Positions 1-64,000 of a DNA stretch of 64,000 nt are shown here, piece after piece. The translations under genes and the position numbers were made by a program. Position 1 is the stretch's first letter, and every line of letters starts with the position of its first letter. The DNA comes from Serinicoccus chungangensis (GTDB taxonomy: Bacteria > Actinomycetota > Actinomycetes > Actinomycetales > Dermatophilaceae), in assembly GCF_006337125.1 (NCBI RefSeq), contig NZ_CP040887.1, positions 1,426,001 to 1,490,000 on the forward strand, in the 5' to 3' direction. The notes under the pieces were generated by a model. The model ran no database searches and was not told where the DNA came from. It saw only the letters and a list, made by a program, of their open reading frames with translations.

Positions 1-40
1 CGAGCCGACGCCGGACGACGGGCGCCGGCTCTCGCCGACG

Positions 41-592
41 ATGCCCTGGGACGAGCCGAGCCGCCCGGTCGCCCCGGACGGTGCGCCGGGCCCGCACCCG
101 GAGCAGGCCCAGCACCTCAAGGACATCCACGACGGGCTTCGCGGCGAGCTCGCCCAGGTGCGCGACGTCCTCGACCAGGTGCGCCGCGGCCACCTCACCG
201 TCGGGGCGGCCCGCTCGGTGGTCAACACCATGACGATGCGGCAGAACAACTGGACCCTGGGCGCCTACTGCGAGTCCTACTGCCGGATCGTCACCGGGCA
301 CCACACGCTGGAGGACCGCAGCGTCTTCCCGCACCTGCGCCGGGCCGAGCCCGGCCTGGAGGCGGTGCTCGACCGGCTGGAGGAGGAGCACGTCGTCATC
401 CACGACGTGCTCGAGCAGTTCGACCGGGCGCTGGTGCGGCTGGTGGCCGAGGACGGCACCGGACGGGCCGGCGAGGAGGTCCTCCAGGGCGTGCAGTCCT
501 CCCTCGACCTGCTCACCGACACCCTGCTGTCGCACCTGGCCTACGAGGAGCGCGAGCTCGTCGGGCCGCTCAGCCGGCACGGGTTGTCCTGA
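41..592 (+). CDS. Hemerythrin-like HHE domain protein
   Basis: Predicted four-helix hemerythrin/HHE protein that would bind a di-iron (or similar metal) centre; the physiological ligand is unknown. The middle of the protein carries the typical His/Glu pattern: GHHTLED, then FPHL, then EEEHVVIHDVL, and near the C-terminus LSHLAYEERELV. The reading frame is open right to the left edge of the window, so the true start may lie upstream of position 1; the ATG at 41 is the first one visible. A GC-rich hairpin follows the stop. The family assignment rests on the metal-ligand pattern; the function beyond metal binding is not evident from neighbours. Confidence 0.75.
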   Translation: MPWDEPSRPVAPDGAPGPHPEQAQHLKDIHDGLRGELAQVRDVLDQVRRGHLTVGAARSVVNTMTMRQNNWTLGAYCESYCRIVTGHHTLEDRSVFPHLRRAEPGLEAVLDRLEEEHVVIHDVLEQFDRALVRLVAEDGTGRAGEEVLQGVQSSLDLLTDTLLSHLAYEERELVGPLSRHGLS

Positions 593-595
593 GCC

Positions 596-633
596 CTTGC
601 CCCACCTGACGTAGCGGCGGGTGGTGGGGCAGG
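596..633 (+). terminator. Hairpin terminator after the HHE gene
   Basis: Arms TGCCCCACC (598-606) and GGTGGGGCA (623-631) pair perfectly over 9 bp, with weaker flanking pairs, four bases after the stop codon. There is no U-run, which is common in high-GC actinobacteria. Confidence 0.5.
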
Positions 634-685
634 ATGGGAGCACCGGGCGCGGCGCGTCTCGTTGCGTCACGCACCCGCGGTGAGA

Positions 686-703
686 TATCTTGATGTCAAG
701 ATA
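686..703. promoter_or_regulatory. Perfect 18-bp palindromic operator upstream of acnA
   Basis: TATCTTGA and TCAAGATA form a perfect inverted repeat around a TG centre, 30 bp before the aconitase TTG start. The AT-rich site stands out sharply in this sequence and lies at the expected promoter position. MarR-family regulators of the TamR type (citrate/aconitate-responsive in Streptomyces) control aconitase genes through sites of this general form; assigning it to TamR is from memory and is inference. Confidence 0.6.
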
Positions 704-732
704 AATAGCCAGCCAGCGAAGGAGCGATCACG

Positions 733-3561
<2,829 letters not shown>

Positions 3562-3586
3562 GGCGAGCACCGGCATACCGCACCTC

Positions 3587-3620
3587 GGCGCCCCGTCAGC
3601 CCTCGGGCCGACGGGGCGCC
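3587..3620. terminator. Bidirectional hairpin terminator between acnA and the GMC gene
   Basis: GGCGCCCCGTC (3587-3597) pairs perfectly with GACGGGGCGCC (3610-3620) around a 12-base loop. It sits between two convergent genes, so it can serve both. Confidence 0.7.
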
Positions 3621-3647
3621 GCTGTCGTCACGGGCCGATGAGCGTCC

Positions 3648-5225
3648 TCAGAGCTCCCCGGTGCGGAGCAGCTCGCAGAGGTGGTCCGCCTGCCGCATCG
3701 CGAGCGCCACGATGGTCAGCGTCGGGTTGGCCGCGCCGCCGGTGGTCATCACGGAGCCGTCGGAGACGAAGAGGTTGGGCACGTCGTGCGCCTGACCCCA
3801 GCCGTTGAGCGGTCCGTCCGCCGGGTCGGCGGCCATGCGGCAGCTGCCCAGGTTGTGCGTCGCCGGGTAGGGCGGCGTGTGGTGCACCCCGAGGGCGCCG
3901 GCGGCCCGGTAAATCGTGTCGGCGGCGCGGTAGGCGTGCCGCCGCATCGCGATGTCGTTCGGATGGTCGTCGAAGTGGACGTGCGGTGCGGGGAGGCCCC
4001 ACTGGTCCTTGACGTCGGGGTCCAGCGTGATGCGGTTGGACTCCTGCGGCATGTCCTCGCCGACCAGCCACATACCCGCCGTGTGGGCGTAGGCGTCCAT
4101 GAGCCGGGTGAACTCGCGTCCCCAGCTGCCGGGCTCGACGAAGCTGGCCAGGAAGGCCGGGCCGAGCGACAGGGTCTCCATGTAGTAGCCGCCGACGAAG
4201 CCGCGGGAGGGGTCGTGGACCGCCTCGTCGGCGATGATGCCGGCCATCGTCTCGCCGCGATACATCCGCACCGGCTGCTCGAAGCGGGCGTACGCCGAGC
4301 CGGTCAGGTGCCGCATGTAGTTGCGGCCCACCTGGCCGGAGGAGTTGGCCAGGCCGTCCGGGTGCGAGGGGGAGTCGCTCATGAGCAACAGCCGGGGCGT
4401 CTCGATGGAGTTGCCGGCGACGCACACCGCCCGCGTCGCCTGCCGGTGCAGGTTGCCGTCGGCGTCGAGGTACTCCACCGCGTCGACCCGCCCGTCCGGG
4501 CCGTGGGTGATGCGGACCGCCTGGGACAGCGGGCGCAGCTCGGCGTTGCCGGACTCCAGGGCCCGCGGGATCTCCCGGACGAGGGTGGACCACTTGGCGC
4601 CGGACTTGTCGCCCTGGAAGTTGAAGCCGTCCTGCACCGTGGCAGGGCGGCCGTCGTAGGGCTCGGCGTTGGTGGCGTAGGGGCCGGTGGCGTAGTACGT
4701 GTAGCCGGCACGCTCGGCACCGTTCGCGAAGACCTTGTAGTTGTTGTTCGCCGGCAGCGGCGGCCGCCCGTGCCGGTGCGAGGAGCCCATGGCCTTCTCG
4801 GCCCGGTCGTACCACGGCTCCATCTCCTCGAGCGTGACCGGCCAGTCCAGCAGGTTCGCCCCCTCGACCTCGCCGTAGGTGCTCCGCGCCGCGAACTCGT
4901 GCGCCATGAAGCGCGGCGTCGCGCCGGCCCAGTGAGTCGTGGTCCCGCCGACCGCCTTGACGATCCAGGCCGGCAGGTTGGGGAAGTCCCGCGCCACGCG
5001 GTACGACCCGGACGTGGTCCGCATGTCCAGCCAGGCCATCTGGTTGAAGGCCGGCCACTCGTCGTTGGTGTAGTCGTCCGCGGTGAGGTAGGGCCCGGCC
5101 TCGAGGACGACGACCTTGACGCCCTGCGCCGCCAGCTCGTGGGCGACCGTGCCGCCACCGGCGCCGGATCCGATGACGACGACGACCGGCTCGTCCTGGG
5201 GGATGGGCTTGCCGTGGGTGGTCAT
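3648..5225 (-). CDS. GMC-family FAD dehydrogenase (gluconate 2-dehydrogenase large-subunit type)
   Basis: FAD-dependent oxidoreductase of the GMC family, 525 residues, oxidising an alcohol or sugar-derived hydroxyl group. The N-terminal dinucleotide fold is VVVIGSGAGGGTVAHEL at about 15-31. A GGTTTHWAG flavin-binding stretch lies near residue 92, and the C-terminal half has HNLGSCRM and the family signature GGAANPTLTIVAL. Its start overlaps the stop of the upstream small-subunit gene by 4 bp, so the two are co-translated. No signal peptide is visible, unlike many membrane-bound gluconate dehydrogenases, and no cytochrome subunit is nearby, so the electron acceptor and substrate are unknown. 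Confidence 0.88.
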   Translation of the reverse strand: MTTHGKPIPQDEPVVVVIGSGAGGGTVAHELAAQGVKVVVLEAGPYLTADDYTNDEWPAFNQMAWLDMRTTSGSYRVARDFPNLPAWIVKAVGGTTTHWAGATPRFMAHEFAARSTYGEVEGANLLDWPVTLEEMEPWYDRAEKAMGSSHRHGRPPLPANNNYKVFANGAERAGYTYYATGPYATNAEPYDGRPATVQDGFNFQGDKSGAKWSTLVREIPRALESGNAELRPLSQAVRITHGPDGRVDAVEYLDADGNLHRQATRAVCVAGNSIETPRLLLMSDSPSHPDGLANSSGQVGRNYMRHLTGSAYARFEQPVRMYRGETMAGIIADEAVHDPSRGFVGGYYMETLSLGPAFLASFVEPGSWGREFTRLMDAYAHTAGMWLVGEDMPQESNRITLDPDVKDQWGLPAPHVHFDDHPNDIAMRRHAYRAADTIYRAAGALGVHHTPPYPATHNLGSCRMAADPADGPLNGWGQAHDVPNLFVSDGSVMTTGGAANPTLTIVALAMRQADHLCELLRTGEL

Positions 5226-5749
5226 CGGGAGTCCTCCTCGGGGGTGCGCATCTCGGTGCGTGGCTCGCCGTCGAACTCGGTGATCCGCGGGTCGGGCAGC
5301 CAGTCCAGGTCGTCGAAGCCCCGGTGCAGGTAACCGCCCTGGTCGAAGCTCGGGCCCTCGTAGCCGAGCAGGTCCCAGACCTCGCGGTCGTCGTAGAGCG
5401 CGACGACGGCCACGCCGCGGATCTGCCGGAAGTAGGGCTCGTCGGCATACTCGCGCAGGATGAGGGTCGCCTCCTCGTCCGGTGCCCCGAGGAAGTCACC
5501 GCCGCAGATGGTGTCCAGCATGTCCAGGTCGGGACCGAGGGTGGCGGCGAGGCGCCGGTCGTCGGCGGTGGCCTCGACCACGGCGTCCGCGGTGCGCTCG
5601 TAGGGGCCGTCGGGGAAGCTGTCGTGCGGGTAGGCCACCCGCAGCAGCCGGACAAGCACCTGCCGCTGCCGGGAGGTGAGGGCGGCCGGGCCGCCGCGCA
5701 GCGCGGAGCTCGTGTCGCGCTTGATGGTTGCCGAGTCCTTGTCCGCCAT
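5222..5749 (-). CDS. Gluconate 2-dehydrogenase subunit 3-like protein
   Basis: Small partner subunit (175 residues) of the GMC dehydrogenase, matching the gluconate 2-dehydrogenase subunit 3 family in its pattern ending in DNLGY-like (here WDLLGYEGPS). The ATG at 5749 is chosen because GAGGAGG lies 5 bases upstream; the longer open frame before it has no such site. Family members usually carry a twin-arginine signal that exports the folded complex; none is present here, so the complex is probably cytoplasmic or inner-face. The IclR gene lies immediately upstream on the same strand and is the likely regulator. Confidence 0.82.
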   Translation of the reverse strand: MADKDSATIKRDTSSALRGGPAALTSRQRQVLVRLLRVAYPHDSFPDGPYERTADAVVEATADDRRLAATLGPDLDMLDTICGGDFLGAPDEEATLILREYADEPYFRQIRGVAVVALYDDREVWDLLGYEGPSFDQGGYLHRGFDDLDWLPDPRITEFDGEPRTEMRTPEEDSR

Positions 5750-5830
5750 GAAGCCTCCTCGTCCCTCGTCGCACCGCGTCGTGCGACGTGCCGCCCACGC
5801 TAGGCGCGTCCGGCGGTGCCCGCTACGGGT

Positions 5831-5849
5831 GTTCTCATTGCGTGAGAAC
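5831..5849. promoter_or_regulatory. Inverted repeat, candidate IclR operator for the GMC operon
   Basis: GTTCTCA and TGAGAAC form a perfect 7-bp inverted repeat with a 5-bp spacer. It overlaps the IclR stop codon and lies 82 bp before the ATG of the small-subunit gene, the right place for an operator. Binding by the adjacent IclR protein is inference. Confidence 0.5.
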
Positions 5850-6620
5850 GCCGGGGTCACCGCGCCGGAAGTATGCGGCGACGTCACCCGCCGCCACCCG
5901 CAGCCGGTGCTCGATGCGCAGGTCCGGACCATCGAAGCGGGAGGCGCCGGCGGAGACGGCCACGCAGCCGAGCAGGCCGAAGTCCGGCCGGCGGACGGCC
6001 ACGGCGGCGCAGCTGCTGCCGGGCAGGAACTCCTCGAACTCCCAGGCGACACCGCGCCGGAGGACCCGTGCCAGGTGCGCCTCGAGCACCCCGGCGTCGG
6101 TGATGGTGCGCGGGGTGAGGGCGGGCAGCCCGTAGCGGGCGAGCTCCACCTGCCGCTCGGTGTCGTCCAGGTCGGCGAGCAGGATCTTGCCGAAGGCGGT
6201 CGCGTGCGGTGCCTCGTGGAAGCCGAAGGTCATGGGCTCCAGCCGCGGGCACTCGGGGGAGTCGGCGACGAAGATGAGCGCCAGCGTGGCACCCCTGCGG
6301 ATCGCGAGGTATGCCGCGCAGCCGGTCGCGCGGTGCAGGTCCACGACCCGTTGGCGCACTTGGGCGGACAGCCCGATCTGGCGGTGCAGCGCCAGCCCGA
6401 GGCGGTGCGGCTTGAAGCCGAGCTCGAAGCGGCCCTCGTGGCGCAGGTGGAGCAGGTAGTCCCTCGCCACGAGGTCCGCAGCCAGCCGGTAGACGGTCGA
6501 CAGCGGCAGGCCGAGCTCGTCGGCGAGCTCCCGCGCGGTGGCGCCGCCCCGGTCCGCGACGAGCTCCAGCAGGGCGAAGGTGCGCTCCACGGTGCGCGCA
6601 CCGGCGGGTGTCGTGCTCAC
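5835..6620 (-). CDS. IclR-family transcriptional regulator
   Basis: 261-residue DNA-binding regulator. Residues about 8-65 form the winged helix (TVERTFALLELVADRG, ELADELGLPLSTVYRLA). The remainder is the IclR effector domain, with ATAFGKILLADL and a C-terminal region containing GLLGCVAVS. The GTG at 6620 gives the canonical N-terminus; extending upstream adds unrelated sequence. It reads into the GMC dehydrogenase operon on the same strand and faces away from the ABM monooxygenase at 6681. Control of either neighbour, in response to a small carboxylate or sugar acid, is the expected role. Confidence 0.9.
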   Translation of the reverse strand: MSTTPAGARTVERTFALLELVADRGGATARELADELGLPLSTVYRLAADLVARDYLLHLRHEGRFELGFKPHRLGLALHRQIGLSAQVRQRVVDLHRATGCAAYLAIRRGATLALIFVADSPECPRLEPMTFGFHEAPHATAFGKILLADLDDTERQVELARYGLPALTPRTITDAGVLEAHLARVLRRGVAWEFEEFLPGSSCAAVAVRRPDFGLLGCVAVSAGASRFDGPDLRIEHRLRVAAGDVAAYFRRGDPGVLTQ

Positions 6621-6680
6621 GCCCCCATCATGGGGCAGCCGCGCTTGACGTCCAGCGCGGGGCACCCCACGATCGGGCGC

Positions 6681-7001
6681 ATGTACTTCATCGTCGTCAA
6701 GTTCCCCGTCAAGCCCGAGTCCGCCGAGCAGTGGCCGGAGATCGTAGCGGACTACACCGCCGACTGCCGCAGCGAGGAGGGCAACATCTCCTTCGAGTGG
6801 TCCCGGAGCCTGGAGGACCCGCTGCAGTACGTCCTCGTCGAGGCGTTCACCGACGAGGGTGCGGCCCAGCACGTCGAGAGCCCGCACTTCACCGAGGGCA
6901 TCGAGGCCATGCGCCCGCACCTCACCGGCACCCCGCAGATCGTCTCCCGCCAGGTCGACGGGGACGGCTGGGAGCCGATGGGCGAGCTGCAGATCGACTG
7001 A
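6681..7001 (+). CDS. ABM-domain putative quinol monooxygenase (copy 1)
   Basis: 106-residue ferredoxin-fold protein of the antibiotic-biosynthesis-monooxygenase (ABM/YgiN-like) family. It opens MYFIVVKFPVKPES, has SLEDPLQYVLVEAFTDEGA in the middle and AHV/QHVESPHFTEGIEAM towards the end, the usual family signature. No cofactor is expected; substrates are typically aromatic quinols. It is divergent from the IclR gene. TTGACG lies 30 bases before the ATG with no Shine-Dalgarno, so the mRNA may be leaderless. A close paralogue sits at 24050-24370. Confidence 0.85.
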   Translation: MYFIVVKFPVKPESAEQWPEIVADYTADCRSEEGNISFEWSRSLEDPLQYVLVEAFTDEGAAQHVESPHFTEGIEAMRPHLTGTPQIVSRQVDGDGWEPMGELQID

Positions 7002-7010
7002 GCGCGGCGG

Positions 7011-7913
7011 CTAGCTGAGGTCCTGCTGGGAGCGGCGCTCCACCGGCTTGCCCGCCTCCTCCCCGACCGCGGCGGCGTGGTCGGGGACCGGCAGCTGCAG
7101 CCGCCGGTCGGTGCGCTGGTAGCCGGTCGAGTCGGGGCGCTCCGGCATGCTCAGCTCGTCCTGGTCCACCTGCTCGTAGGGGACCGTGGAGAGCAGGTGG
7201 GCGATCATGTTGATGCGGGCCGAGCGCTTGTCGTCGGACGGCACGACGTTCCACCGGGCCTCGGGGATGTCGGTGTGGACGAACATCTCGTCCTTGGCCC
7301 GGCTGTAGTCCTCCCACCGGGTCAGCGACTCCAGGTCGGTGGGGGAGAGCTTCCAGCGGCGCATCGGGTCCTCCATCCGCGACCGGAAGCGGCGCTCCTG
7401 CTCGTCGTCTGAGACCGAGAACCAGTACTTGCGCAGCATGATGCCGTCGTCCATGAGCATCCGCTCGAAGATCGGGGTCTGCTGCAGCCAGCGCCGGTGC
7501 TCCTCCGAGGTGCAGTAGCCCATGACCCGCTCGACCCCGCCACGGTTGTACCAGGAGCGGTCGAAGAGCCGGGTCTCGCCGGCGGCGGGCAGGTGCTCGA
7601 TGTAGCGCTGGAAGTACCACTGCGTCTTCTGCCGCTCGGTCGGGGTCGGCAGGGCCACGATCTGGGCGTCGCGGGGGGAGAGGTACTCGGTGACCCGCTT
7701 GATCGCCCCACCCTTGCCGGCCGCGTCCCGACCCTCGAAGACGACGACGAGACGGTGGCCGGTCTCCTTGATCCACGTCTGCATCCCCACGAGCTGCTCC
7801 TGGAGCCGGAGCAGCTCGTCCTCGTAGACCTTCTTGTTCAGCCGCGGCACCTTTCCGGCGGTGCCCCCGCTCGTGGTCCCCTCGGTCTTCTTCGCGTTGC
7901 TGCGCGTCGCCAT
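7011..7913 (-). CDS. ppk2: Polyphosphate kinase 2 family protein
   Basis: PPK2-type nucleotide kinase using inorganic polyphosphate to phosphorylate nucleoside diphosphates (or monophosphates). The 300 residues fit a one-domain PPK2. Walker A is FEGRDAAGKGG near residue 60, Walker B lies in DRSWYNRGGVERVMG, and the lid region WYFQRYIEHLP is present. The N-terminal 30 and C-terminal 40 residues are polar extensions. The ATG at 7913 has only a weak ribosome site. The gene ends 9 bp from the convergent ABM gene. Confidence 0.93.
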   Translation of the reverse strand: MATRSNAKKTEGTTSGGTAGKVPRLNKKVYEDELLRLQEQLVGMQTWIKETGHRLVVVFEGRDAAGKGGAIKRVTEYLSPRDAQIVALPTPTERQKTQWYFQRYIEHLPAAGETRLFDRSWYNRGGVERVMGYCTSEEHRRWLQQTPIFERMLMDDGIMLRKYWFSVSDDEQERRFRSRMEDPMRRWKLSPTDLESLTRWEDYSRAKDEMFVHTDIPEARWNVVPSDDKRSARINMIAHLLSTVPYEQVDQDELSMPERPDSTGYQRTDRRLQLPVPDHAAAVGEEAGKPVERRSQQDLS

Positions 7914-7953
7914 GGGGTCATCGTGCCACTGCGACGGCGCGCCGTGAAGATGC

Positions 7954-8793
7954 TCAGCTCTCCAGCGGCTCGTGGTGGTCGCGCCCGGCGACGCCGCGCC
8001 GCCAGTAGCCGTCCACCTGCAGCGCGCTGGGCTGCAGGGCCTCCCCGCCGACGCCGAGCTCGGCCGCCGCACGGCGCACCTGGACCATCGCGCCGGCCTC
8101 GCCCGCGGCCCACACGTAGTCGCCCGGCTCCGGGGGCAGGGACCGCAGCGACTCGGCGAGCGTGCCCTCCTCCTCGTCCATGAGCCAGGTGACGCGGGCG
8201 TCCGCGCGCTGGGGCAGGGGCACCAGGCAGGTCGCGTCCGGGACCTGGACCACGACCTCCAGGGGTATGCCCGCGGGCGCCTCCTCGAGCCAGCGGCCGA
8301 CGGCGGGCAGCGCGGTCTCGTCCGCCAGGCAGACGTAGCGCCGGGCGTCGGCCGGCTCGGTCATCGACCCGCGCGGGCCGAGCAGGCCGACGACGTCGCC
8401 CTTCCGGGCGCCGCTCGCCCAGGTGCTCGCCGGGCCGGTGCCGTGCACGACGAAGTCGATCGTCACCTGCTGGGTCTGGTCCGCTTCGTGGACCTCGCGC
8501 ACGGTGTAGTCCCGGGTCACCGGGCGCTGCGCGCCCTCGGGGAGGCTGGGCCGGTCGTCGACGACGGTCGGGAGCGTGAGCTCGCCGGTGGTCGGGTGCG
8601 GGAAGGCGACCTTGACGTGGTCGCCGACGGCCAGCCTCACCCAGGGGATCGGCGGCGTGCCGGCCTCGAGCCCGAGGGTGATGCGCCGCATCCGGCCGCC
8701 GAGCTGCTCGACGTGGCTGACGGCGGCGCGGCGGACGTGGAGCGGGTGGAGCTGACGGCTCCGCTGCAGGGCGGCGGTGGCGGCGCTGGTCAT
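7954..8793 (-). CDS. Siderophore-interacting protein (FAD ferric reductase)
   Basis: SIP-family flavoprotein (279 residues), related to ViuB/YqjH, that reduces ferric siderophores in the cytoplasm. The FAD-binding barrel covers roughly residues 15-140 (RRITLGLE, VGDHVKVAFPHP, RDYTVREVHE, DFVVHGTGPASTWA, GDVVGLLGPRG). The C-terminal NAD(P)H-type domain contains WAAGEAGAMVQVRR and the terminal DGYWRRGVAG motif. The ATG at 8793 matches family starts; an upstream ATG would add residues not seen in the family. The AT-rich stretch at about 8830-8838 (TATTAT on this strand) is a possible -10. No convincing iron box was found. Confidence 0.9.
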   Translation of the reverse strand: MTSAATAALQRSRQLHPLHVRRAAVSHVEQLGGRMRRITLGLEAGTPPIPWVRLAVGDHVKVAFPHPTTGELTLPTVVDDRPSLPEGAQRPVTRDYTVREVHEADQTQQVTIDFVVHGTGPASTWASGARKGDVVGLLGPRGSMTEPADARRYVCLADETALPAVGRWLEEAPAGIPLEVVVQVPDATCLVPLPQRADARVTWLMDEEEGTLAESLRSLPPEPGDYVWAAGEAGAMVQVRRAAAELGVGGEALQPSALQVDGYWRRGVAGRDHHEPLES

Positions 8794-8884
8794 GGTGTCC
8801 CGTTCGTCGAAATAGCGAAGATCTGCGTGCTCATAATAAGGGAGGCGTGCTGTGGATGGCGAGCAGCGGGGCGTGGGCGGTCGT

Positions 8885-8898
8885 CGTACACTTGTTCG
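8885..8898. promoter_or_regulatory. LexA-type SOS box
   Basis: CGTAC-ACTT-GTTCG matches the actinobacterial LexA consensus CGAAC-N4-GTTCG in 9 of 10 defined positions. It ends one base before the ATG of the gene at 8900, so LexA binding would block initiation there. Confidence 0.6.
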
Positions 8899-8899
8899 C

Positions 8900-9259
8900 A
8901 TGAGCAGCGGACCGCCCGGATGGCCCGACCGGGTCCCCCCGGCCGGGGTCGCCGGCTGGGAGCAGGCCGCGGTCTCCTGGCTGCTCGACCAGTGCCCGGC
9001 CGACTACCGGGCGTATGCCGCGTGGCGGCGGCACCCTGCGGCGCTCGCCTGGGTGGCGACGCGCCACCTGGAGGCGCAGCTGGAGGCGATGCGGGGGGCG
9101 TGGCGCGACGTGCGCCCCGAGCTGGGGCCCGCGCTGCCCCCCGGCACCCTCGGCGACGTGCTGGAGTCGCTGGCCCGGGAGGGGCTGCGGCTGCGGGCCA
9201 ACCACCGGGCGGCCGGCCTGCTGCTGGAGGCGCTGCGCCTGCGGGCGCCGATCCCGTGA
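8900..9259 (+). CDS. Conserved actinobacterial protein of unknown function, probably SOS-controlled
   Basis: 119 residues, not assigned to a named family. It opens with a Pro-rich segment (GPPGWPDRVPPAGVAGW), followed by helical sequence WLLDQCPADYRAYAAWRRHP, a central helix LAARHLEAQL-like segment and a C-terminal Leu-rich helix. Proteins of this composition occur widely in actinobacteria, from memory without a function. The ATG at 8900 lies one base after the LexA box, which fixes the start and suggests leaderless transcription and induction by DNA damage. The divergent SIP gene is unrelated in role. Confidence 0.72.
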   Translation: MSSGPPGWPDRVPPAGVAGWEQAAVSWLLDQCPADYRAYAAWRRHPAALAWVATRHLEAQLEAMRGAWRDVRPELGPALPPGTLGDVLESLAREGLRLRANHRAAGLLLEALRLRAPIP

Positions 9260-9277
9260 GTCGTCTAGCCTGGCCCG

Positions 9278-10096
9278 ATGCCTCACCGGTTCAGCCAGTA
9301 CGACGTCTTCTCGACCCGCACCGGGGACGGCAACCCCCTGGCCGTGGTCCACGACGCCGACGACCTGGACGCCGCGACGATGCAGCGCTTCGCCGCCTGG
9401 ACCAACCTGTCGGAGACGACCTTCCTGCTGCGTCCGGACGACCCGGCCGCGGACTACCGGGTGCGGATCTTCACGCCGACGACCGAGCTGCCCTTCGCCG
9501 GGCACCCCACGCTGGGCAGCTGCCGGGCCTGGCTCGACGCCGGAGGGCGGCCCGCCGCCGCGGGCACCGTCGTCCAGGAGTGCGGACTGGGTCGGGTCGA
9601 CCTCCGCTCCGAGGGTGACGTGCTGTCCTTCGCCGCCCCGCCCCTGCTGCGCTCCGGGCCGGTGGACGCCGGGACGGCCGACCACGTCGCCGACATCCTG
9701 GGTCAGGAGCCGCTGAGCGTGCAGTGGGGGGACAACGGCCCGGGATGGGTGGTCGCCGAGCTGCCCGACGCCGCCGCCGTGAGCGCGCTGCGGCCCCGCT
9801 TCGGGGAGGGCGACCAGACCCACCTCGGGGTGTTCGGCGGGGACCTCGCGGACGGCTACGAGGTGCGCGCCTTCTTCCCCGACCAGACCGGCCGCCGCGA
9901 GGACCCGGCCACCGGCAGCCTGAATGCCTCGGTGGCGATGATCCTGGCGGAGCGCGACCAGGGATGGACCCACTACTCCGCACGCCAGGGAAGCGTGCTC
10001 GGGCGGGACGCGCGGATCGAGGTCCGGCGTGAGGGGGAGCGGTTGTGGGTCGGCGGGCGGGTCGTCCTGGCGGTCACCGGCACCGTGCACCTCTGA
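9278..10096 (+). CDS. PhzF-family isomerase/epimerase-like protein
   Basis: 272-residue PhzF/DapF-fold protein. The N-terminal half has YDVFSTRTGDGNPLAVV, the catalytic-Glu region LSETTFLL, then RIFTPTTELPFAGHPTLGS. The C-terminal half has VRAFFPDQTGRREDPATGSLNASVAMIL, where the DPATGS loop is the family hallmark. The substrate cannot be inferred; members isomerise small acids, and no phenazine genes are nearby. It follows the SOS-box gene by 18 bp and may be co-transcribed with it. Confidence 0.9.
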   Translation: MPHRFSQYDVFSTRTGDGNPLAVVHDADDLDAATMQRFAAWTNLSETTFLLRPDDPAADYRVRIFTPTTELPFAGHPTLGSCRAWLDAGGRPAAAGTVVQECGLGRVDLRSEGDVLSFAAPPLLRSGPVDAGTADHVADILGQEPLSVQWGDNGPGWVVAELPDAAAVSALRPRFGEGDQTHLGVFGGDLADGYEVRAFFPDQTGRREDPATGSLNASVAMILAERDQGWTHYSARQGSVLGRDARIEVRREGERLWVGGRVVLAVTGTVHL

Positions 10097-10115
10097 GGGC
10101 CCGGCCGGACCAGGG

Positions 10116-10499
10116 TCAGCGGGCGGCCAGCCGCGCCTGGAGCAGCTCGCCGAAGGCCGCGACGTCGCCGCCGAGGCCGTCGAGGTCCTGCGCGTCCAGC
10201 AGCACGTCGTAGCGCTGGCGTTCGAGGTCGGCGACCAGCACCACCGGCAGACCGGACTCCAGCGCGGCCGTGCTCTGCGCCGCGGTCAGCTCGTTGCGGT
10301 GGCGCAGCTCGACCGTGGCGTCGAGCCGGGCCACCATGGCGTCCCACTCCTTCTTCCTCCGCCCCGGGGAGTGCGTGATGTCGCACAGGGAGCAGTGGAC
10401 GGTGCCCCGGATCGTGCCCCAGAGGTAGGCCGCCTCGCCCAGCACCCCGCCGTCGGCGTCGTAGACGCCGATGACCACGGGGGTGGCAGGTGTGCTCAT
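10116..10499 (-). CDS. Conserved hypothetical protein with CSLCDITHS motif
   Basis: 127 residues, family not recognised. Notable are VVIGVYDADGGVLGEAAYLWG at the N-terminus and the central TVHCSLCDITHSP, in which a CxxCD-x-TH arrangement could bind a metal or be redox-active. The C-terminal half is a helical region with VVLVADLERQRYDVLL. The start ATG at 10499 gives a compact protein; upstream frame extension lacks coding character. It is convergent with phzF and divergent from dxs. The function is unknown. Confidence 0.7.
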   Translation of the reverse strand: MSTPATPVVIGVYDADGGVLGEAAYLWGTIRGTVHCSLCDITHSPGRRKKEWDAMVARLDATVELRHRNELTAAQSTAALESGLPVVLVADLERQRYDVLLDAQDLDGLGGDVAAFGELLQARLAAR

Positions 10500-10602
10500 C
10501 CTCGGAGCATAGGCGCCCCGCCGCCCGACCCAGCGGTGTCCCAGGCCCGGCTGCGTAGACTTGACCCTCGACCGCACCGCCGCCGACACCCGGAGGAGTC
10601 CC

Positions 10603-12492
10603 GTGGCCCTCATGCGCACGATCACCGGACCGTCCGACCTCAAGAAGCTGACGCAGGGTCAGGTGGTGTCCCTCGCGGAGGAGATCCGGGCATACCTCAT
10701 CTCCTCGGTCTCCCAGACCGGCGGCCACCTCGGCCCCAACCTCGGCGTGGTCGAGCTGACCCTCGCGCTGCACCGGGTCTTCGACTCCCCGCGCGACACC
10801 CTGCTGTTCGACACCGGGCACATCTCCTACGTCCACAAGCTGCTGACCGGGCGGCACGACCTGTCGACGCTGCGCAAGCAGGGGGGCCTGTCGGGGTACC
10901 CCAGCCGCGCCGAGTCCGACCACGACGTCGTGGAGAACAGCCACGCCAGCTCCTCCCTCTCCTGGGCCATCGGGATCGCCACCGGCCGCAAGCTGCGCGG
11001 CGAGACCGACCGGCACACGGTGGCCGTCATCGGTGACGGCGCGCTGACCGGCGGCATGGTGTGGGAGGCGCTCAACAACATCGCCGACCAGCCCGACCTG
11101 CCGCTCATCATCGTCATCAACGACAACGAGCGGTCCTACGCGCCGACCCGCGGCGGGATGGCCGACTACCTCGCCTCGCTGCGGGCCACCCAGGAGTACG
11201 AGCACGTCCTCTCGTGGGGCAAGCGCCAGCTGTCGCGCACCCCCATGGTCGGCCGGCAGGTCTACGACACGCTGCACGGCATGAAGAAGGGCCTCAAGGA
11301 CATCGTCAGCCCGCAGGGCATGTTCGAGGACCTGGGGCTGAAGTACCTCGGCCCGGTCGACGGCCACGACGTGGAGGCGATGGAGACCGCGCTGCGCCGG
11401 GCGCACGACTTCGGCGGGGTGGTCCTCGTGCACGTGCTCACCGAGAAGGGCCACGGCTACGACCCGGCGACCGCCGACGAGGCCGACCGCTTCCACGCCG
11501 TCGGCAAGATCAACCCCGAGACGGGCCTCCCGCTGGAGGTGTCGGGCCGCTCCTGGACCGACGAGTTCAGCGACGAGCTCGTGCGCCTGGGCAGGGAGCG
11601 CGACGACATCGTCGCGCTGACCGCCGCCATGCTCATCCCGGTCGGTCTGCAGCCCTTCGCCGAGCGCTTCCCCGACCGGGTCTTCGACGTGGGCATCGCC
11701 GAGCAGCACGCGGTCGCGATGGCCTCCGGGCTCTCCTTCACCGGGATGCACCCGGTGGTCTGCATCTACGCGACCTTCCTCAACCGCGCCTTCGACCAGC
11801 TGCTCATGGACTGCGCGCTGCACCGTCAGGGGGTGACCTTCGTGCTCGACCGGGCGGGGATCACCGGCTCGGACGGCGCCAGCCACAACGGCATGTGGGA
11901 CCTCACCCTCGTGGGCATCGTCCCCGGGGTGCGGGTCGCCGCGCCGCGCGACGGCCAGCAGGTCGCGCTCGCGCTGCGCGAGTCGGTGGACATCGACGAC
12001 GGCCCGTCCGTGGTCCGCTTCCCGAAGGGCAGCGTCGGGCCACCCATCGAGGCGGTCCGCCGGATCGGCACCCTCGACGTCCTGCGCGACGTGCCGGCCG
12101 AGGGCTCGGCGGCGACCGACGAGGCGCCCGAGCTGCTGCTCGTCGGGGTCGGGTCGATGGCCGGCACCGCGCTGCAGGTGGCCGACAAGCTGCACGCGGA
12201 GGGCCGCCGGGTCATGGTCGTCGACCCGCGCTGGGTGCTGCCGGTGGCCCCGGACCTGCTGGAGCTGGCCCGGGGGGCCGGCCGGGTCGCGGTCATCGAG
12301 GACAACATCGTCGGCGGCGGCATCGCCAGCGCGGTCTCGCGGGCCTTCGACGACGCGGGGGTCGACGTGCCGGTGCACGGCTACGGCATCCCCCAGGAGT
12401 TCCTGGACCACGGCTCGCGCGACCAGGTGCTGGAGCGGATCGGCCTGACCCCCGACGCCGTGGCGACCTCGCTGTCGGCCCGGCTGGTCTGA
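10603..12492 (+). CDS. dxs: 1-deoxy-D-xylulose-5-phosphate synthase
   Basis: Thiamine-diphosphate enzyme condensing pyruvate and glyceraldehyde-3-phosphate, first step of the MEP isoprenoid pathway. The 629 residues match the family. The substrate His is in [12 protein letters not shown] (about residue 45), the TPP motif is [18 protein letters not shown] (about 145-162), and the second half has the transketolase glutamate in [16 protein letters not shown]. The GTG at 10603 is chosen: GGAGGAG lies 4-6 bases upstream and [16 protein letters not shown] aligns with the usual Dxs start. TAGACT at 10556 is a plausible -10. The central segment [18 protein letters not shown] departs from the usual NDNxMSISPxVG pattern. 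Confidence 0.94.
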
Positions 12493-12505
12493 GGACCCCC
12501 GGGCC

Positions 12506-13411
12506 GTGGGCTCGGTCGCGCTGGTCCTCAACCCGGTCGCGCGCGGTGCGGCCCGGGCGCGGCACGAGGTCCACGCCGCGTGCGCCCGAGCGGGCCTGGA
12601 GGCCCCCGAGGTCTGGACCACCACGGTCGCCGAGCCCGGTGCGGAGCAGGCCCGGGCGGCCCTGGACGCCGGGTGCACCCGCGTCGTCGTGGCCGGGGGA
12701 GACGGCACGGTCCGGGAGGTCGCGGGTGTGGTCGGCGCCCGGGCGACCCTGGGGATCGTCCCGTGCGGCACGGCCAACCTGGCCGCCCGCAACCTCGGCC
12801 TGCTGGCCCGCGGCCCACGGGCGGCGGCGCGGCTCGCCGTGACGGGCGCGGCACGGGAGGTCGACCTGGGCCTGGTGGAGGTCCGGCACGCGGACGGGTC
12901 GGTGCGCACCCTGCCCTTCCTCGTCGTGGTCGGGGTGGGCCACGACGCCGAGATCCTCGCCGGCCTCTCCCCGGCGGCCAAGGCACGGACGGGCTGGTGG
13001 GCCTACGTCACGCCGGGGTTGCGTCGACTGGGCAGCCCGGGGACGCCGGTGCGGGTCAGGGTCGACGACACCGACGAGCGGGCCGAGACCGCCTGGAGCG
13101 TGCTCGCCGTCAACGGGGGTCGGCTGCCGCTGGGCGCCCGCCTCGTGCCGGGTGCGGGAGCGGTGATGGACGACGGCCGGCTGCACGTCGCCGTGGTGCG
13201 CCCGCGGCGGGTGGGCGACTGGGCCTCCATCGGGGCCGCCGGGCTGCGGGTCCGACGGCGTGCGCACCCCGCCCTGGGCTACCGCAGCGGCACGTCGGTC
13301 GAGGTCACCCTGGCGGCGCCCGGCCCGGTGCAGGTCGACGGGGACGTCGTCACCGGCTGCGTGTCCGCCCGCGCCGAGGTCCGCGCCCGGGCCCTGCGGG
13401 TCGCCTGCTGA
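12506..13411 (+). CDS. Diacylglycerol kinase catalytic-domain lipid kinase
   Basis: 301-residue DAGK/YegS/LCB5-type kinase. The ATP-binding loop VVAGGDGTVREVAG is at about 66-79 and GIVPCGTANLAARNLG at about 88-103; the C-terminal beta-sandwich contains MDDGRLHVAVVRPRR and QVDGDVV. It probably phosphorylates diacylglycerol or a related lipid at the membrane. It starts 14 bp after dxs with GTG and may be read from the dxs promoter. The next gene encodes a phosphatidate-phosphatase-like enzyme, so kinase and phosphatase may act on the same lipid pool (inference). Confidence 0.85.
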   Translation: MGSVALVLNPVARGAARARHEVHAACARAGLEAPEVWTTTVAEPGAEQARAALDAGCTRVVVAGGDGTVREVAGVVGARATLGIVPCGTANLAARNLGLLARGPRAAARLAVTGAAREVDLGLVEVRHADGSVRTLPFLVVVGVGHDAEILAGLSPAAKARTGWWAYVTPGLRRLGSPGTPVRVRVDDTDERAETAWSVLAVNGGRLPLGARLVPGAGAVMDDGRLHVAVVRPRRVGDWASIGAAGLRVRRRAHPALGYRSGTSVEVTLAAPGPVQVDGDVVTGCVSARAEVRARALRVAC

Positions 13412-13457
13412 CGCCTCGGGTGGTCGCCAGGTGGGCAGGCCTGGCAGGCTGGCTCGT

Positions 13458-13478
13458 CCCGGGTCCGGACGACCCGGG
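13458..13478 (+). terminator. Intergenic hairpin between the lipid kinase and phosphatase genes
   Basis: CCCGGGT (13458-13464) pairs with ACCCGGG (13472-13478), just before the AGGAGG of the next gene. It could be a weak terminator or a processing stem. Confidence 0.3.
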
Positions 13479-13495
13479 TCGACACAGGAGGGTCC

Positions 13496-14479
13496 ATGGA
13501 TGCTTCGCCCGTGATGGCGACCGTGCCGACCGAGCTGCTGGCCCGGCTCATCGGGCCGTTGCACCGGGGGCGGGTGACGCGGGAGGACCAGGAGGCGGTC
13601 GTCCAGACGATGACGGCCCTGGAGGGTGCGGCGTTCCGCGACCTCAAGTACCGCCTCAACGCCACCGGTGACCACCACGACCTCGAGCACCTGGTCTTCG
13701 ACGACCTCGACGAGGACCTCCAGGACGTCCTGCTCGAGCACATCGCCGCCCAGGCGACGGGCGAGCCGTCCCCGGACCTGCGGGTGCTGTGCGACATCGA
13801 CGACACCGTGCGCTGCGCGATCCACGACGAGCGCTACCCGCGCGGCACGGTCTACCCCGGCGTCGTCCGGCTCCTCACCGAGCTGGACAGCGGGGCGGCC
13901 GAGGACCCGGGGCGGGTCGGGGACCTCACCTTCGTCACGGCCCGGCCGGGTGGTCCGCTCGGGCTCGTGGAGCAGTACACCCGGGACGACCTCGCCGAGC
14001 TCGGCCTGCCGACCCACACCGTGCTCGGAGGCTCGTTGCTCAACCTGCACACCAAGAACGCCATCGCCGAGCGCAAGCTCCAGAACATGGAGCGCGACCA
14101 CCTGCTCTTCCCCGAGTGCCGCATGGTCTTCATCGGCGACAGCGGGCAGGCCGACGGCGACGTCGGCGCGGAGATGGCCGCGCGGCCGCACGACCACGTC
14201 GTCGGCACGCTCCTGCACGACGTCACCGGGCTGGACGCGGCCGAGCGGGCCGCGTGGGCCGCGCGAGGGGTGCACGTCTTCGACACCTACGTCGGGGCCG
14301 CGGCGCACGCCGTGCGGCTGGGGCTGCTGCACCCCGAGCAGGCGCAGGTCGTGGCGACCGCAGTGCAGGCCGAGCTCGAGGCGGTCGGGCTGGAGGGGGA
14401 GCAGGCCGCGCGGATGGCCGCCCTCCTCGAGGCGGACCTGGCTGCCCTGGACGCGACCGACGCCCCGCCAGCAGGCTGA
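13496..14479 (+). CDS. App1-type phosphatidate phosphatase-like HAD protein
   Basis: 327 residues. The central catalytic region carries the HAD nucleophile motif LCDIDDTVR (about 99-107), a threonine motif TFVTARPGG, a lysine in HTKNAIAERK, and the acidic motif VFIGDSGQADGDV. This is the layout of the App1 (DUF2183) catalytic domain, known in yeast as an Mg-dependent phosphatidate phosphatase. The N-terminal 90 residues are helical. AGGAGG sits 4 bases before the ATG. No signal peptide or membrane segment is visible. Together with the upstream lipid kinase it suggests phosphatidate/diacylglycerol turnover, but the substrate is unproven. Confidence 0.8.
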   Translation: MDASPVMATVPTELLARLIGPLHRGRVTREDQEAVVQTMTALEGAAFRDLKYRLNATGDHHDLEHLVFDDLDEDLQDVLLEHIAAQATGEPSPDLRVLCDIDDTVRCAIHDERYPRGTVYPGVVRLLTELDSGAAEDPGRVGDLTFVTARPGGPLGLVEQYTRDDLAELGLPTHTVLGGSLLNLHTKNAIAERKLQNMERDHLLFPECRMVFIGDSGQADGDVGAEMAARPHDHVVGTLLHDVTGLDAAERAAWAARGVHVFDTYVGAAAHAVRLGLLHPEQAQVVATAVQAELEAVGLEGEQAARMAALLEADLAALDATDAPPAG

Positions 14480-14492
14480 CGGGGCGTCGGTC
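14455..14492. terminator. Strong bidirectional terminator hairpin
   Basis: GACCGACGCCCCG (14455-14467) and CGGGGCGTCGGTC (14480-14492) pair perfectly over 13 bp with a 12-base loop. It overlaps the stop codon of the App1-like gene and faces the end of the convergent aldo/keto reductase gene. Confidence 0.75.
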
Positions 14493-14530
14493 GAGAGCGT
14501 CACCCGGGCGGTGCCCCGGTGGCACCGGCG

Positions 14531-15376
14531 TCAGTCGGGGATGACGTCCATCTCGTCGGGGTGCGGACCCCGGCGGCCGTTCTCGCCCCGGTCCAGCCCG
14601 GCGACGGCGGCCATCTGCTCCTCGGTCAGCTCGAAGTCGAAGAGCGCGAAGTTCTGCTGCATCCGGCCCGGCGTCACCGACTTGGGGAAGATGATGTCGC
14701 CGCGCTGGACGTGCCAGCGGAGCGCCACCTGGGCCGGGGTGCGGCCGTGGGCCTCGGCGATCCCGAGCAGGACGGCGTCGTCGAGGATGGCGCCCTGGGC
14801 GATGGGCGACCAGGCCTCGACCAGACCCCCGTGCTGCTGCGTGGCCTTGCGGGCCGCGTCGTTGGTGAAGTAGGGGTGCACCTCGATCTGGTTCACCACC
14901 GGGGCGCTCCCCGTGGCCTCGACGATGCGCTCGAGGTGGTCGGGCTCGAAGTTGGAGACGCCGGCCGAGCGGGTCTTGCCGGCACGCTGCAGCTCGAGCA
15001 TGGTCTCCCAGGTGGAGACGTAGTCGCCGTCGTAGCGGGTGGGCAGCGGCCAGTGGATGAGGAAGAGGTCGACCTGGTCCAGGCCGAGACGGTCCAGCGA
15101 CTCGTCCAGGGAGCGCCGGGCGTCCTCCGGCCGGTGGAACCCGTTGTTGAGCTTGGTGGTGACGTAGATCTCGTCGCGCGAGAGGCCTGACTCGGCGATC
15201 GCCTCCCCGACACCCGCCTCGTTCTGGTACATCTGCGCGGTGTCGATGTGGCGGTAGCCGAACTCGAACGCCTGCAGCACCGCCTGCTTGGTCTGCTCCG
15301 GCGGGATCTGGAAGACCCCGAAACCGAGCTGGGGGATGGTGGTGCCGTCATGGAGCTTCAGTGTCGGAACAGTCAT
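14531..15376 (-). CDS. Aldo/keto reductase
   Basis: 281-residue NADPH-dependent reductase of the AKR superfamily, closest in style to 2,5-diketo-D-gluconate reductases (AKR5-like). The full catalytic tetrad is visible: Asp45 and Tyr50 in HIDTAQMY, Lys75 in VTTKLNN, His108 in LIHWPLP. NADPH-binding IIFPKSVTPGRMQQN lies near the C-terminus. The ATG at 15376 gives the standard N-terminus. It is divergent from the sugar ABC importer operon and convergent with the App1-like gene; a sugar-derived carbonyl is a reasonable but unproven substrate. Confidence 0.93.
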   Translation of the reverse strand: MTVPTLKLHDGTTIPQLGFGVFQIPPEQTKQAVLQAFEFGYRHIDTAQMYQNEAGVGEAIAESGLSRDEIYVTTKLNNGFHRPEDARRSLDESLDRLGLDQVDLFLIHWPLPTRYDGDYVSTWETMLELQRAGKTRSAGVSNFEPDHLERIVEATGSAPVVNQIEVHPYFTNDAARKATQQHGGLVEAWSPIAQGAILDDAVLLGIAEAHGRTPAQVALRWHVQRGDIIFPKSVTPGRMQQNFALFDFELTEEQMAAVAGLDRGENGRRGPHPDEMDVIPD

Positions 15377-15551
15377 ACCCGCTGCAGCGACGAGCACCGG
15401 CGCAGAATTCCCGGGCCTCGGCACGGCGACCGAGCCCCGTGGCCCGGACGGGACGGCAGAACAGGACGGGTCCCTCCGGCGCGGTTAGGCTCGCAGCAGC
15501 CGCTCCCCGCACGGCATCCGTCACCGCCCCACCTCACCTCATGGAGTGCCC

Positions 15552-16847
15552 ATGCGACTGTCCCGACGCTCATTCCTCGCTGCCCTGGGAGCGGCAGCGA
15601 CACCGGCGGCCCTCGGCGGCTGCGCCGGGTTCTCCACCGGCTCCGGCTCCGCCTCGACCGAGAGGTCCCTCACCTTCACCACCTGGGGCACCGACGCCGA
15701 GCTCTCCGCCCTGCGGTCGGCCATCTCGGCCTTCGAGGCCGCCAACGACGGGGCGAGCGTCGAGCTCAACGCCGTCCCGTACGAGCAGATGTTCACCAAC
15801 ATCGACGCCCAGCTCCAGGCCGGGAACCCGCCCGACGTGTTCCGCGTCCCGTACTACACCTTCGGCAGCTACGCCGGCCGCGACCAGCTGCTGGACCTCA
15901 CGCCGCACCTGAGCGACGGCTTCGCCGACCGGTTCACCCCCCAGGCCTGGGCCGCGGTGCAGAGCGGGGGCTCGCCCTTCGGCGTGCCCCACCACACCGA
16001 CACCTCGGTGATCCTCTACGACGTCCAGGCCCTGGCGGACGCCGGCATCGACGCGGTGCCGCAGACGCTGGAGGAGGCCTGGACCTGGGAGGAGTTCGCC
16101 GACGTCGCCCGCCGGCTGCAGGAGTCGCTGCCCTCGGACCAGTCGCCCTTCGCCTACAACTGGCAGGGCAACGGGGTGACCCGCTGGCTGAGCTGGCTCT
16201 TCGAGGCCGACGGTCGCTTCCTCGAGGACGACCTCGTGACGCCGGCGATCGACTCCGACGCCGGAGCCGCGGCGGTGGAGTTCACCACGAGCTTCTTCCG
16301 CGACAACCTGGTGCCGCGCAACAACTCCATCAGCTCCTCGACGTATGCCGCGGACAGCTGGTTCGCGGGGACCGTGCCCATGGTCTTCGCAGGGGCCTTC
16401 CTCATCCCCGACGCCGAGGCGACCTACGAGCGGGAGTGGGCGGCCACCTTCCCGCCCCGCAACGAGCGCTCGGCCGGCGACTTCGGCGGCAACGCGCTCG
16501 TGGCCACCGCGCAGACCGAGCAGCCCGAGCTGGTCGCGCGCTTCCTGGAGTTCGTGACCGAGGCCGAGCAGATGCGCGAGTTCTGCGCCGGGTCCTCGCT
16601 GCTGCCCACCCGCGCCGACCTCGTGGAGGAGGGCATCGAGTTCGACGTGCGCCCCGAGCTGACGCAGGTCTTCCTGCAGCAGTCCAGCGCCGTCCTGCCC
16701 CAGGACTCGGGGCAGGTCGCCTCGCCCGACATGTCCTCGATCATCACGGTGCTCCAGGACGGTCTGGAGGCCAGCTTCCTCGGCGACGCCGACGTGGAGA
16801 CGACCCTCGCGACGCTCTCCGACGGCATCGAGGCTGCGACGCAGTGA
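15552..16847 (+). CDS. ABC sugar transporter substrate-binding lipoprotein
   Basis: Family 1 extracellular solute-binding protein, 431 residues. The signal peptide has a twin-arginine motif (SRRSFLA) and a lipobox LGGC with Cys24, so the mature protein is lipid-anchored outside after Tat export. The mature part shows FTTWGTDAELSAL, LQAGNPPDVFRVPYY and a C-terminal helix typical of sugar-binding proteins. The ATG at 15552 is chosen with GGAG 5 bases upstream. Its stop overlaps the first permease start. No ATPase is encoded here, so a shared MsiK-type ATPase elsewhere is expected. Confidence 0.9.
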   Translation: MRLSRRSFLAALGAAATPAALGGCAGFSTGSGSASTERSLTFTTWGTDAELSALRSAISAFEAANDGASVELNAVPYEQMFTNIDAQLQAGNPPDVFRVPYYTFGSYAGRDQLLDLTPHLSDGFADRFTPQAWAAVQSGGSPFGVPHHTDTSVILYDVQALADAGIDAVPQTLEEAWTWEEFADVARRLQESLPSDQSPFAYNWQGNGVTRWLSWLFEADGRFLEDDLVTPAIDSDAGAAAVEFTTSFFRDNLVPRNNSISSSTYAADSWFAGTVPMVFAGAFLIPDAEATYEREWAATFPPRNERSAGDFGGNALVATAQTEQPELVARFLEFVTEAEQMREFCAGSSLLPTRADLVEEGIEFDVRPELTQVFLQQSSAVLPQDSGQVASPDMSSIITVLQDGLEASFLGDADVETTLATLSDGIEAATQ

Positions 16848-17719
16848 CGGCCCGCGTCCGCGAGGCGTGGGCGGGCTACGCCTTCGCCGCGCCCACGCTG
16901 CTGCTCCTCGGGGTCTTCGTGCTGCTGCCGCTGGGCGGCGCGATGGTCATCAGCCTGCAGGAGACCAACGGCTTCGGCGAGGGCACCTTCGTCGGCCTGG
17001 ACAACTACCGGCGCCTCGCGCAGGACCCGGTCTTCTGGCGGGCGACGCTGAACACCGCGCTCTACACGGTCCTGGTGACGCCCGCGGCGATGGGCATCGG
17101 CCTCGGTCTGGCCCTGCTCCTGGACTCCGCGCTCCCGGCGCGCGGCGCCCTGCGGTCGGTGCTCATCCTGCCGATGGCGATCTCCGGGGTGGCGACCGCG
17201 CTCATGGGCGTGCTCATCTTCGACGAGAACAGCGGCTTCCTCACCGAGGTCGCCCGCGCCCTGGGGCTGCCGCAGGTCGACTGGCAGACCCACGGCCCGG
17301 CGGCCTTCGCCTCGGTCGTCATCATGACGCTCTGGTGGCGGGTGGGCTTCAACATGCTCATCTACCTGGCGGGTCTGCAGGGGGTGGCGCACGAGCTCTA
17401 CGAGGCGGCCCGGCTGGACGGCGCCAACGCCTGGCAGCGGCTGCGCCACGTCACCGTCCCGCAGCTGAGCAACCAGTCGTTCTTCTTGGTCATCCTCAAC
17501 ATCATCTACTCCTTCCAGGTCTTCGACATCGTCTTCGTCATGACCGGCGGAGGACCGGAGCGGGCCACGACGGTGCTGGTCACCTACGCCTACGACACCG
17601 GCTTCGTCACCCGCGACCAGGGGTATGCCGCGGCCATCGGCGTGGTCCTGCTCGCGGTCACCCTCGTGGTCACCGCCCTGCGGTGGCGCGCGCAGCGCCG
17701 TCGGGAGGAGACCGAGTGA
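16844..17719 (+). CDS. ABC sugar transporter permease 1 (MalF-like)
   Basis: 291-residue inner-membrane permease with six hydrophobic segments. The EAA loop that contacts the ATPase is visible as [25 protein letters not shown] (about residues 183-208). The start is the GTG at 16844, overlapping the binding-protein stop as GTGA. It forms a heterodimer with the next gene product. Confidence 0.92.
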
Positions 17720-18549
17720 CCGGCCACGTCGCCCGCCGCCGCAGCGCCGCGGTGCTCCGCCTGGCCGGGGCCCTGCTCGCCGCGGCCGTCATCCTCTTCC
17801 CGCTCTACTGGATGGTCGTCGTCGCCTTCTCCACCCGGTCCTCGTTGTCCGGGGGAGGGCTGCGGCTGTGGCCGGAGCAGGCGACGCTGGACAACTTCCG
17901 GCGCGTCCTCGACTCCTTCCCGGTGCTCACGTGGTTCGGCAACTCGGTGGCGATCGCCCTGGTGACCTCGGTCATCATCGTGCTCGTCAACCTGCTCGCC
18001 GGGTATGCCTTCGCCCACCTCCGCTTCCCGGGGTCGGGCGTGCTGCTGCTGGTCGCGCTGTCCACGCTCATGCTGCCGGTGCAGGTCATCATGGTCGGGC
18101 TGTTCCGGCTGGTCACCGACCTCGGTCTCTACGGCAGCTACTGGGCGGTGATCCTGCCGACGGCGGCCTCCGCCTTCGGTGTCTTCCTGGCGCGGCAGTT
18201 CATCCTCACCATCCCGCGCGAGCTCATCGAGGCGGCGCGGATCGACGGCGCGTCGCACCTGCAGATCTTCTGGCGCATCGTGCTGCCGCTGTCGCGACCG
18301 CTCATCGCGGTGCTCTTCTTCATGAGCATGCTGCAGGTGTGGAACGACTTCGCCTGGCCGCTCATCGCGCTGCGGGAGAACGCGCTCTACACCCTGCCGG
18401 TGGGGCTGCTCTTCCTGCAGGGCCAGTTCGGCCCCGACTACGGCGCGACGATGGCCTTCGCCCTCATCACCGTCGCGCCGATGGTGCTGGTCTTCCTCCT
18501 CGCGCAGCGCTGGTTCGTCCAGGGCTTCTCCCGGAGCGGGTTGCGGTGA
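17716..18549 (+). CDS. ABC sugar transporter permease 2 (MalG-like)
   Basis: 277-residue permease with six membrane segments and an EAA loop [20 protein letters not shown] (about 175-195). The N-terminus has the MalG-like [15 protein letters not shown] at 17716 overlaps the previous stop by 4 bp. Together with the preceding two genes it completes a carbohydrate importer lacking its own ATPase; the substrate is not predictable from sequence. Confidence 0.92.
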
Positions 18550-18965
18550 GCGCGGACCGCCGGCGGCCGGAGAAGACCTGCGTGGCCTGCGGCCGGACGT
18601 TCGCGTGGCGCAAGAAGTGGGAACGCGACTGGGACCAGGTGCGCTACTGCTCGGCGGCGTGCCGGCGTCGAGGGGTCGGCGAGGTGGACCACGAGCTGGA
18701 GACCGCGATCCGCACCCTGCTGGACCAGCGGGCCGGCGGGGCCACCATCTGCCCCTCGGAGGCGGCGCGCCAGGTGGCGCCTGCCCATGACGTGCAGGAG
18801 TGGCGCGACCTCATGGAGCCGGCGCGCCGGGCGGCCCGTCGGCTGGTGGCCTCCGGCGAGGTCGAGATCCTCCAGGGCGGCCAGGTGGTGGACCCGTCCA
18901 CCGTGCGCGGACCGATCCGGATACGTCGCGCTCCCAGCGCTGGCGGCGGTTACCGGTTAGGGTGA
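18546..18965 (+). CDS. DUF2256-DUF3253 two-domain protein
   Basis: 139 residues. The N-terminal 45 residues are a DUF2256-like Cys cluster, [15 protein letters not shown] and YCSAACRR, predicted to bind one zinc ion. The rest matches a DUF3253-like winged helix ([43 protein letters not shown]). The GTG start overlaps the permease stop by 4 bp. Both domains are of unknown function; the layout suggests a small nucleic-acid-binding protein. Its coupling to a sugar transporter may be incidental to compact genome packing. Confidence 0.8.
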
Positions 18966-19004
18966 AGGGGCTTCGTCGGGAACGCGGAAAGGACAGGTCA
19001 GCGC

Positions 19005-20186
19005 GTGAATAGGGAGGGCTCGACACTGGTGACCGAGGTGGGTCGGGTGGACGCACTGAGGCTCCTCGACGTCGTGGACACGCCGACCGGGGGCCGCTTC
19101 GACCGCGTGGTCCGACTGGCGCAGCAGCTCTTCCGCGTGCCGGTGGTGGCCGTCAACCTCGTCGACGCGGACGCCCAGCACACCATCGCCGCCCTGGGGA
19201 TGGAGTGCAGCTCGGTGCCCCGCGCGGACTCGTTCTGCGCCCACACCGTGCAGCAGGACTCCACGTTGGTCGTGCCCGACGCCCTGCTGGACCCCAGGTT
19301 CCGGGACACGGCCATGGTGGCCGGTGACCCGCACGTGCGCTTCTACGCCGGGCACCCGCTGCACGCGCCGGGAGGTCAGACGGTCGGCTCGCTGTGCCTG
19401 GCCGGTGGCCAGCCCAGGGAGTTCAGCGCGATCGAGGAGCGCCTCCTGGGGGACCTGGCGAGCTGGGTGGAGGACGAGCTGGTCCGCTCCGACGAGCGGC
19501 TGGAGGCCGAGCAGGTGCAGCGGCGGCTGGTGCCCCGCCGTTCCCCTCAGCTCGCGGGCTACGACATCGCCGGTGGCGGTGCGCCGGCGCGTTCGGTGAG
19601 CGGTGACTTCTACGACTGGCAGGAGCTGCCCGACGGGCACCAGTTCGTCCTCGCGGACGTCATGGGCAAGGGACTGACCGCCGCCATCCTCGCGGCGGGG
19701 CTGCGTGCGGTGCTCCGGGGGGCCTCGCGCTACAACCCGCTCCCGCAGGCCTTCGAACGGGTGGCCGCGAGCATGGCCGACGACCTCGACGACACCGGGA
19801 GCTTCGTGACGATGTTCGCCGCGCGGCTGGTCCCCGAGACCGGCGAGATGGGGTATGTCGACGCCGGTCACGGGCTGGCGGTCATCATCGACGCCACCGC
19901 GTCGACCGCCCGCCTGCTCAACTCCGAGGACCTCCCCATCGGGGCGGTGGACGGCGACACCTGGGAGACCCACGCGGAGGTCCTGGCCCCGGGGGAGACC
20001 CTGGCCGTGGTCAGCGACGGCATCCTGGACCTCTTCGACGAGCCGTGGGACGCCGTGGAGACCGGCCGCGAGCTCTCCGGGGTCTGCGCCACGGCGCAGG
20101 AGCTGGTGGACGAGATCCTGGCCCGGGCGGCGGAGCACGTGGTGAGCGACGACGTGACGGCGCTGGTCGTCCGACGGGACCCCTGA
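19005..20186 (+). CDS. GAF-PP2C (SpoIIE/RsbU-type) phosphatase
   Basis: 393 residues. A GAF sensor domain spans roughly 20-165 (FDRVVRLAQQLFRVPVVAVNLVD, ADSFCAHTVQ, RFYAGHPLHAPGGQTVGSLCL), joined by a coiled helix to a PPM/SpoIIE phosphatase at about 195-390. Metal-binding acidic residues are visible in SVSGDFYDW, VLADVMGKG, DAGHG, VSDGILDLFD and SDDVTALVV. The expected substrate is the phosphorylated STAS protein encoded at 22168. GTG 19005 is used; GTG 19029 with GGGAGGG upstream is an alternative. It is the first gene of a four-gene overlapping operon. Confidence 0.9.
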   Translation: MNREGSTLVTEVGRVDALRLLDVVDTPTGGRFDRVVRLAQQLFRVPVVAVNLVDADAQHTIAALGMECSSVPRADSFCAHTVQQDSTLVVPDALLDPRFRDTAMVAGDPHVRFYAGHPLHAPGGQTVGSLCLAGGQPREFSAIEERLLGDLASWVEDELVRSDERLEAEQVQRRLVPRRSPQLAGYDIAGGGAPARSVSGDFYDWQELPDGHQFVLADVMGKGLTAAILAAGLRAVLRGASRYNPLPQAFERVAASMADDLDDTGSFVTMFAARLVPETGEMGYVDAGHGLAVIIDATASTARLLNSEDLPIGAVDGDTWETHAEVLAPGETLAVVSDGILDLFDEPWDAVETGRELSGVCATAQELVDEILARAAEHVVSDDVTALVVRRDP

Positions 20187-22171
20187 TGGGTCGCCAGCTG
20201 CTCGTCCGGGTGCTCGTGGTGCTGACCCTGGTGCTGGGCACCTCCTACGTCGGCTGGCGCTGGTTGTTCTCGGTGCGGTGGGAGAACTGGTGGATCGCGG
20301 TGCCCCTGGTCATGGCCGAGACCTACGCCCTCATCGACTCCTACCTCTTCGGCCTCACCGTGTGGCGGATGAAGCGGCGCGGCGAGGCCCCCGATCCTCC
20401 CGAGGACGCCACCGTCGACGTGCTCATCACCACCTACAACGAGCCGGTGGAGATGGTGGTCGCCACCGCCCGGGCCGCCGTGGACATCCGGCACCCGCAC
20501 CAGACCTGGATCCTCGACGACGGAGACCGCCCGGACATGCGGCAGGCGGCTGAGCGGCTGGGGGTGGGCTACCTCACCCGCACCCAGGACTGGGCCGACC
20601 GGCCTCGGCACGCGAAGGCGGGCAACCTCAACAACGCGCTCTTCCTCACCGAGGGCGAGTTCCTGCTGATCCTGGACGCCGACCAGATCCCCGCGCCGGA
20701 GATCCTGGACCGCACCCTCGGCTGGTTCCGCGACCCCGAGGTCGCCCTCGTGCAGACCCCGCAGTGGTTCAGCAACGTCACCGACTCCGACCCCCTGGGC
20801 AGCCAGGCGCCGCTGTTCTACGGCCCGATCCAGCAGGGCAAGGACGGCTGGAACGCCGCCTTCTTCTGCGGCTCCAACGCGGTCCTGCGGCGGGACGCCC
20901 TCATGCAGCTCGGCATCGTCGGGTATGTCCGTGAGGTCGAGGACGGCGTGCGCGACGCCCTCGGTGCCTCGCGCAGGATCCTCGCCCGGGCCGCTCGCTC
21001 GGCTCGCGAGCACGGGCCGGCTGCGGTCTCGGCGGTGGAGGAGCTGCGCGCCGCGGCCCAGCAGGCGATGGCTGCGCTGCGGCGCGGCGAACCGGTGGGG
21101 GACGTCACCTACGGCTTCCAGAGCGCCGCGGACCGCGCGGCCCGCGGGCTGGTCGAGAGCGACCTCGAGCAGATCCGGGCCGACCTGGCCGAGCTGCCCC
21201 CCGCCATCGACGTGGACGAGGAGACGGGGGTGCTGCTCGTCGACGACGAGGCACTGACCCTGCTCAGCGAGCGCGAGCTCTCGCCGTTGGCCGCGATCGA
21301 GTCGGTGCGTCAGCTGCTGCGGTCGGTCGACGTGGACCGCGCCGACGAGGCGCAGCCGATGATGCCGATGGCCACCGTCTCGGTGACCGAGGACATGGCC
21401 ACGTGCATGCGGCTGCACTCCCAGGGGTGGCGATCGGTCTACCACCACGAGATCCTCGCCACCGGGCTGGCTCCGGAGGACCTCGGCACGATGCTCCAGC
21501 AGCGGTTGCGCTGGGCCCAGGGGACCCTGCAGGTCCTGCTCCGGGAGAACCCGCTCGTGCAGAAGGGGCTGTCCGCCGGGCAGCGCCTCATGTACTTCGC
21601 CACCATGTGGAGCTACCTCTCCGGGTTCGCCGCCGTGGTGTTCCTGGCCGCGCCCGTCTTCTACCTCGTCTTCGGGGTGCTCCCGGTCCACGCATACGGC
21701 CTGGACTTCGTCATGCGCTTCATCCCCTACTTCGTGGCCAACCAGATCCTCTTCCTGGTGGTGGGCTACGGCGTGAAGACCTGGCGCGGCCACCAGTACA
21801 GCCTGGCCCTCTTCCCGCTGTGGATCCGCGCCTGCGTCACGGCCGCGGCCAACGTCTTCGGCAGGCGCCCGCTCGGCTTCGTCGTGACCCCCAAGACCCG
21901 TCGACAAGGTCCCCGTCCCTTCCCCTTCCGACTCGTCTGGCCCCAGCTGCTGGCCTGCGTCGTGCTGGTGGTGGCGGTCGTGGCCGGTATCGTCCGGCTC
22001 TGGACCGGTGCGGCCAGCAGTGAGATCGGCACCGGTGTGAACGTCCTCTGGGTGGCCTACGACCTGCTCATCATCAGCGTCATCTTCGAAGCAGCCCTGT
22101 ATCGTCCCGCCGGCGACACCGACCAGGACCACCAGGACTCGTCCACCAACAGCAAGGAGCAGATCGCGTGA
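20186..22171 (+). CDS. Cellulose-synthase-like family 2 glycosyltransferase
   Basis: 661-residue processive GT2 membrane enzyme. Two N-terminal membrane segments precede the catalytic domain, with VLITTYNEPVEMV, LDDGDRPDM, ILDADQIP (about 165) and FCGSNAVLRRDAL. The TED motif (SVTEDMAT, about 402) and QRLRW (about 440) are present, followed by at least five membrane segments. Between the GSNAV block and TED lies an insertion of about 145 residues, helical and charged, not found in standard BcsA. The ATG overlaps the phosphatase stop. It probably makes and exports a beta-glycan; the product is unknown because no BcsB or PilZ partner is present. Confidence 0.88.
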   Translation: MGRQLLVRVLVVLTLVLGTSYVGWRWLFSVRWENWWIAVPLVMAETYALIDSYLFGLTVWRMKRRGEAPDPPEDATVDVLITTYNEPVEMVVATARAAVDIRHPHQTWILDDGDRPDMRQAAERLGVGYLTRTQDWADRPRHAKAGNLNNALFLTEGEFLLILDADQIPAPEILDRTLGWFRDPEVALVQTPQWFSNVTDSDPLGSQAPLFYGPIQQGKDGWNAAFFCGSNAVLRRDALMQLGIVGYVREVEDGVRDALGASRRILARAARSAREHGPAAVSAVEELRAAAQQAMAALRRGEPVGDVTYGFQSAADRAARGLVESDLEQIRADLAELPPAIDVDEETGVLLVDDEALTLLSERELSPLAAIESVRQLLRSVDVDRADEAQPMMPMATVSVTEDMATCMRLHSQGWRSVYHHEILATGLAPEDLGTMLQQRLRWAQGTLQVLLRENPLVQKGLSAGQRLMYFATMWSYLSGFAAVVFLAAPVFYLVFGVLPVHAYGLDFVMRFIPYFVANQILFLVVGYGVKTWRGHQYSLALFPLWIRACVTAAANVFGRRPLGFVVTPKTRRQGPRPFPFRLVWPQLLACVVLVVAVVAGIVRLWTGAASSEIGTGVNVLWVAYDLLIISVIFEAALYRPAGDTDQDHQDSSTNSKEQIA

Positions 22172-22503
22172 CCACCATCGAGGTTCGGACCGAGGGCCGG
22201 CGTGCCGTGGTGACCGGACCCACCCGGCTCAACATGACCGCGGCACCGCAGATGCGCGAGATGCTGGCGAAGGCCGTGGCCGACGGGTCGCCGCAGATCG
22301 TCGTCGACCTCGGCAAGACCACCTTCGTGGACTCCTCCGGACTGGGCGCCCTGGTCGGAGGTCTCAAGGCAGCCCGGCAGGCCGGCGGCGACCTGCGCCT
22401 GGCCCAGGTCGGCGACCAGGTCCTGCAGGTCCTGACGCTCACCAGCCTCAACCGGGTGCTGCGTCCCTTCCCGACGGTGGAGGACGCCAGCCGTGAGTGG
22501 TGA
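22168..22503 (+). CDS. STAS anti-sigma-factor antagonist-like protein
   Basis: 111-residue STAS protein. The phosphorylatable serine lies in FVDSSGLGALVGGLKAAR (about residues 51-68), where the DSSGL block is the family hallmark. In partner switching it is phosphorylated by an RsbW-like kinase and dephosphorylated by a PP2C enzyme, both encoded in this operon. The GTG start overlaps the glycosyltransferase stop by 4 bp, and its end overlaps the kinase start by 11 bp. Confidence 0.92.
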   Translation: MTTIEVRTEGRRAVVTGPTRLNMTAAPQMREMLAKAVADGSPQIVVDLGKTTFVDSSGLGALVGGLKAARQAGGDLRLAQVGDQVLQVLTLTSLNRVLRPFPTVEDASREW

Positions 22504-22933
22504 CTACACGCTCGAGGGTCTGTCCGTCCCGGAGAGCCTGGACCGGCTGCACGACCTGCTGCAGCAGGTCGCCGAGGAGCACCCGGCCGTCGCGCCCACC
22601 GACATCATGCTGTTCGAGACCGCCGTCATCGAGATCGCCGGCAACGTCGTCGAGCACGGCCGACCGCACGGCACCGTCGCCTGGTCCTTCAACCTCGCGG
22701 TGCTGCCGGAGCGGCTGGCTGCCGTCCTCTCCGACGACGGGCAGGAGTACGCCCTCGAGGAGGAGCAGCTGGCCGACGGCCGGTGGGCGATGCCGGAGGA
22801 CGCCTTCGCCGAGGGGGGCCGTGGGCTGGCGCTGGCGTCGGTGGCCCTGGACGAACTCGACTACAGCCGCAGCGGCGGCATCAACTCCTGGACCATGGTG
22901 CGCCACCGCCGCGAGGACTCCGCCACGGGCTGA
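22493..22933 (+). CDS. RsbW/SpoIIAB-like ATP-binding serine kinase
   Basis: 146-residue GHKL-fold protein. The N-box is FETAVIEIAGNVVEHG (about 42-57), followed by a degenerate DDGQEYAL G1 region and EGGRGLALASVALDELDY as the G2 lid. This is the anti-sigma-factor kinase of a partner-switching set. No sigma factor is encoded in the operon, so the target may be a distant sigma factor or the glycosyltransferase itself. Confidence 0.9.
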   Translation: MSGDYTLEGLSVPESLDRLHDLLQQVAEEHPAVAPTDIMLFETAVIEIAGNVVEHGRPHGTVAWSFNLAVLPERLAAVLSDDGQEYALEEEQLADGRWAMPEDAFAEGGRGLALASVALDELDYSRSGGINSWTMVRHRREDSATG

Positions 22934-22971
22934 CCGCCCGTGCGGTGGGGCACCGACGCGCGTCCGGTGCG

Positions 22972-23859
22972 TCACAGGGCGCGGGTCAGCGCCTCGGCGA
23001 GGAGCGCCTCGCCGTCGGCCTCGACGCCCCGGCTGGTGAACCACGCGGCGACGTTGTCGCAGTCGCGGTGCAGCAGCGCCGGACCCTGGGGGTTCGCCAC
23101 GACATCCACGACCTGGGGGAGGTCGATGACGGTCACCGTCTCGTGGTGCACGAGGAGGTTGTAGGCCGACAGGTCGCCGTGGGCCCAGCCCTGCTCGGCG
23201 AGCTGCAGCACGATCGTGCGGACCTGCTCCCACAGGTGCCCGAGCAGGGGACCGTCGGCCTGCGCCTGGGCCAGCCGGGGAGCGGCCAGACCCATCGGCT
23301 CACCGACGAACTCCATGAGCAGCTCGGTCCCCGCCAGCGAGACGGGATAGGGCACCGGTATGCCGTGCTCCCAGGCCCGGCACATCGCCTGCCACTCGGC
23401 CTCCGCCCAGCGGACCGCCGCGACCTGCCGGCCGTAGCGGCTGCCCCGGGCGAGGGCGCGCTGGTCGCGCGACCGGCGCACGCCGCGGCCCTCGGCATAC
23501 ACCGCGCTGCGGTGGAAGGTGCGGTGGTCGGTGTCGCGGTACCGCTTGGCGGCCAGGAGGCACGCCACGTCGGTGGTGTCGAGCGCGCTGGTCTTGACCT
23601 CGGTGGTGGTGGTGGTGGTGGCGCGCTCGAGCAGGAAGACGTCGGCCTCCTTGCCGGTCTTGAGGACCCCGAGCTCGGTGTCGACGGCGCCGGAGTCCTG
23701 GACGACCCAGGCGGGGACGGGGGCGGGGCCGCGGTGACCCGCCTCGACGTCCCAGTAGGTCGTCAGCCGCTGGCCGTCACCGAGGTGATCGAGGGCCTCG
23801 AGCGGGGTGTAGTCGAAGGTGAAGAACGGGTCGAGATCGCCCGTGGAGGAAGAGTGCAC
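22972..23859 (-). CDS. RIO-type atypical protein kinase
   Basis: 295-residue bacterial RIO kinase. Phosphate-loop-like sequence VLKTGKEADVFLLER is followed by a run of six Thr residues encoded by a GGT/ACC triplet repeat (23602-23619), then LAAKRYR with the ATP-binding Lys. The catalytic loop is WAHGDLSAYNLLVH and the metal-binding Asp is in VIDLPQVVD. The GTG at 23859 is chosen because AGGAG lies 5 bases upstream and no ATG exists between it and sequence of non-coding character. Substrate unknown. Convergent with the partner-switch operon. Confidence 0.86.
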   Translation of the reverse strand: MHSSSTGDLDPFFTFDYTPLEALDHLGDGQRLTTYWDVEAGHRGPAPVPAWVVQDSGAVDTELGVLKTGKEADVFLLERATTTTTTEVKTSALDTTDVACLLAAKRYRDTDHRTFHRSAVYAEGRGVRRSRDQRALARGSRYGRQVAAVRWAEAEWQAMCRAWEHGIPVPYPVSLAGTELLMEFVGEPMGLAAPRLAQAQADGPLLGHLWEQVRTIVLQLAEQGWAHGDLSAYNLLVHHETVTVIDLPQVVDVVANPQGPALLHRDCDNVAAWFTSRGVEADGEALLAEALTRAL

Positions 23860-24049
23860 TGGTGCTCCTGGTACGAGGGATGAGGGAGGGGGTGGCGGTC
23901 GTCGAGCGGGCCATGGTCGTCCCTCCTTCCTCGTCCGGGAGCACGACAGGTGTCGTCGCGCGTCACCGGCAGCATCCCGCTGCCGCGGGCCCTCCGGCAA
24001 CAGGTTTTCCCGACTTGACCTCGACGGGTGGGCGGGTGAGCCTGGGCGG

Positions 24050-24370
24050 ATGTATCTCATCGTCGTGAAGTTCCCCGTCAAGGCCGAGTCCGCGGCCCAG
24101 TGGCCGCAGATCGTCTCCGACTACACCGCCGCCGTGCGGTCCGAGGAGGGCAACCTCTTCTTCGAGTGGTCGCGCAGCCTGGAGGACCCCCACGAGTTCG
24201 TCCTCGTCGAGGGCTTCACCGACGACGGGGCCGCGGCCCACGTCGAGAGCCCGCACTTCACCGAGGGCATCGAGGCCATGCGGCCGCACCTCACCGCGAC
24301 GCCGCGGATCCTCTCGCGTCAGGTCGAGGGCGAGGGCTGGGACGCGATGGGCGAGCTGCAGATCGACTGA
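24050..24370 (+). CDS. ABM-domain putative quinol monooxygenase (copy 2)
   Basis: 106 residues, the same length as the protein at 6681-7001 and very similar throughout (MYLIVVKFPVKAES, SLEDPHEFVLVEGFTDDGA, HVESPHFTEGIEAMRPHL, same final MGELQID). It belongs to the ABM/YgiN-like family. TTGACC lies 30 bases before the ATG and no Shine-Dalgarno is visible, as in copy 1. It is divergent from the RIO kinase and convergent with nhaC. The two copies share coding and spacing but have unrelated neighbours. Confidence 0.85.
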   Translation: MYLIVVKFPVKAESAAQWPQIVSDYTAAVRSEEGNLFFEWSRSLEDPHEFVLVEGFTDDGAAAHVESPHFTEGIEAMRPHLTATPRILSRQVEGEGWDAMGELQID

Positions 24371-24391
24371 GCGGGTCCGGCCGCCCGGCGC

Positions 24392-26029
24392 TCAGGCCCC
24401 GGCGCGGCTCGCCTGGTCCTCGTCCGGGATCTCGTCCTCGAGCCGCTGCAGCACGGTCTTGCCCAGGAGGGTGAAGGCGATGACGCCCACGAGGAGGACG
24501 CCGAAGCCGATCCAGCCGCTGCCCGTCGCGGCGAAGGCGACGTAGCCCAGCAGCGCGATGACGGCGCCGGAGATGGCATATGGCAGCTGCGTCGTGACGT
24601 GGGTGATGACGTTGCAGCTGGCGCCGGTGCTGGACAGGATCGTCGTGTCGCTGATGGGCGAGCAGTGGTCGCCCCAGACGGCACCGGCGAGCACCGCGCC
24701 GAAGGCGGCCAGCAGGAGCTCGTCGCCGCCGCTGACGTTGACCATGATGTCGCCGGCGATCGGCAGCAGGATGCCGAAGGAGCCCCAGGAGGTGCCGGTC
24801 GAGAAGGCCATGGCTCCGGCCAGGACGAACATGACGGGCACCAGCCACTGGGGCGCCATGTCCGCGCTCTCGACGAGGCCGCCGAGGTACTCCCCGGTGC
24901 CCAGCTCGCTGATGAGTCCGCCGAGGACCCACGCCAGCAGCAGGATGTAGACCGCCGGGAGCATCGACTGCAGACCGCTGACGATCCCGCGCCCCAGGAT
25001 GCTCGGCGAGAACTTGGGGTTGGAGGTGGTGTAGCGGACGTAGTAGTAGAACGCCGAGAGCAGCCCCAGCACGGCGCCGTAGATGAGGGCCTGGGTGACG
25101 TCGGTCGAGGCCATGATGTCCAGGACACCGACCCCGCTGCCGGCCTCGTAGTCCTCGGCGGTGACGGTGCCGCGGTAGCCGGTCCAGACGATGCCGCCCA
25201 GGACCCCGACGACGAGCAGCAGGAAGGGGATGACGAGGGCCCGCTTGTGCCCCGGCGAGTGCACGGGCAGGTCCTCGGCGATCTCCCCGGGGATCTCCTC
25301 GCTGGCGTCGTAGGTCTCGCCCTCGGTGATGGCCCGGCGCTCCTGGCCGCGCATGGGGCCGAAGTCGATGCCGAAGACCACGACGACCCAGACCAGGAGC
25401 ACCGCCGTGATGGCGTAGTAGTTCATCCCGGCGGCCCCGACGAAGGCGCCGACGTCGCTGACCGTGAGCGCCGAGGCCGCGACGAGGGGGGCCATGATGC
25501 CGATGATGCTGGCGCCCCAGCTGGAGAAGGGCACGAGCACGGCGACCGGCGCCGAGGTCGAGTCGATGAGGTAGGCGAGCTTGGCCCGCGCGACGTGGTG
25601 CCGGTCGGTCACCGGGCGGGCCACCTGACCGACGGCCAGGGCGTTGAAGTAGTCGTCGATGAAGATGGCGATGCCCAGGGCGGCCGCCAGCGACTGGGCG
25701 CCGCGGCGGGTGCGGATGCGTTCGATGGCCCAGTCGGAGAAGGCCTGGCTGCCGCCGGACATGAGGATGAGCGAGGCGATGACGCCCAGCGCCAGGGTGA
25801 AGAGCAGGATGTAGACGTAGTAGGTGTTGACCGCGCCCTCCTCCCAGAAGATGCCGGCGAAGCCGGTCCCGACGAGGCGCAGGGTCTCCAGCGGGTTGAA
25901 GTCGGCGATGAGCAGCGCGCTGGCCAGGACGCCTGCGCCCAGGCTCAGCAGGACCTTCTTGGTCGCGATGACCAGCGCGATCGCGATGATCGGCGGCAGG
26001 AGGGTCAGGATCGGCAGGTCCTCGGTCAT
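24392..26029 (-). CDS. NhaC-family Na+/H+ antiporter
   Basis: 545-residue polytopic membrane protein with about 12 hydrophobic segments. Family features are FIDDYFNALAVGQVARPVTD in the first half and GAVWGDHCSPISDTTILSSTGASCNV in the second, the latter being the signature of NhaC-type antiporters. A hydrophilic loop of about 40 residues (RRAITEGETYDASEE...) separates the two halves. GGAGG lies 6 bases before the ATG. It would exchange Na+ (or another cation or an organic ion) for protons; related proteins move malate/lactate, so substrate specificity is open. Confidence 0.9.
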   Translation of the reverse strand: MTEDLPILTLLPPIIAIALVIATKKVLLSLGAGVLASALLIADFNPLETLRLVGTGFAGIFWEEGAVNTYYVYILLFTLALGVIASLILMSGGSQAFSDWAIERIRTRRGAQSLAAALGIAIFIDDYFNALAVGQVARPVTDRHHVARAKLAYLIDSTSAPVAVLVPFSSWGASIIGIMAPLVAASALTVSDVGAFVGAAGMNYYAITAVLLVWVVVVFGIDFGPMRGQERRAITEGETYDASEEIPGEIAEDLPVHSPGHKRALVIPFLLLVVGVLGGIVWTGYRGTVTAEDYEAGSGVGVLDIMASTDVTQALIYGAVLGLLSAFYYYVRYTTSNPKFSPSILGRGIVSGLQSMLPAVYILLLAWVLGGLISELGTGEYLGGLVESADMAPQWLVPVMFVLAGAMAFSTGTSWGSFGILLPIAGDIMVNVSGGDELLLAAFGAVLAGAVWGDHCSPISDTTILSSTGASCNVITHVTTQLPYAISGAVIALLGYVAFAATGSGWIGFGVLLVGVIAFTLLGKTVLQRLEDEIPDEDQASRAGA

Positions 26030-26161
26030 GGTGCCTCCTCGGCGGCGGTGGTGATCAGGGTAGACCCGACGGGCCTCGACGTGTCGATGCACGCGCGGTG
26101 TCGCGACGACGACGAGGACGGCGGCGCCACGGCGTGGCGCGAGGCATGACAGGCTGGTGAC

Positions 26162-26947
26162 GTGACGACGACCCTGGGCACCGACCGCATCCTGCGCCTC
26201 CTGCAGGAGGTGGCCGACGAGGTGATCACCCCGCGCTTCCGGTCCCTGGACGAGGACGAGATCTCCTCCAAGTCCCACCCCGGTGACCTGGTCACCGTCG
26301 CCGACCGTGAGGCGGAGGTGATCATCACGCGGGAGCTGGCCGCGGCATACCCGCAGGCGGTCATCCTGGGCGAGGAGGCCTTCGCCGACGACGCGAGCAG
26401 CATGGCGGCCTTCCGGCGCGCCGAGCACGCCTTCACCGTCGACCCCGTCGACGGCACCCGCAACTTCGTGCACGGCTCGCCCGACCACGCCGTCATGGTC
26501 GCCGAGACCCGGGGCGGGCGGGCCGTGCGGGCCTGGATCTGGCAGCCGCAGCACCAGCTCGCCTACGTGGCGGAGGTCGGTGCCGGCGCCACCCGCAACG
26601 GGGACGCCCTGGCGATGCTCGCCCCCGGCTCCGACCCCGCGGGGTGGCGCGTCCGGACGTCGGCGCGTCGTCGGGTCGGGGAGCAGGTCGGCGCGATGCC
26701 GCCGCTCGAGCTGAGCTGGGTGAGCTGCGGGATCGACTACCCCAAGCTCGCCGAGGGGGAGTGCGAGGCCCTGCTCTACCAGGGCACCCGGCCGTGGGAC
26801 CACGTCCCCGGGTCGTTGCTCGTGGGTGAGCTCGGCGGCGCGGTCGGCACCGACGAGGGCGAGCCCTACGGCCCCCGCAGCGAGCCGCGCCGCATCCTCG
26901 CGACGGCGGGGCCCGAGGTCTACGAGGGGCTGCGCCGCGAGCTCTGA
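26162..26947 (+). CDS. Inositol-monophosphatase-family phosphatase
   Basis: 261-residue Mg-dependent sugar-phosphatase of the IMPase/SuhB family. Metal ligands are seen in DLVTVADREAE, LGEEAF, and VDPVDGTRNFVHG, the diagnostic WVDPLDGTxNF-type motif; the final Asp is in RPWDHVPGSLLV. Likely substrates are inositol, histidinol or sugar phosphates. It is divergent from nhaC, with a 132-bp intergenic region, and its 3' end overlaps the DUF2304 gene on the other strand by 28 bp. Confidence 0.88.
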   Translation: MTTTLGTDRILRLLQEVADEVITPRFRSLDEDEISSKSHPGDLVTVADREAEVIITRELAAAYPQAVILGEEAFADDASSMAAFRRAEHAFTVDPVDGTRNFVHGSPDHAVMVAETRGGRAVRAWIWQPQHQLAYVAEVGAGATRNGDALAMLAPGSDPAGWRVRTSARRRVGEQVGAMPPLELSWVSCGIDYPKLAEGECEALLYQGTRPWDHVPGSLLVGELGGAVGTDEGEPYGPRSEPRRILATAGPEVYEGLRREL

Positions 26948-27336
26948 CCCGGCGACGCGTCCGGGCCGTCGGGCTCGGGGGTGTCGTGCTCGGTGGTGTC
27001 GTGCACGGCGGCGCGCAGGGCCAGCTCCCGGGCCAGCGTGGTGACCTGCTGCTCGAGCTCGCGCATCCGGCGGTAGGACGCCGCGACGTAGCCGAGGAAG
27101 ACCACGGTGAGGCCGTAGAGCAGCAGGTCGGCGCCACGACCCACGCCGAGCAGCTGGGCGACCTGGGTCATGACGCGTGGGAAGAGGATGGCGGTCGCCG
27201 CCAGGACGACGAAGCCGACCAGCAGCAGCCGGCGCACGGCCTGGTGCCGGACCCCGGCGGTGGACCGGGTGAGCATCGCGGTGACCACGACGACGCTCAG
27301 CAGCAGGACGACCTTGATGAGGGGTTGGTCGAGCAC
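26920..27336 (-). CDS. DUF2304 small membrane protein
   Basis: 138 residues with three membrane segments (about 6-24, 37-55, 68-86) followed by a coiled-coil-prone helix RMRELEQQVTTLARELAL and a polar tail. This matches DUF2304 proteins, which are usually encoded beside polyprenol-phosphate-type glycosyltransferases, as here (the GT2 gene lies 51 bp upstream). The GTG at 27336 is supported by GGAGG 8 bases upstream. It is probably a membrane partner of that enzyme. Confidence 0.8.
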   Translation of the reverse strand: MLDQPLIKVVLLLSVVVVTAMLTRSTAGVRHQAVRRLLLVGFVVLAATAILFPRVMTQVAQLLGVGRGADLLLYGLTVVFLGYVAASYRRMRELEQQVTTLARELALRAAVHDTTEHDTPEPDGPDASPGQSSRRSPS

Positions 27337-27387
27337 GTCAGCGCCTCCGCTCGGGGGTGGTGGCCGTGGGGGTCGCAGGCATGGGGC

Positions 27388-28071
27388 TCACTTGAGGATG
27401 GTGTCGACGAGGATGTTGACCGAGTTCATGAGGGACTGGCCCTTGGCCCGGCTGTAGTCGGTGTAGAGCACGTGCACCGGGTGCTCGGCCCACGGCAGCC
27501 CCGTGCGGCCCAGCTGCAGGACGATCTCGGTCGCGTGCGCCATGCGGTTCTGCCGCAGGTCCAGGCGGGCCGCGGCGTCCCGGCGGATGACCCGCAGGCC
27601 GTTGTGCGCGTCGGTGAGCTTCATCCCGGTCTGCTGGTTGGTCAGCCAGACGGCCGCCTTGAGGACGAGCTTCTTGACCAGCCCGGGGCGGGTGCGCCGG
27701 TCGAGGAAGCGGGAGCCGAAGACGACCGCCAGGTGCTCGTCCCTGGCCCGCTGCACCATCTCCGCGGCGTCCTGGGGCCGGTGCTGGCCGTCGGCGTCGA
27801 AGGTGACGAGGTATGCCGCGTCCGTCGCCTGGAGCACGTAGCGCATCCCGGTCTGCAGCGCCGCCCCCTGTCCCAGGTTGAACGGGTGCTGCACGACGAC
27901 CGCTCCGGCCGCCCTCGCCCGGTCGGCCGAGTCGTCCCGGGAGGCGTCGTCGACGCACACCACGTGCGGGAAGACGGCGCGTGCCTCGCGCAGGACCTCC
28001 TCGACGACCCGGCCCTCCTCGTAGAGGGGGATCACCAGCCAGGCGTCCTCCTGCACGGGCGTTAGAGTCAT
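27388..28071 (-). CDS. Family 2 glycosyltransferase (DPM1/polyprenyl-phosphate type)
   Basis: 227-residue cytoplasmic-face GT2. It opens WLVIPLYEEGRVVEEVLRE, with VVCVDDASRDDSA (nucleotide binding), FNLGQGAALQTGMRY and VTFDADGQHRP (DxD), the canonical dolichyl-phosphate-mannose-synthase-like set. It probably loads a sugar onto polyprenyl phosphate. The start ATG is 37 bp from the divergent acetyltransferase gene, so one short region drives both sides of the polysaccharide locus. Confidence 0.9.
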   Translation of the reverse strand: MTLTPVQEDAWLVIPLYEEGRVVEEVLREARAVFPHVVCVDDASRDDSADRARAAGAVVVQHPFNLGQGAALQTGMRYVLQATDAAYLVTFDADGQHRPQDAAEMVQRARDEHLAVVFGSRFLDRRTRPGLVKKLVLKAAVWLTNQQTGMKLTDAHNGLRVIRRDAAARLDLRQNRMAHATEIVLQLGRTGLPWAEHPVHVLYTDYSRAKGQSLMNSVNILVDTILK

Positions 28072-28108
28072 GGGTGCATTGTCCCTCACCACCCCTGATG
28101 GGAGTCCC

Positions 28109-28723
28109 GTGACGACACGCATCGTCGACAGTGCCGACGTCGCGCCGAGCGCGAGCATCGGCGAGGGCACCTCGGTCTGGCACCTCGCGCAGGTGCGCGA
28201 GGACGCCGTGCTGGGTGCCGGCTGCGTCATCGGCCGCGGTGCCTACGTCGGCACCGGCGTGCGGATGGGCGACCACTGCAAGGTCCAGAACTACGCCCTG
28301 GTCTACGAGCCCGCCGAGCTCGGCCGCGGCGTCTTCATCGGTCCGGCCGCCGTCCTCACCAACGACACCTTCCCCCGGGCGGTCAACCCCGACGGGTCCC
28401 TCAAGGCGGCCGAAGACTGGGATCAGGTGGGGGTCAGCATCGGCGAGGGAGCCTCGGTCGGGGCGCGGGCCGTGTGCGTCGCACCGGTGCGGGTCGGCGC
28501 CTGGGCCACCGTGGCCGCGGGCGCCGTGGTCACCAAGGACGTCCCGGACCACGCCCTCGTCGTGGGCGTCCCCGCCCGCCAGGTCGGCTGGGTCGGGCAC
28601 GCCGGCCGCCCGCTGGAGCCGACCGGGGACCCGGGCGAGTGGCGCTGCCCGCAGACGCGCGAGACATACCGAGAGAGCGACGGCGGACTGCGCCGCGCCG
28701 AGCCCGACGGAGGACAGTCATGA
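28109..28723 (+). CDS. Hexapeptide N-acetyltransferase (WbpD/WlbB-like)
   Basis: 204-residue left-handed beta-helix acyltransferase, with successive hexapeptide turns such as ASIGEGTSVWHLAQVREDAVLG and VGVSIGEGASVGARAVCVAPV, plus the HCKVQNYALVYEPAELG and TNDTFPRAV segments typical of WbpD/WlbB enzymes, which acetylate the 3-amino group of a UDP-amino-sugar. GTG 28109 is chosen with GGGAG 4 bases upstream; an ATG at 28070 in frame is the alternative. Its stop overlaps the aminotransferase start. Confidence 0.88.
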   Translation: MTTRIVDSADVAPSASIGEGTSVWHLAQVREDAVLGAGCVIGRGAYVGTGVRMGDHCKVQNYALVYEPAELGRGVFIGPAAVLTNDTFPRAVNPDGSLKAAEDWDQVGVSIGEGASVGARAVCVAPVRVGAWATVAAGAVVTKDVPDHALVVGVPARQVGWVGHAGRPLEPTGDPGEWRCPQTRETYRESDGGLRRAEPDGGQS

Positions 28724-29844
28724 CCGAGCAGCCGATGATCCCCGCGGCCAAGCCGCTCATCGGGGAGGACGAGCGGGTGGCGGTGGACCGGGTGCTGCGC
28801 TCGGGGATGGTGGCGCAGGGGCCGGAGGTCGCGGCTTTCGAGGGGGAGTTCGGTGCTCAGCTGGTGGGGGGCCGGACGTGCGTGGCGGTGAACTCGGGGA
28901 CCTCGGGGCTGCACCTGGGGTTGCTGGCGTGCGGGATCGGTGAGGGCGACGAGGTGGTGGTGCCCTCGTTCACGTTCGCGGCGACGGCCAACGCGGTCGC
29001 GTTGACGGGGGCGCGGCCGGTGTTCGCGGACATCAGCCCGGACACGTTCACGCTGGACCCGGAGTCGGTGCGGTCGGCGCTGAGCGACCGGACGGCGGCG
29101 GTGATGCCGGTGCACCTGTACGGCCACCCGGCGGACGTCGAGGGGTTGCGGGCGGTGACCGCGGAGGCGGGGGTGCAGCTGTTCGAGGACGCGGCGCAGG
29201 CGCACGGGGCGACCTACCGGGGGTCGCCGGTGGGCAGCTTCGGGTCGTTCGGGATGTTCAGCCTCTACCCGACGAAGAACATGACCTCGGGCGAGGGCGG
29301 GATGGTGGCGTGCGCGGACGAGGAGATCGCGCGGGGGGTGCGGTTGCTGCGCAACCAGGGGATGGAGAAGCAGTACGCCAACGAGGTGATCGGGCTGAAC
29401 AACCGGATGACCGACATCCACGCGGCGATCGGGCGGGTGCAGCTGACGAAGGTGGGGGCGTGGACGCAGGCGCGGCAGGCGAACGCCGCGTGGTTGGACG
29501 AGCACCTGGCGGGGGTGGCCGGGGTGGTGGTGCCGACGGTGCGCGAGGGGTGCACGCACGTCTACCACCAGTACACGGTGCGCATCGACGGGGCGAGCGG
29601 GGCGCAGCGGGACGAGGTGGTGCGCGCGTTGCGGGAGGAGCATGCCGTGGGGTGCGGGGTGTACTACCCGACGCCGAACCACGAGCTGGTGTCGTTGTCG
29701 CGGTTCGCGCCGGCGTGGGAGCTGCCGGAGACCGCGCGGGCGGCGGCGGAGGTCATCAGCCTCCCGGTGCACCCGTCGTTGACGCCGGCGGACCTGGAGC
29801 GGGTCGCGGAGGCGGTCCGGGCCGTGGTGGGGGCGGGCGCGTGA
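28720..29844 (+). CDS. DegT/DnrJ/EryC1 sugar aminotransferase (WbpE-like)
   Basis: 374-residue PLP enzyme transferring an amino group from glutamate to a keto-sugar nucleotide. The phosphate-binding region is AVNSGTSGLHLGLLA, the PLP-Asp segment is FEDAAQAHGATYRG, and the Schiff-base Lys is in SLYPTKNMTSGEGGM (about residue 185). Its neighbours make the 3-amination step of a 2,3-diamino sugar likely. From about 28800 onward codon third positions shift from C towards G, unlike the acetyltransferase gene before it. Confidence 0.92.
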   Translation: MTEQPMIPAAKPLIGEDERVAVDRVLRSGMVAQGPEVAAFEGEFGAQLVGGRTCVAVNSGTSGLHLGLLACGIGEGDEVVVPSFTFAATANAVALTGARPVFADISPDTFTLDPESVRSALSDRTAAVMPVHLYGHPADVEGLRAVTAEAGVQLFEDAAQAHGATYRGSPVGSFGSFGMFSLYPTKNMTSGEGGMVACADEEIARGVRLLRNQGMEKQYANEVIGLNNRMTDIHAAIGRVQLTKVGAWTQARQANAAWLDEHLAGVAGVVVPTVREGCTHVYHQYTVRIDGASGAQRDEVVRALREEHAVGCGVYYPTPNHELVSLSRFAPAWELPETARAAAEVISLPVHPSLTPADLERVAEAVRAVVGAGA

Positions 29845-30851
29845 GCGTGCGGCTGCTGGAGGAGGGTCGGACGATCCGGATGGGCCTGATCGGGCTGGGC
29901 TCGATGGGGCGTCACCACGCGCGGGTGATCCGCGAGGTGGAGGGGATGGAGCTGGTGGCGGTCGCCGACCCGGTGGGGGACAAGCACGGGGTGGCGGGGT
30001 CGTTGTCGGTGCTGGCGGACGTGCAGGGGTTGATCGCCGAGGGGATCGACGCGGCGATGGTGGCGGTGCCGACCTACCTGCACGAGGAGGTCGCGCTGGC
30101 CCTGGCGGAGGCCGGGGTGCACACGATGGTGGAGAAGCCGATCGCGGCGACGGCCGAGTCGGGTCGTCGGGTGGCGCAGGCGTTCGCGGCGGCGGGGCTG
30201 GTCGGGGCGGTGGGCTACGTGGAGCGGTGCAACCCGGCGCTGCTGGAGATGCGGCGGCGGATCGCGGCGGGGGAGCTGGGCGAGGTCTTCCAGATCACCA
30301 CGTCGCGGCAGGGGCCGTTCCCGGCGCGGATCGCGGACGTGGGGGTCGTGAAGGACCTGGCGACCCACGACATCGACCTGACCGCGTGGATCGCGCGCTC
30401 GGAGTACGCGAGCGTGTCGGGGCAGGTGACCCACCGCTCGGGACGCGAGCACGAGGACATGGTGGTGGCGACGGGGCGGCTGCGCAACGGCACGATCGTG
30501 GCGCACACGGTCAACTGGCTGAGCCCGCTCAAGGTGCGCGAGACGGTCGCGACGGGGGAGAAGGGTGCGTTCGTCGCGGACACGCTGCACGGGGACCTGA
30601 CCTTCGTCGCCAACGGTGACGTGCGCAGCGAGTGGGAGCGTGCGGCGACCTTCCGCGGCGTGTCCGAGGGCGACGCGATCCGGTACGCCATCGCGCGCCG
30701 GGAGCCGTTGCGCGTGGAGCAGGAGAACTTCCGCGACGCGCTCTGGGGCCGGGAGGCCGACGTCGTGTCGATGGCCGAGGGGGTCCACACCCTCGAGGTC
30801 GTCGAGGCCATCCTCGACTCCGCCGCCACCGGGCGCACCCGGACCCTGTGA
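29841..30851 (+). CDS. Gfo/Idh/MocA oxidoreductase (UDP-sugar 3-dehydrogenase type)
   Basis: 336-residue NAD(P)-dependent dehydrogenase. The Rossmann motif is GLIGLGSMGRHHARVI (about 14-29), the EKP motif with the catalytic Lys is MVEKPIAAT, and KDLATHDIDLTAW holds the catalytic His. In this context it would oxidise C3 of UDP-GlcNAc or UDP-GlcNAcA to a keto group for the aminotransferase, as WbpB or the methanogen UDP-GlcNAc 3-dehydrogenase do. GTG overlaps the previous stop. The G-rich third-position bias continues until about 30650, then reverts. Confidence 0.88.
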   Translation: MSVRLLEEGRTIRMGLIGLGSMGRHHARVIREVEGMELVAVADPVGDKHGVAGSLSVLADVQGLIAEGIDAAMVAVPTYLHEEVALALAEAGVHTMVEKPIAATAESGRRVAQAFAAAGLVGAVGYVERCNPALLEMRRRIAAGELGEVFQITTSRQGPFPARIADVGVVKDLATHDIDLTAWIARSEYASVSGQVTHRSGREHEDMVVATGRLRNGTIVAHTVNWLSPLKVRETVATGEKGAFVADTLHGDLTFVANGDVRSEWERAATFRGVSEGDAIRYAIARREPLRVEQENFRDALWGREADVVSMAEGVHTLEVVEAILDSAATGRTRTL

Positions 30852-30911
30852 CCCCCCGGACGTCGCGGACGGCCGGCGCTCGCCCCACGGTGAGTCGTCC
30901 CGGGTGGCCCC

Positions 30912-32147
30912 GTGGCTGACCGGGCGCCCCTGGTGGTGCTGGCGACCCGCATCTACGCCCCGGAGGCGGCGGCCGCGACCTTCCGGCTGGGCGCCCTCGT
31001 GCGGTCCCTGGCCGGCCGCGCGCGGGTCAGGGTGCTCACGAGCACGCCCCCGCCGGCGCTGCGCGCACCCCGGGGGACGCCGGGAGGGACACCGCCCGGC
31101 GCCCGGGTCACCGTCGACCGCTGGCCGGTGCTGCGGGACGCGACGGGCTACGTGAGGGGGTACCTCCCGTACCTCTCCTTCGACCTCCCGCTGGCCCTCC
31201 GGCTGCTGGCCGGACCGCGGCCGGACGTCGTCGTGGTGGAGCCGCCGCCCACGACCGGGGCGGTGACCAGGGTCGTGCTCGCGGCCCGGTCCCTGGTCGG
31301 CGGACGCATCCCCTACGTCTACTACGCGGCGGACGTCTGGTCGGACGCCACGGCCTCGACGGGCGCGCCCGGGGTCGTGACGAGCCTCATGCGGACGGTG
31401 GAGCGGTTCGCGCTCCGTGGCGCCCGCGGGGTCGTCGCGGTGAGCGACGGGGTGGCCGAGCGCGTCCGCGCGCTGGCCGGGCAGGACGCCCCGGTCACGG
31501 TCGTGCCCAACGGGATCGACACCGACGTCTTCACCCCCGACGGCGAGGTGGCGCAGGAGGCGCCGGGCACGGCATACCTCGTGTATGCCGGGACCGCCTC
31601 GGAGTGGCAGGGCGCCGAGGTGTTCGCCGAGGCGATGCGGCAGGTCGTGCGGGAGGTGCCCGGTGCGCGGCTCGTCTTCCTCGGCCAGGGATCGTCCTGG
31701 CCCGCGCTGCGGCGCGTCGCGGACGAGCTGCCCGACGGGGCGCTCGCGCTGCGCCCCCTGGTCCCCCCGGAGGAGGCGGCCGCCTGGCTGCGCGGCGCGG
31801 CCGCCGCCCTGGTGAGCGTCCGGCCGGGGCTGGGCTACGACTTCGCCTACCCCACCAAGGTGGTCGCCGCCCTGGCCTGCGGGACGCCGGTGGTCTTCGC
31901 CGGGCCCGGGCCGGCGGCCGAGGACGTGCGACGGCACCGGCTGGGTGCGGCCGTGGAGCACGACGCCGGCGCGGTGGCCGAGGCGATGGTCCGGGCGCTG
32001 CGGGCCGGGCCGGACGAGCACGAGCGGGAGCGGCGGGTGGCGTGGGTGCGGGAGCACCGCAGCCTCGCGGCCACCGGTGAGGGCGCGGCGGACGTCGTGC
32101 TGAGGTCGGTCGAGGTGGGCCCGAGGTCCACCGACGTGAGACGCTGA
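30912..32147 (+). CDS. Family 4-type glycosyltransferase
   Basis: 411-residue GT-B enzyme similar in layout to WlbH/WbpH-type transferases. The N-terminal half has LATRIYAPEAAAATFRL and DVVVVEPPPTTG; the linker has VVPNGIDTDVF; the C-terminal half shows YAGTASEWQGAEVFAEAM, LVFLGQGSSW and the donor-binding stretch GLGYDFAYPTKVVAALACGTPVV. It probably adds one residue of the surface glycan. The GTG start follows the oxidoreductase by 60 bp. Confidence 0.87.
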   Translation: MADRAPLVVLATRIYAPEAAAATFRLGALVRSLAGRARVRVLTSTPPPALRAPRGTPGGTPPGARVTVDRWPVLRDATGYVRGYLPYLSFDLPLALRLLAGPRPDVVVVEPPPTTGAVTRVVLAARSLVGGRIPYVYYAADVWSDATASTGAPGVVTSLMRTVERFALRGARGVVAVSDGVAERVRALAGQDAPVTVVPNGIDTDVFTPDGEVAQEAPGTAYLVYAGTASEWQGAEVFAEAMRQVVREVPGARLVFLGQGSSWPALRRVADELPDGALALRPLVPPEEAAAWLRGAAAALVSVRPGLGYDFAYPTKVVAALACGTPVVFAGPGPAAEDVRRHRLGAAVEHDAGAVAEAMVRALRAGPDEHERERRVAWVREHRSLAATGEGAADVVLRSVEVGPRSTDVRR

Positions 32148-32200
32148 GGTCGTCCTCGCCCGTGCGACGCCCACGGGCGGCCGCAGGAAGGAGCGGGACG

Positions 32201-32743
32201 ATGAGCAGATGGGGTCGGCCGGGGGAGCGGCCGGGTGCGCCGCGGGCGGAGGAGGAGCTGCGCGAGCAGCTCGCGGACCACGAGGAGCAGGGCCGACCGG
32301 GTCCGGAGGGCCGCCGGGGCCGCCGTCCCTCCGCGTCGACCACCGCCCGCGCCGTGCAGTCCTGGGTGGACCAGACCATCGACCAGGCGCAGCGGCAGGG
32401 CGCCTTCGACAACCTGCCCGGCGCCGGCAAGCCGCTGCGCGACGTCGACACCCGCGCCGACCCCGACTGGTGGGTCAAGGACCTCATCCGCCGCGAGCAG
32501 CTCGACCTCTCCGGGGCCATGCCCGGGGTGATGCAGCTGCGCCGGGAGAAGGCGACCTACCCCGAGGCCCTGCTCGCGCTGCCCGACGAGGCCGCGGTGC
32601 GGGCCCGGGTGGAGGACTTCAACGAGCGGGTGCTCGCCGACCGCCGCCGCCCGCACGTGGGCCCGACCTCGCCGCCGATCGTCGGTCGGCTCGACGTCGA
32701 GGAGATGCTGCAGGCCTGGCGGCAGGCCCCCAGGACGCCCTGA
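32201..32743 (+). CDS. DUF1992 (DnaJ-C28-like) protein
   Basis: 180 residues. The family core begins at about residue 50: VDQTIDQAQRQGAFDNLPGAGKPL, followed by WWVKDLIRREQLDLSGAMPG and a C-terminal FNERVLADRRRP. DUF1992 is widespread in bacteria and eukaryotes (DNAJC28) with no settled function. The first 45 residues are a charged, low-complexity extension. GGAG lies 8 bases upstream of the ATG. It looks like a bystander inside the polysaccharide locus. Confidence 0.88.
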   Translation: MSRWGRPGERPGAPRAEEELREQLADHEEQGRPGPEGRRGRRPSASTTARAVQSWVDQTIDQAQRQGAFDNLPGAGKPLRDVDTRADPDWWVKDLIRREQLDLSGAMPGVMQLRREKATYPEALLALPDEAAVRARVEDFNERVLADRRRPHVGPTSPPIVGRLDVEEMLQAWRQAPRTP

Positions 32744-32789
32744 CCGTCGTCCTGCTGCCGGGGCGATCATTTCCCGGTCGGCAGGTGGG

Positions 32790-34007
32790 TCAGGTCGAGA
32801 GCAGGACGCGGTCGAGGACCTCGGCGGCGCGGGTGCCGTCGTGGTGGCGACGCGCCCAGGCCGGCCCCCGCGACGCCAGCTCGGTGTGCCGTCCCCGCTC
32901 GTCGAGCACCCCCCGGAGCACCGCCTCGAGGGTGTCGGGGTCGGCGTCGAGCACGGGCACGACCCCGTCGCCGCCGCGCTCCCGGTCGGCCCGGGCCATG
33001 CGGTCGCGCACGCCGGGCGCGAGGTGCGCGACCGCCAGCCGCCCGGCCGCGAGCGTCTCGGCCAGCAGCACCCCGGGGTTGCCGAGCACGACCTGGTCGA
33101 CGACGACGTCCGCCTCCCCCACGAAGGCCGCCATCTGCGCGTGCGGCACCCCGGTGAGGCGGCGGTACTCCACCAGGCCGGCGGACTGCAGACCCTCCAG
33201 CACCCGCTCGACCGCGTCGGTGCCCTTGAGCCGGGGGTTGGACGGCGCGTGCAGCACCACCGGGCGCGGGCGGGTCAGCGCCGCGGCCCCCGCCGCCCCC
33301 GCGAACAGCTCCACGTCGACGACCAGCGGCAGCCACGTCGCCCCGGGCAGCACGTCGAGCAGGTCGGGCGTCGAGACGAGCACCGGCCCGGCGTAGTCCG
33401 CGAGGTCGCGCGTGTTGCGGTCGACGATGGCCTGCAGCGTGCGGAGGTAGTCGTCCCAGGGGCCGTGGAAGGGGCTGTGCGGGTAGGCCGCCGCGTGCGC
33501 CCGCAGGTCCCGGACCTCGCTGCCGTGGTAGAGCACCGCGTGCCGGATCCCGGCCGCCTCCAGCGCGGGCACGTCGGCGAGCATCGACCCCGCGTGCAGG
33601 TCGCCGAGCACCGGACGGCCCGACTCGAACACCACGTGCGTGGCCTCGCGCAGCACCCGCGCCCCGTGGATCGCGCGGAGGTGACCACGCTGGGCCAGCG
33701 CCGACAGCTCGTGGTCGGCGGGGTAACGGAACGCGCCCGCGGTCGCCGCTCGGTGGGCCAGGAGGTTCTGCGCGGCGACCCCGGGCAGCGCGCGCTCGAC
33801 GGCGCGCGCCCAGGCGTACGCCTGCCCCGCCGTGTTCCACGGACCGAGGTAGAGCCGCCGGTCGGCCGCCGGCATCGGGGCGAGCGCGCGCAGCTCGGCG
33901 TCGGCCCGTCGCCGCACCGGCAGGCTCGCCAGCTCGCGCACTGGCGCGGGCATCGCGGCCAGACCGCGCCAGGCGAGGCGCCGCAGGCGGTTGACGGGGG
34001 AGACCAC
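32790..34007 (-). CDS. Putative GT-B glycosyltransferase
   Basis: 405 residues. Family assignment rests on GT-B-like features: LYLGPWNTAGQAYAWARAVE near the N-terminus, AVLYHGSEVRDL in the middle, VVLHAPSNPRLKGTDAVERVLEGL at the start of the C-terminal domain and ADVVVDQVVLGNPGVLLAETLAAGRL near the donor site. It has no signal peptide. The GTG start at 34007 is 40 bp from the divergent ABC exporter, so both probably share one control region. Acceptor and donor unknown. Confidence 0.78.
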   Translation of the reverse strand: MVSPVNRLRRLAWRGLAAMPAPVRELASLPVRRRADAELRALAPMPAADRRLYLGPWNTAGQAYAWARAVERALPGVAAQNLLAHRAATAGAFRYPADHELSALAQRGHLRAIHGARVLREATHVVFESGRPVLGDLHAGSMLADVPALEAAGIRHAVLYHGSEVRDLRAHAAAYPHSPFHGPWDDYLRTLQAIVDRNTRDLADYAGPVLVSTPDLLDVLPGATWLPLVVDVELFAGAAGAAALTRPRPVVLHAPSNPRLKGTDAVERVLEGLQSAGLVEYRRLTGVPHAQMAAFVGEADVVVDQVVLGNPGVLLAETLAAGRLAVAHLAPGVRDRMARADRERGGDGVVPVLDADPDTLEAVLRGVLDERGRHTELASRGPAWARRHHDGTRAAEVLDRVLLST

Positions 34008-34047
34008 GCCCGCAGCCTACGATGGGGCGCATGAGGAGGCCGCCCGC

Positions 34048-35823
34048 GTGATCCGCCTGCTGCGGGCGCTGCGTCGTCTCCTGCCCCTCCTGCCGCCGAG
34101 CACCCGGTGGTTCCTCGTCGGGTACGCCGTGGCCTCCAGCCTCCTGGCGGTCGTCGACATCCTCGCGCTGTCGCTGCTGGCCTTCACCCTCGCCCCGATG
34201 ATCCAGGGCGACCCGGTGCAGCTGCCGGTCCTCGGCGCCGTCCCCCCGGACCGCTACGCGTGGCTCCTCGGGGCCATCTGCGCGCTCGTCGTCGCCAAGG
34301 GGCTGGCGACGGTCGCCCTGCAGTGGGCGGTGGCGAAGCGGCTCGCGGCCTACGACCTCGTCATCGGCGACCGCCTCTTCGGCGCCTACATCCGGGCCCC
34401 GTGGACCGAGCGGCTCAAGCGCAACACCTCCCAGCTGGTCCGCCTCGCCGACGTTGGCATCGCCAACACCACCACCGGGCTGCTGCTGCCCGCGGCGTCG
34501 CTGCCGGCCGAGCTCGCGACCTTCGCGGCGGTGCTCCTCGTGCTGCTCGTCGCCCAGCCGGTGACCGCGGTGGTGACCTTCGCCTACCTCGGCGGTCTCG
34601 CCGTGCTCATGTATGCCGTGATCTCGCCCCGCGCGGTCGTCGCCGGCCGGGTGGGCCGGGACTACTCCTTCGTCGTGGCCGGGCTGATGACCGAGATGAT
34701 GGGCGCGCTCAAGGAGGTGACCCTGCGCGGCAAGGCCCAGGAGGTCGCCGACGAGGTGCACGCCAACCGGGTGCACGCCACCCGCGCCCGCTCGCACCTC
34801 ATGTTCCTCAACACGGTGCCCAAGTTCGTCACCGACACCGGGCTGGTGCTGGGCTTCGCCCTCGTCGGGGGCGTGGCCTACCTGCTCGGCGGGGCGCAGC
34901 AGGCCTTCGAGGCGATCGCGCTCTTCGCGGTGGCCGGGATGCGGATGATCCCGAGCGTCAACCGCTTCCAGTCGATCATCACCCAGACCGCGTCGACGCT
35001 GCCGCACGCCGAGGCGGTCATCACCGACATCCAGGACGCCCAGGGCTACGTCGACGCCGCGGAGCAGCTCGGCCGCGAGCCGCTCCCGGAGCACCCGCGG
35101 CTGCTGGCGCTGCGCGAGGTGTCCTTCTCCTACCCCGGGTCGGCCGAGCCGGCCCTGCGCGGTGTCGACCTCGACGTGCCGCTGGGCTCCTCGGTCGCCC
35201 TGGTGGGGGCCTCGGGCGCGGGCAAGTCGACGCTCGTCGACGTGCTGCTGGGGCTGCTCACCCCGTCGGCCGGCGAGATCAGGGTGGACGACCGTCCGCT
35301 GCCGGAGGTGCTCGGCGCCTGGCGGGCCCGGGTCGGCTACGTCCCGCAGGAGGTCAACCTCTTCGACGGCACCATCGCCCAGAACGTCGCGCTGACCTGG
35401 GGCGACGACATCGACGAGGCGGCGGTCACCCGGGCCCTGGAGCGGGCCCAGCTGCTCGACCTGGTGAGGGAGCGCGGTGGCCTCGGCACCCGGGTGGCCG
35501 AGCGCGGGCTGGCGCTCTCCGGCGGGCAGCGGCAGCGCCTGGGCATCGCCCGGGCCCTGTATGCCGACCCGCTCGTCCTCGTCCTCGACGAGGCGACCTC
35601 GGCGCTGGACACCTCCACCGAGGACGCCGTCGCCCGGGCCATCCGCGACCTGCACGGCCAGGTGACCGTGGTGGCGGTGGCGCACCGGCTCTCCACGGTC
35701 CGGCACAGCGACCAGGTGTGCTTCATGAAGGACGGGACGATCGTGGCGCGCGGCAGCTTCGAGGAGGTGGTGGCGGCCCACCCGGAGTTCGCGACCCAGG
35801 CACGGCTGTCGGGGCTGGCATGA
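34048..35823 (+). CDS. ABC exporter, fused membrane-ATPase half transporter
   Basis: 591 residues. Six membrane segments occupy about 15-320, then an ATPase with Walker A GASGAGKST, Q-loop VGYVPQEVNLF, signature LSGGQRQRLGIARAL, Walker B LVLVLDEATSALD and H-loop VAHRLSTV. It acts as a homodimer and resembles lipid-linked oligosaccharide flippases (MsbA/PglK-like), which fits its place in a polysaccharide locus. GTG 34048 is chosen because AGGAGG sits 8 bases upstream. Its stop overlaps the start of the next glycosyltransferase. Confidence 0.9.
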   Translation: MIRLLRALRRLLPLLPPSTRWFLVGYAVASSLLAVVDILALSLLAFTLAPMIQGDPVQLPVLGAVPPDRYAWLLGAICALVVAKGLATVALQWAVAKRLAAYDLVIGDRLFGAYIRAPWTERLKRNTSQLVRLADVGIANTTTGLLLPAASLPAELATFAAVLLVLLVAQPVTAVVTFAYLGGLAVLMYAVISPRAVVAGRVGRDYSFVVAGLMTEMMGALKEVTLRGKAQEVADEVHANRVHATRARSHLMFLNTVPKFVTDTGLVLGFALVGGVAYLLGGAQQAFEAIALFAVAGMRMIPSVNRFQSIITQTASTLPHAEAVITDIQDAQGYVDAAEQLGREPLPEHPRLLALREVSFSYPGSAEPALRGVDLDVPLGSSVALVGASGAGKSTLVDVLLGLLTPSAGEIRVDDRPLPEVLGAWRARVGYVPQEVNLFDGTIAQNVALTWGDDIDEAAVTRALERAQLLDLVRERGGLGTRVAERGLALSGGQRQRLGIARALYADPLVLVLDEATSALDTSTEDAVARAIRDLHGQVTVVAVAHRLSTVRHSDQVCFMKDGTIVARGSFEEVVAAHPEFATQARLSGLA

Positions 35824-38195
35824 GCGGGGCCCTGCCGGGCGTGGACCTGGACGTCGTCGTCGCCGTGCACGACCCGTCCCGGCCCGTCGAGCGGGCCGTC
35901 GCGTCGGCGCTGAGGGGGGCGGACCTGACCGGCGTGGTCCCGGGCGGGCACCGGGTGCGGGTGAGCGTCGTGTGCCACGAGCTCGACGCCGACGAGGTGC
36001 GTCGCGCCGTGGCCGGACGCCTCGAGGAGGACGTCGCCGACACGGTCGGGGCCCACACCCGCTTCCTCGAGGTCCGGGACGGGCTGGGCAGCCCGTCCGG
36101 CCCGTTCAACGCCGGCCTCGCCGCGGCGACCGGACGCTACGTGTGCATCATCGGCAGCGACGACTGGTTCGCCGACGGGGCGCTCGGCAGCTGGGTCTCC
36201 CGGGCCGACCGGCTGGGCTCGGACTGGCTGATGGCCCGGCTGGAGACCCAGGACGGCGAGCACGTCGCGACGCCGCGGGTCCGGCCGGGGCGCACCACCC
36301 GGCTCGACTTCGTGCGCGACCGGCTGGCCTACCGCACGGCGCCGCTCGGGCTCCTGCGGCGGGAGGCGCTGGACCGTCTCGGGCTGCTGCCCGGTGACGG
36401 GACCGGTCCGCTCACCCCGGGCATGCGCACCGGCGGTGACGTCGCGCTGTCGCTGCGGCTCAGCACCTCGGGGCTGCGGATCGACTACGCCACCGACCTG
36501 CCCGCCTACGTCATCGGCACCTCAGGGACCGACCGGATCACCGAGGCGGTCCGTCCGATCACCACGGAGCTGACGGCGCTGGCCCACCTGCTCGACGAGC
36601 CCTGGGTGGCCGCGCTCCCCGAGGACGTCCGCCGGGCGCTGGCGGTCAAGACCTTGCGCATCCACGTCCTCGGAGCCGTCCGCCGCCGCACCTCACCGGT
36701 GCTCTGGGAACCGGGCGAGGCGGCCACCGTGCAGGGGCTCGTCCGCCGCTGCCTCGACCTCGCGCCCGGCGTGGGGCGGGCGCTGCACCGGGCCGACGAG
36801 GCGCTGGTGAGCGACATCGCGGCGGCCCGCGACGCCGACGACCTGGCGGCTGCCGCCGTGCGGCGCGGGGAGGCCGGCCGCCTCGACATCCTCCTGACCT
36901 CCGACCCGCTCGCCAACCTCGACAGGGAGTCGACCGTGCGAGCGCACGCCGCGGCCGCAGTGGCCGGAGCGCTCCCGGCCATCGCTCGTCCCGGCCGGGG
37001 CGGGCCGTCCGCTACCCGGCGGAGCACCGTCGGGGCCACGACCGGCCGCCCCCTGGAGGGCCTCCGGGTGCTGGTGCTGGCCTTCAGCCCGCTCACCGGC
37101 GACGCCCGCGTGCTCAAGCAGGTCCGGCACCTCGTCGCAGCCGGCGCCGACGTCGTCACCTGCGGCTACGGCCCGGCGCCGGATGGGGTCAGGGGGCACG
37201 TGGAGGTGCCCCCCGGGACGACGAACGAGCTGGATGGCCGGCTCATCACCGCCCACGCCTACCGCGCCGCCTACTGGGCGCAGGCAGCGACGCGCTGGGT
37301 GCGTCGCCGGATCGAGCCGGGCTCCGCCGACGTCGTCGTGGCCAACGACACCGACACCCTGCCGCTGGCGCACGCGCTGCGGCCGCGGCTCGGCGTGCAC
37401 GCCGACCTCCACGAGTTCTGGCCGCTGTGGCGCGAGGAGTACCCGGGCTGGAAGGCGCGCATCGGCCCTTACCAGGAGTGGATCTGCCGCACCCAGCTGC
37501 CGAGGGCGCGCTCGGTGACGACGGTCAGCGACCGCATCGCGCAGGAGTACACCCGACGCTTCGGGGTGCGGGTCGAGGTGGTCACCAACGCCACGCCGTA
37601 TGCCGTGCTGGCACCGGGCCCGGTCGGCACGCCGCTGCGCCTGGTGCACACCGGCGCGGGGCTGCGCAGCCGGGCGATCCACGTCATGGTCGAGGGCGTC
37701 CGGGCCGCCGCACGCGCCGGCGCGGACGTGACCCTCGACCTCTACCTCACCCTCAACGACCCGCCGTACCTGGCCGAGCTGCGCAGGTCCGCCGAGGAGT
37801 CCGGTGGCGTGGTCCGGGTGCACGACCCGGTGCCCTACGCCGAGCTCATGCCGACGCTCAACGGCTACGACGTCGGGATCTTCGTGCTCCCCCCGGTGAA
37901 CTTCAACTACGCCAACGCCCTGCCCAACAAGGTCTTCGACTTCGTCCAGGCCCGGCTCGGCGTCATCGTGGGTCCCACCCCCGACATGGCGGACCTCGTG
38001 CGCGAGCACCGTCTGGGAGTCGTGGCGGAGGGGTTCGACACCGCCGCGGTGCGGGCCGCCGTGCTGGCCGCGGTCGGCTCGGACGTGGCCGCCTGGAAGC
38101 AGGCCTCGCACGCCGCCGCCGCGGAGCTGTCCGACGCCCGCCAGTCCCGTCGATGGGTGGACGCGGTCGCCCGCTGGGCCGTGGACGGTGGCTGA
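35820..38195 (+). CDS. GT2-GTB fusion glycosyltransferase
   Basis: 791 residues, two transferases in one chain. Residues about 8-330 form a GT2-like domain (DVVVAVHDPSRPVERAVASAL, SPSGPFNAGLAAATG, IIGSDDWFADGAL, DFVRDRLAYRTAPLGLL). A Pro/Arg-rich linker at about 390-410 joins it to a GT-B domain (LVLAFSPLTGDARVLKQVRHL, HADLHEFWPLWREEYPGWK, PNKVFDFVQARLGVIVG). The GT-B half is paralogous to the next protein, and the GT2 half to the C-terminal part of the protein at 41860. ATG overlaps the exporter stop. Confidence 0.85.
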   Translation: MSGALPGVDLDVVVAVHDPSRPVERAVASALRGADLTGVVPGGHRVRVSVVCHELDADEVRRAVAGRLEEDVADTVGAHTRFLEVRDGLGSPSGPFNAGLAAATGRYVCIIGSDDWFADGALGSWVSRADRLGSDWLMARLETQDGEHVATPRVRPGRTTRLDFVRDRLAYRTAPLGLLRREALDRLGLLPGDGTGPLTPGMRTGGDVALSLRLSTSGLRIDYATDLPAYVIGTSGTDRITEAVRPITTELTALAHLLDEPWVAALPEDVRRALAVKTLRIHVLGAVRRRTSPVLWEPGEAATVQGLVRRCLDLAPGVGRALHRADEALVSDIAAARDADDLAAAAVRRGEAGRLDILLTSDPLANLDRESTVRAHAAAAVAGALPAIARPGRGGPSATRRSTVGATTGRPLEGLRVLVLAFSPLTGDARVLKQVRHLVAAGADVVTCGYGPAPDGVRGHVEVPPGTTNELDGRLITAHAYRAAYWAQAATRWVRRRIEPGSADVVVANDTDTLPLAHALRPRLGVHADLHEFWPLWREEYPGWKARIGPYQEWICRTQLPRARSVTTVSDRIAQEYTRRFGVRVEVVTNATPYAVLAPGPVGTPLRLVHTGAGLRSRAIHVMVEGVRAAARAGADVTLDLYLTLNDPPYLAELRRSAEESGGVVRVHDPVPYAELMPTLNGYDVGIFVLPPVNFNYANALPNKVFDFVQARLGVIVGPTPDMADLVREHRLGVVAEGFDTAAVRAAVLAAVGSDVAAWKQASHAAAAELSDARQSRRWVDAVARWAVDGG

Positions 38196-39336
38196 GGTGC
38201 GCGACCCCCGTCCCCGGCTGCTCATCATGGCGTGGAGCCGGTTGCGCTCCGACGCCCGCGTGCTGCGCCAGATCTCGCTGTTCTCCCGTCGTTACGCGGT
38301 GACGACCCTCGGCTACGGCGAGGCCCCCGACGGGGTCGTGGAGCACCTGCGCCTGCCCGACGACGTCGTCTCCTGGCACAAGGACCGCCGGCTGCTCGTG
38401 CAGCGGCGGTTCGAGACGGCATACCGTCGGGCCCCGGTGACACGTGCCGCGGCCGCGCTGCTGGCCGGGCAGCCGCGCTTCGTCGTCGTCCTCGCCGACG
38501 ACATCGACACCCTGCCGCTCGCGCTCGACCTGGCGCCGACGGGTGGTGTGCACGCCGACCTGCACGAGTACCACCCGCGACAGAACGAGGAGTCGTGGCG
38601 GTGGCGGGCCTTCGTCGCGCCCTACTACCGCTGGCTCGTGCGCCGCTACGGCCCGCTGGCCGACTCGGTCACCACCGTCGGCGAGGGGATCGCCCGGGAG
38701 TACCGCCTGCGCTTCGGGCTGCGCGCCGGCGTCGTCGTCAACGCCCCGCAGCACGTCGACCTCGAGCCGGGGCCGGTCGGCGAGCCGCTGCGCCTGGTCC
38801 ACTCCGGCAACGCGCAGCGGCACCGGCTCGACGTCATCCTCGAGGCGATGGACCTCGTCTCCGGCCCGATGACCCTCGACCTCTACCTCATGCCGAACGA
38901 CGAGGCCTACCTCGCGCAGCTGCGGGAGCGGTATGCCGGCTCCGACCGGGTGCGGATCCATCCGCCGGTGGCGCCGCACGAGCTGCCGGCGACCCTCAAC
39001 GCCCACGACGTGGGGGTCTACGTGCTGCCGCCGGTGTCCTTCAACCACCTGTGGGCGCTGCCCAACAAGGTCTTCGACTTCGTGCAGGGGCGGCTCGCGC
39101 TGGTGGTGGGGCCGAGCCCGGAGATGGCCGCGCTGGTGCGGCGGCACGGGCTGGGGGTGGTGAGCCCGGACTTCACCGCGAAGGCGCTGGCGGAGACCCT
39201 CGACGGCCTCGACGCCGAGAAGGTGGCCGGGTTCAAGGCGGCGTCGCACGTGGCCACCGGGGAGCTGTCCGCCGAGCAGCAGGTGCGCGGCTGGGAGCGC
39301 GCCGTCGACACGCTCGCCGCCCGGGTGGGTGGCTGA
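38188..39336 (+). CDS. GT-B glycosyltransferase, paralogue of the preceding C-terminal domain
   Basis: 382 residues. The N-terminus LLIMAWSRLRSDARVLRQISL, middle HADLHEYHPRQNEESWRWR, and C-terminal NAHDVGVYVLPPVSFNHLWALPNKVFDFVQGRLALVVGP repeat the layout of residues about 410-790 of the preceding fusion protein, so the two arose by duplication. GTG 38188 overlaps the previous gene by 8 bp; GTG 38197 is an alternative. It converges on the DUF2000 gene. Confidence 0.85.
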   Translation: MAEVRDPRPRLLIMAWSRLRSDARVLRQISLFSRRYAVTTLGYGEAPDGVVEHLRLPDDVVSWHKDRRLLVQRRFETAYRRAPVTRAAAALLAGQPRFVVVLADDIDTLPLALDLAPTGGVHADLHEYHPRQNEESWRWRAFVAPYYRWLVRRYGPLADSVTTVGEGIAREYRLRFGLRAGVVVNAPQHVDLEPGPVGEPLRLVHSGNAQRHRLDVILEAMDLVSGPMTLDLYLMPNDEAYLAQLRERYAGSDRVRIHPPVAPHELPATLNAHDVGVYVLPPVSFNHLWALPNKVFDFVQGRLALVVGPSPEMAALVRRHGLGVVSPDFTAKALAETLDGLDAEKVAGFKAASHVATGELSAEQQVRGWERAVDTLAARVGG

Positions 39337-39377
39337 GCGGCACATTCCCCTCGGCATCGGCCGGGGCGGACCCGCGC

Positions 39378-39812
39378 TCAGGGGTGCAGCCGGGCCCCCT
39401 TGAGCACCTTGTCGACGCCGTTCTTCGGGCCGTGGACGGCCAGGCCGACCAGGTCGAGGTCGGGGCCGGCGACGGTCCGCACCGCAGCACGGTTGGCGGC
39501 GTCGTGGCCGGTGCCGAACATGTCCGTCGTGTAGACCGCCAGCGGCAGACCGCGGCGGACGGCCCGCTCCCGCGCCGCCGCCAGCACCGGTGCCGGGGCC
39601 TCGAACACGAGGACCGGCATACCCAGCAGCGGGAGGTATGCCTGGCCGTCCGCGTCCGCGTAGGCGTCGCCGACCAGCTCGGGCAGGGCCGCGGCGATCC
39701 CTGAGGTGAGGAAGGCCGTGACGTTGAGCCGCTGCCAGGTCGCGAGGTCGTCGCGGACGGCCACGGCGATCTTGGTGTCGAAGGGCGGGGTGAGCAGGTC
39801 CGGGTCGGTCAT
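39378..39812 (-). CDS. DUF2000 family protein
   Basis: 144 residues matching DUF2000, which has a peptidyl-tRNA-hydrolase-2-like fold: TKIAVAVRDDLATWQRLNVTAFL at the N-terminus, YLPLLGMPVLVFEA in the middle and VGLAVHGPKNGVDKVLKGARLHP at the end. Function unknown. Its ATG overlaps the stop of the AraC-type regulator by 4 bp, so the two are co-translated; regulator-DUF2000 pairs are a recurring arrangement in bacteria (from memory). Confidence 0.85.
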   Translation of the reverse strand: MTDPDLLTPPFDTKIAVAVRDDLATWQRLNVTAFLTSGIAAALPELVGDAYADADGQAYLPLLGMPVLVFEAPAPVLAAARERAVRRGLPLAVYTTDMFGTGHDAANRAAVRTVAGPDLDLVGLAVHGPKNGVDKVLKGARLHP

Positions 39813-40687
39813 GCACCCATCGTCGTGACCGGGCGCGCGACCTGTCTTGTACGGACATGATCCGGGGCGGCGCGCGACCAGGAGCGCTGGAAGCGGGCCG
39901 GGGTGGTGCCCAGGAAGGTCCGGAAGTGCCGGGTGAGGTGGGCCTGGTCGTAGAAACCGGTCTCGACCGCGACCTGCCCCGCGGGCACGCCGTCCAGCAG
40001 CAGCCGGCGGGCATGGTCGAGACGACGGCCCAGGACGTAGCGGTGCGGAGGGATGCCGTAGCCGGCCGAGAACGAGCGCACCAGGTGCGGGACGCTCACC
40101 TGGAGGTCGGCGGCGACGGCGGCGAGCGTGGTGCCGTCGGTGGGGTCGGCGTCGAGGCGCTCGCGGGCCCGTACCGCGACGAGCGGCTGCGGGCTCCGGG
40201 GCTGCGGCGTCCGACGCCGCAGGAGGGCGGCGAGCCGCTCGCGGGCGAGCGCCAGCCGCGCCTCGGCCTCCAGGAGGTCGTGGCCGACCAGGGCCCGGTG
40301 CAGCCGGTCGACGCCGGCGCGCAGGGTGGCGTCGCGCAGGAGCGGAGCGTCCACCGCTCTCCCGACCAGGTCGGGCCCCAGCTGGTCGGGGGAGAGGTAG
40401 AGCACGCGCTTGGTGAAGCCGGCGCCGCCCATGCCGCGGCCGTCGTGCGGGACGTGCGGCGGCAGCACGGTCACCCCCGAGCGCGACGGCGCAGCCCCCG
40501 CGCGGCCGTCCAGATCGTAGGCGACCGCGCCGTCGTCCACGAGCAGCACGGTCCAGGTGTCGTGGGTGTGCGCGGGGTAGGCGTGCTCCCGCCAGGACGC
40601 GTGCAGCACCTCCTCGACCCCGACGAGCGGAGGCCGGAAGGCGACCACGCGGTCGGGCCGCGCCGCGGCCGTGGGGACGGGGGTCAC
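39809..40687 (-). CDS. AraC-family transcriptional regulator
   Basis: 292 residues. An N-terminal cupin-type effector domain contains WREHAYPAHTHDTWTVLLVDDGAVAY and VTVLPPHVPHDGRG. The C-terminal 100 residues carry two helix-turn-helix units, TLAAVAADLQVSVPHLVRSF and QVAVETGFYDQAHLTRHFRTFLGTTPARF. GTG 40687 overlaps the stop of the WecB-like gene as GTGA, which fixes the start. It is co-translated with the downstream DUF2000 gene and probably controls it. Confidence 0.9.
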   Translation of the reverse strand: MTPVPTAAARPDRVVAFRPPLVGVEEVLHASWREHAYPAHTHDTWTVLLVDDGAVAYDLDGRAGAAPSRSGVTVLPPHVPHDGRGMGGAGFTKRVLYLSPDQLGPDLVGRAVDAPLLRDATLRAGVDRLHRALVGHDLLEAEARLALARERLAALLRRRTPQPRSPQPLVAVRARERLDADPTDGTTLAAVAADLQVSVPHLVRSFSAGYGIPPHRYVLGRRLDHARRLLLDGVPAGQVAVETGFYDQAHLTRHFRTFLGTTPARFQRSWSRAAPDHVRTRQVARPVTTMGA

Positions 40688-41754
40688 GGCCCGGGGCGGG
40701 GGGCGAGGAGCGCGTCCAGCACCGCGGCGGCCGCATGGCCGTCGCCGTAGGGTGCGGCGTCGGTCGGCTCGGGCGTCGGGCGCGAGGCGGCCTGAGCCAG
40801 GGCGGGACCGGGCTCGACGAGGACGTTCCAGCCCAGCTCCACGGTCTCCACCCACTCGGTCTCGGTGCGGACCGTGGTGCAGGGCGTCCGCAGGGCGAAG
40901 GCCTCCTTCTGCAGGCCGCCGGAGTCGGTGATGACGCCGCGCGCCCGGCTCACCGCACCCACCAGCCGGGGGTAGGCCAGCGGCTCCCGCGTGGTGAGCG
41001 ACCCGCCGTCCAGGTCCAGTCCGTGCTCGGCCGCCCGGGCCCGCAGCCGGGGGTGTGCGAGCAGCACGACCGGGTGGTCCACCTCCTGCAGGGCGGTGAC
41101 GACCGCGGCCAGCCGGGCGGGGTCGTCGGTGTTCTCCGCGCGGTGGATGGTGGCGAGCGAGAAGCCGCCGGACGGCATACCGAGCTCGTCGAGGACGGCG
41201 TCGGCGTCCACCAGCTCGTCACGGACCCGGTGCAGGACGTCGATCATGACGTCGCCGACGACGACCGTGCGGGACCCGAGGCCCTCGGCCGCCAGGTGCT
41301 CCCAGGCGGCCTGCGTCGGGGCGAGCAGCAGGTCGGCGGCGTGGTCGGTGAGCACCCGGTTGTGCTCCTCGGGCATGCGCCGGTTGAACGAGCGCAGCCC
41401 GGCCTCGAGGTGGGCGACGGGCACGTGCAGCTTCACCGCCGACAGCGCCCCGGCCAGGGTGGAGTTGGTGTCGCCGTAGACGAGCACCCAGTCCGGGCGG
41501 TGCTCCTCGAGCACCGCGTCCATCGCGCTGAGGATCGCCCCGGTCTGCACCCCGTGGCTGCCGGAGCCGGCGCCCAGGTGGACGTCCGGGTCGGGGATCC
41601 CGAGGTCGCTGAAGAAGACGTCGGAGAGCATCGGGTCGTAGTGCTGGCCGGTGTGCACGATGACGTGCTCGACCCCGCGGGCGGCGCACTCCTGCGCGAT
41701 CGGCGCGAGCTTGACGAACTGCGGGCGGGCCCCGACGACGGAGAGGATGGTCAC
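40684..41754 (-). CDS. wecB: UDP-N-acetylglucosamine 2-epimerase (WecB/WbpI-like)
   Basis: 356 residues, non-hydrolysing 2-epimerase fold. Motifs: SVVGARPQFVKLAPI at the start, VHTGQHYDPMLSDVFF, YGDTNSTLAGALSA, HLEAGLRSFNRRMPEEHNR, ATIHRAENTDDP and ITDSGGLQKEAFAL. It inverts C2 of UDP-GlcNAc or of a UDP-2,3-diacetamido sugar. GTG 41754 gives the conserved TILSVVGARP start. Its stop overlaps the AraC start, so an unrelated regulator pair is translationally tied to it. Together with the dehydrogenase at 45917 it feeds the surface glycan. Confidence 0.92.
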   Translation of the reverse strand: MTILSVVGARPQFVKLAPIAQECAARGVEHVIVHTGQHYDPMLSDVFFSDLGIPDPDVHLGAGSGSHGVQTGAILSAMDAVLEEHRPDWVLVYGDTNSTLAGALSAVKLHVPVAHLEAGLRSFNRRMPEEHNRVLTDHAADLLLAPTQAAWEHLAAEGLGSRTVVVGDVMIDVLHRVRDELVDADAVLDELGMPSGGFSLATIHRAENTDDPARLAAVVTALQEVDHPVVLLAHPRLRARAAEHGLDLDGGSLTTREPLAYPRLVGAVSRARGVITDSGGLQKEAFALRTPCTTVRTETEWVETVELGWNVLVEPGPALAQAASRPTPEPTDAAPYGDGHAAAAVLDALLAPRPGP

Positions 41755-41859
41755 CCGGTCGACTCTAGCCAGCGGTCCTGCGGGGTGGAGGACGGCGCTC
41801 GTGGCGGTCGGTGGCAGGCGCGGCGGAGCGGCGGTCGCCTCGCGGGATAGCGTGAGGGT

Positions 41860-44271
41860 ATGCGTGTCCTGGTCGTGACCACGTGGTTCCCGACCGCGGC
41901 GTCCCCGTCGACGGGGGTCTTCGTCGCGCGCGACGTCGCCGCCCTCGCCGACCGGCACGAGGTCGTCGTCCTGCACCTGGTCGCCCCCCACCTAGCCGAC
42001 CCGGCCCACCTGGCCGACCCGGCCGACCCGGCCGACCCGGCCGCGGTGCCACGCGGTGGTGCGGACGGCGCGGGGCCGGCGGACGGCATACCGGTCGAGC
42101 AGCTGGTCATGGACCCGCGTCGGCCCGACCACGTGGCTCGCGCGGCCCGCCGGGTCGCCGAGCTGGAGCGGGGGGCCGACCTGGTCCACACGATGGCGGT
42201 CTCGGCGCTCCTGCCGTTCGCGAGGCGGCGGCCCGACCGTCCCTGGGTGCACACCGAGCACTGGTCAGGGCTGGGGGCGCCGGAGACCCTCTCCGCACCG
42301 TTGCGGCTGGCCCGGCACGTGGTACGCCCGCTGCTGGCGCGCCCGGACGTGGTGGCGGTCGTCGGCCCGGACCTCGCGCGGGAGGTGCGCCGGCTGCGCC
42401 GGGGCCCGGTGCGGGTCGTGCCCAACATCGTCACCGCCCCGCCCGCGCTGCACCCGCGCCGGGAGCCGGGTGTCGGCCTGCGCGACCGGGGTCCGCTGCG
42501 GCTCGTGGCCGTGGGCGGGCTCATCCCGCGCAAGGACCCGGTCACCGCCGTGCGGGCGACCGCCGAGCTGCGGGCGCGGGCGGTGGACGCCCGGCTCACG
42601 TGGGTGGGGGAGGGGGTCCTGCGGGACGAGGTCGAGCGGGAGGCGGCAGCCCACGACACACCGGTCGAGCTCCTGGGAGCGCTGCCTCCGGGCGAGGTGC
42701 AGCAGGTGGTGGGGGAGGGCGACGTCTTCCTCCTGCCGACCCGGGCCGAGACGTTCTGCCTCGCCGCGGCGGAGGCCCTGGCCGCCGGGCGACCCGTCGT
42801 CGTCGGCGACGTCAGTGGGCCGCGGGAGTTCGTCGGGCCGCCGAGCGGCGAGCTCGTGCCCCCCGGGGCCCCGGCGTCGGCATGGGCGGACGCCGTGGAG
42901 ACGGTCTGGGCTGCGAGCAGCGGGCTCGGGGCGGAGGACGTCGCGGCGCCGGTGGTCGAGAGGTTCGGCCCGGAGGCGTATGCCGACCGGGTCGGGCGCG
43001 TCTACGCCGAGGCGGTGGGGCACCGGGGCGGGCAGATCGGTGACCACGACCGGCGCCGGGGGACCGGTGCGGACGCAGGAGCGGCGCGGGGCGAGGGTGG
43101 CGGGGCGGACGCAGGAGCGGCGCGGGGTGAGGGTGGCGGGGCGGCAGGGTACCGGCGTGCGGACGACCCCGGCCTCGTCGTCGACGTGGTGGTCGCCGTG
43201 CACTCCGTGCGCCGCCAGGTCGCCCGCGCGGTGCGGTCGGTCCTCGACGGCTCGGGCGACCTCCCGGTGCGGGTCAGCGTGGTCGCGCACAACCTGACCG
43301 CCGCCGACATCACGGACCTGCTGCCGGCCGACCTGCGTGAGGACCCCCGGGTGCGGGTGATGGAGGTGAGCGACGGCATACCGAGCCCCAGCGGGCCGTT
43401 CAACGCCGGGATCGAGGCGGCCAGCGCGCCGTGGGTGTCGATCATGGGTTCCGACGACGCACTCGCCCCGGGCGCGCTGCTCGGCTGGCTGGAGGCGGCG
43501 CAGGGGCGGGACCCGGACGAGCCGGTGGTCGTGCTACCGCCGGTGCGCCTGGCCGGCCGTCCCCTGCCGACCCCGCCCGCGCGGCCGGTCCGCGGCCGTG
43601 GCCGGGTCGACCTCGTGCGCGATCGGCTGAGCTACCGCTCGGCGCCGCTGGGGCTCATCTCCCGCGGGGCGCTACGTCTACCGGGGGCGCGGCTGCACCC
43701 GGGCGCGCGGGTCGGCGAGGACCTGCCGATGATGACCGCGCTGTATGCCGGGTCCGAGGTCCTGCTCGCGACGCGGGCGCCGGCCTACCTCGTGCACGAG
43801 GACGCCCCCGACCGGATCACCTCCGACCCCCGGCCGCTGCGCGACCAGCTGCTCACCGCGGACGCCCTGTGGGACCTGCCCTGGATGGCGAGGCTCACGC
43901 CCGCGCAGCGCCGCGCGGTCGGCACCAAGGTGCTGCGGATCCAGGTCTTCGGCGCGATCCTCACCCGACCCGATCCGGCCTGGTGGACCCTGCAGGAGCG
44001 GGACGAGCTGGCCCGGGTGACCAGGCGCGTCCTCGACGCCGCCCCCGGGTGCGCCGACCCGCTCAGCCTCGCCGACCGCGACCTGGTCGCCGCCGCGCTC
44101 GACCCCCAGGTGCCGGTGCCCCGGCTGCTCGGGCTCGCCCGCAGCCGGCGGCGCCACGGCACGCCCCGCACGCTGCTGCCCGGCGAGTGGCGACACGTGC
44201 TCGACCCGGAGGCGCCGCTGCGCCTCATGGCGGCCTCGCTGTGGGCCTCCCGGCCGAGCCGGCGTCGCTGA
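41860..44271 (+). CDS. GT4-GT2 fusion glycosyltransferase with repeat linker
   Basis: 803 residues. Residues 1-385 are a family 4 transferase (VLVVTTWFPTAASPSTGVFVARD, VHTEHWSG, AVGGLIPRKDPV, FLLPTRAETFCLAAAEALAAGRPVV). A Gly/Ala-rich linker at about 395-430 contains two copies of ADAGAARGEGGG. Residues about 440-800 are a GT2-like domain (VDVVVAVHSVRRQVARAVRSVL, SPSGPFNAGIEAASAPWVSIMGSDDAL, DLVRDRLSYRSAPLGLI). The domain order is the reverse of the fusion at 35820. The N-terminal domain also has an Ala-Asp-Pro repeat. It is divergent from the WecB-like gene. Confidence 0.85.
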   Translation: MRVLVVTTWFPTAASPSTGVFVARDVAALADRHEVVVLHLVAPHLADPAHLADPADPADPAAVPRGGADGAGPADGIPVEQLVMDPRRPDHVARAARRVAELERGADLVHTMAVSALLPFARRRPDRPWVHTEHWSGLGAPETLSAPLRLARHVVRPLLARPDVVAVVGPDLAREVRRLRRGPVRVVPNIVTAPPALHPRREPGVGLRDRGPLRLVAVGGLIPRKDPVTAVRATAELRARAVDARLTWVGEGVLRDEVEREAAAHDTPVELLGALPPGEVQQVVGEGDVFLLPTRAETFCLAAAEALAAGRPVVVGDVSGPREFVGPPSGELVPPGAPASAWADAVETVWAASSGLGAEDVAAPVVERFGPEAYADRVGRVYAEAVGHRGGQIGDHDRRRGTGADAGAARGEGGGADAGAARGEGGGAAGYRRADDPGLVVDVVVAVHSVRRQVARAVRSVLDGSGDLPVRVSVVAHNLTAADITDLLPADLREDPRVRVMEVSDGIPSPSGPFNAGIEAASAPWVSIMGSDDALAPGALLGWLEAAQGRDPDEPVVVLPPVRLAGRPLPTPPARPVRGRGRVDLVRDRLSYRSAPLGLISRGALRLPGARLHPGARVGEDLPMMTALYAGSEVLLATRAPAYLVHEDAPDRITSDPRPLRDQLLTADALWDLPWMARLTPAQRRAVGTKVLRIQVFGAILTRPDPAWWTLQERDELARVTRRVLDAAPGCADPLSLADRDLVAAALDPQVPVPRLLGLARSRRRHGTPRTLLPGEWRHVLDPEAPLRLMAASLWASRPSRRR
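41989..42041 (+). repeat. Short in-frame Ala-Asp-Pro coding repeat
   Basis: The 9-bp unit GCCGACCCG recurs at 41995, 42013, 42022 and 42031 inside the GT4 domain, encoding LADPAHLADPADPADPA. It is a likely site of in-frame length change. Confidence 0.8.
43069..43140 (+). repeat. Two 36-bp tandem repeats in the fusion-protein linker
   Basis: Units 43069-43104 and 43105-43140 differ at one base and each encodes 12 residues (core DAGAARGEGGG). A third partial copy begins after 43140. The number of linker units could vary between strains. Confidence 0.85.
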
Positions 44272-44863
44272 GCCGACGGGCAGCAGGGACGGTCGGCGCG
44301 GAGGGGCAGCGACGGGCGGCCCGACGGTCGGGCCCCACCCACGGGTGGTCAGGGCTGACCCAGGGCGGCTGACTGTCCGGGCCGGTCGGACCGACGTCGT
44401 CCTGGCCGCTCTAGAGATGCGGCCTGGGGTGGCCGCGGCCGGTGGGGGTTGACGTGTGTGCGGTGGTGGCCCTCTCGGGGCCATGGGGGCACACGGTGGC
44501 CCGTGAGGGGGTCCGGCCTGGGGTGGTCGCGGCCGGTGGGTGTAGGCGTGTGTGCGGTGGTGGCCCTCTGGGGGCCACGAGTGCACACGGTGACCCGTGA
44601 GGGGGTCCGGCCTGGGGTGGTCGCGGCCGGTGGGGGTTGACGTGTGTGCGGTGGTGGCCCCCTGGGGGCCGTGAGTGCGCACGGTGGGCCGTCAGGGGGT
44701 CGGACTGTGCGCGGTGGTGGCCCCCTGGGGGCCACGAGTGCGCACGGTGACCCGGCTAGGGGTCATGAGTGCGCACGGTGGCCCGTGGGGTGCGGCCCGA
44801 GCGGGCGCGGCCGCCGGCCCTCCTGCGTGTCCGGTGTCGTCTGACGGCGCGTCCGGGCTGGTC
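44272..44863. repeat. Gene-free region with a 94-bp minisatellite
   Basis: No credible gene lies here. Three consecutive units of exactly 94 bp (44418-44511, 44512-44605, 44606-44699) are followed by shortened copies (from 44700 and 44762). Each unit contains TGTGCGGTGGTGGCC, then a near-palindrome (GGCCCCCTGGGGGCC in the best copies) and a G/CACACGGTGRCCCGT block. Ninety-four is not a multiple of three, so the open frames crossing it change frame at each unit and are not coding. It separates the GT4-GT2 fusion gene from the convergent lipase gene. Confidence 0.88.
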
Positions 44864-45799
44864 CTACGACGCGTCCGGTGCGGGGAAGCGGGCGTCGAGC
44901 CAGGCGACGAGGTCGGCCTCGACCTCGTCGCGGTTGGTCTCCTGGAGCACCTCGTGCCGGGCGCCGGGCCAGATGCGCACGCTGACGTCCTGCATCCCGA
45001 CGTCGCGGAACAGGGCGGCGACCTCCTCGGTCCCGACCGCCCCGCCGACCGGGTCGACCTCGCCGGCGACCAGGTGCACGGGCAGGTGCTTCGGCATCTG
45101 CGCCGCGACCGAGGGTTGGCTCACCCAGCGCAGCCCCATGAGCAGGTCGCGGTAGAAACCGGCCGAGGCGACCGCCCCCGAGAGCTCGTCGGCCTCGTAG
45201 GCGTCGACCTGGGCGGGGTCGCGGGAGAGCCAGTCCGAGCGGGTCCGGGTCGGCCGGAAGCGGGCGTTGTAGGGGCCCATGGTCAGCGCCGTCATGAGGT
45301 GGCTCGGGGCACGGGGACCGCGCAGCCGCGCCTCCACCGAGGCCACCTGCAGCCCGAGCCACGCCATCAGCCCCGGGGGACCGGCGGTGCCCGAGAGCAC
45401 CAGCGCGGCGAGGTGGTCGCCGTACCGCGCCGCGTAGGCCCGGGCGAGGAAGGACCCCATGCTGTGCCCCAGCAGCACGAGCGGCACCCCCGGCAGCTCC
45501 TGCTCGATCCGCCCGCCGAGCGCGAGGAGGTCGTCGACGACGGCCGCGAAACCGCCCTCGTCGCCCAGGTGGCCCAGGAGGCCGTCGGTGACGGTCCGCC
45601 CGTGCCCCCGGTGGTCAGGCGCGTACACGGCATACCCGTGGTCGGTGAGCCGGCGGGCGACGTGGTCGTAGCGGGCCGCGTGCTCGACCATGCCGTGCGC
45701 GACGAGGACGGCCGCGCGGGGCCGGCCCTCGGGCGTCCAGCGGCTGACGTGGACCGCGGTGCCGTCGGGGGTGGTCAGGCTGAAGGTGGAGTCGGCCAT
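44864..45799 (-). CDS. Alpha/beta hydrolase, monoacylglycerol-lipase-like
   Basis: 311 residues. Nucleophile elbow LLGHSMGSFLARAY (Ser in GHSMG), oxyanion-region AHGMVEHAARY, DHRGHGRT, late Asp in AGEVDPVGG and His in PGARHEVLQE complete the triad. The sequence matches the lysophospholipase/monoglyceride lipase group. No signal peptide, so it acts in the cytoplasm. ATG 45799 gives the standard start. It sits in the polysaccharide locus on the opposite strand; a role there is not implied. Confidence 0.9.
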   Translation of the reverse strand: MADSTFSLTTPDGTAVHVSRWTPEGRPRAAVLVAHGMVEHAARYDHVARRLTDHGYAVYAPDHRGHGRTVTDGLLGHLGDEGGFAAVVDDLLALGGRIEQELPGVPLVLLGHSMGSFLARAYAARYGDHLAALVLSGTAGPPGLMAWLGLQVASVEARLRGPRAPSHLMTALTMGPYNARFRPTRTRSDWLSRDPAQVDAYEADELSGAVASAGFYRDLLMGLRWVSQPSVAAQMPKHLPVHLVAGEVDPVGGAVGTEEVAALFRDVGMQDVSVRIWPGARHEVLQETNRDEVEADLVAWLDARFPAPDAS

Positions 45800-45916
45800 G
45801 GACCGATGATGGCCCACGAGCCGGGTCCCGCGCGCGGGGAGCCGGTCGACCGGGGCGCGCCCGGGCCCCACGTATCCTGGTCCGGCAGGTCTGCCACCCC
45901 GACGGAAGAGGCACGG

Positions 45917-47251
45917 ATGAGGATCGCGGTCGTCGCGATGGGCAAGATCGGGCTGCCGCTGGCGGTGCAGTTCGCGGACGCGGACCCGGCGCACGAGGTG
46001 GTCGGGGTCGACGTCAACGCCGCGACGGTCGAGGCGGTCAACGCCGGCACCGAGCCCTTCCCGGGTGAGGCGGACCTGGCCGACAGGCTCGCCGAGCTGG
46101 TGCCGGCCGGGCGGCTGCGCGCGACCACGGACTACGCCGACGCCGTCCCGGGCGCGGACGCCGTCGTCGTGGTGGTGCCGCTGTTCGTCGACGAGGCGAC
46201 CGGCGCCCCCGACTTCGCGTGGATGGACGCCGCGACCGCGAGCCTGGCGGAGCACCTGACCCCCGGCACGCTGGTGTCCTACGAGACGACCCTGCCGGTC
46301 GGGACCACCCGCGGGCGGTGGAAGCCGATGATCGAGGAGCTCTCCGGGCTGCGCGAGGGCAGCGACGACGGCTTCCACCTCGTGTTCTCCCCCGAGCGGG
46401 TCCTCACCGGGCGGGTCTTCGCCGACCTGCGCCGCTACCCCAAGCTCGTGGGCGGGCTCACCCCGGCCGGCGCGGCGCGGGGCACCGGCTTCTACGAGGC
46501 CGTCCTCACCTTCGACGAGCGACCCGACCTGACCCGGCCCAACGGCGTGTGGGACCTGGGCAGCGCGGAGGCGGCCGAGATGGCCAAGCTCGCCGAGACG
46601 ACCTACCGGGACGTCAACATCGGCCTGGCCAACCAGTTCGCCCGTTTCGCAGACTCCGTCGGGATCGACGTCCACCAGGTCATCGAGGCCTGCAACTCCC
46701 AGCCCTACAGTCACCTGCACCAGCCCGGCATCGCGGTCGGCGGGCACTGCATCCCGGTCTACCCCCGGCTCTACCTGTCGACCGACCCCGACGCGACCGT
46801 CGTCCGGGCCGCCCGCGAGGCCAACGCCGCGATGCCCGACTACGCCGTCTCCCGGGCCGAGGACCTCCTGGGCTCGCTGGAGGGGCTGCGGGTGCTCGTG
46901 CTCGGCGCGTCCTACCGGGGCCGGGTCAAGGAGACCGCCTTCTCCGGCGTCTTCGCCACCGTCGACGCGCTGCGCTCGCGCGGGGCGCGGGTGCTCGTCC
47001 ACGACCCGATGTACGCCGACGACGAGCTCGCCGCCCACGGCTGGCAGCCCTACGCGTGGTCCCCCGGCCGGCCCGGGGAGCCGGTCGACGTCGCCATCGT
47101 GCAGGCCGACCACCCCGAGTACGCCCGGCTCGGCACCGCCGACCTGCCCGGCCTGCGCCTCCTGCTGGACGGGCGACGGGTCACCGACCCCGCCCGCTTC
47201 ACCGGCGTCCCCCGCCTCACCATCGGCGGAGGGGAGCAGCCCGGCTCATGA
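45917..47251 (+). CDS. UDP-N-acetyl-hexosamine dehydrogenase (WecC/WbpA-like)
   Basis: 444 residues, UDP-glucose/GDP-mannose dehydrogenase family, oxidising C6 of a UDP-HexNAc to the uronic acid in two NAD-dependent steps. The NAD motif is VVAMGKIGLPLAVQFA, a variant of GxGxxG in which the first Gly is replaced. The catalytic Cys is in GGHCIPVYPRLY (about residue 278), with the Lys/Asn region EMAKLAETTYRDVNIGLANQFA upstream. The C-terminal domain has LGASYRGRVKETAFSG. Its likely substrate here is UDP-ManNAc or UDP-GlcNAc. It overlaps the next membrane protein gene by 4 bp. Confidence 0.9.
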   Translation: MRIAVVAMGKIGLPLAVQFADADPAHEVVGVDVNAATVEAVNAGTEPFPGEADLADRLAELVPAGRLRATTDYADAVPGADAVVVVVPLFVDEATGAPDFAWMDAATASLAEHLTPGTLVSYETTLPVGTTRGRWKPMIEELSGLREGSDDGFHLVFSPERVLTGRVFADLRRYPKLVGGLTPAGAARGTGFYEAVLTFDERPDLTRPNGVWDLGSAEAAEMAKLAETTYRDVNIGLANQFARFADSVGIDVHQVIEACNSQPYSHLHQPGIAVGGHCIPVYPRLYLSTDPDATVVRAAREANAAMPDYAVSRAEDLLGSLEGLRVLVLGASYRGRVKETAFSGVFATVDALRSRGARVLVHDPMYADDELAAHGWQPYAWSPGRPGEPVDVAIVQADHPEYARLGTADLPGLRLLLDGRRVTDPARFTGVPRLTIGGGEQPGS

Positions 47252-49296
47252 CCGACGGCGTGGGCTGGTCGGAGGTCGTCCCGGGGATCGTCCTGCTCGC
47301 GGTCCTCTGGGTGCTTCCGGGGTATGCCGTGCTCCGCGCCCTGGGCGTGCGCGGCCTGCTCGCCCTCGGCGCGGGTCCGGCGGTCACGACGGGGCTGGCC
47401 GGGGTGCTCGCGATCGGCTACGCCCTCGTCGGGCTGCCGTGGAGCCTGCTGACCTTCGCGGCGGGCGCGATGGTCGCCGTCGTGGCGGCCGTGCTGCTCG
47501 GGGTCCTCCTGGGCACGACCCGGCACCCGTCCGGGGTGACGGTCGCGGGGGAGCGGGCGCTGCGGCATACCGAACGCGGGTGGCTGGCCCTCACCTGGCT
47601 GCTCGGCGGCGGCGTGCTGGCGGCCGCCATGATGACCGGGATGGGGCGGGCCGACCAGCCGCCCCAGGCCTGGGACGCCGTCTTCCACCTCAACGCGCTG
47701 TGGTTCGTGCGCGAGACGGGCGACGCCAGCTCGCTCGGCGGGCTGTCCCCGATGTACGCCGACAACGCCGCCCCCTTCTACCCCGCCGTCTGGCACTCCC
47801 TGGTCGCCGTCGCCCCGGGGTTCGCTGGGGTGACCGAGGCGGCCAACGCCTCCTCGCTCGTCCTCGGGTCCGTCGTCTGGATCGCCGGGCTGGTCGCGCT
47901 GGCCCGGGTCGTGTGGCCGGCGCGCGTCCTGCCGACGATCCTCGTGCCGGTCCTGGCGGCGACCTTCGTCACCTTCCCCGCGATCGCCGTGTCGATGCTG
48001 GCGGTGTGGCCCTTCGCGCTGTCCACCGCGTGCCTGCCGGGCACGATCGCGCTGCTCGTCGCGACCTTCCGCGGCGTGCTGTCCTGGCGCATGCACCTGG
48101 CGCTGGGCGTCGGCCTGGCCTGGGCCGTCGTCGGCGTGGTGCTCGCGCATCCCTCGGGGTTGTTCAGCCTGGCGCTGCTCGCGCTGCCGCTGCTCACCGT
48201 GCTGCTCGTCCGCCAGCTGCGCCGGCAGTTCCGGCTGGGGCGCCGGGTCGGCGCGGTGGTCGCCGGTGTCGCCTGGGTGGTGCTCGTGGGGGGCGCCGCG
48301 GCCTTCCTGCTGACCTTCCCCCCGGTGCTGGCGATCATGGACTACCGCCGCGGCGGGCAGGAGTCCTACCTGCCGGGGCTCGGCTCCCTGGCCATCGACC
48401 ACCCGCTCATCTACGTCTACAAGATCACCTCGGTCAACCTCGTGACCACGCTGCTCGTCTGGCTGGGCGTCGCCCTGGCGCTGCGCTGGCGGCACGCCCG
48501 GTGGCTCGTGGTCTCGCTCGTCGCCGCCGTCGTGCTGACCCTCCTGGCCGCCGGCCCGCCCGAGCAGCCGCTGCGCGTGCTGTCCGGCTTCTGGTACACC
48601 CAGGCGTCCCGGATCAACCAGCTCGTGCTCATCCCGGCGATTCTGCTGGCGGCCGGGGCCGGGGGATGGCTGGCCGGCCGCCTGTCGCGGGTCCTGCGGG
48701 TACGCGTCGAGTGGGTCGCCGCCGGGCTCGTCCTCGCCCTGGTCGTGCTGACGTCGGGGCTGCGCTGGACGAGCCAGGTGCAGGTCATGGCCTCGACCTA
48801 CACCGCGAGCCCCATCGCCTGGGGCACGATCCTGGAGCCGGAGGAGGTGGCGATGGTCGACCGGGCCGCGCAGACGCTGCCCGAGGACGCCGTGGTGCTC
48901 GGTGAGCCCGTGGCCGGGTCGCCCTACCTGCTGCACCGGGCCGGGGTCGACGTCGTCTTCCCCCAGCTGAGCCCGATTCCGGACAGCCCCGAGCGTGACA
49001 TCCTCCTCGACCGCTTCGACCGGTGGGCGGTCGACCCCGAGGTCTGCGAGGCGGTGCGCACGCTCGGGGTCACCCACGTGTATGCCGACTCCCTCACCTT
49101 CGAGGACCCCGCCAACGCCAAGTGGGAGGAGACCTCGCCGGGGCTGCGCAACCTCGACCCGGACGGCGGTTTCGGCAGCGGCGCCGACCCGCTCGGCCGG
49201 GTCGACACGCCGGCCACCGAGCGGGCCGAGGAGGCGTGGACCCTCGTGGACGAGGGCGGCCACGCCTCCCTGTGGGAGTTCACCGGCTGCTCCTGA
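47248..49296 (+). CDS. Large polytopic membrane protein (DUF6541-like)
   Basis: 682 residues with about 12 hydrophobic segments in the first 500 residues and a soluble C-terminal domain of about 160 residues (from STYTASPIAWGT onward). After the second pair of helices there is QAWDAVFHLNALWFVRE, resembling the extracytoplasmic Asp-containing loop of GT-C transferases. This places it with the actinobacterial DUF6541-type proteins found in cell-wall and polysaccharide loci. It could be a polyprenyl-linked sugar transferase or a polymerase; no catalytic test is possible here. Translationally coupled to the dehydrogenase. Confidence 0.78.
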   Translation: MTDGVGWSEVVPGIVLLAVLWVLPGYAVLRALGVRGLLALGAGPAVTTGLAGVLAIGYALVGLPWSLLTFAAGAMVAVVAAVLLGVLLGTTRHPSGVTVAGERALRHTERGWLALTWLLGGGVLAAAMMTGMGRADQPPQAWDAVFHLNALWFVRETGDASSLGGLSPMYADNAAPFYPAVWHSLVAVAPGFAGVTEAANASSLVLGSVVWIAGLVALARVVWPARVLPTILVPVLAATFVTFPAIAVSMLAVWPFALSTACLPGTIALLVATFRGVLSWRMHLALGVGLAWAVVGVVLAHPSGLFSLALLALPLLTVLLVRQLRRQFRLGRRVGAVVAGVAWVVLVGGAAAFLLTFPPVLAIMDYRRGGQESYLPGLGSLAIDHPLIYVYKITSVNLVTTLLVWLGVALALRWRHARWLVVSLVAAVVLTLLAAGPPEQPLRVLSGFWYTQASRINQLVLIPAILLAAGAGGWLAGRLSRVLRVRVEWVAAGLVLALVVLTSGLRWTSQVQVMASTYTASPIAWGTILEPEEVAMVDRAAQTLPEDAVVLGEPVAGSPYLLHRAGVDVVFPQLSPIPDSPERDILLDRFDRWAVDPEVCEAVRTLGVTHVYADSLTFEDPANAKWEETSPGLRNLDPDGGFGSGADPLGRVDTPATERAEEAWTLVDEGGHASLWEFTGCS

Positions 49297-49330
49297 CCCG
49301 CCGGGCGTCGCCCTGTTCAGGCGAGAGCGA

Positions 49331-49455
49331 CCTGTGCACCCCCGAGCGACCTGTGCACGCTTCTGCAGCCGGTGCGCCTGTTCTACGGCATGCACAGGCT
49401 GTGGTCCCGTGCACAGGTTCTCCACCGATGCACAGGCCGCGGTTCCGTGCACAGG
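49331..49455. repeat. Cluster of CCTGTGCA/TGCACAGG motifs
   Basis: CCTGTGCA occurs forward at 49331 and 49350 and inverted (TGCACAGG) at 49391, 49410, 49429 and 49448. The inverted copies are spaced exactly 19 bp apart, as are the two forward copies. It lies between two convergent genes and can form several alternative hairpins, so it may act as a terminator or a protein-binding array. Confidence 0.8.
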
Positions 49456-49466
49456 CCGGGGCCGGC

Positions 49467-50483
49467 TCAGGAGTCGGCGCGGGTGTTGACCTCGTAGGAG
49501 GTGTTGATCGACTCGAAGAAGTTCACCAGCTGCAGGGTGTCGTTGGCGGTGGCCATCCACTTCGCCGGGTTGGCCACGCCGTACTCCGGCTCGAAGCCGA
49601 GCTCCTCGAGGCGCCGGTCCGCGAGGTAGCGGACGTACTGGTTGATGTAGTCCGCGTTGAGCCCGAGGATGCCGGTGGGCAGCATCTCGCGGTTGTAGGC
49701 CTCCTCCAGCTCCACGGCGTGCAGCACCATCCCGCGGATCTCCTCGGCGAACTCCGGCGTCGCGACGTCCGGGTTCTCGTCGAGGACGGTGAGGATGAGG
49801 TTGATCCCGAACTTGAGGTGCAGGCTCTCGTCCCGCACGATCCAGTCGATGAGGGAGCCGAAGTTGCGCAGCAGGTTCCGCTGCCGGAAGCTCAGCGCGA
49901 CCATGAAGCCGGAGTAGAACCAGATGCCCTCGAGGATGACGTTGTAGGCCACGAGGTTGCGCACGAAGTCCTGCTTGCCCTCCGTGGTGGTGATGTCGAG
50001 GGTCTGCTCGGTCATCCGCCGGATGAACCTGACCTCGAACTCCTCCTTCGCGGCCATCGAGGGCACCTGCACGTGCGAGCTGTAGGCGGCCTCCCGGTCG
50101 ATGGGGAAGGTCTCGAGGACGTACTCGAAGCTCATGCAGTGGTTGGCCTCCTCCCACATCTGCTTGGCGAGGTAGAGGTGGCACTCCGCGGCGTTGACGT
50201 AGGGGTAGACCCCGAAGGCCAGCGCCTTGTTGACGAGCAGCTCGTTGGGGTTGAAGTAGGACATGAGGAAGGTGAGCGCGTGCCGCTCGCCCTCGCTCAT
50301 CCGCTCGAAGTCGCCGAGGTCCTCCCCGAGCTGCACCTCGTTGGGGAACCAGGTGTTGGCGACGGCCTGGTCGTAGAGCTCCATGGCCCAGGGGTAGGTG
50401 ACCGGCTTGAGCAGCAGCCCCTCCTGGATGCCGGTGCCGAGGATGCCGGTGGTGGTGGCGGTCGTGTCGAGGGTGTCGGTCAT
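49467..50483 (-). CDS. nrdB: Ribonucleotide reductase class I small subunit
   Basis: 338-residue di-metal subunit supplying the radical to NrdA for deoxyribonucleotide synthesis. Metal ligands are visible as Glu112 and His115 (EEANH), Glu185 (ILEGIWFY), Glu219 and His222 (RDESLH). The first ligand is Glu81 rather than the usual Asp, and the residue four after His115, the radical Tyr position of E. coli NrdB, is Phe119. Both changes are those of class Ic (Chlamydia-type, Mn/Fe) subunits. The ATG follows the nrdA stop by 40 bp on the same strand, so nrdA-nrdB form one operon under the riboswitch. Confidence 0.93.
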   Translation of the reverse strand: MTDTLDTTATTTGILGTGIQEGLLLKPVTYPWAMELYDQAVANTWFPNEVQLGEDLGDFERMSEGERHALTFLMSYFNPNELLVNKALAFGVYPYVNAAECHLYLAKQMWEEANHCMSFEYVLETFPIDREAAYSSHVQVPSMAAKEEFEVRFIRRMTEQTLDITTTEGKQDFVRNLVAYNVILEGIWFYSGFMVALSFRQRNLLRNFGSLIDWIVRDESLHLKFGINLILTVLDENPDVATPEFAEEIRGMVLHAVELEEAYNREMLPTGILGLNADYINQYVRYLADRRLEELGFEPEYGVANPAKWMATANDTLQLVNFFESINTSYEVNTRADS

Positions 50484-50523
50484 GCGGTCGTCTCCTCCGG
50501 GAGGTCAGGTATGCGGGTGGTCG

Positions 50524-53121
50524 TCACTGGCAGGAGTCGCACTGCAGGCGCTCCATGGGGTCGATCGGGCACTGCTGGCCGTCCACCTCGTCGACGACGG
50601 GCAGCTGCTCGACCTGGGGCGGCGCCTGGACGGGCGTGGGGGCCACCGCCGGGGCGGCGGGGGCCGCGCCGAAGCCGCGTCGCGGCGGGGCGCTGGAGGC
50701 GCCACCGAAGCCGCGCCGGCCGCCGGAGGACCCCGCCGCGGACGGCTCGGTCGCCTTGTTCACCTTGACGGTCGACTGCTCGGCCGTGTGCCGCGGCATC
50801 ATGTGGAGGTAGTAGGTCGTCTTGACCCCCATCCGCCAGGCGGTGGAGTAGAGCTCGGCCATCGAGCCCACGTCCCGGCTCGCGAGGTAGATGTTGCGGC
50901 TGATGGCCTGGTCGATCCACTTCTGGGCGCGGGCGGCCACGTGCAGGAAGGCGTAGGGCGAGAGCTGGAAGCTGGTGCGGTAGATCTCCTGCAGCTCGGC
51001 CGGCACCCCCTCGACCTTGGACAGGTCACCCTGGTGGCGCAGCAGGTCCTCGCGCACCTGCTCCCAGAGCCCGTGCTGGCGCAGGTCCTCGACGAGGTTG
51101 CGGTTGACCTCGAGGAACTTCCCGGCGCTGGTGGCCCGGCTGAAGATCTGGCTGAACTGCGGGTCCAGCCCCGGGGTGGTGCCGGCGACGAGCCCGATCG
51201 AGGCGGTCGGGGCGATCGCCATGAGGGTGGAGTTGCGCATGCCGCCGCGGACCTTCTCGCGCAGGACGTCCCAGTCCATGGTGCTGCTGCGGTCGACCTC
51301 GACGGTCAGGCCGCGGTCGGCCTCGAGCAGGTCGATGGTGTCCACCGGCACCATCCCCTGGCTCCACCGGGAGCCCTCGAAGGTGGGGTAGGACCCCCGC
51401 TCGCGGGCGAGGTCGGCGCTGGCGTCGACGGCGTGCCAGGAGACGAACTCCACCAGCCGGTCGATGAGGTCGTAGGCCTCGCGCGACTCGTACGACAGGC
51501 CGCAGCGCTCGACCACGTCGGTGAAGCCCATGACCCCGAGGCCGAGGGCGCGGTTCTGCTCGTTGGAGTGCTCGGACTCGGGCACCGAGCTGATGGTGAT
51601 GTCGATGAGGTTGTCGAGCTGGCGCACGGCCAGGCGGGCCGAGCGGGCCAGGCGCTCCCAGTCGATGCGCACCTCGCCGGTGCTGTGCCGCCCGTGGACG
51701 TGGCGGGAGAGGTTGATCGAGGCGAGGTTGCAGACCGACACGTTGTCGCGGTCCTGCGGCAGGGTGATCTCGGTGCACAGGTTGGAGGAGTGGATCGTCC
51801 CGGTGTTGCTGTTGAGCGCCCGGGTGTTGATGGAGTCCTTCCAGGTCAGCCAGGGGTGGCTGGTGGTCTGCAGGGACACGAGGATGGCCTTCCACTGCTC
51901 TCGCGCGCGCAGCGTCTTGTGCCGCAGCTCGCCCGCCCTCGCGCGGGCGACGTAGCCGGCATACCGCGCGGAGAAGTCGGCGCCGGTGGCCTCGGTGAGG
52001 TCGGGGGTGTCCAGCGGGTCGAAGAGGTACCACTCGTCGTCGGCGGCCACCCGCTTCATGAACTCGTCGCTCAGCCAGACCGCGGTGTTGGCGGTGCGGG
52101 TCCGGCGGTAGGGGTCGCCGGAGTTCTGCCGCAGGTCCAGGAAGGCGGGGAAGTCGAGGTGCCAGTTCTCCAGGTAGAAGCACAGGGCGCCGAACTTCTT
52201 GCCGCCCCGGCTCACCGCGCGCAGCGTCGAGTCGATGGTGTGCATGAAGGGGATCGGGCCGGTGGAGGCGGTGTTGTTGGACCGGATCGGGCTGCCCTCG
52301 CAGCGCAGCTTGGACACCGACATGCCGATGCCGCCGGTGCCCTTGGTGAGCCACATGACGTCGCGCACGCTCTTGGCGATGTGCTCGATGTCGTCCTCCA
52401 TCTGCATGACGAAGCAGTTGGACAGCTGGCTGTAGGCGGTGCCGGCGTTGACCAGGGTGGACCCGGCCGCGAGGTACTCCAGCCGGGACATGGCGTCGTA
52501 GAACTGCAGCGCGGCCGCGGTGGGGTCGGCCTCGTTGAGGGCCAGCCCCATGGACACCCGCATCCAGAAGAACTGCGGGGTCTCCAGGACGGTCCGGGCC
52601 CGGTCGGCGCCGGTGAGGGCGTAGCGGGTGCGCAGCGTCTGGGCGCCGGTGTAGCGCAGGAGGTCGTCGCGCGTGGGGTCCAGCGCGGCGGCGAGCGCCT
52701 CCAGGTCGAACAGCTCGGCCAGCCGCGGGTCGAGCAGCCCGGTGCGGACGCCCTGGGCGACGACGCCGGGGAAGTACTGCCGGTGCTTGGCGGCGACGAC
52801 CTGGGGGTCGTCCTCGCCGAGCAGGTCGCGGGTGTCGCCGAAGACCGCCTTGTACATCGTCTTCACCAGCAGCCGGGAGGCGATGGTGTCGAAGGCGGGG
52901 TCGTCCTTGACGTTCTGCAGCGCGACCTGGACGACCGCCTCGTCCAGCTGCTCGCTGGTGATCCCGTCGAAGAGGGTGATCTCCAGCTCGGACTGCAGCT
53001 GGGTGGCGCGCACGACGGCGTCGTCCAGACCGGCCGCCGCGGCCTCGATGGATCGGGCGATCTCGTGCCCGTCGTAGGGCACTCGGGTGCCGTCGCGCTT
53101 GATGACGGTGATGGTGGCCAT
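50524..53121 (-). CDS. nrdA: Ribonucleotide reductase class I large subunit
   Basis: 865 residues. An N-terminal ATP-cone (ITVIKRDGTRVPYDGHEIARSIE) signals allosteric activity control. The catalytic domain includes SNCFVMQMEDD with an active-site Cys, NSNTGTIHSSNLCTEI with the Asn-x-Cys-x-Glu site, and MAIAPTASIGLVAGTTPGLDP. The C-terminus ends in a flexible Pro/Ala/Gly-rich tail and CDSC, the thiol pair that regenerates the enzyme. The ATG at 53121 is preferred to upstream in-frame codons because GAGGGG lies 8 bases before it and the ATP-cone starts there. Controlled by the leader elements at 53124-53545. Confidence 0.95.
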   Translation of the reverse strand: MATITVIKRDGTRVPYDGHEIARSIEAAAAGLDDAVVRATQLQSELEITLFDGITSEQLDEAVVQVALQNVKDDPAFDTIASRLLVKTMYKAVFGDTRDLLGEDDPQVVAAKHRQYFPGVVAQGVRTGLLDPRLAELFDLEALAAALDPTRDDLLRYTGAQTLRTRYALTGADRARTVLETPQFFWMRVSMGLALNEADPTAAALQFYDAMSRLEYLAAGSTLVNAGTAYSQLSNCFVMQMEDDIEHIAKSVRDVMWLTKGTGGIGMSVSKLRCEGSPIRSNNTASTGPIPFMHTIDSTLRAVSRGGKKFGALCFYLENWHLDFPAFLDLRQNSGDPYRRTRTANTAVWLSDEFMKRVAADDEWYLFDPLDTPDLTEATGADFSARYAGYVARARAGELRHKTLRAREQWKAILVSLQTTSHPWLTWKDSINTRALNSNTGTIHSSNLCTEITLPQDRDNVSVCNLASINLSRHVHGRHSTGEVRIDWERLARSARLAVRQLDNLIDITISSVPESEHSNEQNRALGLGVMGFTDVVERCGLSYESREAYDLIDRLVEFVSWHAVDASADLARERGSYPTFEGSRWSQGMVPVDTIDLLEADRGLTVEVDRSSTMDWDVLREKVRGGMRNSTLMAIAPTASIGLVAGTTPGLDPQFSQIFSRATSAGKFLEVNRNLVEDLRQHGLWEQVREDLLRHQGDLSKVEGVPAELQEIYRTSFQLSPYAFLHVAARAQKWIDQAISRNIYLASRDVGSMAELYSTAWRMGVKTTYYLHMMPRHTAEQSTVKVNKATEPSAAGSSGGRRGFGGASSAPPRRGFGAAPAAPAVAPTPVQAPPQVEQLPVVDEVDGQQCPIDPMERLQCDSCQ

Positions 53122-53123
53122 CG

Positions 53124-53140
53124 GTTCACCCCTCGTGAAC
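53124..53140 (-). promoter_or_regulatory. Hairpin with the nrdA Shine-Dalgarno in its loop
   Basis: GTTCAC and GTGAAC pair perfectly around a GAGGG loop, two bases before the nrdA ATG. The Shine-Dalgarno GAGGGG is therefore in the loop and first stem pair. It may be the expression platform of the riboswitch, but this is inference. Confidence 0.45.
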
Positions 53141-53279
53141 TCGGTCCTGCTGCGGGCGCGCCCGGGACGGACGAGGGGGAGAGGGGTATGCCGCGGTGCC
53201 CCGCCGACGTCGCGGGTCGCCACTGCCAGCCCCAGACCGTCCCTCGCGGTCACGAGCCACGGGCGGCGTCGGGCCACCC

Positions 53280-53460
53280 GTGCACTGGCAGGTCTTCGGA
53301 CTCACGGGCAGGTCCGGAGGGTCCCTCCGGACGGACCTACTGGTCGCGGCTTCCCACGCCCGGGGGCGCAGTGCCATAGGTGCGACGGTCGTTCCCGTTC
53401 ACCGCTGCGGGGCAGTCCCGGGTTCTCACCGGGTTCCCTCTTGCGACGACCACGACCCAC
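53280..53460 (-). ncRNA. Cobalamin riboswitch
   Basis: Read on the minus strand the leader contains, in order, GAGGGAACCCGGTGAGAA, CGGGACTGCCCCGCAGC, GCACCTATGGCACTGCG, GTGGGAAGCCG and GAGTCCGAAGACCTGCC, the conserved blocks of the B12 riboswitch including the B12-box region. It lies about 160 bases before nrdA. Streptomyces class I RNR operons are known to be repressed this way by adenosylcobalamin when a class II enzyme is present. Ends are approximate. Confidence 0.92.
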
Positions 53461-53498
53461 GGGAGTCCCGCGGGCCGCAGCCGAACCAGCTGCGTGCG

Positions 53499-53545
53499 CC
53501 ACTATATACAGAAGAATGACACTGATGTAACCCCACATCTTGTGT
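53499..53545. promoter_or_regulatory. Pair of NrdR-like boxes over the nrdA promoter
   Basis: The core CTATATACAG (53502-53511) matches the NrdR consensus CWATATWG-type core well; a second weaker box, CCACATCTTGTGT (53533-53545), is 31 bp away centre to centre, the spacing of paired NrdR boxes. On the minus strand TTACAT and TATAGT, 18 bp apart, form a plausible -35/-10 within the same stretch. No further gene was seen in the 532-bp region 53122-53653 beyond the riboswitch and these sites. Confidence 0.65.
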
Positions 53546-53653
53546 CCCCGTGCAGCGCCGCTGGTGGCCGCCGCAGAGCGCGCCGGGCGGGGCCCCGGCG
53601 GGTCGACCGCGGTCCGCCCGGCGGGCGCCCCACGCTCCTGACAGACTGGCCGG

Positions 53654-55723
<2,070 letters not shown>

Positions 55724-55882
55724 CTCCCGGCCCGCGCGGAGAGGATCCCTGCAGCAGCACCGGTCCTGGCCGCATACCGTGCGGGCGGCGGACGGGATCG
55801 CCGCAGGCGCGCCGGTGGTGTCCGCCGGTTTGACGCATCATCCATGCCGTGGAATAAGGTTAGGCATAATCCTTGCTTACCT

Positions 55883-55916
55883 GTGAGCAGGCACACCGAC
55901 GTGGGTGCCTGCTCAC
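55883..55916 (+). promoter_or_regulatory. Perfect 12-bp stem in the cysIHJ leader
   Basis: The 12-bp arms enclose a 10-base loop. No U-run follows, so it is not a standard terminator; translation of the leader frame would melt it, and ribosome stalling at the Cys codon would hold the 3' arm open. TTGACG at 55830 and TAAGGT at 55855 are weak promoter candidates upstream. Confidence 0.6.
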
Positions 55917-55924
55917 CCTTGTGA
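55883..55924 (+). CDS. Candidate 13-residue Cys leader peptide in an attenuator-like hairpin
   Basis: GTG at 55883 opens a 13-codon frame, M/V-S-R-H-T-D-V-G-A-C-S-P-L, ending TGA at 55922-55924, 21 bp before cysI. The frame lies almost entirely in a perfect hairpin: GTGAGCAGGCAC (55883-55894) pairs with GTGCCTGCTCAC (55905-55916); the Cys codon is in the 3' arm. The RHxDV..AC pattern resembles the short 'RHVDL...C' leader peptides annotated before actinobacterial sulfur genes, and Cys-codon leaders control cysteine operons in mycobacteria. No Shine-Dalgarno, so a leaderless start is expected. Function is inference. Confidence 0.5.
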   Translation: MSRHTDVGACSPL

Positions 55925-55945
55925 CCGGACGGAAAGCCGCACCAG

Positions 55946-57661
55946 ATGCCGAAGAGCCAGCAGGACGCCCCGCTGATCGTCGAGGGCCCGCTGTCCGACA
56001 ACGAGCGCCTCAAGCGGGAGAGCAACTACCTGCGCGGGACGATCGCCGAGGACCTGCAGGACCAGATCACCGGCGGCTTCAGCCCCGACAACTTCCAGCT
56101 CATCCGCTTCCACGGGATGTACCAGCAGGACGACCGCGACATCCGCGCCGAGCGCGCCCAGCAGAAGCTGGAGCCGCTCATCAACGTCATGCTCCGGGCC
56201 CGCGTGCCCGGCGGCGTCATGACGCCCGAGCAGTGGCTGGCCGTCGAGGACTGGGCCGAGAAGCACACGATGTACGGCTCGGTGCGGCTGACGACCCGCC
56301 AGACCTTCCAGTTCCACGGCGTCTTCAAGCCGGACATCCGGGACACCCACCAGGCGATCAACGCGGTCGGCCTGGACTCCATCGCCACGGCCGGTGACGT
56401 CAACCGCAACGTGCTCTGCTCCAGCAACCCGCTGGAGTCCGCGCTGCACGCCGAGGTGCACGACTGGTCGCGGCGCATCTCCGAGCACCTGCTGCCGCGG
56501 ACGACGGCCTACTACGAGATCTTCCTCGACGGCGAGAAGGCGCTGAGCACCGAGGAGCCGGTGCTGGGCGAGACCTACCTGCCGCGCAAGTTCAAGACCA
56601 CGGTGTCGCTGCCGCCGGACAACGAGGTCGACCTGCACGCCAACGACCTCAACTTCGTCGGCATCGTCGAGGACGGCACCCTCGTGGGCTGGAACGTCCT
56701 CGTCGGGGGCGGGCTCGCCATGACCCACGGGGACACCAACACCTACCCGCGGACGGCCGACGACCTCGGGTTCGTCCCGCTCGAGCACACCCTGGCCGTC
56801 GCCGAGCACGTCGTCACGGTGCAGCGCGACTGGGGCAACCGGGTGGACCGCAAGAACGCCAAGACGAAGTACACCCTCGACCGGGTCGGCACCGACGTCT
56901 TCAAGGCCGAGGTCGAGCGCCGCGCCGGCATCACCTTCGAGCCCTCCCGGCCCTACGCCTTCACCTCCCGGGGCGACCGCTTCGGCTGGGTCAAGGGGAC
57001 CGACGGCACCTGGCACCTCACCGCCTTCATCCTCAACGGCCGCGTCCGCGACGAGGAGGGCCGGCCGATCAAGACCGGGCTGCGCAAGATCGCCGAGGTC
57101 CACCGCGGGCACTTCCGGCTCACCGCCAACCAGAACCTCGTCATCGCCGGGGTCCCGACGGCGCAGAAGCGGACGATCGAGCGGATCGCCCGCCAGCACG
57201 GCCTCGTCGACGACACCGTCACCCCCCAGCTGCGCAACTCCATGGCCTGCGTATCCTTCCCGACCTGCCCCCTGGCGATGGCCGAGTCCGAGCGCTTCCT
57301 GCCCGGCTTCGTCGCCCAGGTCGAGGAGCTGCTGGTGAAGCACGGCATCCCGGACGACCACGTCGTGCTGCGCGTCTCGGGGTGCCCCAACGGGTGCTCG
57401 CGCGCCATGCTCGCCGAGGTGGGCCTGGTGGGCAAGGGCCCGGGCAAGTACAACCTGCACCTCGGTGGGGACCGGATCGGCACGCGCGTGCCGAAGCTCT
57501 ACCGGGAGAACATCAGCCCCGAGGTCATCCTCGCGGAGCTGGACCACCTCATCGGCGCCTGGGTCTCCGGGCGCGAGGAGGGCGAGGGGTTCGGCGACTT
57601 CCTCATCCGCACCGGGGTCGTGGCCAAGGTCACCGTCTCCCGCACCGACTTCCACGCCTGA
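55946..57661 (+). CDS. cysI: Sulfite reductase hemoprotein
   Basis: 571-residue siroheme/[4Fe-4S] enzyme reducing sulfite to sulfide with electrons from CysJ. The four cluster Cys lie at 434 and 440 ([13 protein letters not shown]) and 479 and 483 ([13 protein letters not shown]), the same numbering as in E. coli CysI. The N-terminus [13 protein letters not shown]...[17 protein letters not shown] is almost that of enterobacterial CysI rather than of the ferredoxin-type Sir common in actinobacteria. It is first in cysI-cysH-cysJ, whose leader carries the candidate attenuator. Confidence 0.94.
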
Positions 57662-57680
57662 CAGCCGAGAGGACCACCAC

Positions 57681-58427
57681 ATGAGCGCTCTCGCCACCCA
57701 CCACGACGGGTGCACCACCCTGCCGTTCCTGCCGCACGACCTCGGGTCGGTGTCGGCCCGCCTCGAGGGGTGCAGCGCCCAGCAGCGCGTCGACTGGGCC
57801 CTGCAGCACCTCCCGGGCGGGTATGCCGTGACCTCCAGCTTCGGGGTCCAGTCCGCCGTCATGCTGCACCTCGTGACCCGGGTCGTGCCCGACGTGCCGG
57901 TGCTGCTCTTCGACACCGGCTACCTCTTCCCGGAGACCTACCGGTTCGTCGACGAGCTCACCGACCGGCTCGACCTCAACCTGCACGTCTACCGCTCACC
58001 GATGTCCCCGGCCTGGCAGGAGGCGCGCTTCGGGCGGCTCTGGGAGCAGGGCGTCGAGGGCATCACCGAGTACAACCGGATCAACAAGGTCGAGCCGATG
58101 CAGCGGGCCATGACCGAGCTCGGGATCGGCACGTGGTTCAGCGGGCTGCGCCGCGAGCAGTCCAGCGGCCGCGCCGGGCGGCAGCCGGTGGAGCAGCAGA
58201 ACGGCCGGGTCAAGGTCCACCCGCTCGTCGACTGGACCAACCGCGACGTGCACCGCTACCTCACCGAGCACGACCTGCCCTACCACCCGCTCTTCCACGA
58301 GGGCTACCTCAGCATCGGCGACACGCACACCACGCGCCGCGCCGAGGACGAGCTGGACGCGGAGGGCTCGCGCTTCTTCGGGCTGGTCCGCGAGTGCGGG
58401 CTGCACGTGGAGCAGGAGGGCGCATGA
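57681..58427 (+). CDS. cysH: Phosphoadenylyl-sulfate (PAPS) reductase
   Basis: 248 residues. The PP-loop is [14 protein letters not shown], followed by [28 protein letters not shown] and the C-terminal ECGLHVE with the catalytic Cys. The two extra Cys pairs that bind the iron-sulfur cluster of APS reductases are absent, and [12 protein letters not shown] matches the enterobacterial PAPS type, so it should use thioredoxin to reduce PAPS to sulfite. ATG 57681 has GAGAGGA upstream. It ends overlapping cysJ. Confidence 0.93.
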
Positions 58428-60226
58428 CGACGACCTCCCAGCTGCTCCAGGGCGCGAGCCCGTTGTCGCCGGACCAGCACCAGCGCTTCGCCGAGCTGGC
58501 CTCCACCCTGACCCCGCTGCAGCGGATGTGGGTCAGCGGCTACCTCGCCGGCAGCGCCGAGGGCGCCGACCCGACCGGCCCCGCCGCCGCGGCCTCCGCC
58601 GAGGCGGCCACCCTCACCGTCCTCTACGGCTCCCAGACCGGCAACGCCCGGCACGTGGCCGGCGACCTGGCCGAGGCCGCCCGGGCCCGCGGGCTCACCG
58701 TGTCGCTGACGGACATGGCCGACTACAAGCCCACCCAGCTGAAGTCCGAGAAGTTCCTCACCGTCGTCGTCTCCACCCACGGCGAGGGCGACCCGCCGGA
58801 GAGCGCGGAGAAGCTGCACGCCTTCCTCGCCTCCCGCAAGGCCCCCGACCTCTCCGGCGCCCAGGTCACCGTCCTCGGGCTGGGCGACTCCAGCTACGAG
58901 TTCTACTGCCAGGCGGCCGTGGACTTCGAGGACCGGCTGCGCGCGCTCGGCGCGAGCGTCGTCGCCGAGCGGCTGCTGCTGGACGTGGACTACGAGGACG
59001 AGGTGGCCGGCTGGGTCGAGTCGACCCTCGACGTCTTCGAGCCCGAGCTCACCGCCGTCACCCCCGCCGGCGGCACCGTGGTCCAGATGCCCGGTCTCGC
59101 GGCGGCGGCACCGACGGCATACTCCCGGCGCAGCCCCTTCCTCGCCGAGATCGGCGAGGTCCAGAAGATCACCGGGCGCGACAGCACCAAGGACGTCCGG
59201 CACGTCGAGATCTCCCTGGAGGGCTCCGGGCTGACCTACCAGCCGGGAGACTCCCTGGGGGTGTTCTTCCGCAACGACCCCGACGCGGTCGACGCGGTCC
59301 TGGAGGTCCTGGACCTCGACGGGACGCAGGAGGTGACCCTCGGCGAGACCACCAGGACGCTGCGCGACGCCCTCCTCGAGGACCTCGAGCTCACCCAGTC
59401 CTACCCCGGCTTCGTGCAGAAGTACGCCGAGGCGGCCGGTCTGCCCACCCTGGCCGAGATGGCGCAGGACAAGGCGGCGCTGCGCTCCTTCCTGGAGGAG
59501 CGGCAGATCTACGACATCCTGCACGAGCACCCCGCGCAGGTCGGCGCTCAGCAGCTCGTCGACGCCCTGCGCAAGATGCAGCCGCGGCTGTACTCCATCG
59601 CCTCCAGCCAGCGCGAGGTCGAGGACGAGGTGCACCTCACCGTCGGCGTGCTCGAGTGGGACGGCTTCGGGCGCGCCCACCTGGGCGGCTGCTCGGGGCA
59701 CGTGCGCCGCTCCGCGGAGGGTGACCGGGTCAAGGTCTACGTCGAGCCCGGCGAGCACTTCCGGCTGCCGCAGGACCCGGACGTGCCGACGATCATGATC
59801 GGCCCGGGCACCGGCATCGCCCCCTTCCGCGCGTTCCTGCAGGAAAGGGACGCCGCCGACGCCGAGGGCGACAACTGGCTGCTCTTCGGGAACCCGCACT
59901 TCACCCAGGACTTCCTCTACCAGGTCGAGATGCAGAGCTACCTGAGGTCCGGGCTCCTGACCCGGATGGACGTCGCCTTCAGCCGGGACCAGGCCGAGAA
60001 GGTCTACGTGCAGGACCGCCTGCGGCAGCACGGGGCCGAGGTCTACGACTGGCTGGAGCGGGGCGCGCACCTCTACGTCTGCGGTGACGCCGACCGGATG
60101 GCGAAGGACGTCCACGCCGCCCTCGTCGACATCGTCGCCGAGCACCGAGGCGTGGGCGCCGAGGCCGCGGAGGACTACCTGGGCGGGCTGCGGGACGCCC
60201 GGCGCTACCAGCGCGACGTCTACTAG
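58424..60226 (+). CDS. cysJ: NADPH-sulfite reductase flavoprotein
   Basis: 600 residues, the length of E. coli CysJ. The flavodoxin-like FMN domain ([42 protein letters not shown]) spans about 65-205. The FAD part includes [21 protein letters not shown] and GGCSGHV; the NADPH part has [16 protein letters not shown] and [14 protein letters not shown], ending DVY. It passes electrons from NADPH to CysI. ATG overlaps the cysH stop by 4 bp. The stop is 13 bp from the convergent GDPD gene. Confidence 0.95.
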
Positions 60227-60239
60227 GTCGGGCCCGGGG

Positions 60240-61061
60240 TCAGGCGACCCACTGGCCGCGCCGCGTCAGCACGTCCTTGAGGACGTCGGCGCGGTCGGTC
60301 ATGATCCCGTCCACGCCGAGGTCGAGCAGCCGCTCCATCTCGGCGGCGTCGTCGATGGTCCAGACGTGCACGAGCTTGCCGATCTCGTGGGCCGCGTCCA
60401 GCGTCGTCGGGGTGACGACCTCCAGGCCGTGGTGGTGCGGCGGGACCTGGAGGGCGTCGACGGCGCGCAGGGCGCGGGCCGCCACGGTGGCGCGGATGAG
60501 CGGCGGGAGCGTGGCGGCGGCCCGGAACGACGCCGTGCTGCGCTGCCCGGCCGAGGTCGCCACCGGTCGGGTCAGGCGCATGACGGCGGCGTCGCGCCGC
60601 TGGTCGGAGAAGCTGGTCACGCACACCCGCCCGTGCGCCTGCGTGCGCTCGAGGACCTGCACGAGCGGGACGACCGCGCCGGGGGTCTTGATGTCGATGT
60701 TGACCCGCAGCTCGGGGAAGGACCCGAGCAGGTCCTCCAGCCGGGGCACCGGCTCCCGGCCGGCGATGAGCGCGCGGGACACCTCGCGCCAGGACAGCTC
60801 GGGGATGGCGCCGCGGCGGTCGGTGACGCGGTCCAGGGTCTCGTCGTGGAACGCCACGACGACCCCGTCCCGGGTGGCGTGCACGTCGGTCTCGACGTAG
60901 CGGTACCCCAGGTCCACGGCCGCCTGGAAGGCCGACATCGAGTTCTCCACCCCGGCGGCGTCGGCGTCGAACCCGCGATGGGCCATCGCGATCGGGCCGG
61001 GGTGGTCCAGGTATGCCGTGCGCACCCCCCGAGCGTATCGCTGGGCGGGGTGCGCGGTCAC
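60240..61061 (-). CDS. Glycerophosphodiester phosphodiesterase
   Basis: 273 residues, TIM-barrel GDPD. Catalytic residues: His-Arg in MAHRGFDADAAGVENSMSAF, the Glu-x-Asp in YVETDVHATRDGVVVAFHDETLDR, and VNIDIKTPGA. The terminal WTIDDAAEMERLLDLGVDGIMTDRAD is typical. It splits glycerophosphodiesters to glycerol-3-phosphate and alcohol. GTG 61061 overlaps the stop of the upstream HAD gene as GTGA and is chosen for that; GTG 61025 is an alternative giving 261 residues. No signal peptide, so cytoplasmic. Confidence 0.9.
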   Translation of the reverse strand: MTAHPAQRYARGVRTAYLDHPGPIAMAHRGFDADAAGVENSMSAFQAAVDLGYRYVETDVHATRDGVVVAFHDETLDRVTDRRGAIPELSWREVSRALIAGREPVPRLEDLLGSFPELRVNIDIKTPGAVVPLVQVLERTQAHGRVCVTSFSDQRRDAAVMRLTRPVATSAGQRSTASFRAAATLPPLIRATVAARALRAVDALQVPPHHHGLEVVTPTTLDAAHEIGKLVHVWTIDDAAEMERLLDLGVDGIMTDRADVLKDVLTRRGQWVA

Positions 61062-61876
61062 ACGTCGCTGCGCGGCGCCTCGATCTCGGAGGTGACCGGC
61101 TCGCCGGGCACCAGCTCGCCGACGCCGTCGAGGACCTCGTCCGGCCGGAAGGGGTAGGACGCGAGGGTGTCGGCGCTGCTGATCCCGGTCATGACGAGCA
61201 CGGTGTGCAGCCCCGCCTCCATCCCGGCGATGATGTCGGTGTCCATGCGGTCGCCGATCATGCCGGTGCTCTCGCTGTGCGCGCCGATGGTGCGCAACGC
61301 GGACCGGAACATCATCGGGTTGGGCTTGCCCACGACGTACGGCTCCCGCCCGGTCGCCTTGGTCACGAGCGCGCTGATCGCCCCGGTCGCCGGGAGGATG
61401 CCGTCGGTGCTCGGGCCGGTCGCGTCCGGGTTGGTGACGATGAACCGGGCCCCGTCGGCGACGAGCCGCACGGCCGTGGTGATGGCCTCGAAGGAGTACT
61501 GCCGGGTCTCGCCGATGACGACGAAGTCGGGGTCCTTCTCGGTCATGGTGAAGCCGACCTCGTGCAGGGCGGTGATGATGCCGGCCTGCCCGACGACGTA
61601 GGCGGACCCGCCGGGCTTCTGCGTGGCGACGAAGTCGGCCGTCGCGAGGGCGCTGGTCCAGATGCGCTCCTCGGGCACGGGCAGCCCGGCGTGGTGCAGC
61701 CGCGCGGACAGGTCGCGGGCGGTGTAGATGGAGTTGTTGGTGAGGACGAGGTAGGGGGTGTGGGTCAGCTCCCAGTGGTCGATGAGCGCCCGCGCGCCGG
61801 GCAGCGCGTGGTTCTCGTGCACCAGGACGCCGTCCATGTCGGTGAGCCAGGCGTCGATGTCCTCACGGGTCCGCAT
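61058..61876 (-). CDS. NagD-like HAD-IIA phosphatase
   Basis: 272 residues. HAD motif I is WLTDMDGVLVHE (Asp in DMDG), motif II VLTNNSIYT, then VGKPNPMMFRSAL and the acidic motif MIGDRMDTDIIAGMEAG. This is the NagD/p-nitrophenylphosphatase subgroup, which removes phosphate from small sugar or nucleotide phosphates. It overlaps the GDPD gene, so both products may act on glycerol- or sugar-phosphates (inference). Confidence 0.92.
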   Translation of the reverse strand: MRTREDIDAWLTDMDGVLVHENHALPGARALIDHWELTHTPYLVLTNNSIYTARDLSARLHHAGLPVPEERIWTSALATADFVATQKPGGSAYVVGQAGIITALHEVGFTMTEKDPDFVVIGETRQYSFEAITTAVRLVADGARFIVTNPDATGPSTDGILPATGAISALVTKATGREPYVVGKPNPMMFRSALRTIGAHSESTGMIGDRMDTDIIAGMEAGLHTVLVMTGISSADTLASYPFRPDEVLDGVGELVPGEPVTSEIEAPRSDV

Positions 61877-61938
61877 GGTCCCAGCCTAGGCCCGCTTCGA
61901 TGACGGCGAGGTTTCCGCGTCCACCGCCCGAGGAGGGG

Positions 61939-62732
61939 TCAGCGCAGGCGCAGCGGGCCGGAGTCCGGCGGCGGGGGAGAGGGCTCGCCGACCTCGCCGA
62001 ACGGCCGGACACCGCGCTCGGCCGCCGCGACCTCGGCGCTGGGCCGCCAGCGCGTGGGGAAGGGCGCCCGCGCGGCGGCGCGGGTCAGGGTCACGTCGTC
62101 GAGCGGGCGGCGCGAGGCGACCAGCACGACGTTGCCGTAGCGCTTGCCGGAGGCGACCTCGCGCAGCACGAGCTGCCCGACGTGCGGCAGGCAGGTGCGC
62201 AGGGTGGCCCCGAGCCGGGCCACCCAGCGCAGGCCGGGCAGTCGGCCGCGTTGACGAGCAGCAGGCCGTCGGGCGCGAGCACCCGGGCCAGCTCCCGGGC
62301 GAAGGCCTGGCCGGCCAGCGCCCCGGGGACGCGGCCGTCGTCGTAGGCGTCGACGACCACGACGTCGGCGGAGGCGTCCCGCAGGTGCTGGACCCCCTCC
62401 TGGCCGGTCTGCGGGCGCACCCGGACCCGGTGGCCCCGCGGCAGCGGGAGCTCGCGGCGCACCAGCTCGGTGAGCGCGGTGTCCGGCTCCAGGACGATCT
62501 GCGGCGACCCCGGGTGGGTCCGGTGCAGCCAGCGCGCGAGGGTCATCCCCGCTCCGCCGACGTGGGTGGTGGCCAGCGGAGCCGGGTCCGGCCGCAGCGA
62601 CTCCAGCACCAGGGCGAGGTGCTGGACGTACTCGAAGACGAGCAGGAGCGGGTCGTCGGGGTCGACGTAGGACTGCGGGTGGCCGTCACGGACGACGGTC
62701 ACCCCGCCGCGCTCGTCCCGGACGAGCTCCAC
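61939..62732 (-). pseudogene. Spermidine-synthase-like methyltransferase-fold gene, frameshifted
   Basis: Two overlapping frames together encode one spermidine-synthase-like protein of about 264 residues. The 5' part (from GTG 62732) covers VELVRDERGGVTVVRDG, THVGGAGMTLARWLHRT (SAM-type motif), VVVVDAYDDGRVPGAL and DGLLLVNAAD. The coding sense then jumps frame near 62240, continuing as LPGLRWVARLGATLR, LVLREVASGKRYGNVVLVAS to the stop. Adding one base (GAC-CTG for GACTG) restores a normal protein. It is either a true inactivating deletion or a sequencing error; it starts 1 bp after the murA stop. Confidence 0.8.
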
Positions 62733-62733
62733 C

Positions 62734-64000
62734 TCAGATGTCGCGGAAGGTCTGGATCCGCGCGCCGAGGGCGTTGAGCCGGGTGGCGAGGTCCTCGTAG
62801 CCGCGGTTGATGACGTAGACGTTGCGCAGGACCGAGGTGCCGGGCGCCGCCAGCATGGCCAGCAGGATGACCACGCCCGGGCGCAGGGCCGGCGGGCACA
62901 TGATCTCGCCCGCACGCCAGCGGGTCGGACCCTCGATCATCACCCGGTGCGGGTCCATGAGGTGGACCTTGGCCCCGAGCGTGGTGAGCTCGGTGAGGTA
63001 GATGGCGCGGTTCTCGTAGACCCAGTCGTGGATGAGCGTCGAGCCCTGCGCGCAGGCCGCGATGATCGCGAAGAACGGCAGGTTGTCGATGTTGAGCCCC
63101 GGGAAAGGCAGCGGGTGGATCTTGTCCAGCGGCGCCCGCAGCGGACCCGGGATGGTGGTGAGGTCGACCAGGCGGGTATGCCCGTTGGCGCTGGCGTACT
63201 CCTCCGACAGGTCGCACTCGAAGCCCATGGTGCCGAGGACCGCCAGCTCGATCTCCATGAACTCGATCGGCACCCGGCGGATGGTGATGGCGCTGCCGGT
63301 CACGACTGCCGCCGCCAGCAGGCTCATGGCCTCGATGGGGTCCTCGGAGGGGGCGTACTCGATGTCGGTGTCGATCTCGCCGACCCCGGTCACGGTGAGG
63401 GTGGTCGTGCCCAGGCCCTCGATCTGCACGCCCAGCTGCTGGAGGAAGACGCAGAGGTCCTGGACCATGTAGTTGGAGCTGGCGTTGCGGATGACCGTCG
63501 TGCCGGTGTGCCGGGCGGCGGCCAGCAGGACGTTCTCGGTGACCGTGTCGCCGCGCTCGGTGAGCACGATCGCGCGCCCCGGGGAGGCCGCCCGGTCGAC
63601 CGTCGCGTGGTAGCTGCCGGTGGTGGCGGTGACGTCGAGACCGAAGTGGCGCAGCGCGATCATGTGCGGCTCGACGGTGCGGGTGCCGAGGTCGCAGCCC
63701 CCGGCGTACGGCAGCTCGAAGGTGTCGAACTCGTGCATGAGCGGGCCGAGGAACATGATGATGGTGCGCGTGCGCCGCGCCGCCGCCTCGTCCATCGCGT
63801 CGAGGTCGATCCGCTCCGGCGCCACGATCTCGAGGTCGGAGGAGTCGGGTAGCCACCGGATCTTGTAGCCGATGCTGGTGAGCACCTCGGTGATCCGGTT
63901 GACCTCCTCGATCCGGGCCAGGTTGCGCAGGGTGGTGCGCCCCTTGTTGAGCAGCGAGGCGCAGAGCAGCGCGACCGCGGCGTTCTTGGAGGTGCGGACG
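62734..64000 (-). CDS. murA: UDP-N-acetylglucosamine 1-carboxyvinyltransferase (partial)
   Basis: 422 residues are in the window and the frame runs off the right edge, so only a short N-terminal piece, about 15-20 residues, is missing. The protein transfers enolpyruvate from PEP to UDP-GlcNAc, first committed peptidoglycan step. Visible landmarks: the Lys-Asn pair in RTSKNAAVALLCAS, the catalytic Cys in GGCDLGTRTVEPHMIAL (E. coli Cys115 position), and the C-terminal LAMLAAPGTSVLRNVYVINRGYEDLATRLNALGA. The Cys loop differs from the usual GGCxIGxRPVDxH (TVE for PVD). Its 3' end abuts the frameshifted gene. Confidence 0.93.
   Translation of the reverse strand, partial: VRTSKNAAVALLCASLLNKGRTTLRNLARIEEVNRITEVLTSIGYKIRWLPDSSDLEIVAPERIDLDAMDEAAARRTRTIIMFLGPLMHEFDTFELPYAGGCDLGTRTVEPHMIALRHFGLDVTATTGSYHATVDRAASPGRAIVLTERGDTVTENVLLAAARHTGTTVIRNASSNYMVQDLCVFLQQLGVQIEGLGTTTLTVTGVGEIDTDIEYAPSEDPIEAMSLLAAAVVTGSAITIRRVPIEFMEIELAVLGTMGFECDLSEEYASANGHTRLVDLTTIPGPLRAPLDKIHPLPFPGLNIDNLPFFAIIAACAQGSTLIHDWVYENRAIYLTELTTLGAKVHLMDPHRVMIEGPTRWRAGEIMCPPALRPGVVILLAMLAAPGTSVLRNVYVINRGYEDLATRLNALGARIQTFRDI

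Follow-up and report, generated by a model that had tools for sequence, protein, structure and literature searches.

Introduction

How is a sulfite reductase operon of proteobacterial type controlled in an actinobacterial host, and does the short cysteine-codon frame written into a hairpin directly before it take part in that control? The question is raised by a locus of Serinicoccus chungangensis that lies within a window of 64,000 nucleotides (the whole stretch of DNA that was analysed, with a G+C content of 73%). A preliminary description of this DNA had reported a perfect 12-bp hairpin and a 13-codon frame just before cysIHJ, and both are indeed present. The features considered below, all on the forward strand and in window coordinates, are the following.

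55853..55870, + strand: promoter-like element AATAAGGTTAGGCATAAT, nearly invariant in nine genomes
55883..55916, + strand: hairpin with a 12-bp perfect stem, an A bulge, two extra C-G pairs and a 5-nt loop (from the sequence and its predicted fold)
55883..55924, + strand: 13-codon frame MSRHTDVGACSPL with a GTG start and a TGA stop (55922-55924); its ends vary in relatives
55910..55912, + strand: single Cys codon TGC, in the 3' arm of the stem; found in nine of nine genomes, but within the invariant stem
55927..55936, + strand: weak Shine-Dalgarno-like GGACGGAAAG of cysI, from the sequence
55946..57661, + strand: cysI, NADPH sulfite reductase hemoprotein of proteobacterial type (TIGR02041, 885.4 bits, over the cut-off)
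57681..58427, + strand: cysH, phosphoadenylyl-sulfate reductase (NF002537 and TIGR02057 over the cut-off)
58424..60226, + strand: cysJ, NADPH sulfite reductase flavoprotein (TIGR01931 over the cut-off)

Results

Structure of the region upstream of cysI

The inverted repeat has the form GTGAGCAGGCAC-N10-GTGCCTGCTCAC (55883-55916), with arms at 55883-55894 and 55905-55916 and a 10-nt spacer that contributes the A bulge and the two C-G pairs to the predicted fold. The RNA from 55883 to 55945 folded at -31.4 kcal/mol (z -3.57), a value equalled by 2 of 200 shuffles. Long perfect stems are over-represented in the window as a whole: those of at least 12 bp with a spacer of 3-20 nt amounted to 6 distinct ones (eight listed entries, three of which are one stem), compared with 0.9 on average over 10 first-order Markov sequences, and the cysI hairpin alone is not unique by its length. 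The other perfect stems of 12-14 bp lie at 3586-3621, 7789-7819, 14454-14493, 33000-33035 and 44904-44931.

The frame reads GTG AGC AGG CAC ACC GAC GTG GGT GCC TGC TCA CCC TTG TGA, and 21 nt separate its stop from the cysI start. In the promoter-like element CATAAT (55865-55870) is the likely -10, from whose position the 5' end of the transcript would fall about 4-6 nt before the NTG; a consensus promoter scan reported no promoter. The locus has the general outline of a leader attenuator, namely a short ORF near the predicted 5' end, a Cys codon and a sulfur gene downstream.

Two familiar classes of element could be set aside. A classical terminator was rejected, since a scan of 55700-56050 for terminators detected no stem followed by a T run. 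Rfam gave nothing at the gathering score and nothing relevant at E <= 10 at the hairpin, the sole loose match being an irrelevant one on the opposite strand (E 4.1); with no relevant covariance-model match, a known riboswitch or Rfam attenuator family was also rejected. Elsewhere in the window an ordinary Cobalamin riboswitch (RF00174, 74.2 bits) occupies 53270-53469 on the minus strand, at the 5' end of an apparent B12-dependent ribonucleotide reductase gene.

Origin of the cysIHJ operon

The best 80 matched CysI loci of a genome scan were proteobacterial by title, with 68-77% identity in the best segment. The order cysI-cysH-cysJ occurred in two of four proteobacterial loci read by eye (L004, L005); L006 had no intervening cysH and L003 was cut. 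Within the genus, CysI was found in 9 of 31 genomes, at 87-100% identity in eight of them and in three pieces of 81-92% in G019. At E <= 1e-100 it did not turn up elsewhere in the family, whose 52 further genera were covered by a search of 186 family genomes, and samples of 396 genomes of the order and 394 of the class yielded none beyond this genus. The usual enzyme of the family is the ferredoxin-type Sir, detected at E <= 1e-60 in 140 of the 186 genomes and in 4 of the 31 of the genus; the nine CysI genomes gave no Sir match at this threshold. This distribution suggests to us that the genus acquired the operon, which took over from Sir.

Eighteen of the 31 genus genomes, some of which are incomplete, carried neither CysI nor Sir at the thresholds used, and sulfate assimilation may have been lost repeatedly in the genus. 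In G019 (L091, L096, L097) cysI is split over three reading frames next to an intact hairpin, through either pseudogene formation or sequencing errors.

Conservation of the hairpin and of the frame

The hairpin was present in all nine CysI-bearing genomes of the genus, with 23 of its 24 core paired bases invariant. At fourfold sites of cysI, counted in eight genomes with G019 left out, 85 of 260 were invariant; at this eight-genome rate, and with sites treated as independent, the binomial probability of at least 23 invariant bases in 24 is about 1e-10. Since stem length alone is insufficient, it is this conservation in relatives that raises the cysI hairpin above chance. The result shows that the stem is under strong constraint; it does not indicate of what kind. 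Promoter-like block and hairpin form one conserved stretch in the nine genomes, and the immediate flanks on both sides have diverged.

The stem energy ranged from -22.9 to -28.0 kcal/mol in the nine genomes. The perfect 12-bp form is that of the window and of L085 and L086, which have a T-A outer pair, and the outer pair is mismatched in the other six. Compensatory changes in the stem, which the preliminary description had suggested looking for, did not emerge: 11 of 14 pairs are the same in every genome, and by its pair counts the stem did no better than shuffles (175 of 500 reached them). The lone double change, G-C to U-A in L085/L086, affects the outermost position of the stem, where five of the seven distinct sequences have no pair. 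Among the inner pairs, changes left a G-U in L084 and another in L089 and L096, and one change, in L090, breaks its pair.

The same description had staked its reading on conservation in relatives of both the GTG frame and the stem. The stem, as seen above, holds in every genome; the frame is weakly preserved. It starts with ATG in five genomes and with TTG in two, GTG and CTG being found once each. The 13-codon stop is kept in six of nine and moved or lost in three: at L096 the frame is 21 codons long, its end overlapping the start of cysI, at L090 it continues in frame into CysI, and at L089 it runs for 85 codons out of frame into cysI. Base changes in codons 2-10 are few, five in all, and every one is non-synonymous (S2G, D6A, V7P with two bases, V7M); those other than S2G fall in the loop. 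An R-H-x-D start was found in seven of nine genomes, and the Cys codon and an NTG in all nine; however, the T and G of the NTG and the Cys codon are not independent evidence of translation, because they lie within the conserved stem. Strong constraint falls on the hairpin, and not on the peptide, the exact start codon or the stop.

A model of the hairpin gave no match at E <= 1 in the 80 proteobacterial cysI loci (the best 80 matched), nor did its DNA match plasmids at E <= 0.01; on these grounds its carry-over from the donor was rejected. Since no hairpin was found at the 80 proteobacterial cysI loci, it was probably added in the recipient.

When the 186 family genomes were searched with the hairpin model, the nine cysI sites stood at E <= 1.5e-14, and 120 genomes had some match at E <= 1. 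We inspected the next 11 off-target loci (L197-L207, E 2.3e-7 to 1.1e-3), several of which are one locus in related genomes, so that not all are independent. In nine of the 11 the hairpin lay 11-58 nt past the end of a long open frame (frames called mechanically), by eye with no T run directly behind; L202 lies within an apparent cysN and L203 was ambiguous. None of the 11 resembles a leader, and we rejected them as related leaders. That like-made hairpins follow long open frames makes it plausible that such a hairpin acts on RNA 3' ends or on the polymerase.

Native cysteine leaders in the same genomes

The genome of the window also harbors a native leader, MLSRGWHLTTCHEVDLLRVSSMLMCPCR followed by a stop, before a second cysH (L210, C1:3301521-3304862, minus strand), which first surfaced as a weak match in a CysD search of this genome. 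This second cysH scored over the NF002537 cut-off and is followed, by eye, by a siroheme-type gene. A DNA search with the native leader at E <= 0.01 matched 18 of the 186 genomes; ten of these matches were used, and L223 (G125) and seven weak or partial ones stand outside the leader counts. The leader precedes a cysH-like frame in seven CysI genomes and a sir-like frame in three other genus genomes; the search found no copy in G011 and G015, which carry the cysI hairpin.

In the seven CysI genomes the native leader has an ATG in 7/7, a TGA at codon 29 in 7/7 and synonymous changes, and the cysI frame of the same seven has an ATG in three and the 13-codon stop in five, a comparison that favours conserved copies, as the native leaders were found by DNA similarity. 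Given this bias, a leader under selection looks unlike the cysI frame at equal divergence. The conserved start and stop that mark a leader attenuator are seen in the native leader wherever it was found and are missing from the cysI frame.

The native leader folds a hairpin of 10-12 bp in its own RVSSMLM(C) codons in all ten sequences folded, and an 11-bp hairpin in these codons of native sir/cysH leaders occurs at L213-L222, L187 and L173. The 3' arm of this hairpin carries a Cys codon in 8 of the 12 sequences of an alignment (A3) and an Arg codon in the other four (G027, G030, G017, G057); the alignment excludes L158 and L181, whose frames could not be aligned without gaps. Pairing was retained in 93.9% of pair cells; the exchanges were of the G-U/G-C/A-U kind, G055 had a double change, and the excess of pairing over shuffles was unclear (109 of 500 as good). 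Among 20,000 random synonymous codings of LRVSSMLMC, 271 (1.4%) made all 11 pairs. The RVSSMLM(C) peptide motif may be partly an RNA motif.

A separate short frame of RHxD type, with a Cys near its end, stands before another gene at L211, in a genome (G006) that has neither CysI nor Sir; against NF042936 it gave E 6.5e-6, below the cut-off.

A promoter-like motif shared by several sulfur leaders

From the cysI element and three sir leaders we derived a strict motif, [AG]ATAA[CG][CG]N1-4 GCAT[AG]AT. In 2.14 million bases of fetched loci (both strands, many overlapping) it occurred only before cysI frames and sir leader ORFs. In the form RATAASS-N1-4-GCATRAT it stands just before sulfur leader ORFs at 55853-55870 of the window and at L092, L093, L095, L181 and L218, L181 being a motif-bearing sir leader not used in the derivation. 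Sir loci had been fetched for 30 of the 140 family genomes with Sir (L171 and L172 are cut by contig ends), and seven of the 30 contained leader ORFs, five recognized by script and two (L173, L181) by reading. The motif fits four of these seven, and only one of seven native cysH leaders, most of which are one base outside it; the native leaders begin about 6 nt past their own CATGAT. Judged by this motif, the putative promoters of the cysI frame and of the native leaders are similar, not identical, and the shared motif is possibly the site of a sulfur regulator. A similar element, ATAAC...GTTATA, was noted by eye at several of the family's sir genes that lack such a leader.

Discussion

What, then, would the hairpin do? 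We tentatively read it as a promoter-proximal cis-regulatory element of the cysIHJ transcript, in plan a reduced relative of the native sir/cysH cysteine-leader attenuators, a proposal that we regard as possible and hold with restraint. The hairpin would begin a few bases past the transcript 5' end, and its GC-rich stem, folding in the nascent RNA, would lower read-through into the operon or its translation. A ribosome starting at the NTG beside the stem would open it, and is its probable opener; under cysteine shortage, pausing at the Cys codon of the 3' arm would hold it in that state. In support of a leader-like reading, the RHTD of the frame resembles the RHxDL start of known leaders.

How an opened stem might act on cysI was approached through predicted folds. 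Alternative partners for either arm were rejected as not beyond chance: L090 had the longest downstream partner, of 10 nt, a length reached or exceeded in 9 of 200 random draws, and in the other eight genomes the longest was 5-8 nt. Sequestration of the Shine-Dalgarno region by the hairpin was rejected as well, as it was not seen in the folds. The free fold pairs this region with the start of cysI in five of nine genomes (L083-L087), the hairpin not being involved, and in the window it is partly paired in the same way. Masking a ribosome stalled at Cys left the predicted openness of the cysI Shine-Dalgarno in the window at 0.27 (0.27 before) and clearly raised it in only two of the nine (L084, L089); a fold state with the ribosome at the stop was uninformative, since the mask overlaps the Shine-Dalgarno. 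With no T run, no conserved competitor and an unchanged Shine-Dalgarno openness, stem opening alone does not yet explain upregulation of cysI.

A more specific version of our reading, which we consider unlikely as it stands, holds that what is conserved at the core of cysteine leaders in this lineage is a hairpin made of the leader's own codons, usually with Cys in its 3' arm. On capture of the cysIHJ operon, a hairpin of this plan, independent or stripped-down, would have come to lie at its 5' end, with the RNA switch kept and the peptide nearly dispensable. If this were true, the 'RVSSxL(M)C' motif conserved in the peptides would partly be a signature of RNA structure. The locus is also a case of a proteobacterial-type metabolic operon behind an apparent host-type promoter and leader. 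The presence in one genome of two hairpins with a 3'-arm Cys, one native and one on the acquired operon, makes possible a direct test of how actinobacterial cysteine leaders act.

The cysI dyad might instead be a DNA operator, an alternative that we also judge unlikely, although it has points in its favor. Under it the arms, of 11-12 bp, lying directly past the promoter and spaced by about two helical turns, would be half-sites of a regulator that represses or adjusts transcription, and the RNA fold and the frame would be by-products. A near-complete invariance without compensatory change suits sequence-specific recognition, and conservation runs unbroken from the promoter-like block into the dyad. 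However, a search of the window's genome with the RNA model at E <= 1 listed only the hairpin site and its own reverse complement, in a search with strict filters that scored 34 of 1725 candidates and may miss weak copies. Furthermore, the two inner pairs that become G-U (L084; L089 and L096) keep RNA pairing and break DNA symmetry, but any A-to-G change opposite T gives a G-U, and the third change (L090) breaks its pair.

It is known that 5' stems such as that of ompA stabilise mRNA, and a 5'-terminal stem shielding the operon mRNA from 5'-dependent decay while sensing nothing is a further, distinctly unlikely explanation. A predicted 5' overhang of only about 4-6 nt, taken from the -10 position, would suit it, as would the stem energies in all nine genomes. 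Such a stem should, however, tolerate compensatory changes, and the core has none, in a set of nine close sequences that are few for this purpose.

The form given in the preliminary description, a conserved 13-codon cysteine leader of a distinct new type in which stalling at Cys holds the stem open, now appears improbable. It can point to the Cys codon and NTG in all nine genomes and to the R-H-x-D start in seven; the first two are bound up with the conserved stem, as noted above, and start, stop and loop codons drift, unlike those of the native leader that seven of these genomes also carry, from which its plan is not distinct. That the hairpin has no function and is a chance stem hitchhiking with a conserved promoter after one operon gain is highly improbable: six such stems occur in the window and the genomes searched had the operon in a single genus, but the sequences upstream of the promoter-like block and downstream of the stem diverged where the stem did not, at the binomial P of about 1e-10 (eight-genome rate, independent sites) given above.

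Comparison with known cysteine leaders

The tentative reading of the hairpin as a reduced cysteine-leader attenuator can be set against systems already described. Known actinobacterial cysteine leaders have an RHxDL core and then RVxxxLC, with ten residues from RH to Cys. The RHTDVGAC of the window contains RHxD (with A for D in L085/L086) and no RVxxxLC. Like the leaders modelled in NCBIfam as NF042934 (cis_reg_atten), NF042933 (leader_Ms5788A) and NF042936 (leader_Ms4527A), the cysI frame is short, lies near the predicted 5' end, has a Cys codon before a sulfur gene and begins with R-H-x-D; it differs from them in its 13 codons, five residues from RH to Cys, a single Cys, the missing RVxxxLC core and a start and stop that are not conserved. 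The longer versions of the frame in relatives (21 and 26 residues, against 13 in the window) matched nothing in NCBIfam at E <= 10. This weighs little, because the native leader of the same genome had no match to the NCBIfam leader models either. With NF042934, two typed control peptides scored over the cut-off and, among four relatives' leaders, one (G008) did; across the genus, 1 of 31 genomes was over the cut-off of NF042934 and 0 of 31 over that of NF042936. The sensitivity of these models is limited here.

In the literature searched, with narrow terms, we found no paper on the cysI hairpin. Cysteine-responsive leaders of mycobacteria are discussed in parts of PMC9094748. The primary paper on such leaders is Canestrari et al. 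2020, listed among the references of PMC7790235 and PMC9094748. Seliverstov et al. 2005 (PMC1262725), in the sections drawn on here, describe, for actinobacterial cys operons, upstream leader ORFs that contain Cys codons and come with no conserved terminator hairpin. Those mycobacterial and propionibacterial candidates resemble the cysI frame in having Cys codons in a short ORF and no T-run terminator, and differ in carrying runs of Cys codons near the stop (PMC1262725, same sections). The portion of PMC1262725 on ilvB describes leader ORFs that overlap candidate terminator hairpins in Corynebacterium, Mycobacterium and Streptomyces; here too regulatory codons overlap a hairpin, but the codons are for branched-chain amino acids and the hairpins are followed by poly-U.

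The preliminary description had held that peptide and switch in the same bases look distinct. The overlapping ilvB leaders, as given in those sections of PMC1262725, speak against this, as do the native leaders, which likewise fold a hairpin in their own codons. What stands of that interpretation is a conserved hairpin with a Cys-codon frame before a sulfite reductase; its distinctness, the conservation of its frame and compensatory changes in its stem do not. The closest counterpart is the native leader of the window's own genome. Its promoter is one base off the strict motif, its ATG and TGA are kept in 7/7 genomes with synonymous changes between them, and it has two Cys codons near its stop, in all of which it differs from the cysI frame; the two share a similar promoter-like element, a start near the predicted 5' end, an in-frame hairpin and a Cys codon on the 3' arm of that hairpin.
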